Positions 1 through 31,383 of a DNA stretch of 31,383 nucleotides are shown piece after piece; position 1 is the first letter of the stretch; every line of letters begins with the position of its first letter. Below the pieces are notes generated by a model. It ran no database searches and had not been told where the DNA came from. It saw only the letters and a list, made by a program, of their open reading frames with translations. Source of the stretch: a virus; the IMG/VR virus record IMGVR_UViG_3300042554_000860, positions 1-31,383 of that record. One strand, given 5' to 3'. Made by a program: the position numbers and the translations under genes.

Positions 1-378
1 GCAAATACCGCAGGTTCTGGTAATGCTGGAGGTGCAGGGAAAGCTAGTAGCATCACCGGCAGTTCAGTTAACTACGCTGGTGGCGGATCAGGCGGAAGTA
101 ATAATGCTACTACAGGTGGCGTTGGCGGAGGCGGCGATGGTGGAGCGTTAAACGCCGCTGGTTCAAACGGAACCGTTAATACTGGTGGTGGCGGTGGTGG
201 TGCTGGAAATCAAGCGTCCACAGCGAAAGCAGGAGGGAACGGTGGGAAAGGCTTGGTCATTATTTCCGTGGCTGACACCGAACCAGTAGCAACGACAACC
301 GGCAGCCCGACTGTGACTACTTCGGGTGGGCGCCGTATCTACCAATTCAACGATAGCGGAACGATCACCTTCGTCTAA
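1..378 (+). CDS. Glycine-rich tail fibre protein, 3' part
   Basis: The frame is open from the left edge for 125 codons and stops with TAA at 376-378; the start lies outside the window. The visible part is dominated by Gly, Ala, Asn and Ser with runs of GGGG, then a short non-repetitive tail ending in RRIYQFNDSGTITFV. That YxF...SGTITF ending is typical of the glycine-rich C-terminal domain of phage tail fibres and adhesins, where polyglycine-II helices build an exposed receptor-binding tip. It probably binds a surface receptor of a Gram-negative host. A second protein of similar build is encoded at 3575-4339. The role is inferred from composition and context. Confidence 0.75.
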   Translation, partial: ANTAGSGNAGGAGKASSITGSSVNYAGGGSGGSNNATTGGVGGGGDGGALNAAGSNGTVNTGGGGGGAGNQASTAKAGGNGGKGLVIISVADTEPVATTTGSPTVTTSGGRRIYQFNDSGTITFV

Positions 379-379
379 A

Positions 380-622
380 ATGGCCTACTTCGCGCAAGTC
401 GATTCTAGCAACGTCGTTCAGCAGGTCATCGCCGTCAACGATGCCGAGTGTCTCGACCAATACGGCAACGAGAACGAAGCGATTGGTGCTCTGTTCTGTC
501 ATAATTTGTTGGGCGGCACTTGGCTCCAGACCTCGTTCAACGCCCGGATCAGGGGAAAGTTTGCCGGGATAGGCGACATCTACGATCCGACTACGGATAC
601 CTTTAACTCACCGCCAGAATGA
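380..622 (+). CDS. Small tail-fibre-associated phage protein (80 aa)
   Basis: ATG at 380 follows the fibre stop by one base. The N-terminus (MAYFAQVDSSNVVQQVIAVN) and the central segments FCHNLLGGTWLQTS and FAGIGDIYDPTTDTF match a family I recognise from cyanophages and other environmental tailed phages, usually next to fibre genes. Family members tend to be longer, with a conserved Trp-rich tail; this one stops soon after the YD..TDTF segment, so it is a short version. The exact function is unknown; a minor structural or fibre-accessory role is inferred from position. The last four bases overlap the next start (ATGA, 619-622), which suggests translational coupling. Confidence 0.75.
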   Translation: MAYFAQVDSSNVVQQVIAVNDAECLDQYGNENEAIGALFCHNLLGGTWLQTSFNARIRGKFAGIGDIYDPTTDTFNSPPE

Positions 623-1173
623 ACCTTTCTGCCATCGTTCCTCCCGGTTTAGTAGGCCCGCAAGGCCCATCCGGTGCCACTATCACAAACGTCTGGATTC
701 CGGCCTCCGCGTGGATTCCCCGCACCACTTCGGGGTGTGGCGTCAATTCCCTAGAAGCGTCCACCAACAAGGTGAACTACGACGTGCTGGAGTTTGATGC
801 GGCGGCCATCGAGTACGCGCAGGCGATGGTCATTATGCCGAATAACTGGAACGCCGGAACGGTGACATCCAAGTTCCATTGGACGGCAGCCTCCGGTTCT
901 GGTGATGTGGTTTGGCAGCTCTCCGGGCGAGCCTACGCCAATGACGATGCCATTGACCAAGCCACCGGCACGGCACAGACGGCAACTGACACCCTGACTG
1001 CGGCCAATGACGTGGACATCTCCCCTGCCACCTCTGCCATCACCTTGGCGGGTACGGCGGCCAATGGGAACCCCATCGTCTACGAACTTAGCCGCAAGGC
1101 TACGGATGCTGGCGACACCCTCGCCGTGGACGCCCGCCTCCTTGGCGTCGAAATCTCCTACACGTCGAGCTGA
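619..1173 (+). CDS. Phage structural protein with short collagen-like N-terminus
   Basis: 184 residues. Residues about 9-19 (PGLVGPQGPSG) are a short collagen-like Gly-X-Y stretch, a common trimerising linker in phage fibre proteins. The remainder, with segments IPASAWIPRT, YAQAMVIMPNNWN and DTLAVDARLLGVEISYT, is beta-rich and matches a family recurrent in environmental phages and prophages, usually without assigned function. It sits between fibre-related genes, starts inside the previous stop and ends on the next start (TGATG at 1171-1175). A trimeric virion-surface protein is the most likely role; a decoration protein is the alternative. Confidence 0.7.
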   Translation: MNLSAIVPPGLVGPQGPSGATITNVWIPASAWIPRTTSGCGVNSLEASTNKVNYDVLEFDAAAIEYAQAMVIMPNNWNAGTVTSKFHWTAASGSGDVVWQLSGRAYANDDAIDQATGTAQTATDTLTAANDVDISPATSAITLAGTAANGNPIVYELSRKATDAGDTLAVDARLLGVEISYTSS

Positions 1174-1853
1174 TGAGGGCGCGGCATAGACATTTCAAGC
1201 CAACTTCAGTTGGTGCATTTATTGCTGTTGATAGTCGTTACATCAACCAAAGCGACAACACGGCGATAAGCACTTGGTCCGACCGAAGCGGGAGTGCTAA
1301 TGACGTGACGCAAGCTACGGGAGCAAATCAACCCGTCTATCGCACAGGCGTCCTTGGAGGCAATGGGGTTGTGCGATTTGATGGCTCAAATGATTTTCTT
1401 GAAAGCCCTACGATAGTAAAGAGCCAGCCTTACACTTCCTTTTTGGTAAATCTACCGAAACAATTTTACTCAAATTACAATGAGGTATTCGAGGATTCAA
1501 GTTTAGGATGCCTTTCTGCAATAGCTCCAAGCGGAGGAGTTGCAAAACACGACACGTATGCAGGCGTAGACCTATTCGGGGTAGCAGCAACTGTTAATGC
1601 GTGGTTTATCGGCAATCACGTATTCAACGGCTCAAGTTCAAAAAACGAGATAAATGGAGGGTCGATAACAACCGGGAACGCAGGCACCAACAATATCAAC
1701 GGAAAATTTCAAGTGGGTCGAAACTGGAATAGTACGATTTATGTGAATAACGATTTTGCATTTGGTATGGTTTGTTCCGGTGCATTAAGCGACAGCCTTC
1801 GCCAGCGCATAGACCACAGCAACGCCTACAGTTTCAAACTAGCCTGCTCGTAA
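1173..1853 (+). CDS. LamG/concanavalin-like lectin domain protein
   Basis: 226 residues. The N-terminal half shows the pattern of a concanavalin A-like (LamG-type) sandwich: AFIAVDSRYI, ISTWSDRSGSANDVTQ and VVRFDGSNDFLESP, followed by repeated beta segments and a C-terminal FAFGMVCSGALSDSLRQRI. Such domains bind sugars and are common on phage adhesins. Base composition differs sharply from its neighbours: bases 1441-1500 contain 18 G+C of 60, against 44 of 60 at 1921-1980 in the next gene. This suggests horizontal acquisition of a receptor-binding cassette. It begins on the previous stop and shares one base with the next start (TAATG). Confidence 0.72.
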   Translation: MRARHRHFKPTSVGAFIAVDSRYINQSDNTAISTWSDRSGSANDVTQATGANQPVYRTGVLGGNGVVRFDGSNDFLESPTIVKSQPYTSFLVNLPKQFYSNYNEVFEDSSLGCLSAIAPSGGVAKHDTYAGVDLFGVAATVNAWFIGNHVFNGSSSKNEINGGSITTGNAGTNNINGKFQVGRNWNSTIYVNNDFAFGMVCSGALSDSLRQRIDHSNAYSFKLACS

Positions 1854-2251
1854 TGACCACCTACCTCACCCTCGACTGCGCCCTCCGCGCCGAAACCGAC
1901 CCGACGGCCATCTCCAATCTGGAGCGCAAGGGCTGGGTCGTCACCGTTCCGCCGAGCTACGACCCCGCCACCGAGCAGGCGCCCGTCTGGGAGAACTGCG
2001 CGTGGGTGGTGAAGCCGATCCCGCCTCCCGCGCCCTACCGCGTGAGCAAGGACACGATCACCAGCCGCGTGCTGGATGCCGGCAAGCTTCCCGACTTAAT
2101 GACGCTCATCGACGGCCTGCCGCCCGAGCAGCAGTTCCTCTGGGACAACTATGCGTGGTTCTGGAATAACAATCCAACCGTGAACGCGATGTGCGCGCAG
2201 CTTGGCCTCGACCCTGCTGTCATCCTAGCCCCGGATCCCTATCTGACATAA
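1853..2251 (+). CDS. Hypothetical protein, possible fibre accessory
   Basis: 132 residues, ATG at 1853 overlapping the previous stop (TAATG). No family is recognised with confidence. It is rich in Trp, Pro and acidic residues, with two similar aromatic motifs (VWENCAWVV near residue 45 and LWDNYAWFWN near residue 100). It has no signal peptide or membrane segment and looks like a compact soluble protein. Its place directly after adhesin-like genes suggests a fibre assembly chaperone or minor structural part, but this is positional inference only. GC content is very high compared with the preceding lectin-like gene. Confidence 0.65.
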   Translation: MTTYLTLDCALRAETDPTAISNLERKGWVVTVPPSYDPATEQAPVWENCAWVVKPIPPPAPYRVSKDTITSRVLDAGKLPDLMTLIDGLPPEQQFLWDNYAWFWNNNPTVNAMCAQLGLDPAVILAPDPYLT

Positions 2252-2253
2252 CT

Positions 2254-2580
2254 ATGAAACTGTTCCTCGCCCTCCTCCTGCTCGTCAGCAGCGCGTTTGC
2301 CCAAGCCGCCTCCACGCCCGTTCTCGCTGGGCGCAAGGTGGTGTTCATCTCCTCCGCCGAAGGCACCACCCCCTTCACCTACGTCTGGTACAAGGACAAT
2401 GTGATCCTCCCCAACGAAACCCAGTCCACGCTCACCATTGAGAGCGTGACCGCCGCTAACGCTGGCACCTACAAGGTCCGAATCAGCAATGCCGCCGGGT
2501 TTATGGACTCCAACGAGATTGCCATCGTGATTCCGCAGGCCCCGACCAAGGCCACCATCACCATCTCCATCATTCCGTGA
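2254..2580 (+). CDS. Secreted Ig-like domain protein
   Basis: 108 residues from ATG at 2254. Residues 1-18 (MKLFLALLLLVSSAFAQA) form a clear Sec signal peptide with an A-Q-A type cleavage site. The mature part is one immunoglobulin-like domain: FTYVWYKDNVIL, then STLTIESVTAANAGTYKVRI, the classic W...L.I..V...(D/A)xGxYxV pattern of I-set domains. Phage Ig domains usually decorate virion proteins and bind carbohydrate weakly, so a free exported Ig protein is unusual. Export to the periplasm or surface could serve superinfection exclusion or adhesion; this is inference. Its end overlaps the GTG start of the next gene. Confidence 0.75.
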   Translation: MKLFLALLLLVSSAFAQAASTPVLAGRKVVFISSAEGTTPFTYVWYKDNVILPNETQSTLTIESVTAANAGTYKVRISNAAGFMDSNEIAIVIPQAPTKATITISIIP

Positions 2581-2795
2581 CTGGCTTGGTGGGCCTTATT
2601 CTGGCTCTTGCTAAGGCCATTCCTTTTCTGAACCGGCTCTTGGATGCCGTTCAGGAGGCCAGACTAGTCTCCACCCACAATGCCATCGACCAAGCCATCC
2701 AGAACGCCCGTAATGGCCCTCCTGTGTGCCCTTATGGCAGTTGTCCTCTCCGGGTGCGCCACGCCGAAGGTGAGCCAGCTCCTTCAGCATCCTGA
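2577..2795 (+). CDS. Small membrane protein, possible inner-membrane spanin
   Basis: 72 residues beginning with GTG that overlaps the previous stop (GTGA, 2577-2580). Residues 3-22 form an N-terminal hydrophobic helix (GLVGLILALAKAIPFLNRLL), followed by a charged, probably helical stretch. The lipoprotein gene at 2680 starts inside this gene in the +1 frame. That nested arrangement is the hallmark of Rz/Rz1-type spanin pairs, in which an inner-membrane protein and an outer-membrane lipoprotein fuse the two membranes at lysis. It is shorter than usual Rz proteins and has only a brief coiled-coil-like region, so the i-spanin assignment is tentative; a holin-like role is possible. Confidence 0.55.
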   Translation: MTGLVGLILALAKAIPFLNRLLDAVQEARLVSTHNAIDQAIQNARNGPPVCPYGSCPLRVRHAEGEPAPSAS

Positions 2796-2880
2796 GTTCC
2801 CTGCGGCGGCCCAATTTGCGCCCAATTTCACCGCAGACGCCCTCAAAGCCTTGGCCGATTATGAGCGCAAGTCGTGGTAA
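2680..2880 (+). CDS. Lipoprotein, putative outer-membrane spanin
   Basis: 66 residues. A basic n-region (K5, R8), a hydrophobic core and the lipobox LSGC place the lipidated cysteine at residue 26, leaving a mature chain of about 41 residues. I chose the ATG at 2680 rather than 2713 because only the longer form has the positive n-region a signal peptide needs. The 5' half is embedded out of frame in the 2577-2795 gene, as Rz1 genes are in Rz genes. A small phage lipoprotein next to a holin-like gene fits an o-spanin, which acts at the outer membrane during lysis. The mature part is not proline-rich, unlike classical Rz1. Confidence 0.65.
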   Translation: MPSTKPSRTPVMALLCALMAVVLSGCATPKVSQLLQHPEFPAAAQFAPNFTADALKALADYERKSW

Positions 2881-2890
2881 ACTCCTCCCG

Positions 2891-3037
2891 ATGCTCCATC
2901 CGAAGGACATTCTTGTTGCGGGGACCCCGGCTGTGGCGTCCATCACCCTTTCTCAGGTGAATCAAGTGGCGGCTCTCGTGGGCACCCTTCTCGGAATTGC
3001 ATACCTACTCTGGAAATGGCGGAGGGAGGCCAAGTGA
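2891..3037 (+). CDS. Single-span holin-like membrane protein (48 aa)
   Basis: ATG at 2891. Residues 22-41 form one strong transmembrane helix ending in the aromatic-basic cap LLWKWRREAK, so the C-terminus should be cytoplasmic and positively charged. Size, single helix and position beside the lipoprotein and small membrane gene fit a short class of holin, which would permeabilise the inner membrane at the end of infection. No endolysin lies nearby; the lysozyme-like gene is at 23393-23815 on the other strand. The stop overlaps the next start (GTGA). The function is inferred from topology and context. Confidence 0.6.
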   Translation: MLHPKDILVAGTPAVASITLSQVNQVAALVGTLLGIAYLLWKWRREAK

Positions 3038-3285
3038 AGAAGGCGGATATGCCGTGCAACCAGCCGATGAAGAGCTGGAGGGCGGGGAAGAAGAAGGTGG
3101 TGAAGGCTTGTGCGAATGGACAGGAGAGGATCGTCCATTTCGGTGATAGCTCGATGAAGGACTTTACCCAGCACCGCTCCAAGGAGCGTCGTAAGTCCTA
3201 TTGCGCCCGTTCCGGTGGGATTAAGGGCGGGGAAGGCAAGCTCTCCGCCAACTACTGGGCGCGTAAGGTGCTTTGGTCCTGTTAA
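3034..3285 (+). CDS. Small basic phage protein of DUF5754-like pattern
   Basis: 83 residues from GTG at 3034, which overlaps the previous stop (GTGA) and has a strong GGAGG at 3025-3029. ATG at 3016 (no such ribosome site) and ATG at 3049 are alternatives. The core RIVHFGDSSMKDFTQHRS, then KERRKSYCARSGG and SANYWARKVLW, matches a small protein family found in many tailed phages and large viruses (pattern: V-H-F-G, D-x-T-x-H, K-x-R-x-x-Y, then a W-x-x-x-x-L-W end). Its function is unestablished; a structural or DNA-associated role is often guessed because it is basic and lies in virion gene clusters. Confidence 0.7.
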   Translation: MKKADMPCNQPMKSWRAGKKKVVKACANGQERIVHFGDSSMKDFTQHRSKERRKSYCARSGGIKGGEGKLSANYWARKVLWSC

Positions 3286-3289
3286 TCCT

Positions 3290-3415
3290 ATGAAGAAATC
3301 ATCCGGTTGTAAGCATCGCAAAGGTCACGAAAAGAACGAGTCCAAGAAGGAGCGTATGATGGAATACGGCTCTATGAAGACTCGTAATTACGGTACTTCC
3401 CGCAAGAAGCGGTAA
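3290..3415 (+). CDS. Tiny lysine-rich protein (41 aa)
   Basis: ATG at 3290, four bases after the previous stop. The product is extremely basic, with many Lys, Arg, Ser and Gly residues (it begins MKKSSGCKHRKGHEKNESKK and ends SRKKR), and is probably disordered. It lies between two other small basic proteins in a late-gene cluster, so it may be a DNA- or RNA-binding minor virion component. No family is recognised. It counts as a gene because it fits exactly between its neighbours with the spacing typical of this phage. Confidence 0.55.
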   Translation: MKKSSGCKHRKGHEKNESKKERMMEYGSMKTRNYGTSRKKR

Positions 3416-3417
3416 TT

Positions 3418-3558
3418 ATGCCCCTCACCAAGAAGGGGAAGAAGATTATGGCCTCGATGCAGGCCGAGTACGGTAAGGAGCAGGGCCAGCGGGTGTTCTA
3501 CGCTGCCGCCAATAAGGGCACGATTAAGGGTACGGATTTCAAGCGGAAGCGGCGGTAA
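3418..3558 (+). CDS. Small conserved phage protein (46 aa)
   Basis: ATG at 3418 two bases after the previous stop; TAA at 3556-3558. The sequence begins MPLTKKGKKIMASMQAEYGK and continues with RVFYAAANKGTIKG and a basic tail. This pattern (LTKKGKKI...YG...VFYA..NKG.I.G) recurs in small proteins encoded in the structural modules of many tailed phages. The function is unknown. It is basic and probably helical. The context of three small basic genes before the second fibre gene suggests a shared role in the virion or in DNA condensation (inference). Confidence 0.65.
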   Translation: MPLTKKGKKIMASMQAEYGKEQGQRVFYAAANKGTIKGTDFKRKRR

Positions 3559-3574
3559 GTGGTAGGATAGGTGT

Positions 3575-4339
3575 ATGCCTGTCCTGTCCACAGTTGGTGC
3601 TGCCTCTTTGCGGGCGTTTGGGGCCTTCCGTGCTGGAGGGCTCTCCCCGTTTATCGTAGCTACTGGCGGGACGGTTTACGTTGATCCGACTGACGCGGAC
3701 TACAAGATTCACGAGTTTACTTCTAGCTCGTCGTTCTTCATTGCTTCGTGCCCTGCCTCGGCAACCTTAGAGGCGTTTTTGGTGGGCGGTGGCGGTGCCG
3801 GTCTTTATGGCGGTGGTGGAGCTGGTGGTATGGTCTATGAGGCAAGTCACCTTGTGTCGGTTGGCACGTATGGTGTCACGATTGGCTCTGGCGGCACTTC
3901 CGGTGCAAGCGGTGGCGACTCCATCTTTTCATCCCTCGTCGCATTAGGAGGTGGATCGCCCAACGCCGCTGGCGGCAGCGGCGGTGGTGGTGTGGATAAT
4001 AACGGCGGTGCCGGGCTTCAGCCCACTAGCTCCACGGGCGGATATGGGAGTGAGGGCGGGAACTGGACTAGCTTTGGCAATGACGGCGGCGGTGGCGGTG
4101 CGGCCAATGCTGGATCGGTTCCTGCCGGTGGCGATGGGCGCAATGCCTTCATCCGCAATTCCTCCGGCGTGTTCGACCCATTCGCCAAGGGTGGGTATGG
4201 CAATTTAAACTCTACCTCGTCCCAATCTCCGAGTGTGGTTGCCAATAGCGGCAACGGCGGCTGGGGTGGCGGTTACAACGGGGTGTCCTTTGGCAGCGGT
4301 CAGGCTGGCATTGTCCGCTTGCGCTACAAATTCCAATAA
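3575..4339 (+). CDS. Glycine-rich tail fibre protein
   Basis: 254 residues from ATG at 3575, preceded by a weak GGATAGGTG ribosome site. Residues 1-70 are a non-repetitive head (MPVLSTVGAASLRAFGAFRA...). Residues 65-240 are a glycine-rich domain with many GGGG runs and the motif VGTYGVTIGSGG, ending GQAGIVRLRYKF. This is the same architecture as the partial protein at the left edge: a glycine-rich receptor-binding tip of a phage adhesin. Two such proteins in one phage may provide alternative or heteromeric tips. The stop overlaps the next start (TAATG, 4337-4341). Confidence 0.8.
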   Translation: MPVLSTVGAASLRAFGAFRAGGLSPFIVATGGTVYVDPTDADYKIHEFTSSSSFFIASCPASATLEAFLVGGGGAGLYGGGGAGGMVYEASHLVSVGTYGVTIGSGGTSGASGGDSIFSSLVALGGGSPNAAGGSGGGGVDNNGGAGLQPTSSTGGYGSEGGNWTSFGNDGGGGGAANAGSVPAGGDGRNAFIRNSSGVFDPFAKGGYGNLNSTSSQSPSVVANSGNGGWGGGYNGVSFGSGQAGIVRLRYKFQ

Positions 4340-6516
4340 TGGCACGCTATTCCAAGTTTGGGGCTCTCGACTCGGCCATTGTTGACGATGGCGACGTAGG
4401 CTTTACGCGGGTCAATAACCGTCTCCGTCCTGATCAATTGAAGGGCGGGGAGGTCTATTCCAGCTCCAATGGGCGGATGGACATCGAGGGCGCTTGGCAG
4501 ACCCGTAAGGGGCTGGAGAGCTTCGGTCCTACCCTTACTGCCAATACGGAGTCCATCCGGCTGGTTAGCCCTCCGGTCTGGTATCTGTACGCCACGGCCA
4601 GCATCTCCTCGGCCAGCCGGTCGGGCACCACCGTAACGGTTAATACGGCTACGAATGCCTTCGTCACCAGCACATTGGTGAACATTGCTGGCGTTAGCGG
4701 AACTGTGGACCCTACGGGCAATCGGGTGATTACGGTCGTTAGCTCCACCCAATTCACCTTCACCATCCCCGGTGCTACGGGAAGTGAGACCTACACCGTC
4801 AGTTCTGGGGTGGCCGGTCCGGCCAAGCTTACTGGCACCCAAACGACCGGCGTTTACGGGTCTTGCCTCTTCTCCGACCCTTCCAGCCAGAACGCCAACT
4901 ACATCATCCGGGCGACCAATCAGAACGCCATCGCTACTCCTGCTAGTGGCGGGGCTTCGGTCACCATCTCCTATCCGGCTGGCGTATCCATCTCCTCGGA
5001 TGTCGAACTCCTGCAATGCTTCGACAAGGTACTGATGTTCCGCGAGGGAGAGACGGCTTTGGAGTGGAACGGAGACCTTTCGGGCAGTCCTGCCTTCACG
5101 GCGGTGGCTAGTGGGTTGTATACGCAGCCCGTATACTTCGATGCGGCGGGAAATGCCTCCATCACGGATGGCGTGGTCACCATCACGGCCAATTCCCACG
5201 GGCTTTCCGTTGGAGATACGGTGTATGTCATCGACCGGGCATCCTCCGAGCTTCAGGAGGGGGACTTCCCGTACACGGTGAGCGAGGTACCTACGGCCAA
5301 CAGCTTCAAGTTCCTTGGTCAGGTTCCGGACATCTCTTCGGATCGGATCGTGGTGTCCAAGAAGATCAGCTCCGGCAAGGGGTTCATCCATATGCCCGCG
5401 CCGGGATGGGGCTACTACCATCAACGCCGTCTGTGGGTGCCTTACTGGTATGAACCGGGTTCTGGGTCTTATACTGACAGGAATGTCAGGGATGAGATCA
5501 TTGCCTCCGACATTCTGGACAGCGACACCTACGACCGCATCCAGAACCAATATCGGATCACGGCTGGTGTGGCCGACTACGTTGTCGGGCTTCAGGCGTT
5601 TGCCGAGGACAACCTCCTCGTCTTTAACCGCAATTCCATCCATCTGGTGAGGGGGATCAGCGGATCGGTGGCTGACACGGCTGTTCAGATGATTACGTCT
5701 GAGGTCGGATGTGTGGCCCGCCGGTCCATCCTCCAGATTGGGAATCAGGTTCTGTTCCTCTCCGACAATGGGGTATACGCTGCGGCCTTTGGTGACCTTT
5801 ATAACCTAAGAGGTGCAGGCGTACCTTTGTCGGAGCCTATTGCGGCTACGATTCAGCGGATTAACAAGGACTATGCGGATAGGGCTGTCGCGGCCTACTT
5901 CAACAACCGGTACTACCTCGCGGTGCCGTTGGATAGCTCCACGACCAATAACGCCATCCTCATCTACAACTTCCTAAATCAGGGATGGGAGTCGTTGGAC
6001 ACGACCGGGCAGACTGGCTGGGAGATCGACAACTTCATCGTCGCGGACAACAGCGGGCTGGCCTCCCTGTACACCATCAGTCCTAGTGGTTCGATCCACG
6101 AGATTGACGCCCGGGCAGACGGCAACGACAACCTATCAATCTTTGCGGGCGTTCCAGCCGCCATCTACCCCATCTCCAGCAGCGTCACCACCCGGCAATA
6201 CGCCTACGGGGTGATGGACCGCAAGAAGTTCAATTCCTATGAGTTCCATATTGAAAGCTCTGCTTCGGAGTCATCGAACGCGACGTTCTCGGCGGAGGTG
6301 GAGAATCCCGATGCCATTGTTGATCTTGGCACTCTCTCAAGCCTCCTTGGCTCCAATCTGGCGGTAGCCGAAGATGCGTCGCTGCGTGGTAGAATTGGAA
6401 ACAAGCGCGGCTATGGCATCCAGATGACGGTGGCCCCTACCAATGGGCGACCGAAGTTGAGGGCCGTAAAGGTGCAGGCGATGATCACCGACCCAACTAT
6501 CTCTCAAGCCTCCTAA
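4339..6516 (+). CDS. Tail hub/nozzle-like protein (P22 gp10 or T7 gp12 type)
   Basis: 725 residues. The N-terminus (DGDVGFTRVNNRLRPDQLKG, then GRMDIEGAWQTRKGLE) has the layout of podophage tail proteins that begin by declaring a parameter-like strand and a 'pure/raw' R-x-G segment. The middle contains FAEDNLLVFNRNSIHLVRGI, then TSEVGCVARRSILQIGNQVLFLSDNGVYAA and NNRYYLAVPL, a series of blade-like repeats matching packaged-DNA stabilisation or tail-nozzle beta-propeller proteins. It would close the head-tail channel or form the tail tip. An immunoglobulin-like insert (about residues 90-150, ASISSASRSGTTVTVNTA) lies near the front. Placement among fibre genes agrees. The family assignment is by pattern only. 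Confidence 0.65.
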   Translation: MARYSKFGALDSAIVDDGDVGFTRVNNRLRPDQLKGGEVYSSSNGRMDIEGAWQTRKGLESFGPTLTANTESIRLVSPPVWYLYATASISSASRSGTTVTVNTATNAFVTSTLVNIAGVSGTVDPTGNRVITVVSSTQFTFTIPGATGSETYTVSSGVAGPAKLTGTQTTGVYGSCLFSDPSSQNANYIIRATNQNAIATPASGGASVTISYPAGVSISSDVELLQCFDKVLMFREGETALEWNGDLSGSPAFTAVASGLYTQPVYFDAAGNASITDGVVTITANSHGLSVGDTVYVIDRASSELQEGDFPYTVSEVPTANSFKFLGQVPDISSDRIVVSKKISSGKGFIHMPAPGWGYYHQRRLWVPYWYEPGSGSYTDRNVRDEIIASDILDSDTYDRIQNQYRITAGVADYVVGLQAFAEDNLLVFNRNSIHLVRGISGSVADTAVQMITSEVGCVARRSILQIGNQVLFLSDNGVYAAAFGDLYNLRGAGVPLSEPIAATIQRINKDYADRAVAAYFNNRYYLAVPLDSSTTNNAILIYNFLNQGWESLDTTGQTGWEIDNFIVADNSGLASLYTISPSGSIHEIDARADGNDNLSIFAGVPAAIYPISSSVTTRQYAYGVMDRKKFNSYEFHIESSASESSNATFSAEVENPDAIVDLGTLSSLLGSNLAVAEDASLRGRIGNKRGYGIQMTVAPTNGRPKLRAVKVQAMITDPTISQAS

Positions 6517-6517
6517 T

Positions 6518-7213
6518 ATGCCTGTCCTTTCCAAAGGCACCACTTTTGCCACGGGCGATGCCCCTACGGCTACCACCCTGAACAATCTGGTGGATAATGC
6601 CACCTTTGTATCCGGGGCGGTGGATGGGGCGACCACCCAGCTCTCTTCTGGGGCGATCATCGTCAAGGACGGAGGCATCACCCCGGCTAAGTTGTCCACG
6701 GGAGGCCCTTCTTGGACTAGTGGCGGGGCTCTGACGGCCACTTCCATCCAGAACACCTCTATTGGCACTTCTACGGCCTCTTCCGGCGCTTTTACGACCC
6801 TTTCGGCGTCTGGCACTACCTCCATCTACGAAGTGCTGGAAAAGGCTTCTATTTCGGCTACTTCGCTTACTGGGACCGTTAACTTCAATGCTCTGGATGG
6901 TGCGGTGCTGTATTGCACCTCAAATGCATCTGGGGATTGGACGTTGAACGTCCGAGGCGACAGCGGAAATACCCTGAACAGCGTGATGGCGACTGGGGAC
7001 AGCCTTAGTTTGGCTATTCTGGTCACTCAGGGGTCTACGGCCTACCGCCAGCAAACTTTCCAAATTGACGGGTCTGCCGTAGTGCCGAAGTGGGCTGGTG
7101 GCACGGCTCCGGGTGCTGGCAACGCCAATAGTGTGGACGCCTACACCATCACCATCTTTAAGACGGGGAGTGCAGCCTTCACCGTCTTCGCTAGTCAGAC
7201 CAAGTTTGCCTAA
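6518..7213 (+). CDS. Tail fibre protein, putative receptor-binding
   Basis: 231 residues, ATG at 6518 one base after the hub gene stop. It starts MPVLSKGTTFATGDAPTATTLNNLVDNATF and contains TPAKLSTGGPSWTSGG, a segment widespread in short phage fibres just before the distal domain. The C-terminal half (about residues 105-231) is a beta-rich globular domain ending TITIFKTGSAAFTVFASQTKF. It shares the MPVLS start with the glycine-rich fibre at 3575, which may mark a common virion-attachment peptide. It probably forms a trimeric fibre. No chaperone domain is visible. Confidence 0.72.
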   Translation: MPVLSKGTTFATGDAPTATTLNNLVDNATFVSGAVDGATTQLSSGAIIVKDGGITPAKLSTGGPSWTSGGALTATSIQNTSIGTSTASSGAFTTLSASGTTSIYEVLEKASISATSLTGTVNFNALDGAVLYCTSNASGDWTLNVRGDSGNTLNSVMATGDSLSLAILVTQGSTAYRQQTFQIDGSAVVPKWAGGTAPGAGNANSVDAYTITIFKTGSAAFTVFASQTKFA

Positions 7214-7571
7214 CGCCATTGAGCGTGCGCTGGCCCTCTATGGGTCAGATTTTGCTAGGGTTCACGGGTTCTATTCCCAGTTTGGCTATTGTTACTCTGA
7301 GCCAGAAGCCTTAGTTCTCTTCCGTCCGTGCTTACGGGATAGGTTTTGGGAGATCAATCCAGCCAGCCCCGACTGTTGGTGGGTTGAGTTGGCGATAGGG
7401 GCAAAAGCACCAGCCATCTTTGCTAGAATCCTCCCGTGGTCACTACCTTACGTTGGCTGGCAACGCGGGGCTAGGAACGACCTAAAACCTCGCTTCTTCC
7501 CTTTCAACAAAGCCAAAGCACTCTATGAGCTTCAAGGTCGGTTCCCCTCCCCCTCCGCCAGCGCCTGTTAG
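7206..7571 (+). CDS. Virion-module hypothetical protein with non-ATG start
   Basis: About 121 residues if started at TTG 7206. No ATG or GTG fits: the only in-frame ATG (7098) would force a 116-base overlap with the fibre gene and a low-complexity N-terminus. ATT at 7218 is another option. The protein core reads YGSDFARVHGFYSQFGYCYS, then DCWWVELAIGAKAPAIFARI and PYVGWQRG, and ends near FNKAKALYEL. The WWV...PYVGW pattern recurs in small proteins next to internal-virion genes of podophages, but I cannot name a function. It overlaps the next gene by 47 bases. The position corresponds to that of T7 gene 13, though homology is not claimed. Confidence 0.55.
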   Translation: MPNAIERALALYGSDFARVHGFYSQFGYCYSEPEALVLFRPCLRDRFWEINPASPDCWWVELAIGAKAPAIFARILPWSLPYVGWQRGARNDLKPRFFPFNKAKALYELQGRFPSPSASAC

Positions 7572-9597
7572 CCCCGGACAATCTGCTGGTCAGTTCGTTC
7601 GGGAGATGGCCGATCCGGCCCTCCAGCAGCTCATCTTTCAGGCGGAATCCCAATATCGCCCGCAGTACACGGCGCTTAATCAGCGCGACCTTCAGAACAC
7701 CCTTCTGGGCGTTGCTCCGGGAACTGCGGAAGGGTTCTACGGCACTCTGGATTTGGCTGATATGGCGGCTCGCCGTCAGGCGGCGCTTGGTCAGAGCCTT
7801 CAGACGCAGGCTACGGAGTTTGGTCTTGCCCAACTTGGGGCATATGCCCCGCAAGCCCGTGACGCTTATTTGGCCGCAAATCCGCAGATGGCGGCGGCTC
7901 TGGGTCAGGCTGAGTCGATGGGTGGGCGGCAGGTTAGTGGCTATCTGAACGAGATGGGGCGGCTTGCAATGCAGACTCCCGAAAGGATGTCTGTTAACCC
8001 CTTCGCAGCCCCGGGCGGGTCCATTTATGGCAACGCCCAAGAACAAGCCCAGCGGGCTTTGGGCGCGGCCCAGCAGAACGCAATGGCAGGCGGGCAAACT
8101 GCTATGGCTGGTCAGGGTGTCAGCCCTGAGCTTCAGGCGCGGATGCAGAGTCTGGTTTCTAGTGCCCGAGCTGCTGATGCGGGCGGGATGCCGCAAGTCA
8201 GTATGCCGGGTGCGGTCCGGGCCGATCAGGTAACTTCCGGCGGCGTTCTTACTCCTGAGCGCGTTAATGCTGAACGTGTTGCGGCTGAGCGAGTGCGGGC
8301 CGGTCAGGTACAGGCTGGTACTGTGGGAGGCGGCGCTCTTGGGGAGTCGCTTTACAATCAGGCCCTTCAAGGCCAGCAGCTTAGTCAGCTCTCGCAAGCC
8401 CTCCAGCAGCAGGGGTTGGCGCGAGCTGCAACTCCGGGACAGCTTTCCCCGGAGGAAATCCGCGCAGCTACGCAGGGTTCTCGTGAGGGATTTGCCGCCT
8501 CTGGGCGTATTTCCGACAATGCTTCCATTGCGGGTGAGGCTCTGGCCCGTGCGGGGGCGGCCCGTGAGCGTTCTGTTCAGGATTTGGCAATGGCGCAGCA
8601 GATCAACCAGCAGCTACTTGGTGCCCAGCAGATGGGCCAGCAGCTTGCCACGGATGTTCTCCGCACGGACATCCAGCGCCAGCAGGGCAATGTTGGAACC
8701 CAGCTTCAAGCTGGTCAGTTTAACGTGGACGCGATGTTACGTGGTGACCTTGCCAACCAGCAGACCAACCTTCAGGCCAATTTGGCTAATCAGGATGCGT
8801 TTTTGCGAGCGTCACTTGCCAACCAGCAGGCTGGGATGCAGGCCGGTCAGTTCAACATCCAGAACGCTCAGGATGTGCAGCGTTTGAATCAGGCTGCCAA
8901 CTTGCAGGCTTCATTGGCGAATCAGGCCAATCAGCAGCGGGGATATGAGTTCGTGACTGGGACCAACTTGCAGGCCCAGCTTGCGAATCGGGACTTCGCC
9001 GCCCAGCAGGCCCAGCAGCGATTTGGCAATCTTGGCGCTGTCCTCGGTTCCGAGCAGGCGATGCTTGGTGCGGATCGGGCTTACGCCCTCCAGCAGGCTG
9101 GTCAGCAGCAGGGCGTTACGGCAGCCAGTCTTGGTCTCATTGGGTTCGGCCAGACTCCCTATGCTTTGGGTCTTGGGGCGCAGCAGCAGGGGATTAGTGC
9201 TGGTCAAATGGGGATGGGTCCGCAGCTCTTCGATCCGTCTGCTGGCATCAACCTCGGTCTCCAGAATGCGGCGAATCTGGGCAACTATCAGGCGGCTACC
9301 TATGGTGCGCGGGCGGGGGCTCAGGGCGCTATGATGGGCGGTTTGATGCAGGGTCTCGGGACTATTGGCGGCGCTGCTGTCGGGAAGTATTGCTGGGTAG
9401 CCCGAGAGGTGTATGGCGAGGACAACCCCAAGTGGGTGCTCTTCCGCGAGTGGCTTCTCTCCAAGGCTCCTGCGTGGTTCCGCAACCTCTACATCAAGCA
9501 CGGCGCGGAGTTTGCCGAGTTCATCAGCAACAAGCCGAAACTGAAGTCCCTAATCCGTCGTTGGATGGACAGCCGAATCAGCTACAACTTCGCTTAA
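7525..9597 (+). CDS. Putative internal virion (ejection) protein, Gln/Ala-rich
   Basis: 690 residues, ATG at 7525. A proline-rich start (VGSPPPPPAPVSPG) leads into a long Ala/Gln-rich, almost entirely helical body. Around residues 409-500 there is an 11-residue repeat built on LANQ. Residues 623-690 form a distinct Cys/Trp-rich domain (CWVAREVYG, FREWLLSKAPAWFRNLY, KHG) resembling the CFI-box (CFIATAxYG) pattern. It is the first of three large proteins in a row, in the position of ejection proteins that leave the head with the DNA and build a channel through the cell envelope. The virion role is inferred from composition and order. Confidence 0.62.
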   Translation: MSFKVGSPPPPPAPVSPGQSAGQFVREMADPALQQLIFQAESQYRPQYTALNQRDLQNTLLGVAPGTAEGFYGTLDLADMAARRQAALGQSLQTQATEFGLAQLGAYAPQARDAYLAANPQMAAALGQAESMGGRQVSGYLNEMGRLAMQTPERMSVNPFAAPGGSIYGNAQEQAQRALGAAQQNAMAGGQTAMAGQGVSPELQARMQSLVSSARAADAGGMPQVSMPGAVRADQVTSGGVLTPERVNAERVAAERVRAGQVQAGTVGGGALGESLYNQALQGQQLSQLSQALQQQGLARAATPGQLSPEEIRAATQGSREGFAASGRISDNASIAGEALARAGAARERSVQDLAMAQQINQQLLGAQQMGQQLATDVLRTDIQRQQGNVGTQLQAGQFNVDAMLRGDLANQQTNLQANLANQDAFLRASLANQQAGMQAGQFNIQNAQDVQRLNQAANLQASLANQANQQRGYEFVTGTNLQAQLANRDFAAQQAQQRFGNLGAVLGSEQAMLGADRAYALQQAGQQQGVTAASLGLIGFGQTPYALGLGAQQQGISAGQMGMGPQLFDPSAGINLGLQNAANLGNYQAATYGARAGAQGAMMGGLMQGLGTIGGAAVGKYCWVAREVYGEDNPKWVLFREWLLSKAPAWFRNLYIKHGAEFAEFISNKPKLKSLIRRWMDSRISYNFA

Positions 9598-9598
9598 T

Positions 9599-11014
9599 AT
9601 GGCTATCATTGGACAAGGCGTACAGGCTGGTCTTGGTCGCATTGACTACTCTCCCTATATGCAGGGAGCGGTGTCCGGGGCTCAGAGCATTGCTCAGGGG
9701 CTTGCAAGCCTAGGCCAGAACGTTGCCAAGGGCTTTGAGCAATACACCCTAAAGCAGGAAAAGAAGAAGCAGGAGGAGTCGGCTACCAATACTGTCGCCA
9801 ACATCTTCAAGGCTAGCCCATTTCTAGCTAAAAGCTTAAATATTCCACAGGACCAGAACGGTGAGTTCGACAAGGGTGCTCTCAAAGATTTCATCAAGGT
9901 GTATGGTCCGGGGCAGGCCGTGCAGGTAGCCTCTGCGCTAGACCAGATGACCCGTGCTCGTCAGCAGCAGGAAAAGGAACTGGCTGATCGTGCTCGTCTT
10001 GATCAGTTCCTTACCCAAACCCCTGCAGGGGCCGCTATTTCTGGCGGGACTAGCTTTGAGAACCTTCCGACTGGCACGGCTGCATTTCTGCCGCGTCAGT
10101 TTGGTAACGCTCAGGAGCTTCTTGTGGCCGGTCAGCGTGCCGGGATTCCGGTTACTCAGCTCCTTCCTGTGGCTGCTGGAATGGCGTCTTTGGGCAAGAC
10201 CGAGGCTGAGGCTCGTGCGCTTGGTCTAAAGACCGCTTCCGGCAAAAAGGTCTACAACAGCTTTGAAGCCGCTGCCAATGAGCTGAATCGTATGCAGGCG
10301 GGCGGACTTCTGCAAAAGGGTCAGGTCGGAAATGTGAAGTCCGAAGGCGATGGCTATGTGATTGAGACCTCCAGTATGCAGGTTCCCGACCCCGAGGCTA
10401 CTGCTCGCGTTGATTTGATCAAGGGGGCCTTGAATCAGGATATTGAAGCCGGACGTACTGCTCGTAATCTCGCCCCCGGCATCAACGATCTGAACAAGCT
10501 GTTCCAAGAGGGCCTCACGACGGACCGTCTGACCCCGTTCAAGACTCGCGCTATGTCCCTTGCGAAGGGGCTTGGCTTCACGGTTGACGAGAAGAAGTTG
10601 GAGCAGCTTGAGACTGCTGAGGCGTATATGACCCAGCAAATCCTTGGGTTTATCCAGCAGACGAAGGGCGCGGTTTCCAATAAGGAAAACGACCTATTCG
10701 CCTTGATGGGTCCGGGTATCCAGCGTTCGACGGCTACCAATCGGCGCTTGCTCAAGATTATGGACGACCGCCTTCGGCTGGAGGCGCAGATCGGCGATTT
10801 GGTAAGGACTGGTCTCGATAAGGGCTTGCCCTTTGAGGTTATTGGCAAGCGCCGTCAGGAGCTTATCGATAAGTACGACAAGTCGCTTCCTTCCATAGAA
10901 GACCTTGGCATTCAACCCGCCGCTCAAGCGGCTGCTGTTCCAGCACCGCCTGCTATGGCGTTCCCGTCCAAGGAGGAAATCGATGCTGAGAAGAAACGCC
11001 GGGGCATCAAATAA
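9599..11014 (+). CDS. Putative internal virion (ejection) protein
   Basis: 471 residues from ATG at 9599, one base after the previous stop. The N-terminus (MAIIGQGVQAGLGRIDYSPY, then GAVSGAQSIAQGLASLGQNV) resembles podophage internal core proteins, which often open with a 'Y-x-P-Y...G...I-A-x-G-I/L-x-x-L-G' segment. A charged coiled-coil-like stretch follows (KQEKKKQEES), then a mainly helical body with a basic C-terminus ending KKRRGIK. There is no enzymatic motif. It sits between two other large helical proteins, matching the three-protein ejection cassette of P22-like and T7-like phages. Its stop overlaps the next start (TAATG). Confidence 0.6.
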   Translation: MAIIGQGVQAGLGRIDYSPYMQGAVSGAQSIAQGLASLGQNVAKGFEQYTLKQEKKKQEESATNTVANIFKASPFLAKSLNIPQDQNGEFDKGALKDFIKVYGPGQAVQVASALDQMTRARQQQEKELADRARLDQFLTQTPAGAAISGGTSFENLPTGTAAFLPRQFGNAQELLVAGQRAGIPVTQLLPVAAGMASLGKTEAEARALGLKTASGKKVYNSFEAAANELNRMQAGGLLQKGQVGNVKSEGDGYVIETSSMQVPDPEATARVDLIKGALNQDIEAGRTARNLAPGINDLNKLFQEGLTTDRLTPFKTRAMSLAKGLGFTVDEKKLEQLETAEAYMTQQILGFIQQTKGAVSNKENDLFALMGPGIQRSTATNRRLLKIMDDRLRLEAQIGDLVRTGLDKGLPFEVIGKRRQELIDKYDKSLPSIEDLGIQPAAQAAAVPAPPAMAFPSKEEIDAEKKRRGIK

Positions 11015-13962
11015 TGGCAATCGACCTTAAAAAGCTTTCTGACGAAGAGCTGCTCGCGCTTGAGTCTGGTGACCTGACAAAGCTTTCAGATAAGGTTTTG
11101 CAGGACATCGAGAGCGTCGCTACTGAGGAGGAGCGCGGTGCGCGCCGAGTCCAACTGCCAACCTCGGCGTTTTCATCTGTTCGTCCTGAGTTTTCTGGAG
11201 CTAGTTTTGCCCCCCCCGAGGAGACTATGGCCCGTGGGGCGACGGCTGCTATGCGATATGGTGTTCCCATCGCTGCTGGAGTGGCTACTGGTGGTGTTGG
11301 TGCCGTTCCAGCACTTACTAGTGGCATATTCAGCACCCTAGGTGAGTCAGGTGCTCAGTTTCTTGAGAAGGCGGTTGGTGAGCGAAATAAGATTTCGGAA
11401 GCTGATATTGCTGCCGCGTTCGTTGGCGGCGCTGCTCCGGTATTCCAGTTCAAGCCCTCCGTGCTCGCAGATGCTTACGTGAAGCCTGCGGTCAAGAGCT
11501 TCCTTGCTACCCTTACCGGACAGATTGGAGCCAGCGAAGGAGCCCGTGCGATCCAGCGCGGCGAGTTCGCCGGGCTTGAATCGGAAACCACGATGGACAA
11601 GGCCAAGGAGGCGGTTGTTCGCTGGGGGCTTCCTGTAGCCATTAGCGGCATTGCTTCCAAGGTGCCACAGTTCGAGCAAGCCGCTGAGGACATTGCCGCC
11701 ATTCGCGCTGAAGGGCGTTCTCCCATCTTGATGGATGTGCGTCCCGACAAGGCGATGCTTGAGGCCAAGAACTTCAAGGCCGGTACGGACTTGGCTCGTA
11801 GTTTGGCGCGGGATATGGACATTGGCCTTGCTGATGTAGTCACGCGGGCCTTTGGGGATATGAGCCCTCAGTCGCAGGCCGAAATTGCGACGGCACTTAC
11901 TCCCTACGTTGGAAAGTTTGACGAGGCTAAGGCTAGTCTGGCGCGGGCGCGTGCTGTGGCGGAAAAGGCGCAATCCGACCTCAAAGTAGCGGAGTTCACC
12001 CGCAGCGAGGATCTAGCCAAGATTAAGACGGCTGCTGAAGCTGCCGGGATTGAGAAGCTGTTGGCCGAGCAGAACCTCGACACGGTTGTTACGCGCATCT
12101 TGGGCAATGATGCTCCGATCAAGACCAATCAGGTTGCGCTCGGTGCATTGCAGAAGCGCCTTAAGACGCTTTCTGCCGCCGCTGAGCAAGGCGTTGAGTC
12201 GGGGCTGGATGCGCTTTATGCCAATGCAGGCATTCGTTTGGACGATCCTGTGGTGTCTAAGCAGGATGTTCTCCGAAGCATTAATGCCCGTAAGGCTGTT
12301 GGTCGTGCTCTAGAAGCCACACCTTTGCAGGAAGATGCTTCGGCTGCCGTTGATGCTTTTTTTGGAAAACGGGATACGGCTACTCTTTTCGAGTTACGTA
12401 AGTTCCGGGATACGATTGCTAAGAACCTACCCGAAGGCACTACCGCCAATACAGTTGAACGCTATGCGTCGGCCATTTACGATTCGCTGAAGCAATCGTC
12501 CTATAGGTACATTGGGAGCAATTATCCGGAAGGCACGTTGGAGGCGTTTCGGCAGGCCCAGAATAGGGCTGCTGCCAACTTTACCACCCGGAAGGGCAGC
12601 GCCATTGAACTATTGAAGGAAGGTGGGTTTAAGCAGTTCTACGACGCCATCAAGGAAGAGGGCCCGATGGGCAATATGATGAGCGAGCTGACTGCCTACT
12701 CCAACTCCCTCGCCCGGCTGTTGGAGTCGGCCAAGCGTTCCGGTCAGGTTGGCAGGGCTTCGGATATCGCCGCCATCAATGTGGCCCGTAAGTTCAAGGA
12801 GGATGTCAACAACGTCATCCTAAACGGCATCATCGATGAGTCTATTGTTGGGCGCGAAGCTGGGCTTTCCAATGTCCAAGACGTAATCGACCCACAGAAG
12901 CTGATCAAGACCCTAGGCTACTTTGAGAGCAAAGGCTTCAGCCTGAAGCAACTTGGAATCGACAACAAAGAGGTCGGAAAGCTTATCAAGGCCAACGCCA
13001 AGGTCGGCAAGGAGCCTCTAACCGTTGATCAACTCAATGAGTTTATGGAGCTTCTCCCCTCCAATGGAGGGGACATTGCGGCGAACCGGCTTGCCTATCG
13101 TAAGGCGGTAGCCAATGCGATGATTGAGGGCGGTGCTAAGGAGAAGGCAGCGGCATTTGCTCGTGCCAAGAAGATTGCTGACGAGGCCAACCTTGAGCAG
13201 TCTACTCGGCAGTTGGAATACGACCGGGCGCTATCCGATCCTCTTACCCAGTTCTTTGCCGAGAATGGCAGTATGCTTCTCGGCAACGGTGCGCTTCAGA
13301 ACTCCAACTGGGTCGATACCATCATCAAGAAAGATCCGGGGACCATTGCTAGGTTTATGCAGTCCTTGGACGGTCGGCCCGAGATCCGCGCCAAGCTGAA
13401 GGACGCTGCGGTGGCCTATGCGGTGAAGCGGTTTATGCCCGATCCCGCGAAGGGTCCGGTTAAGTTAGATGCCGATCAGATCGTAGCTCCGTTTGTGAGC
13501 AATAACCGCGATATGATCACTATTCGCGACAACCTGAAGTCGTTCATTGGAGCGAAGGAATATGATCGTATGGTAGGTCTTGTGGTTGAGCCGCTGAGGA
13601 AGGTTATGGTCAATCGCCTTTCCCTCGGTCAGGACATCACTAACTACGCGCAGGACCTGAAGGGTCTCTTGTCTGCTCAGGGTCTTGCATCCGGTCGTTC
13701 AACGGCGGGTGTAATTGCCGCCAATGCGACGATCAATGCTGCCAACCTAGCCGAAAAGGGGTACTATCGGGTGATGTCGATGATTTGGCTCAATCCTGAG
13801 TATTCAGCTCAACTTGCCAAGGCGGGGTACGACCTGAACCGCTTCAAGCAACTGAGTGATCGCAATCGGATTGCAGTTGAGACATTGATGAAGCAGGACG
13901 AGGAAGACCGTCAGGCCGACCTTCAGCGCCAGTTCATCACACAAGGTCAGCCCACTCGCTGA
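11014..13962 (+). CDS. Large internal virion (ejection) protein
   Basis: 982 residues. The first 35 residues contain a tandem leucine/acidic motif (KKLSDEELLALESGDL, then TKLSDKVLQDIES), a signature seen at the N-terminus of several podophage internal proteins. Residues about 70-110 are hydrophobic and glycine-rich (PIAAGVATGGVGAVPALTSG) and could insert into a membrane. The rest is long, helical and charged. No transglycosylase motif is visible, unlike T7 gp16. It is the third and largest of the cassette, consistent with a protein that spans the periplasm during DNA injection. It ends 26 bases inside the convergent gene 13937-14188. Confidence 0.62.
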   Translation: MAIDLKKLSDEELLALESGDLTKLSDKVLQDIESVATEEERGARRVQLPTSAFSSVRPEFSGASFAPPEETMARGATAAMRYGVPIAAGVATGGVGAVPALTSGIFSTLGESGAQFLEKAVGERNKISEADIAAAFVGGAAPVFQFKPSVLADAYVKPAVKSFLATLTGQIGASEGARAIQRGEFAGLESETTMDKAKEAVVRWGLPVAISGIASKVPQFEQAAEDIAAIRAEGRSPILMDVRPDKAMLEAKNFKAGTDLARSLARDMDIGLADVVTRAFGDMSPQSQAEIATALTPYVGKFDEAKASLARARAVAEKAQSDLKVAEFTRSEDLAKIKTAAEAAGIEKLLAEQNLDTVVTRILGNDAPIKTNQVALGALQKRLKTLSAAAEQGVESGLDALYANAGIRLDDPVVSKQDVLRSINARKAVGRALEATPLQEDASAAVDAFFGKRDTATLFELRKFRDTIAKNLPEGTTANTVERYASAIYDSLKQSSYRYIGSNYPEGTLEAFRQAQNRAAANFTTRKGSAIELLKEGGFKQFYDAIKEEGPMGNMMSELTAYSNSLARLLESAKRSGQVGRASDIAAINVARKFKEDVNNVILNGIIDESIVGREAGLSNVQDVIDPQKLIKTLGYFESKGFSLKQLGIDNKEVGKLIKANAKVGKEPLTVDQLNEFMELLPSNGGDIAANRLAYRKAVANAMIEGGAKEKAAAFARAKKIADEANLEQSTRQLEYDRALSDPLTQFFAENGSMLLGNGALQNSNWVDTIIKKDPGTIARFMQSLDGRPEIRAKLKDAAVAYAVKRFMPDPAKGPVKLDADQIVAPFVSNNRDMITIRDNLKSFIGAKEYDRMVGLVVEPLRKVMVNRLSLGQDITNYAQDLKGLLSAQGLASGRSTAGVIAANATINAANLAEKGYYRVMSMIWLNPEYSAQLAKAGYDLNRFKQLSDRNRIAVETLMKQDEEDRQADLQRQFITQGQPTR

Positions 13963-14188
13963 TCCGTTCGTACCACCCCGGCTCCAGCCAGAACCGTTGC
14001 CCGTCCGTAGGGCCGGACCATATCTCCCCTAGGTAGGTCGGTTGGCCCGCGTCTGGGTGCGGGGCTGTACTCACAAGTGTGAACTTATGCCTGCTGACCG
14101 GCATTACGGTGAGCCCTTCCTTAGATTCCACCAGAACCCCCTCTACGTGGGGTTTGAACTGGTAGAGCGGCTCTAGTACGTCTTGCAC
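13937..14188 (-). CDS. Hypothetical protein (83 aa)
   Basis: GTG start at 14188 preceded by AAGGGG seven bases upstream, one of the better ribosome sites in the window, so I accept it as a gene although no family is recognised. The product is acidic to neutral, with a Trp/Tyr-rich second half (TYLGEIWSGPTDGQRFWL, EPGWYERISEW). It is the last gene of the minus-strand block and meets the plus-strand late block head-on, sharing 26 bases with the 3' end of the ejection gene. No signal peptide or membrane helix is seen. Confidence 0.6.
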   Translation of the reverse strand: MQDVLEPLYQFKPHVEGVLVESKEGLTVMPVSRHKFTLVSTAPHPDAGQPTYLGEIWSGPTDGQRFWLEPGWYERISEWADLV

Positions 14189-14232
14189 GGCAAAACCCCT
14201 TAAAATCGATTCTAGGGCACCCTGTGAGCGTT

Positions 14233-15090
14233 TTAGGAGGTGCCCCGAATGCGTAGTTCGATGTGATCCTCGCCCCCCACCCTAACCCGGACGGGGGTGA
14301 TTTCGAACTCAATCCACCCCAAGGAGGCGGGGGCACGCCCAGCATCCACGTTGTAGCTCACTTTCCCGGACTCGTAAGCTTTGAGGAAAGATCCGGTGCG
14401 GCCTCCCCAGATGGCGCGTTCCCGGATGACAGGCTCCTTCTTGGCTCCGCGCTTTAACTGGAGGCGGGGAAACAGGGGCAGACAGCCCTTCCCGTGGGTG
14501 TGGCCCATCAGGTAGATGTCAGCCTCGGTCCACGGCACCATATCCTGAACCGACTTGAACTGCCCGCCAATGGTAGCCCCGCCTCCCCTGCCGTGATGGG
14601 CGAAGATGGTCAGCATATGGCTGCGATTGCCGCGTTTACTCTTTAGGGTTATACCGACAATGGCAGACACCCCCAGAAACTTTGTGCCCAGAGCCGCCGC
14701 AAGTAGATGATCGGTAGTGTTGCCGTCACCAAGATCAAGATAGTGATTGCCGCCAAGAAGGCCAATGCAGCGCCCACGCATAAACTGCAACTCATTAGCA
14801 AGAGTCCGAGTAACGCCCTTATAAACATCTTTGAGAGTGTTCTTGGTAGTGTCGTGTAGAGGGCCGAGAACCATCCGCTCCGAGGTGCTCATCCCGTCCG
14901 TGTAGTCGCCCATCCCGAGGAATATGGCGTTCTTCTTGGATTTGGCGTAGGCCAAGAACTCCCGCCAATGCCCATCCGCGAACATATCGGAATCGCGGTG
15001 AACATCCCCGAATGGAATCAGGGTGAAGGGCTTGTTCTCCTCGATCTCCAGATCGACGAAGTGTCCGTAGAATTGGCCGCAGGTCTTCAT
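14233..15090 (-). CDS. Calcineurin-like metallophosphoesterase
   Basis: 285 residues. All core motifs of the dimetal phosphoesterase fold are present in order: GDVH (residues 28-31), GMGDYTDG (59-66), GGNHY (113-117), AHHG (164-167) and GHTHG (196-200). The enzyme should hydrolyse phosphomonoester or phosphodiester bonds using two metal ions; the substrate cannot be read from sequence. In phages such enzymes process nucleic acid ends, nucleotides or host signalling molecules. It follows two nucleases in a coupled cluster (ATGA overlap with the upstream HNH gene at 15087-15090), which favours a DNA-end or nucleotide role, as an SbcD-like activity, but no SbcC partner is present. Confidence 0.9.
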   Translation of the reverse strand: MKTCGQFYGHFVDLEIEENKPFTLIPFGDVHRDSDMFADGHWREFLAYAKSKKNAIFLGMGDYTDGMSTSERMVLGPLHDTTKNTLKDVYKGVTRTLANELQFMRGRCIGLLGGNHYLDLGDGNTTDHLLAAALGTKFLGVSAIVGITLKSKRGNRSHMLTIFAHHGRGGGATIGGQFKSVQDMVPWTEADIYLMGHTHGKGCLPLFPRLQLKRGAKKEPVIRERAIWGGRTGSFLKAYESGKVSYNVDAGRAPASLGWIEFEITPVRVRVGGEDHIELRIRGTS

Positions 15091-15440
15091 TTTCTGTTAG
15101 CCTTCCTTATCTCACGTTGCTGTGCGGTGACTTCCGAGTGGCATTCCGTACATAGAAGACGGAACCCATTGGCCTCGACAAAAAGCCGGGAGACGTACTC
15201 ATCCCATCCTCGGAATCCGCGTACAGGGTCCACGACGGGCTCGATGTGATCAATATGGGTTTCTGAATTGCCAACGACCTTTTTGCAGGCGGAGCAGACG
15301 TATTGATTTCGTCCAACTCTCGCAGCCTTGCGGCAAGTGTGCTTAGGCCCCCATCTCCCAGATGCCCGACGCAATGCAGATGTAATGAATGAACGGAATT
15401 TAGCGGCGCTCCAAGTTCCATTGTTGTAGGGCTTCAACAT
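15087..15440 (-). CDS. HNH endonuclease
   Basis: 117 residues. Zinc-binding pairs CSAC (C49, C52) and CTEC (C97, C100) enclose the catalytic segment HIDHIEPV (D64-H65) and are followed by H101, the C..C-x-DH-x-C..CH layout of HNH nucleases. It would nick or cut DNA with a single metal ion. In this phage it may act in host DNA breakdown, in packaging-associated nicking or as a free-standing homing enzyme; the sequence cannot separate these. It starts seven bases inside the upstream nuclease gene and ends on the phosphoesterase start, so all three should be translated together. Confidence 0.88.
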   Translation of the reverse strand: MLKPYNNGTWSAAKFRSFITSALRRASGRWGPKHTCRKAARVGRNQYVCSACKKVVGNSETHIDHIEPVVDPVRGFRGWDEYVSRLFVEANGFRLLCTECHSEVTAQQREIRKANRK

Positions 15441-15895
15441 TTCATCAAAGAGAGTGGTAGGTAGGCGTTGTCTCGCATTGCCGTTCCTCCATTGCAGGTG
15501 GCCTGCGTTGACGTTCGCTCCACCTTAACATCTACCGTCCACTCCCCCTGACTGTCGCACACCTTCCACCAGACCGTTTTGGTCTCTGGGATCAGGTAGA
15601 CGAGTAGCAGGCCGGGACACCGGAGTGACTTGGCTACCGACCTAAGCTTCTCCAGCTTTGAGAAGGTGACTAAGTAGGAGCCAAAGCCGGAAAGCTGCTG
15701 ATAGGTGAGATTGCGGGTTTTCACCTCCGCAACCCCTACGATGGACGAGCGCCACAGGATGGCGTCCACGTCCGCATCCGAGGTGTCGGTGGTAGTGGCA
15801 TAGCCCACCTTCTTGGCCTCACAGAACGATTGCAGACACAGATGCTGGTAGCTGATGTACCGGCGACCATTCTCCGTGTTGCAATCGAGGCTCAT
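15434..15895 (-). CDS. PD-(D/E)XK-like nuclease
   Basis: 153 residues. The segment DADVDAILWRSSIVGVAEVK places an acidic D44 on one strand and E57-x-K59 on the next, the core of the PD-(D/E)XK fold seen in restriction enzymes and Holliday-junction resolvases. The rest shows an alternating beta-alpha pattern (YISYQHLCLQSFCEAKKVGY in front, then CPGLLLVYLIPETKTVWWKV). No specificity domain is evident, so it may be a resolvase-like or structure-specific nuclease for branched replication DNA. Position between HNH and SWIM genes and ATGA coupling (15892-15895) support a DNA-processing role. Assigned on fold motif only. Confidence 0.68.
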   Translation of the reverse strand: MSLDCNTENGRRYISYQHLCLQSFCEAKKVGYATTTDTSDADVDAILWRSSIVGVAEVKTRNLTYQQLSGFGSYLVTFSKLEKLRSVAKSLRCPGLLLVYLIPETKTVWWKVCDSQGEWTVDVKVERTSTQATCNGGTAMRDNAYLPLSLMKC

Positions 15896-16176
15896 CCTAT
15901 CGTTCTCCTGATGACCTCATTGCCCAGCCATAGGACGCAGGCGTGGATGTGTTTACATCTATCTCTGTCCGTCTGGGGGTACTCAGCATTCTTCCCTTCC
16001 TTCAAGCGGGGCTGGCATCTGGTCTCCCAGTCCCGGCAGGTGCATTGACCCCTCCCTTTGTGGAGGGAGAGGTCACAGACATAGAACTCCTCTTCCCGAG
16101 ATTGACTCGTTACGTGGAAGAGAAGCTGGCCTCTGTGCTCAATCGTCACGGAGGGCCTCTGACCTGATACGTTCAC
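15892..16176 (-). CDS. SWIM-type zinc finger protein
   Basis: 94 residues if begun at GTG 16176; a second GTG at 16149 gives 85 residues and overlaps the preceding small gene by only 11 bases, so the start is uncertain. The metal site reads CTCRDWETRC followed about 20 residues later by RCKHIHAC, that is CxC...CxH, the SWIM signature found in proteins that bind DNA or partner with recombinases (such as Shu/Sws1-type mediators) and in SWI2/SNF2 relatives. Here the finger stands alone. Given the recombination genes just upstream, a mediator or nuclease-accessory role is plausible. Confidence 0.75.
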   Translation of the reverse strand: MNVSGQRPSVTIEHRGQLLFHVTSQSREEEFYVCDLSLHKGRGQCTCRDWETRCQPRLKEGKNAEYPQTDRDRCKHIHACVLWLGNEVIRRTIG

Positions 16177-16303
16177 CCCGAGCTTGGGTGAACTTGTGGT
16201 AACGCTCCATTGCCCGGAACTGCTCTACGGGGTCTTCTTCAGCCCCGATGTCGTTGACCAGTTCTTCCATCAAACGCTCTTCAAGTGTCTCTAGCTTTCG
16301 CAT
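16139..16303 (-). CDS. Small charged hypothetical protein (54 aa)
   Basis: ATG at 16303 lies inside the last codons of the HNH gene upstream, and the stop (16139-16141) lies inside the SWIM gene, so it bridges the two. The product, beginning MRKLETLEERLMEELVNDIG, is highly charged and strongly helical, with a Leu/Glu heptad-like front and a basic tail (ERIRSEALRDD). No family is recognised. The case for a gene is its snug fit and plausible composition; there is no clear ribosome site, so it would depend on re-initiation after the HNH gene. Confidence 0.55.
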   Translation of the reverse strand: MRKLETLEERLMEELVNDIGAEEDPVEQFRAMERYHKFTQARGERIRSEALRDD

Positions 16304-16565
16304 ATAGGTAGTTGTGTTGTGTCGCCCATTTAGGATCGGCGTGAATTAAGTTATGACAGGGGCGACAGACTGCCATAAAGATACGAGTGTCACAGAGCTT
16401 CCCCCCACGCCCGAGGGGAAGCTTGTGGTGAATGTCCTGTGCGTCGCTTCTCTGACAACACTCACAGGACGGGTTGACTGACAAATACTCAGCCTTCAGC
16501 TCCCGGTAGAGCTTCAGGGCTTCCTGCCTTTTCCGGCTTACTTTTCTTAAAGGTGAGCGTCGCAA
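16281..16565 (-). CDS. HNH endonuclease (second)
   Basis: 94 residues from TTG at 16565. The start MRRSPLRKVSRKRQEALKLY is the typical basic N-terminus of a common phage HNH family, which supports the TTG. Motifs: CECC (C34/C37), DIHHKLPLGRGG with catalytic H46-H47, then CRPCHNLIH (C67, C70, H71, H75). The front 77 bases overlap the 16489-16695 gene in another frame. It is a nicking or cutting DNase; it may assist packaging or host DNA degradation, or may be a mobile free-standing HNH. Three distinct HNH proteins occur in the window. Confidence 0.85.
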   Translation of the reverse strand: MRRSPLRKVSRKRQEALKLYRELKAEYLSVNPSCECCQRSDAQDIHHKLPLGRGGKLCDTRIFMAVCRPCHNLIHADPKWATQHNYLYAKARDT

Positions 16566-16695
16566 GTTTGTCGTGGAGTTTCCAGAGCTGTTTAGCAGTC
16601 TGGGGGTTGAAGGCTTGAGCCATCCCAGCGCGCATTGCTACGCACTTACGAATGTTCTGCCAATCTCCAACACTAAGACCGGGGATCGTAGGCAT
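16489..16695 (-). CDS. Hypothetical protein (68 aa)
   Basis: ATG at 16695 with GGAGGT eight bases upstream, inside the 3' end of the exonuclease gene, so its start is well supported. The product begins MPTIPGLSVGDWQNIRKCVA and continues as an amphipathic helical protein (KQLWKLHDKLATLTFKK) with a disordered Gly/Pro/Glu tail. No known family. Its ribosome site and placement between a RecB-like exonuclease and an HNH nuclease suggest a small partner of the recombination machinery, possibly an exonuclease cofactor; this is positional inference. Confidence 0.62.
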   Translation of the reverse strand: MPTIPGLSVGDWQNIRKCVAMRAGMAQAFNPQTAKQLWKLHDKLATLTFKKSKPEKAGSPEALPGAEG

Positions 16696-17452
16696 TCTTG
16701 TACCTCCAGATTTGGGCTGCGGAGCAGAACAGTTCAAACGCCTCGCGCATCTCAGCCGCTGAGTATTCAACGACCTCGATACGTCCGGGTTCCGTGGTGC
16801 TGATGTAGACGTTGTAGCCTACCGAGTTTTCTTTGATCGGTCCGCCATTACACCAGTACGCAACGTGGTAGGCCGCGATCTGGGGGATGTGACCGAATTT
16901 AGGGGTGATGGGCTCGCCGGGAGTGGTCTTCGTGCTTTTGAAGTCCAAGATACCGCACAGCTCCCCCTTGGTCACCGCGAGGTCCGTAGTCCCGGCATAT
17001 CCGTACTCTTGAGACACAACCGTGAACTCGGAGTCTGCGATGTCCAACCCCATCTTCTCCACGGCTGTGATGCCACCCATCGCCATCTCTAGCTCAGGGC
17101 CAGCGTGAGGAGCAGGCTGTCCTTTGAGATGTGCCTCGATGTTTGCGTGGATGCGGGTGCCAAGCTCGGCAGCGTCCGAAACCTCGTCTAATGCCCTAGA
17201 AAGGGCAGTAGCGACGTATTCGTGCATCTCCTCATCCCCAATGGGAGGAGCGTTGAAGCAATACTCCGCGACCTTGCCAAGCTTCCAGCGGTTCAAAGAC
17301 GGATTGTCGATGACCGACAGGATGCCGGTGATGGAAGGAAGGAGGCCCTTCTGCTTCGCCTCCTTGATTGTGGTTGGCCGGAAGGCTTTCTTGGCCCCTT
17401 TTTTGGTCGGCTGACTGTGTGCAGCCGCGCCCTCCGTGGTGTACCAATGCAT
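16673..17452 (-). CDS. RecB/Cas4-like PD-(D/E)XK exonuclease
   Basis: 259 residues. The nuclease core is clear: GTRIHANIEAHL with H102 and E106 (the RecB-family alpha motif), then GYAGTTDLAV with D157 and GILDFKSTKT with D170 and K172. This matches phage recombination exonucleases that resect double-stranded ends to give 3' single strands. The ERF annealing protein lies two genes upstream, so together they form a two-component recombination system like lambda Exo/Beta. ATG at 17452 overlaps the preceding stop (TGATG) and has GAGGAGG just upstream. Four Cys residues are present but no obvious Cas4-type Fe-S cluster pattern. Confidence 0.86.
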   Translation of the reverse strand: MHWYTTEGAAAHSQPTKKGAKKAFRPTTIKEAKQKGLLPSITGILSVIDNPSLNRWKLGKVAEYCFNAPPIGDEEMHEYVATALSRALDEVSDAAELGTRIHANIEAHLKGQPAPHAGPELEMAMGGITAVEKMGLDIADSEFTVVSQEYGYAGTTDLAVTKGELCGILDFKSTKTTPGEPITPKFGHIPQIAAYHVAYWCNGGPIKENSVGYNVYISTTEPGRIEVVEYSAAEMREAFELFCSAAQIWRYKNAYDPRS

Positions 17453-17697
17453 CAGAATGCCTCCTCAGAGCTTGGCGCACTAGTAGCCGCTTGTCCGAAT
17501 ACCTTGGCGTTGCCAAGAATTGGACCCTTGATGCCCTTTAGGCGAGCCTCCTTGGAAACGCCCTGATCAACGCGGTAGGCATTGCCAAACTTGTCGTTGG
17601 GGGTTTCCCAAAGGATAAGGTTAAGAATCTTGCCATTCTTGCCCTCGTAGAAGTGAGACTTGTCGATCTTGGAGACGTTGACGCTTACGCTGATCAT
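17452..17697 (-). CDS. Small phage protein of recombination module (81 aa)
   Basis: Begins MISVSVNVSKIDKSHFYEGK and continues GKILNLILWETPNDKFGNAY, VDQGVSKEARLKG and GPILGNAKVFG. I recognise the pattern from a family of small phage proteins (N-terminal beta strands, K-x-G-K-x-x-x-L, then a D-x-x-G segment) that often neighbours recombinases and helicases. The fold could be OB-like, which would suit a single-strand DNA binding role, but no member with proven function is known to me. It lies between ERF and the exonuclease. Its start is preceded by a long A-rich leader with TAAACCTAAACC and no Shine-Dalgarno. Confidence 0.65.
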   Translation of the reverse strand: MISVSVNVSKIDKSHFYEGKNGKILNLILWETPNDKFGNAYRVDQGVSKEARLKGIKGPILGNAKVFGQAATSAPSSEEAF

Positions 17698-17728
17698 TGT
17701 TTTTTAGGTTTAGGTTTAACTAGCAGAA

Positions 17729-18175
17729 TCAGAAAGGATCGTCCTTGTTCACCTGCTTGGGAACGTAGGTCTTGATTACGGGATTGGCCGGACGAGCGGC
17801 CTCGCCATCGTCGTCTTCCTGCGTGATGCAGAGGAAGGCCGCGAGGGCATAACGACGGAGGTAAGTCGTCGCAGAGCCGACTCCCTGCGGGTCCGCCTTG
17901 GGCAGCGGAGAGCTAGCCGTATCCTCGATCCATTGCCCGCTAGTGTGAAGAAGACGGGTGGTCAGATGCACCCGATCCCCGCCGTCTCCGAGCGTCTGGA
18001 GGACCACAATCCCCGCCTTGTTGAGCGGGCCCTTGGTGGCCTCGATGACGCTTCCGAGGGAGGCGTAGGAGTTCTTGAAGTGCGGGTTCTTGGCGTCCTT
18101 AGACGCATTAGCCACTTCGCGTTGAGCGACCAAGAGGGCCGCGCTAATCAGGTCAATTTTGTCCGATGTTTTCAT
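17729..18175 (-). CDS. erf: ERF-family single-strand annealing protein
   Basis: 148 residues. The segments ALLVAQREVANASKDAKNPH, FKNSYASLGSVIEATKGPLN and GVGSATTYLRRYALAAFLCI reproduce the conserved ERF pattern (aromatic YASL, then S-A-x-T-Y-x-R-R-Y-x-L). ERF proteins anneal complementary single strands and, in P22, help circularise the injected genome. Two genes downstream lies the partner exonuclease. The C-terminus is short and acidic, followed by a PVIKTYVPKQ... tail ending in DDPF, similar to the acidic protein-interaction tips of single-strand binding proteins. The leader reads CTAAACACAA before ATG. Confidence 0.9.
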   Translation of the reverse strand: MKTSDKIDLISAALLVAQREVANASKDAKNPHFKNSYASLGSVIEATKGPLNKAGIVVLQTLGDGGDRVHLTTRLLHTSGQWIEDTASSPLPKADPQGVGSATTYLRRYALAAFLCITQEDDDGEAARPANPVIKTYVPKQVNKDDPF

Positions 18176-18347
18176 TTGTGTTTAGCATTTCGTTGGTTTC
18201 CTGCATCCAAAGCATCGCCATCTCGGCAACTTCAGCCTGCTCTTGGCAGGTCGGTTCTTCAAAGCGGCTAAGAAAGCCGCTGATGACGAGCGCAGCTTTA
18301 GCTAGCTGCGTCTCGTAGTCGTCTCGTGTGGGTATCATTTTTATCAT
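18153..18347 (-). CDS. Hypothetical protein (64 aa)
   Basis: Starts at ATG 18347 or, three codons on, ATG 18338; neither has a ribosome site, and both follow an A-rich stretch. The product is acidic and helical (DYETQLAKAALVISGFLSRF, then CQEQAEVAEMAMLWMQETNE). No family is recognised. It starts inside the MNGKGD-type gene and ends inside the ERF start, so it is translated within a chain of overlapping genes (DnaB, 59-aa, 64-aa, ERF). It could be a small partner of ERF or the helicase. Confidence 0.58.
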   Translation of the reverse strand: MIKMIPTRDDYETQLAKAALVISGFLSRFEEPTCQEQAEVAEMAMLWMQETNEMLNTNENIGQN

Positions 18348-18477
18348 CTTTATCTCGCTTCTCTTGTGGTGGATTGTTCCCAGAAAGGGAAGCCTTTTCT
18401 TTTCCGAAAACCCTATCCCAGCCAGTACGAAAGGCTTCCGAGTGATTATTCCTTGGAGAATCGCCTTTGCCGTTCAT
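18298..18477 (-). CDS. Small MNGKGDSPR-type phage protein (59 aa)
   Basis: ATG at 18477 overlaps the helicase stop (ATGA, 18474-18477). The start MNGKGDSPRNNHSEAFRTGW followed by DRVFG is a very common signature of a short phage protein family of unknown function, with consensus MNGKGDxxR...Y/F...W/YDxIF. The remainder is Lys/Asp-rich and probably disordered. In other phages it lies near replication genes, as here. The reading frame extends upstream across the helicase gene, but that part is an out-of-frame shadow. Confidence 0.75.
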   Translation of the reverse strand: MNGKGDSPRNNHSEAFRTGWDRVFGKEKASLSGNNPPQEKRDKDDKNDTHTRRLRDAAS

Positions 18478-19808
18478 CGCTGGAGTTGGTTGAACTTGGT
18501 GGTTGGGCGGTTGAAGACCATCCTGATAGAGGCGCAGCCGTTGTCCCGGCCCTTGGCCTGCACGATCTCCACCTCTAGGTTCTGGACGGTCTGATCGTTG
18601 AGGGTCTGAGTGCCACCCTCGGAGTTCTCGGATGGCAGATGGATGAAGATCACCCGGTCTGCATCCTGCTCGATGTTGCCGGATTCCCGAAGGTCTGAGA
18701 GGCGGGGAATGCGGTTCTCGCGTTCCACTTCCCGGCTCACCTGAGCCAGCAGGATGACGGGGATACCCATCGAGACGGCGAGGTCTTTGAACGCCAACGT
18801 CGTTTGCCCAATGGCGATATCGCGTGTCTCTCCCTTCCCGTGCGGGGGCACGTAGAGTTGGAGGTAGTCGATGACCACAGCCTTCACTTGCATAAACGCC
18901 TTGCACGCTTCGATGCGGGCGGCGATCTGGGATGGATTGCGGTCGCTGTCGAAGATGTGCAGCTTCTTGGACAGGTTCACCTCAATCTCTTTCAGGGCGT
19001 TCTCGAATGCCTTGATCTGATAGGGATTCGCTTGCCGGGATTCGATGGCGCGGACGGAGACGCCCGACATCATCCCAGCTAGTCCCTTACAAACTTTTTT
19101 CACCGGCATCTCACGCGAAAAGAGGAGCGTGTCGCCATAACGGGACGCGAAATGGCGGCAGATGTCGCGGGCCATCGAGGACTTTCCGACACCCGGACGG
19201 GCAGCGATGACGATCAGTTCCCCGCCAGTCGCGGCCCCCAGTTCCTTAGTCATATCAGGCCAAGGCCAAGTCATCCCGGTTTGTTCAGCCTCACCAGACA
19301 AGAGCTTGGCTAGGTCTGCCATTACCTGTGAGGCGGCGTCTTTCAGGCTGACCTGCGTAGCCGTCTGGTTGCGGATGGCTAAGACCTTGCTGATCTTGGC
19401 GACGAACTCATCGACTTGCGGCTTCCCGGCTAGGGCCATTTGCGTCGTCTCTGAGGCCACCACAGCCAGTTCCCGGGCTTGGTACGCATCCCGCAGGGCA
19501 TCTAAGCTGTACGTGAACGCCAGAGGCGTAGGAGCCGCGCTTGAGATATCTGCGAAATTCGCAAGTCCGCCGCACTTCCGAAGCTCAGAGTCAGTCTTCT
19601 TCAACTCGGCGCAGACGATGTGCGTCTCCACCCCAATGCCTTTGATGTGGCATTCGTTGATTTGCTTCCAGATGGCTTTGGCGGGCTGGCTGTAGAACCA
19701 GCCGTCAGACACTCGATAGTCGAGGGCCTTCAGGAGGGCGGATGCGCCCTCGTTCATAATGCAGGAGAGGACAACCCTCTCTGCTTGGTCATTGTGCGGG
19801 AGTTGCAT
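18474..19808 (-). CDS. dnaB: DnaB-type replicative helicase
   Basis: 444 residues. The N-terminal domain starts MQLPHNDQAERVVLSCIMNE, the standard DnaB opening. The RecA-like ATPase domain has Walker A ARPGVGKS (203-210), Walker B VKAVVIDYLQL and the downstream switch segment PVILLAQVSREVERE followed by SDLRESGNIEQDADRVIFIH, all conserved in hexameric 5'-3' helicases. It unwinds the fork and would recruit a host primase, since no primase is encoded here. The HTH initiator-like gene in the same transcription direction could load it, as lambda O and P load host DnaB. The start has the leader CCTAAACCGTAGAAACATAC just upstream. Confidence 0.95.
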   Translation of the reverse strand: MQLPHNDQAERVVLSCIMNEGASALLKALDYRVSDGWFYSQPAKAIWKQINECHIKGIGVETHIVCAELKKTDSELRKCGGLANFADISSAAPTPLAFTYSLDALRDAYQARELAVVASETTQMALAGKPQVDEFVAKISKVLAIRNQTATQVSLKDAASQVMADLAKLLSGEAEQTGMTWPWPDMTKELGAATGGELIVIAARPGVGKSSMARDICRHFASRYGDTLLFSREMPVKKVCKGLAGMMSGVSVRAIESRQANPYQIKAFENALKEIEVNLSKKLHIFDSDRNPSQIAARIEACKAFMQVKAVVIDYLQLYVPPHGKGETRDIAIGQTTLAFKDLAVSMGIPVILLAQVSREVERENRIPRLSDLRESGNIEQDADRVIFIHLPSENSEGGTQTLNDQTVQNLEVEIVQAKGRDNGCASIRMVFNRPTTKFNQLQR

Positions 19809-19962
19809 TGTGTATGTTTCTACGGTTTAGGATGTGTTTGAACTCTTCGTTGGTCAGGTAGTGGCGCTGATAGCCCATCGTGGTGATGCGCTGGGCGATG
19901 TTCTTCGGGTCAACCTCCGGGAATGCGTCCTTCAATTGCTTGAGGGTCATCCCAGCACGCAT
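19789..19962 (-). CDS. Small helix-turn-helix-like protein (57 aa)
   Basis: I start it at ATG 19962, 14 bases after the upstream stop. The frame is open to ATG 20067 (92 residues), but that extension is Ser/Pro/Thr-rich and overlaps another gene by 92 bases. The core AGMTLKQLKDAFPEVDPKNI followed by AQRITTMGYQRHYLT reads like a compact DNA-binding helix-turn-helix (G-M-T-L-x-x-L...V-x-x-x-x-I-x-x-R...M-G). It may regulate this operon or assist helicase loading. It overlaps the DnaB start by 20 bases. No family is assigned. Confidence 0.55.
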   Translation of the reverse strand: MRAGMTLKQLKDAFPEVDPKNIAQRITTMGYQRHYLTNEEFKHILNRRNIHNATPAQ

Positions 19963-19975
19963 CGCGTTCTCAAAT

Positions 19976-20173
19976 CTAATCCGTAAGGATAGAGTCGAGC
20001 CGGGCGATTTGTGCCACGCTGAGGTGTTGGAAGACTGCGGGGTCGCGGATGAAGGCTGTGAGGTCATTTATCTGTGTTTCTAGTTTGGCGGCGAACTCGG
20101 CTTTGACCTTGGCAGGTCTGCCGCATTGAAGGACATCAAGCTGGGCTTTGTCTGTTAATGGCGTTGAAGACAT
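19976..20173 (-). CDS. Hypothetical protein (65 aa)
   Basis: ATG at 20173 lies inside the 3' end of thyX (38-base overlap). The product has the pattern GRPAKVKAEFAAKLETQIND, then LTAFIRDPAVFQHLSVAQIA and a short C-terminus, resembling small phage proteins with a 'GRP' N-terminal loop and two helices. A GRP/AT-hook-like loop could touch DNA, but no function is known. It has no ribosome site and probably depends on re-initiation after thyX. Composition and codon use match the neighbouring genes. Confidence 0.55.
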   Translation of the reverse strand: MSSTPLTDKAQLDVLQCGRPAKVKAEFAAKLETQINDLTAFIRDPAVFQHLSVAQIARLDSILTD

Positions 20174-20795
20174 TCGGGAATTGTTTGCTGAAGATTTCAC
20201 GGATCAGGCAGGCGAGTTCGCGGTGTTCCTTTTGGGTATGCTCCGCGCATCTCTGGTCGAAGTAATGAATCCAGCTTCTGACATTGCCGGTCACGTACAT
20301 CCGGGTGCGGGTACAGAGAGGCAAAACCATCCGGGCAGTCTCCTTGCTCACACCCTCGGCAATCAGGCGCTTGTAGACGCCGAAGATGGTCCTCACCGCC
20401 TCCTGCGCCTCCCAGCCCAGATCGAGGTCTTCGTGGGGATCTCCTGATGCCTGACGATTTTTCAGGTCTTGCCTGCGTAGCTCGATGGGCTCGGACTCGC
20501 TGCTGGCCGCATACCTTTGGGACCACTCTTGAAACGTGAAGCTGCGATGGCGCAGAAGCTGGGCGGCAATGGCCCGGCTGGTCTCCACTTCCACGGTCAT
20601 CGAGGCAGTCTCAAAGACACTCCAATGCCCGTGCCTGATGCAGTAGGCGAGGAGGCGAGGAGCCGTCTCCGTGTTGGTCTGGTTCGAGGGATTGCTGACC
20701 CGAGCGCAATACGCGATCAGGTCGTCTGCGGTGAGGATGCCCTGCTGGATGAGGTCCGCACAGGGCTGAGTGATGCTGACGAGTTTTGCGTTCAA
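20136..20795 (-). CDS. thyX: Flavin-dependent thymidylate synthase ThyX
   Basis: 219 residues starting at TTG 20795, which has GGAGGAA six bases upstream and yields the usual ThyX beginning (MNAKLVSITQ). The ThyX signature RHRX7S is intact: RHR at 82-84 and S92 within RHRSFTFQEWSQRY. Other conserved parts are HWSVFETASMTVEVETSRAI and the C-terminal TGNVRSWIHYFDQRC. The enzyme makes dTMP from dUMP with FAD and methylenetetrahydrofolate, raising thymidine supply for phage replication. The upstream gene ends on the same bases (TTGA, 20792-20795). Confidence 0.95.
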   Translation of the reverse strand: MNAKLVSITQPCADLIQQGILTADDLIAYCARVSNPSNQTNTETAPRLLAYCIRHGHWSVFETASMTVEVETSRAIAAQLLRHRSFTFQEWSQRYAASSESEPIELRRQDLKNRQASGDPHEDLDLGWEAQEAVRTIFGVYKRLIAEGVSKETARMVLPLCTRTRMYVTGNVRSWIHYFDQRCAEHTQKEHRELACLIREIFSKQFPNVFNAINRQSPA

Positions 20796-21016
20796 GACAG
20801 TTTCCTCCACGTTGATCCAAACAAAAGTTTGGTAGTCATCCTGCGCCACCACGACACATCTCCGCGCAGCCTGATGGTGATAAGCGCGGGATCTCCGAAG
20901 ATCACCCACTCCCACCTCTCAGCAGGCATTTGGAAAAGGCTCAAGCCTTCGCCTTTCGGAGTAAGAAGACTATGCACAGTAAACATCTGTTCTTTATCGT
21001 GCATTGGATCGCTCAC
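20792..21016 (-). CDS. Hypothetical protein (74 aa)
   Basis: GTG at 21016 overlaps the preceding stop (GTGA) and has AAAGGAG five bases upstream, a good ribosome site that settles the start. The product reads VSDPMHDKEQMFTVHSLLTP, then KGEGLSLFQMPAERWEWVIF and a basic, Trp-rich end. No family is recognised. It immediately precedes thyX with a four-base overlap, so the two are probably made in equal amounts. Confidence 0.65.
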   Translation of the reverse strand: MSDPMHDKEQMFTVHSLLTPKGEGLSLFQMPAERWEWVIFGDPALITIRLRGDVSWWRRMTTKLLFGSTWRKLS

Positions 21017-21378
21017 GGCTGCTCCTTTCGTGCGGCGTTGATTGCGGCCCGCAGCGCGGCGTTTTCGCGCTCCAGTTGTTTCACCTTCCCGACTAGTGGA
21101 GCAACACAGGTGCAATGTTGCTCGTCGGGTCGATGATCTAGGGCGTGCGCTACCGCATTCTCCCAGTCCGCTATTTTTTCACGCAGGGACTCGTTCTGAG
21201 CGAACATCAACTCGCTCTGCCGCTGGCCCTCACACTCCCGGCCATCACAAGTCTCACACAGCCAGCCCGTCCGAGCGTTGTCCAATTGCCTTTGGAGGTC
21301 GTCCACCTGAGCCTTTAGTTCCGCCTCGCGGCGGTAGTAGGCTGAGATGGCGATCATATCGCCGTGCTCGTTAATCAA
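21013..21378 (-). CDS. Coiled-coil protein with Cys clusters (121 aa)
   Basis: Starts at TTG 21378 inside the previous stop (TTGA), with GGAGG six bases upstream. The order is an N-terminal helix, a coiled-coil segment (YYRREAELKAQVDDLQRQLD), a Cys-containing insert CETCDGREC, another helix, a CTC motif, and a final heptad stretch VKQLERENAALRAAINAARK. The CxxC...C and CxC pairs could hold one zinc ion. Similar proteins occur in the accessory part of many phage early operons without assigned function. Probably oligomeric. Confidence 0.65.
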   Translation of the reverse strand: MINEHGDMIAISAYYRREAELKAQVDDLQRQLDNARTGWLCETCDGRECEGQRQSELMFAQNESLREKIADWENAVAHALDHRPDEQHCTCVAPLVGKVKQLERENAALRAAINAARKEQP

Positions 21379-21566
21379 GACGCACCTCCAATCTGCTTGA
21401 TGTAATGAACGGCTCGGAGGGCGTTGTCTCGCATCATCGCCCGGGCTCCCTGCCGGAATTGGTCCCGAGTTTCGTATCGGGAGTTCAGCCGATGCGTTTC
21501 GGCCCGTCCGAGGAAATAGGCGGCCATCGCCGCCGGGCTGTATAGGGCTGGTCTTTTAATCTTCAT
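21375..21566 (-). CDS. Small basic hypothetical protein (63 aa)
   Basis: ATG at 21566 overlaps the DUF6378-like gene by 11 bases; the stop overlaps the next start (TTGA). The product begins MKIKRPALYSPAAMAAYFLG and continues with RYETRDQFRQGARAMMRDNA, a helical basic protein. No family is recognised. The leader just upstream is GCAGCACACA, lacking a Shine-Dalgarno sequence. Confidence 0.6.
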   Translation of the reverse strand: MKIKRPALYSPAAMAAYFLGRAETHRLNSRYETRDQFRQGARAMMRDNALRAVHYIKQIGGAS

Positions 21567-21876
21567 TGTGTGCTGCTTTCTCTGTTTGGTTTTGGTTTCC
21601 TACGACGGGGCGTTTCCCCGTCTGCATCCATTCAAGGCACAGGAGATACCCGTGCGCGTCAATCAAATTGTCGTCCTTCGGCTTATGTGCCTGACGCCTA
21701 AGCTTTAAGGCCGTCATCATCAGCGGAACGTCCTCTGCGGTGATGGGGCTGGTGAGCCGGGTGTTCAATAGTCCGGTCCACATCGCGGCGATCCCTGAGA
21801 AGTCCTGATCTGGGGTGCCGTAGCTCTCGTTCCGGTCCCCGGTGATTAGCCTGATGGCTTCTTCGGCGTGGTTCAC
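21556..21876 (-). CDS. DUF6378-like phage protein (106 aa)
   Basis: GTG at 21876 overlaps the previous stop (GTGA) with GGGAGGA upstream. The conserved pattern is plain: AEEAIRLITGDRNESYGTP, then DFSGIAAMWTGLL, DVPLMMTALKLRRQAHKPK and DDNLIDAHGYLLCLEWM. This is the DUF6378 type found in many phages. It resembles MazG/dUTPase-like all-alpha nucleotide pyrophosphohydrolases in its spaced acidic helices (E-E...D...DN-x-x-D), so a nucleotide-cleaning role alongside ThyX is plausible, but that link is inference. Confidence 0.8.
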   Translation of the reverse strand: MNHAEEAIRLITGDRNESYGTPDQDFSGIAAMWTGLLNTRLTSPITAEDVPLMMTALKLRRQAHKPKDDNLIDAHGYLLCLEWMQTGKRPVVGNQNQTEKAAHNED

Positions 21877-21974
21877 TCAAAGTCCTCCCGGTCAGGGCCG
21901 TCTTCGCTTTGAATCACGATTCCGACTACGACCCCAATGAGGAAGCCGAGTCCGCTGCATATTAGTGTCATCAT
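21873..21974 (-). CDS. Tiny single-span membrane protein (33 aa)
   Basis: ATG at 21974 (the next codon, 21971, is also ATG). Residues 3-21 form one hydrophobic helix (TLICSGLGFLIGVVVGIVIQ region) with a Gly-zipper-like GxxxG/GxxxG spacing, followed by an acidic tail SEDGPDREDFE. Topology is probably N-out or N-in with the acidic tail exposed; the charge is unusual for a positive-inside tail. The leader contains TAAACCTAAAACCAAAG and no Shine-Dalgarno. It overlaps the next gene (GTGA). It is one of three such tiny membrane genes in the minus-strand block. Confidence 0.62.
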   Translation of the reverse strand: MMTLICSGLGFLIGVVVGIVIQSEDGPDREDFE

Positions 21975-21988
21975 CTTTGGTTTTAGGT

Positions 21989-22561
21989 TTAGCTGACTTT
22001 GTATTTTCCGGTGAACTGCAAGGCGAGCTTGAAGTCCTCCAGTAAAACCTTTTCCCCGACCATCCGCGAGAACCAGCCCGATTCCAACGGAAGGCTTTGA
22101 CCTAGGGCTTTGGCGGTCGGGTGCGTAATGCCGTAGCGGTGAGTCCGGCACAATTCCAGCAGTTGCTTTGTGAGCACGATCTTGCCCTCAGCATCTGCGG
22201 CAGGAAGCGCGGGAAAATCGACCTGATGCTTGGCCCTTTTAGGCTTCGGAGGCGTTGGCATCTTCGGTGCCTGCTGCTCCTGATGCGGCTTCCCGTGAAA
22301 CACGCTATGGCAGCGATGGCACATACAGATCAGGTCGTCCAAATGCTCCAGTTCGTAGCCGCGATGCTCATAGGTGCGGTGATGCGCGGCGAGGTCCATC
22401 TGGCTGTTGCAGACTTGGCAACGATGCCCGGCGCGAGCCTTTACGTGCTTTGACACCAAAGCCCAGTACGGGGTCTTCAGGTAGTCAGCGTAAGGCATAT
22501 GAGGCCCCGGACCTTTAGGGAGCGGCGGGTAATACCGCATAAATGCGCGTTGCTTGCTCAT
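21989..22561 (-). CDS. HNH endonuclease (third) with C-terminal extension
   Basis: 190 residues. The HNH domain occupies about residues 28-92: CQVC (C48, C51), HHRTYEHRGYEL with H60-H61, and CHRCHSVFHG (C81, C84, H85). A proline- and lysine-rich linker (residues 93-115) and a second helical domain of about 75 residues follow (KIVLTKQLLELCRTHRYGIT...FSRMVGEKVLL), which may bind DNA or a partner. The two-domain build differs from the other HNH genes. ATG at 22561 overlaps the initiator-like gene stop (ATGA). Confidence 0.85.
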   Translation of the reverse strand: MSKQRAFMRYYPPLPKGPGPHMPYADYLKTPYWALVSKHVKARAGHRCQVCNSQMDLAAHHRTYEHRGYELEHLDDLICMCHRCHSVFHGKPHQEQQAPKMPTPPKPKRAKHQVDFPALPAADAEGKIVLTKQLLELCRTHRYGITHPTAKALGQSLPLESGWFSRMVGEKVLLEDFKLALQFTGKYKVS

Positions 22562-23133
22562 ACGGCAGTCGGAAACGGGAAGCGAGTGCGCCCGCCATAC
22601 GGGTTGATCACGGTGGCGTATCCGTCTCCCTTTAGCTCGACCCGGTAATCGTGGTATGCGTTGGGGCTTAGAGTGGGCTTCAGCGTGCGAAGCATAGCTG
22701 CGTGCGCTGCGCCCTTATGCAGCACTCCAAGGTTCTCATCCTTGGGGAGACTATGCATATGGTGCATACCAAGGTTAGTATTCTTAGTATTATCTAAGTT
22801 ATGTACCTTGGTGTGCATATGGTGCATACGTAGTTCTACGCCATTAAGGGTAAGAACGTAGGCGTTGGACCTAGCACTATTTCCCGGCTTAACCCTTATC
22901 AGCCCTTTGTCCTTTAAGGACTTAAGGGCGGCAAAGACCGCCCGCACCGAGAGATTAGCCTTCTCAGCAATCGTCGCGGATGCAGGGTTGCATAGGCCCG
23001 TCTGCGCGTTGCGGCAGCGCCAGAGGTAGGCGAGCACCCAGCCTTCTTGCGGGGTAAGCCCGAGGTCGAACAGCCAAGCCGGAATAAACGGCTCACGGCC
23101 AGCGCACACATCTGTTGAGTAGGTTGTTGTCAC
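22558..23133 (-). CDS. Helix-turn-helix replication initiator-like protein
   Basis: 191 residues from GTG 23133; the frame is open to ATG 23388 (276 residues), only four bases after the endolysin stop, so the longer form cannot be excluded. The N-terminal half is a winged helix of the HTH_36 type: FDLGLTPQEGWVLAYLWRCR, then ATIAEKANLSVRAVFAALKS and LKDKGLIRV. Such domains occur in phage initiators of the lambda O kind. A His/Asn-rich middle (MHHMHTKVHNLDNTKNTNLG, MHHMHS) is encoded by an iteron-like repeat array, and a basic C-terminal domain follows. It is upstream of the DnaB helicase on the same strand. An initiator role is likely but not proven. Confidence 0.68.
   Translation of the reverse strand: MTTTYSTDVCAGREPFIPAWLFDLGLTPQEGWVLAYLWRCRNAQTGLCNPASATIAEKANLSVRAVFAALKSLKDKGLIRVKPGNSARSNAYVLTLNGVELRMHHMHTKVHNLDNTKNTNLGMHHMHSLPKDENLGVLHKGAAHAAMLRTLKPTLSPNAYHDYRVELKGDGYATVINPYGGRTRFPFPTAV
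22754..22829 (-). repeat. Iteron-like repeats around AT-rich inverted repeat, candidate origin
   Basis: Two exact copies of TGCATATGGTGCATAC (22754-22769 and 22814-22829) lie 60 bases apart. Between them, ACCAAGGT (22768-22775) and its inverse ACCTTGGT (22805-22812) flank a 29-base stretch with 6 G/C. Everything is inside the initiator-like gene, as the lambda origin is inside gene O. The layout is what an initiator binding site plus DNA-unwinding element would look like. Function is inferred. Confidence 0.5.
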
Positions 23134-23137
23134 AAGC

Positions 23138-23169
23138 AAAAGGCCCGCCAAGTGCGTGCTTGACGGGCC
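23138..23169 (-). terminator. Intrinsic terminator upstream of initiator gene
   Basis: Arms 23142-23152 and 23159-23169 form an 11-bp stem (six G-C pairs, one G-U wobble in the minus-strand transcript, then CAAG/CTTG) with a six-base loop. The minus-strand transcript continues with TTTTGCTT. It lies between the endolysin gene and GTG 23133 and would stop leftward transcripts unless antitermination occurs. In the other direction there is no T-run. Confidence 0.7.
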
Positions 23170-23392
23170 ATTGCTTGAACAACCCACCCGAGGATCAGTC
23201 GGGCGAAATAGTTTTCTCAGGCACGCACCTGATAACGAGACCTTACCATACAGACGGTTGACATCAAGCTTTAGATGCGTGATTTTGCCTTTAAGCGTGC
23301 AAACCTCTGAAGACCAACTAGATATGTTCGAAGAAAGTTCTAAGAGGGTGAAGGTTTTAACGGGAATCACAGCTAAAAAACCCGTCATAAAC
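23170..23392. other. Intergenic or N-terminal extension region without clear gene
   Basis: These 223 bases are open in the initiator frame on the minus strand but the implied 85 residues show no recognisable pattern, and the terminator at 23138-23169 separates them from the conserved part. AT-rich. A TTGACA at about 23249-23254 on the plus strand has no matching -10. A short inverted repeat (ACGGG...CCCGT) lies near 23360-23385. I see no convincing promoter. Confidence 0.4.
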
Positions 23393-23815
23393 CTAGCGTC
23401 TCAGGTCACGCTTCCCTCGGTCAGCCAGCCATTTACGGCTGTTAGGGTGAGCCCAACCGAGACTTGGATCATTCACCATTGATTCAACCTTTAAGGCATA
23501 TTTCGTGGATATGCCCTTTAGAGCATATTTGGAGTTAGGGCCGTGCCGCCAGATGTTGGCCCGGGTTTGAGGGGTGTCGGGTAGTCGGTGCCGAGCCACC
23601 CACCTGTCCGTGTAAAGGCAGAACAGGCGGAAAGACCCGTCGAGCGAGGATCGGTCCTTTAAGGAGGCTTGGTGGCCCCAGCTTTGAACGTCCTTAACTA
23701 CGGCAGGCTGGATTTGGGCCGGGCCTACGGCGGATCCGTTGCGGGCGTTCAGGTCGCCGCTGGATTCCATTTGGACAATCGCGAGGAATAGGATCAGGAG
23801 TTGGGATTCGGGCAT
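23393..23815 (-). CDS. Lysozyme-like endolysin / lytic transglycosylase
   Basis: 140 residues. LLILFLAIVQMESSGDLNAR puts the catalytic glutamate at E17, followed by GSAVGPAQIQPAVV (31-40), the E-S...G-x-x-G-x-x-Q-I pattern of goose-type/SLT lytic transglycosylases. It would cleave peptidoglycan glycan strands at lysis. The protein is a single domain without signal peptide, so it needs a holin; the holin-like gene is at 2891 on the other strand. Its presence at the head of the replication block, rather than in the late region, is unusual. Leader GAGTAAATCAACTAAA, no Shine-Dalgarno. Confidence 0.82.
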   Translation of the reverse strand: MPESQLLILFLAIVQMESSGDLNARNGSAVGPAQIQPAVVKDVQSWGHQASLKDRSSLDGSFRLFCLYTDRWVARHRLPDTPQTRANIWRHGPNSKYALKGISTKYALKVESMVNDPSLGWAHPNSRKWLADRGKRDLRR

Positions 23816-24139
23816 TTTAGTTGATTTACTCGATTTAGTGGCCGGGGATTCGCCCTTTAAGGGGGTTTGCCCTTTAAGGAGCTTTTCCCGAATAGGCGCG
23901 CGCCCGGCAAGCCTCTTCCCCGGGTATTGTTACGCACAGGGCCTGCCTAGGGTAAAGCCCCCAGAATTAGGTTGGGTAAAGCCCCCCAATTCCAGAAATC
24001 GCAGGAAATGGCCTTTCCTTGCGATTCTAGCCACTTTGACCATTTGCGGCTACCGTGACACCCCCGGCGTTCACCGCGCCCCGCAAAAGCGAAGGAAACG
24101 CGCAAGGGAAAGCCCGGATCGCCGCAAATAGGCGCGGAA
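23816..24139. repeat. Non-coding region with direct repeats and hairpin
   Basis: No gene in 324 bases. It holds two copies of GCCCTTTAAGG (23853-23862 region and 23870-23879), a 24-base-period direct repeat GGGTAAAGCCCCC (23950-23962, 23974-23986), each followed two bases later by AATT, and a strong imperfect hairpin at 23997-24026 (arms AATCGCAGGAAA and TTTCCTTGCGATT with loop TGGCC). Such repeats suggest protein-binding sites or an origin/packaging function at the boundary between two transcription units. Confidence 0.65.
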
Positions 24140-24165
24140 AAGCCGCCCCGGTCAAAGGGCGGCTT
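24136..24165 (-). terminator. Intrinsic terminator of the DUF7227 operon
   Basis: Arms 24140-24148 (AAGCCGCCC) and 24157-24165 (GGGCGGCTT) pair perfectly over nine bases with an eight-base loop. The leftward transcript then reads TTTTCC. It lies 18 bases past the stop of the 30-residue membrane protein, at the end of the 24184-26057 gene series, and closes that operon. The plus-strand side lacks a T-run. Confidence 0.75.
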
Positions 24166-24183
24166 GGGTTGACTCGGCTTGGG

Positions 24184-24276
24184 TTAACCTAGCAAGGCGA
24201 GCCCGGCCCCGTAAAGCAGGAAGCCCGCGCAAATGACAAGCCAAAGGGCCGTTGCCACGAAATCGCCTTTCTTCAC
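24184..24276 (-). CDS. Tiny single-span membrane protein (30 aa)
   Basis: GTG at 24276 overlaps the upstream stop (GTGA, 24273-24276); TAA at 24184-24186. The product begins MKKGDFVATALWLVICAGFL and continues into a hydrophobic glycine-rich end, so it is one transmembrane helix with a positively charged N-terminus facing the cytoplasm. No family is recognised. The overlap, charge pattern and position just before the terminator make it a credible last gene of the operon, perhaps an inhibitor of a host membrane protein. Confidence 0.62.
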   Translation of the reverse strand: MKKGDFVATALWLVICAGFLLYGAGLALLG

Positions 24277-24947
24277 GATGCACCCCCCGCAATGGCGCTT
24301 GCCTTACGGGCTCCGGTGCCGTGCGCGGGAAACCCGACGATAACGGAACGGGCACCCCTCGCGCAAAGCTGGCAAGTGGCGCAAGACACCCCCTCACGTT
24401 GCGTAGCGGGGCAAATAACAACCTTCCTTCCTGCGGGCGTGCGGGTGTTGGTGGTTTGGCTCGCTGGCAGCACGCAAACCACGGGCCCGGCTCCGGTCTC
24501 CGCTAGCGCGTCCGCGTCCGCTAGGCAATTCCCGGAGAGATTAACCACGAATCCGGCAGCGTTCGCTTCCCTGATCGCCTCTAACGCTTGCGGGCTGCGC
24601 TTGTGACTGTAGGTGAACCCCCGCTTGCCCGTATTAGCCCGGACAAGCTGGCGCAATTCCGAAACGTTTACCGTTTCCCCGCAGCCCGGAAGATCCCCCG
24701 CCTGATTGTGGCGCCAGACGGTGCCCGCAGGAAGCGAACAAATGGAAATGCAAAACTCGCCCCAAGGCATTCCCCGCTCGCGTTCCGCTATTTTGCGCCA
24801 ATGCAGCGCAAGCGGGCCGGACTTTGCGTAGCACCCTGCATCACGGAACGGACAAGAAGGAGGGCAGGAATCCGGTTCCGTAGTTGAGACCGGAATGGGG
24901 CCCGTTTTAGCGTTCGCGCTTTTCAGCGTCAAGTGTGCCCAAGTCAT
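24273..24947 (-). CDS. DUF7227-like Cys-rich phage protein
   Basis: 224 residues from ATG 24947, which overlaps the upstream stop (ATGA). Strongly conserved-looking blocks are HLTLKSANAKTGPIPVSTT, CPPSCPFRDAGCYA (C28, C32, C39), GPLALHWRK, WRHNQAGDLPG, GKRGFTYSHK, VVNLSGN and CPATQREGVSCATCQLCA (C179, C189, C192, C195), ending in GFPAHGT. I recognise this as the DUF7227 type of phage protein of unknown function. CX3CX6CY at the front and CX9CX2CX2C at the back look like metal or Fe-S sites on a barrel-like fold, reminiscent of radical-SAM relatives. That reading is inference. It is the largest gene of an early-looking operon. Confidence 0.82.
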   Translation of the reverse strand: MTWAHLTLKSANAKTGPIPVSTTEPDSCPPSCPFRDAGCYAKSGPLALHWRKIAERERGMPWGEFCISICSLPAGTVWRHNQAGDLPGCGETVNVSELRQLVRANTGKRGFTYSHKRSPQALEAIREANAAGFVVNLSGNCLADADALAETGAGPVVCVLPASQTTNTRTPAGRKVVICPATQREGVSCATCQLCARGARSVIVGFPAHGTGARKASAIAGGAS

Positions 24948-25174
24948 TCGGCACCCCCTTTCACCTCGCGCAAGGCTTCCGCATAGCTTAACGAACCGTC
25001 GCCGTGGCTTCCGAAACGCGAAAAGTGAAGCGCCGAAAGCTTCCGGCGAATCTCCGGCCCCGGAAGCCCGATTGATACGTTCCAAGCTTCGTTGGCGCTC
25101 TCAATAAAAGGACTCGAAATCCCTGCATTGCGCGAAACTTTCCAAGCCCGAAATTGTTTTGGAGTCAGGCTCAC
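24944..25174 (-). CDS. Hypothetical protein (76 aa)
   Basis: GTG at 25174 overlaps the previous stop (GTGA), giving VSLTPKQFRAWKVSRNAGIS and a helical, charged remainder (IRRKLSALHFSRFGSHGDGS, then SYAEALREVKGGAE). The frame extends upstream but that part is a shadow of other genes. No family is recognised. It is coupled at both ends (ATGA with the DUF7227-like gene), so it may act with that protein. Confidence 0.62.
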   Translation of the reverse strand: MSLTPKQFRAWKVSRNAGISSPFIESANEAWNVSIGLPGPEIRRKLSALHFSRFGSHGDGSLSYAEALREVKGGAE

Positions 25175-25443
25175 GCGGCACCCCCGATTCGTTTGAAAGC
25201 GCGGACTACGTGCACGTATTTCCCGGCCCCCAAGGGCGCCGAAGCCGAAACCCCAAAAAGCTCTTTTTGAAGATTTAGAAACAGGTAAACCGCAAGCGCG
25301 TGGTTTTCCGGCGCGGAGTACGCATAATTCCACGGGAATACCTTGCGCGGCACCGTTTCCCCCGGAGACATAAAAACGCACGCAACTCGGGTGCCTCGGG
25401 TGTCCGTAGCGGGAAGCACGCGGGAAATAACGGCCCGATTCAT
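25171..25443 (-). CDS. Hypothetical protein (90 aa)
   Basis: ATG at 25443 overlaps the previous stop (ATGA). It begins MNRAVISRVLPATDTRGTRV, followed by VFMSPGETVPRKVFPWNYAY and SAPENHALAVYLFLNLQKEL. The alternating hydrophobic start suggests a beta-rich fold and the second half a helix. I recall similar short proteins (R-V-L-P-A-T-D-x-R-G-x-R-x-x-A) in environmental and proteobacterial phages, again near DUF7227 genes, with no function assigned. Confidence 0.65.
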   Translation of the reverse strand: MNRAVISRVLPATDTRGTRVACVFMSPGETVPRKVFPWNYAYSAPENHALAVYLFLNLQKELFGVSASAPLGAGKYVHVVRAFKRIGGAA

Positions 25444-25751
25444 TCGCCACCCCCAAGCTCGAAACCTTCTTCGGCCAACAATTCGGCCACGGCTTCATCC
25501 GCTTGCTCGCGAGCTTCGGCCAGCGTTTCCGCGGTGACGCCCGCGGAGAAAATGTCTTCAATTTCATCCGCCGCATTCATCACGCACGGCAAGTCCGGCA
25601 AATCCGAAAGGCTAAGTAAGCCTTTGGTCGCGAGGGTGCAGGCTCCGCGCAATACGGAAAACGCTGCCGGGCGTGCGCCCTTGGCTGCGTAAATCCTTTG
25701 CATTTTCTCAACCGCTGCCGGGCTTGGGTGACGTTGGGTATTTGTGGTCAT
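25440..25751 (-). CDS. Hypothetical protein (103 aa)
   Basis: ATG at 25751 with leader GTTAACCATAAACACAACAA and no Shine-Dalgarno. The protein is acidic and all-helical: HPSPAAVEKMQRIYAAKGAR, then MNAADEIEDIFSAGVTAETL and AREQADEAVAELLAEEGFEL. It has no Cys and no membrane segment. An acidic small helical protein in an early phage operon could be a DNA mimic or a host-protein inhibitor, which is speculation. Coupled to the next gene by ATGA. Confidence 0.62.
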   Translation of the reverse strand: MTTNTQRHPSPAAVEKMQRIYAAKGARPAAFSVLRGACTLATKGLLSLSDLPDLPCVMNAADEIEDIFSAGVTAETLAEAREQADEAVAELLAEEGFELGGGE

Positions 25752-25782
25752 TTGTTGTGTTTATGGTTAACTAACAAAGGGT

Positions 25783-25878
25783 TCAAAACGCGTAGACAAG
25801 GCCCAAGCCTAGCCCCGCAATCAAAAGGACATAAAGCAAGACATCGGCAAGGGTAACGGTTTCGGATTCGTGTTTCAT
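25783..25878 (-). CDS. Tiny single-span membrane protein (31 aa)
   Basis: ATG at 25878 overlaps the upstream stop (ATGA) and has GGAGGG just upstream; TGA at 25783-25785. Product: MKHESETVTLADVLLYVLLI followed by a Gly/Leu-rich end (AGLGLGLVYAF). One transmembrane helix follows a polar acidic N-terminus of about 11 residues. No family is recognised. It resembles the 30-residue peptide at the other end of the operon in size but not in sequence. Confidence 0.62.
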   Translation of the reverse strand: MKHESETVTLADVLLYVLLIAGLGLGLVYAF

Positions 25879-26057
25879 TCTTCGCCCTCCACTTCCTCGG
25901 TTTCCTCCACTTGCGGCCGTGAAGCTTCAAAGGCGAGCCGCGCAAGGCGCTCGCGCTCCCGCTTGGATTCAAGCCGAGACTCGTCAGCCGGAGTCCAAGG
26001 CGTTTGCCGTGACTTAGCCTCGGCGAAAGCCTCGGCGAGTGTTACTTTGGTTTGCAT
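25875..26057 (-). CDS. Charged hypothetical protein, first gene of operon (60 aa)
   Basis: ATG at 26057 after an A-rich leader (GAAACAAAACAAAGAA); an upstream ATG at 26129 would overlap the candidate promoter and operator, so I prefer the shorter form. The product MQTKVTLAEAFAEAKSRQTP followed by WTPADESRLESKRERERLAR is highly charged and helical with an acidic tail (EETEEVEGEE). No family is recognised. It leads the minus-strand early operon. Confidence 0.58.
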   Translation of the reverse strand: MQTKVTLAEAFAEAKSRQTPWTPADESRLESKRERERLARLAFEASRPQVEETEEVEGEE

Positions 26058-26099
26058 TTCTTTGTTTTGTTTCGGCTCGGGTATCCCAAGCGCGCCGAC

Positions 26100-26129
26100 A
26101 AGATAACAGAAGCGAGCGCGGAAACGCAA
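26100..26129 (-). promoter_or_regulatory. Candidate promoter for the leftward operon
   Basis: Read on the minus strand: TTGCGT (26124-26129), an 18-base spacer, TATCTT (26100-26105), about 43 bases before ATG 26057. This is a moderate match to a sigma-70 promoter (three and four of six positions). The adjacent perfect inverted repeat supports a regulated promoter. Confidence 0.4.
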
Positions 26130-26146
26130 TACGTAGAAACACGTAT
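26129..26146. promoter_or_regulatory. Operator-like perfect inverted repeat
   Basis: ATACGT (26129-26134) and ACGTAT (26141-26146) are exact inverses separated by six bases, abutting the -35 of the candidate leftward promoter. The size suits a dimeric repressor or activator site. Confidence 0.45.
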
Positions 26147-26162
26147 TTGAAAGGGACTAGTT

Positions 26163-26294
26163 CCCCGCAATCTGAATCCCCGCAATCCAAAGCTCCAAAG
26201 GCCCCAAGTCCCCCAAGTAAAGGGACACGTGAGGGACACGTAAGAGAGAGGCCTGAGTCACGGCTAGAGTCGCGGCTAGAGTCACGGCTAGAGT
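26163..26294. repeat. Stack of short tandem direct repeats
   Basis: In order: CCCCGCAATC at 26163 and 26178; CCCCAAGT at 26202 and 26211; AGGGACACGT at 26221 and 26232; and the 12-base unit GAGTCACGGCTA at 26255, 26267 (one change) and 26279, with a partial fourth copy. Four different repeat families packed in about 130 bases of non-coding DNA suggest multiple protein-binding sites, for example a packaging or replication site. Confidence 0.8.
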
Positions 26295-26432
26295 GAGGCA
26301 AGCGAGTGAGTGGCGCAGGCAATCCTTTCCCTCCCTTAAGCCTCGCCTCACGCACGCAGGTCCGGCCCCTCCCATATGGTGTTAGGGCATTTCCCCTAAT
26401 TCTACCCCTAGGGTGGTCACCTCATTCCAATT

Positions 26433-26466
26433 GGGGGGGGAGGGGGTTGGTGGGGTGGGGGGTGGG
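26433..26466 (+). repeat. G-quadruplex-forming G-run cluster
   Basis: The plus strand has eight, five, two, four, six and three consecutive G's separated by one or two bases (26433-26440, 26442-26446, 26449-26450, 26452-26455, 26457-26462, 26464-26466). This greatly exceeds the four-run requirement for an intramolecular quadruplex. It lies about 110 bases before the terminase small-subunit gene. Confidence 0.8.
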
Positions 26467-26578
26467 TAAATTGGGATTGCTCCACTAACCCCTTTTAAAA
26501 AATTCCCAATATGTCCCTAAAAGCCGCCCTATGCGATTAGGCTTGATCCGCCCCATTGGGGCGTACCAGCATAGCCCG

Positions 26579-27124
26579 ATGACCAAAGAACGCGCTAAAC
26601 GGGCTAGAAAGCCTGTTAGTGAGATGGCGGTGGAGATTGCTAAGTTCGGGGAGGCTGAGGGGAACTATCTGGAAAGGCGGGACCCGGCTAAGGCCGTGAA
26701 GGCTTTGGAGATGTTGGCGGAGGGGTGCTCATTTGGGAAGATCAGGGAGGAGCTGGGGATGAAGTGGGAGACGATTAGTCGGCTAAAGGCTAGGCATCAG
26801 ATGGTCTTGGAGGATAGGCGGCGGGAGTTGGCGCAGGATGCGCTGGAGATTGCGGAGGGTCTGAGACTCTTGCAGAAGGAGAAGATGAGGCAGTTGGCGG
26901 AGGACCCTGAGCAGTTGGCGCGGACCAACATCCGGGATTTGGCTATTCCTTGGGGGATAGCTAATGACAAGTTTCTTGCAGCTCTGGGGGAGAACAAGGT
27001 GGTGGTGGAGCACAAGGGTGCCGCGCCTAGCTTGGAGGATGCGATGAAGGCTATTGAGGAAGCTAGGGCCAAGCTGAAGGCTAGTAGCGTGGAAGTGGTG
27101 GCTAAACCCGTGGAGGCGTGTTGA
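26579..27124 (+). CDS. terS: Terminase small subunit
   Basis: 181 residues from ATG 26579; ATG 26531 is possible but adds a non-protein-like N-terminus. The product is basic at the front (MTKERAKRARKPVSEMAVEI) and has a helix-turn-helix at residues 50-70 (CSFGKIREELGMKWETISRL), followed by long helices (residues 75-130) typical of the ring-forming core of TerS and a C-terminal tail. Position directly before the large terminase supports the call. TerS would recognise the packaging site, and repeats suitable for that lie on both sides of this gene. No ribosome site is evident. Confidence 0.72.
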   Translation: MTKERAKRARKPVSEMAVEIAKFGEAEGNYLERRDPAKAVKALEMLAEGCSFGKIREELGMKWETISRLKARHQMVLEDRRRELAQDALEIAEGLRLLQKEKMRQLAEDPEQLARTNIRDLAIPWGIANDKFLAALGENKVVVEHKGAAPSLEDAMKAIEEARAKLKASSVEVVAKPVEAC

Positions 27125-27147
27125 AAAGACTGGGGTGTTTTTTCAAC
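27120..27147 (+). other. Stem-loop at end of terS
   Basis: GTTGAAAA (27120-27127) pairs with TTTTCAAC (27140-27147) across a 12-base loop, covering the terS stop. The stem is AT-rich and not followed by a T-run, so it is not a convincing terminator; it may affect coupling or mRNA stability. Confidence 0.4.
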
Positions 27148-27159
27148 AACGTGCAAAGC

Positions 27160-27220
27160 AAACTAGGCTTTCCTTTAATTCCATTTTCCGGAATTAACGA
27201 AAACTAGGCTTTCCTTTAAT
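27160..27220 (+). repeat. 20-bp direct repeats flanking an inverted repeat before terL
   Basis: AAACTAGGCTTTCCTTTAAT occurs exactly at 27160-27179 and 27201-27220, 41 bases apart. Between them TTAATTCC (27175-27182) and GGAATTAA (27190-27197) form a perfect eight-base inverted repeat with a seven-base spacer. The second copy ends one base before ATG 27222. This could be a packaging (cos/pac) site, a TerS operator or a translational control element. Confidence 0.85.
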
Positions 27221-27221
27221 A

Positions 27222-28835
27222 ATGGCCCTAGTCTGGGAACCGCACGAAGTTCTAAAGCCGCCGACTGACGAGGAGTTGGCGGCGATGGAGCCGCAGGATG
27301 TTCTGAAGCTCCACGAGCTTTACCACTCGGCTATCTCCAATAGCAGGCGTGACCCCTATCGGTACGGGTGGAAACTTCCTCATTGGCGGGATGCCGAGGA
27401 ACTGCTCCAGACCCACGCAGAATTGCTAGTAAGTGGCGGAAATCGTTCTGGCAAAACAAGTTGGGCAGCACACGCCGTAGTTAAGTCTGCGGTGGAGAAC
27501 CCCGGCTCCGTCATTATGTGCTTTGCCCAGAATGCGGATGTGTCCATCCGTCAGCAGCAGTCTGCGGTGTATGACGCTCTGCCGGAGGAGTTTAAGGCGA
27601 AGGTGTTGGGGACGGAGGAGAACGTGTCCTACACCCGGAAGAACGGGTTCTCCAAGTCCAGCCTCATCCTCCCAGTCAGCAAGAGTTCCATCATCTTTAA
27701 GACCTATGCCCAATTCCTTAACAACGACACAATCCTTGAGGGTGCTGAGTTGGGGTGCCGCAATCCTAGCTGGATCAACATTGGCGCTTGGTGTGATGAA
27801 TATCTGGTCGGACCGGAACTCCTTAGCACTCTTCGTTTCCGCCTCGCTACTCGCAACAGCAAGCTGGTCGTTACTTTTACACCTATCGACGGCTACACCG
27901 AAGTTGTCCGAGACTACGTGCAGGGAGCGGAGACCATCCGATCTAAGCCCGCCGAGCTTCTGGGTGGCCGGAACGTCCCATACCTACAGCGTTCAAGGAA
28001 CCGGGATGCCGGGATCATCTACTTCCACAGTAGAGACAACCCCTTCGGTGGTTACGACCGTATCGCCAAAGACCTAGCCAATAGGCCAGAAGCCGAAATC
28101 CTGACCCGTGCGTATGGCATTGCTACGAAGTCAGTCAGTACGAAGTTCCCCAACTTCAGCCGAGACCTAAACGTCGTAGCCCACGACTCGATCAACCTAA
28201 AGGGAACGACGAAGTATCTCATCCTCGACCCCGCTGGACGGAAGAATTGGTTTATGGCGTGGATTGCCGTGGACCAGTCGGATACGTGGTGGATTTATCG
28301 GGAATGGCCGGATGTGAATGTCGGGGAGTGGGCCAGATGGCACGGGGGTAAGTGGATTGGCGGAGAGGGGTCTAAGGGTCTGGGTTATGGCATCCGCGAT
28401 TACGTCGATCTCATCACGGGGATGGAGTCGGATACGAACGACTCAATCTTTGAACGACTGATCGACCCTCGGCTAGGTGCAGCCAAATATCAAACGCAAA
28501 CCGGCGTATCGTCCGTTATGGCGGACCTTGAGGATGCGGGGCTCGTATTCCTCCCAGCCCCCGGCTTGGACATCGAGGATGGATTGCAGGCCATCCAGAC
28601 CAAGCTTTCGTACAACAAGAAGGCTCCGGTTGATTCTTTGAATCGGCCTCATCTCTACATCTCAGACCGCTGCGAGAACATCATCCAAGCCTTTCAGGAG
28701 TACACGGCGGATGGTGGGCAGGACGAGGCGTGGAAAGACCCCATCGACTGCATTCGCTATGCGGCGGTGGCGGGGGTACGCTTTATCGACCCCAACTCAC
28801 TTCGAACCATTAAACCGACTGGAAGGGCCTACTGA
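27222..28835 (+). CDS. terL: Terminase large subunit
   Basis: 537 residues. ATPase domain: Walker A GGNRSGKTS (72-80), Walker B with the D192-E193 pair in INIGAWCDEYLVGPE, and a coupling motif VVTFTPIDGYT (217-226). The RNase H-like nuclease domain has acidic residues D336 (YLILDPAGRKNWF), D415 (ERLIDPRLG) and D507 (KDPIDCIRYA). It cuts concatemeric DNA and pumps it into the head through the portal. The nuclease start YLILDPAG resembles the podophage type. It is preceded by direct repeats and lacks a Shine-Dalgarno sequence. Confidence 0.95.
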   Translation: MALVWEPHEVLKPPTDEELAAMEPQDVLKLHELYHSAISNSRRDPYRYGWKLPHWRDAEELLQTHAELLVSGGNRSGKTSWAAHAVVKSAVENPGSVIMCFAQNADVSIRQQQSAVYDALPEEFKAKVLGTEENVSYTRKNGFSKSSLILPVSKSSIIFKTYAQFLNNDTILEGAELGCRNPSWINIGAWCDEYLVGPELLSTLRFRLATRNSKLVVTFTPIDGYTEVVRDYVQGAETIRSKPAELLGGRNVPYLQRSRNRDAGIIYFHSRDNPFGGYDRIAKDLANRPEAEILTRAYGIATKSVSTKFPNFSRDLNVVAHDSINLKGTTKYLILDPAGRKNWFMAWIAVDQSDTWWIYREWPDVNVGEWARWHGGKWIGGEGSKGLGYGIRDYVDLITGMESDTNDSIFERLIDPRLGAAKYQTQTGVSSVMADLEDAGLVFLPAPGLDIEDGLQAIQTKLSYNKKAPVDSLNRPHLYISDRCENIIQAFQEYTADGGQDEAWKDPIDCIRYAAVAGVRFIDPNSLRTIKPTGRAY

Positions 28836-29209
28836 TGATCGCATTCAATGACCTGTGTACGGAGCTTGGCATCACCAAGTTCCAATTAGCCAAGCTGAGG
28901 GATGAGCGTCTGGCGGAAGGAGAGTATCTGACTGTGGAGGGCCGGAAGTTCTTTACGGAGGAGGGAGCGGAGAAGCTCCGGCTGGCTGTGGCTGTCCCCG
29001 AGGCTGTGCCAAAGCGTTTGCAGATGCGGGTGATTCGCCGCGCTCCTAATCCACATTGGGTCTATTGTCTGATGGATAAGGACAAGGGACTTGTTCCCGT
29101 AGCCGTCCGACCCCGCGATTGTGATAAGCTGATTGGAAAACCGATCTTCGTCGATGTCATCACCGACGAGAAGGGAACCACCTACCGTCATGAAGTCCTC
29201 GGACGGTGA
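28835..29209 (+). CDS. Hypothetical protein with N-terminal helix-turn-helix (124 aa)
   Basis: ATG at 28835 overlaps the terL stop (TGATG). Residues 1-45 look like a MerR-like or excisionase-type winged helix: FNDLCTELGITKFQLAKLRD, then EYLTVEGRKFFTEEGAEKLR. The C-terminal half is a small beta-rich domain (MRVIRRAPNPHWVYCLMDKD, then VPVAVRPRDCDKLIGKPI). It lies between the terminase and the portal, where scaffolding or TerL partner proteins are found. A DNA-binding regulator of packaging is possible. No family is named. Confidence 0.65.
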   Translation: MIAFNDLCTELGITKFQLAKLRDERLAEGEYLTVEGRKFFTEEGAEKLRLAVAVPEAVPKRLQMRVIRRAPNPHWVYCLMDKDKGLVPVAVRPRDCDKLIGKPIFVDVITDEKGTTYRHEVLGR

Positions 29210-29399
29210 CATCACCCTAAACCCCGTATGGCAGGCCGAGCAGATGGACCGTCTGCTGGGGTTTGAGATTTTGACCCGTACCCTCACGGCTCAGTACCAG
29301 CCAATCAACCCAGAACTGCTGGCTGACAAAATAGGGGCGCACAAGGGCGTTGCGTATACAATCGTCCAGAATCTCCAGCGCAAACTGAATGCAAACTAA
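29190..29399 (+). CDS. Small hypothetical protein (69 aa)
   Basis: ATG at 29190, overlapping the previous gene by 20 bases. The product MKSSDGDITLNPVWQAEQMD continues with RLLGFEILTRTLTAQYQPIN and ends with helices (DKIGAHKGVAYTIVQNLQRK). No family is recognised; the second half could be a helix-turn-helix-like bundle. Its last 11 bases overlap the portal start, so it is part of the packaging operon. Confidence 0.58.
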   Translation: MKSSDGDITLNPVWQAEQMDRLLGFEILTRTLTAQYQPINPELLADKIGAHKGVAYTIVQNLQRKLNAN

Positions 29400-31383
29400 T
29401 GACCTTAATGAAGCCCTGACCTACGTCCGGGCGGTTCCCAATGTCGCCGCGCTGAAGAACGCCTACGACACAACGATCAACGATCTGGACTGGTACTTGC
29501 AGAGTACCCGCGATTCTTATGACTACCGCCGAAACATCTGGCCGGGAAAGTCCAAGGACTTGCGTAAGCACGGGAGCGACGCCTTCCCCTTCGAAGGGGC
29601 GGCGGATTCGGAGGTGCAAGTCATCGACGAGCGTATCAACACCTATGTTGCGCTGTTTATGTCTGCGCTCAATCGGGCGCACATCCGGGCGTACCCCATC
29701 GAAATAGACGATCTGGGTCGGGCGCGGGTGGTGAGTGCCTTCCTCAAGTGGATGGTGGCCTCCTACATCCCTGACTTTAAGCGTCAGATGGAGCTGGGTG
29801 CCAACTACCTGTTGGAGCGGGGGATTATGGTCACCTACATTGGGTGGCAGAAGGAGAACCGCACCTTCCTTCAGCGTCTGGACTTGGCTCAGATTGCTCA
29901 GGTGAGCCCCGATCTGGCCCAGATCATCCTCGACGGAAAGTCGGATGAGCAGGTGATTCAGCTTCTGAAGGGTCAGTTCGACAATCTAACCGATAAGCGG
30001 GCGAAGAAGGCTCTGAAGGAGCTGCGGAAAGAGGGTTCTGCCGAGTTCCCGGTGGTTCGCCAGTCGGTTAACTGCCCCAAGGTAGCTGCTTTGGCCCCTG
30101 ATGGGGACGTTTTCTTCCCCGCCTACACTACTGACCCCCAGAAGGCCCCGTATTGCTTCTGGCGTGTCCTAATGACCGCTCAGGAGATCAAGAACAAGGT
30201 GGCTACGGAGGGCTGGGACTCCGAGTGGGCGGACAAGATCATCGAGATGCAGGTCACTTCCGTGGATATGAACGATCCCCGGACGAACACCTCGTACACC
30301 CGCATCGCGCAAGAGCAGACGACTGAACTTTACGAGGTCATCTACTGCTATCAGCGGCTGATTTCCGAGGAAGACAAGTCCGAAGGCATCTACTGCACCG
30401 TCTTCCACAACAACTACTACGGAACCTCCGAGGAGCCGAAGTTTGCGAAGCACGAATTGCTCAACGGGTACGACGACTACCCCTTTGTCGTCACCAAGCT
30501 GGGCGAGGACAACAAACGTTTGTACGAGCTTGCCACGGTGCCCGAGCAACTACGCGGCATCCAATGGCAGGTGAAGGTTGAGCGCGACAGCCGCATCGAC
30601 CGCAACAGCTATGCCACCCTTCCCGCCATTATGTACCCCGCGGGAACGCCCGCGCCTGAATGGGGCCCCGGAGTCAAGGTCGCCTATCGCCGTATGGGTG
30701 AGATTCAGTTTGGGCCTACTCCTGCCTACAACCCCGGCAGCGTGGAAATGGAGCGCACGCAGATTGAGCAGGCCGACCGTCTTATGGGTCTGGACCACCA
30801 GAACCCGATGTCCCGCATCCGCCAGCAGTTCTTCGTAGATAAGTTCCTCACTCACGTGAGAGACGTACTGCGGATGACCTACAAGTGCTATCAGCGGTTC
30901 GGTCCCGAGCAGGTGTTCTTCCGCGTAACGGGAAATCCCGATCCGGTGCGTTTTGGTCGCGGCGATCCGAATGAGAACTTCGACATCAACATCAACTTCG
31001 ATGTCCTGACGACCGATCCCGAGACCCTTGAGGCGCAGCTCAACCAGTTCGTCAGCCTCCTCCAGTTCGACCGCAATGGTCGCATCAACGTGGACCGGAT
31101 GCTGGAGGTGATGGCTGCGGCGGTTAACCCCCTACTGGCTGATAGCGTCCTCCAGCCCGCTCAGGAGGCCCAGCAGCAGATCGTCAAGCAGGTCGCCGAC
31201 GATCTGTCCAAGATTTACGCTGGCATTGAGGTCGGAGCCCGTCCCAACGGGGCTCAGGTCGCAATGCAGGTCATACAGCAGTATGTGCAGCAGCCCGACG
31301 TTTCCCAGCGGATGCAGTCGGACGAGTCGTTCCAAGCTCGTTTGCAGAAGTACATTCAGCAGTACCAGTTCCAGATGCAGCAG
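29389..31383 (+). CDS. Portal protein, 5' part
   Basis: ATG at 29389 gives 665 residues without a stop before the right edge. Recognisable parts include WYLQSTRDSYDYRRNIWPG, HGSDAFPFEGAADSEVQVID, RINTYVALFMSALNRAHIR, the long acidic helices (DLAQIILDGKSDEQVIQLLK) and NNYYGTSEEPKFAKHELLNG, a pattern common to portal proteins of podophages and related tailed phages. The 12-mer ring is the DNA channel at the packaging vertex. Position after terL is standard. Size above 665 residues fits the larger P22-like class. A long Gln-rich tail appears at the edge (QQYQFQMQQ). Confidence 0.85.
   Translation, partial: MQTNDLNEALTYVRAVPNVAALKNAYDTTINDLDWYLQSTRDSYDYRRNIWPGKSKDLRKHGSDAFPFEGAADSEVQVIDERINTYVALFMSALNRAHIRAYPIEIDDLGRARVVSAFLKWMVASYIPDFKRQMELGANYLLERGIMVTYIGWQKENRTFLQRLDLAQIAQVSPDLAQIILDGKSDEQVIQLLKGQFDNLTDKRAKKALKELRKEGSAEFPVVRQSVNCPKVAALAPDGDVFFPAYTTDPQKAPYCFWRVLMTAQEIKNKVATEGWDSEWADKIIEMQVTSVDMNDPRTNTSYTRIAQEQTTELYEVIYCYQRLISEEDKSEGIYCTVFHNNYYGTSEEPKFAKHELLNGYDDYPFVVTKLGEDNKRLYELATVPEQLRGIQWQVKVERDSRIDRNSYATLPAIMYPAGTPAPEWGPGVKVAYRRMGEIQFGPTPAYNPGSVEMERTQIEQADRLMGLDHQNPMSRIRQQFFVDKFLTHVRDVLRMTYKCYQRFGPEQVFFRVTGNPDPVRFGRGDPNENFDININFDVLTTDPETLEAQLNQFVSLLQFDRNGRINVDRMLEVMAAAVNPLLADSVLQPAQEAQQQIVKQVADDLSKIYAGIEVGARPNGAQVAMQVIQQYVQQPDVSQRMQSDESFQARLQKYIQQYQFQMQQ

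Follow-up and report, generated by a model that had tools for sequence, protein, structure and literature searches.

The terS-terL gap of the window (the whole 31,383-base stretch analysed here, which is the IMG/VR virus record IMGVR_UViG_3300042554_000860, classed linear) contains an element, E, made up of two copies of a 20-nt direct repeat, a 21-nt middle and one base preceding the terL start codon. We regard E as real and conserved, but most likely of an ordinary kind, namely a joint sequence at a slot for accessory genes. Its role is probably that of an intercistronic linker at this slot, which separates terS from terL. The slot is hereby documented in its empty, filled and linker-free states for a large group of uncultured phages, and the boundary-sequence idea of phage mosaicism becomes testable at one place. 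Furthermore, a tempting, probably wrong assignment of E as a cos/pac site is removed, and a better candidate is found upstream of terS.

The identity of terL is clear from its match to phrog_2. Relatives of the putative terS match PHROG 1482, annotated as 'terminase small subunit', with a best E of 2.7e-4, which amounts to weak family support. The predicted model of this protein is all-helical and of low confidence; in it, residues 52-88, a helical stretch modelled with confidence, resemble a helix-turn-helix. Between the two genes lie 97 nt (27125-27221), for which an earlier note, made from the letters of the window, had described two identical 20-mers 41 bases apart, a perfect 8-bp inverted repeat between them and a second copy abutting the terL start. 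All of these are present exactly as described. The two AAACTAGGCTTTCCTTTAAT copies (41 nt from start to start) have no further counterparts at ≤3 mismatches in the whole 31,383-base record, and the chance expectation in shuffles is 0.00. The inverted-repeat arms, TTAATTCC (27175-27182) and GGAATTAA (27190-27197), enclose a 7-nt loop, and the left arm overlaps the 3′ end of copy 1. Copy 2 ends at 27220, followed by one base and the terL ATG at 27222; because the repeats abut the terL start, they form the terL 5′ leader. Of the further claim that copy 2 controls terL translation, the position as 5′ leader stands, and the regulatory part is suggested by position and conservation. At most start codons of the larger ORFs in the window, a Shine-Dalgarno-like sequence is missing, and many of these starts come directly after TAAT or AAT, which may hint at the host group.

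Table 1. Features of the terS-terL region, in positions of the window.
Feature	Positions	Strand	Remarks
G-tract (GGGGGGGGAGGGGGTTGGTGGGGTGGGGGGTGGG) + AAATTGGGATTG...CCCTTTTAAAAAATTCCCAA, AT box	26433-26509		upstream of terS; recurs in relatives
Putative terS, 197 aa	26531..27124	+	13/20 homologues match PHROG 1482
Second linker H1, GTTGAAAA-N12-TTTTCAAC	27120..27147	+	overlaps terS stop codon; single copy in window
Element E (two copies, 21-nt middle, one base before ATG)	27160..27221	+	terS-terL only; 41-nt spacing
20-nt direct repeat, copy 1	27160..27179	+	exact match to AAACTAGGCTTTCCTTTAAT
Inverted repeat TTAATTCC-7 nt-GGAATTAA inside E	27175..27197	+	perfect 8-bp arms in window
20-nt direct repeat, copy 2	27201..27220	+	exact match to AAACTAGGCTTTCCTTTAAT; leader directly 5′ of terL ATG
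terL, 537 aa	27222..28835	+	phrog_2 terminase large subunit, E 1.5e-16

Viral contigs contain 561 TerL relatives and 147 TerS relatives, of which the best 80 of 561 and the best 80 of 147 were read. The exact 20-mer is present in 23 stretches of viral contigs, and a relaxed pattern of copy 2 plus ATG in 46. Across 118 (redundant) E loci, terS lies upstream and terL downstream in all but two, where the contig begins before terS is reached, and each genome or contig examined has a single E locus. The earlier note had proposed comparing the spacing in relatives, and here the 41 nt prove constant in every paired element. The element sits exactly between ORFs: the start codon comes directly after copy 2, always an ATG in paired elements, and the stop codon of the preceding gene is carried by copy 1 or lies before it. 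The exception is the single-copy variant L033, where one repeat copy runs straight into the start of a methyltransferase-like gene. Among 29 distinct elements, copy 2 is the most conserved part (14/20 columns invariant, majority 0.96), followed by copy 1 (majority 0.92) and the middle (0.86). Both copies are identical in only 3/29 and the perfect 8-bp arms are kept in only 10/29 (the outer four pairs in 26/29), and therefore the exact identity and the perfect dyad stressed in the earlier note are not required. Among named phages, only Phage C75C1 is related across most of TerL (44%); it has one overlapping small ORF between the gene in the terS position and terL. Two other candidate functions were rejected: a phage-type tandem promoter (there is a single locus per genome, and any transcript would begin at the gene or inside it) and a conserved small ORF running through E. 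The frame of the latter, KLGFPL..GIKENEAFL, is open in most elements and closed by a TAG in the window type, and its codon-position bias is weak.

The surroundings of E carry the argument for a slot. When E and its two 300-bp flanks were compared separately with the window, both flanks proved unrelated in L011, L183, L187, L191 and L196 (about 0.5 identity), with E at 81-95%. Among relatives in general, E is 77-98% identical while the genes on either side vary independently. The next gene after E is terL in 27 of the 35 E-bearing loci with a full-length TerL and another ORF in the other 8/35. Genes found in the slot include an HNH endonuclease (L013, L084 and L086; Pfam HNH, 3e-5). In L079-L081, and likewise in L033, the slot gene matches a methyltransferase weakly, and several further slot ORFs are small and have no Pfam match. 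L031, L017 and L054 have a 64-aa ORF between H1 and E, which follow each other in the window with no ORF in between. Taken side by side, the arrangements terS-H1-ORF-E-terL (L031), terS-H1-E-terL (window) and terS-E-terL (L008) give a series of filled and emptied slot states. Members of one ORF family (MTDQEW/MTNQEW) follow E in L025 and L043 and follow H1 in L058, and the linkers are therefore interchangeable in position.

The presence of an HNH endonuclease gene in the slot of L013, L084 and L086, where its 3′ end continues with codons of the terS C-terminus, raises the idea that homing endonucleases invade the slot and that E and H1 are their targets or the footprints they leave. This is quite improbable, as only this one type of HNH gene is seen there, it lies upstream of H1 and not inside E, and the majority of slot genes cannot be recognised as nucleases. 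The HNH ORF itself (L013 3339-3902; also in L084 and L086) has the same C-terminus as terS, PVEAC, suggesting that it may have been inserted by recombination at the terS 3′ end. A different kind of insertion is seen in L043 (1027-3606), whose TerL carries an in-frame insert of ~320 residues at the Walker A motif, near residue 73-76. This insert matches Pfam Intein_splicing with E 8.6e-8, marginally short of the curated threshold, and appears to be a terL intein, as is probably the case in L047 and L049. Variable terminase regions with turnover of methyltransferases and homing endonucleases have been described in cryoconite phage metagenomes (PMC7468147).

Full-length TerL loci without E number 38, and these mostly have a start/stop overlap of terS and terL, or another gene in between. 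Among them, L016, L018 and L042 are close to the window (TerS 95%, TerL 97-98% identical) and have a TAATG overlap and no E; the core motif is absent throughout their contigs, which are fragments of 4.9, 12.3 and 12.8 kb. In the TerL tree, E-bearing and E-less sequences are interleaved, with L016 and L018 inside an E-bearing group and L051 as sister to L053, and E has therefore been lost, gained or exchanged more than once.

These relatives also bear on the proposal of the earlier note that E is a cos/pac site or a TerS autoregulatory operator, with TerS bound to the direct repeats and the site either cut by terminase or used by TerS for repression. E does adjoin terS and terL, and the spacing of its perfect direct repeats corresponds to about four helical turns, with a dyad in between. 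However, E is missing in L016, L018 and L042 despite their near-identical terminase, an absence that the note itself had named as speaking against its proposal, and an essential cos/pac site or TerS operator is therefore very unlikely; neither role is borne out. Moreover, E is retained beside TerS proteins that are only 53-62% identical, and in other relatives it is displaced from terL and stands in front of unrelated accessory genes. Contig ends, a poor proxy for genome ends, form no cluster at E and do so upstream of terS: 23 of the 80 TerS loci have one no more than 500 bp upstream of the terS match and 18 have one in the adjoining 2000 bp, versus only 3/80 in the first 500 bp downstream of terS, the usual location of E.

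In the same upstream region lies a block with the order G-tract, AAATTGGGATTG, a short variable stretch and CCCTTTTAAAAAATT. Both E-bearing and E-less relatives have it, L016, L018 and L042 among them, and the TerS proteins encoded next to it are about 65-98% identical. Its distance to terS varies, and contig ends cluster nearby. Since some of these ends lie within the G-tract, they could stem from failed assembly instead of real termini. This block would be a better packaging, replication or late-control candidate than E. Further upstream, 3.3 tandem copies of the 12-mer GAGTCACGGCTA occupy 26255-26294, in the divergent intergenic region between replication genes and terS.

The gap also holds an additional inverted repeat, H1, which was missing from the earlier note. 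Its length is constant at 28 nt in relatives, where it too is found directly 5′ of start codons. The 8-nt arms of H1 are nearly invariant across relatives and the 12-nt middle is variable, a pattern that would also fit a dimeric protein-binding site. The arms were tried as a general phage motif and set aside: their 16 fixed bases have at least 119 matches in viral contigs, many outside this set, so the arms alone are uninformative.

On the linker reading, position and conservation suggest that copy 2 is the translation-start leader for whichever gene is downstream, and copy 1, which often holds the upstream stop codon, would be the end of the preceding unit. The same short sequences stand next to different inserted genes, so homologous recombination from one linker to another could swap, add or delete genes and leave terS and terL intact. 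The window would then represent an empty slot, terS-H1-E-terL, with its two linkers in tandem, and its sister states would be terS-H1-ORF-E-terL, terS-E-ORF-terL and linker-free terS-terL. From the mosaic patterns we infer that recombination may take place inside the linker; illegitimate recombination followed by selection, as the source of these patterns, would look similar. The linker idea by itself does not account for the retention of two copies at exactly 41 nt. GAGG is present in copy 2 of 19/29 elements and TAGG in that of 8/29, 13 nt from the ATG. For a Shine-Dalgarno sequence this AGG-ATG distance is long, and such a sequence is lacking at most starts of the window (from mechanical gene calls), so the leader role is weakly specified.

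The conserved spacing could also reflect a function at the RNA level. The 3′ hairpin arm ATTAAAG can pair with the CTTTAAT of either copy, and E could thereby be a cis-acting RNA regulator in which alternative hairpins expose or hide the start region, or in which the stem is a processing site. In line with this, the RNA of the window E folds better than shuffles (z about -2 to -2.9) and 87-91% of cells are paired in both alternative stems. Against it, covariation does not exceed shuffles for the hairpin or for the alternative hairpin with copy 2, and no measure of compensatory base changes in the E stem is clearly above shuffles. Inner stem pairs are broken in 9-16 of 27 sequences, the consensus fold does not recover the hairpin, one natural E variant folds no better than shuffles, and an Rfam search of E returns no family. 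We consider an RNA regulator rather unlikely. Improbable as it is, a more specific version would make E a translational switch, in which both copies compete for ATTAAAG and translation of the downstream gene is coupled to ribosomes finishing the upstream gene; as a portable control cassette, the switch would have come to stand before different slot genes. Transcription signals in E are at background level: a consensus scan for intrinsic terminators and sigma-70-like promoters finds 0 of the former and 1 of the latter (1.0 expected), which overlaps the start codon.

Among known systems, the pac site of SPP1 overlaps promoters, a ribosome-binding site and the start of gene 1, and its pacL and pacR are bound by TerS (PMC6316719). 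Like E, it consists of sequence motifs beside terminase genes, but E is located downstream of terS, and near-identical relatives can dispense with it. The promoter early stem loops (PeSLs) of T4-type phages are short intergenic cassettes with an inverted repeat that accompany gene shuffling, and E resembles them in these respects. In contrast to PeSLs, E has no promoter or terminator signal above chance and abuts a start codon, and it occurs at one locus per genome, whereas PeSL copies are many; it thus fails the defining PeSL features tested, i.e. promoter, terminator stem-loop and many dispersed copies. In PMC4503421, PeSLs of T4-type phages are cited to Arbiol 2010 and Comeau 2014. Phage boundary sequences are short, conserved sequences at mosaic gene joints, proposed as sites of homologous recombination, and are cited as such in PMC3029335. 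E differs from them as a 62-nt paired element of fixed spacing at one terS-terL slot only. It shares with them the short conserved joint whose neighbouring genes on both sides are unrelated from phage to phage, E being conserved between unrelated flanks in the five loci with 300-bp comparisons given above. The nearest known kinds to E are boundary sequences and PeSLs, and in its pattern E fits the boundary sequences.
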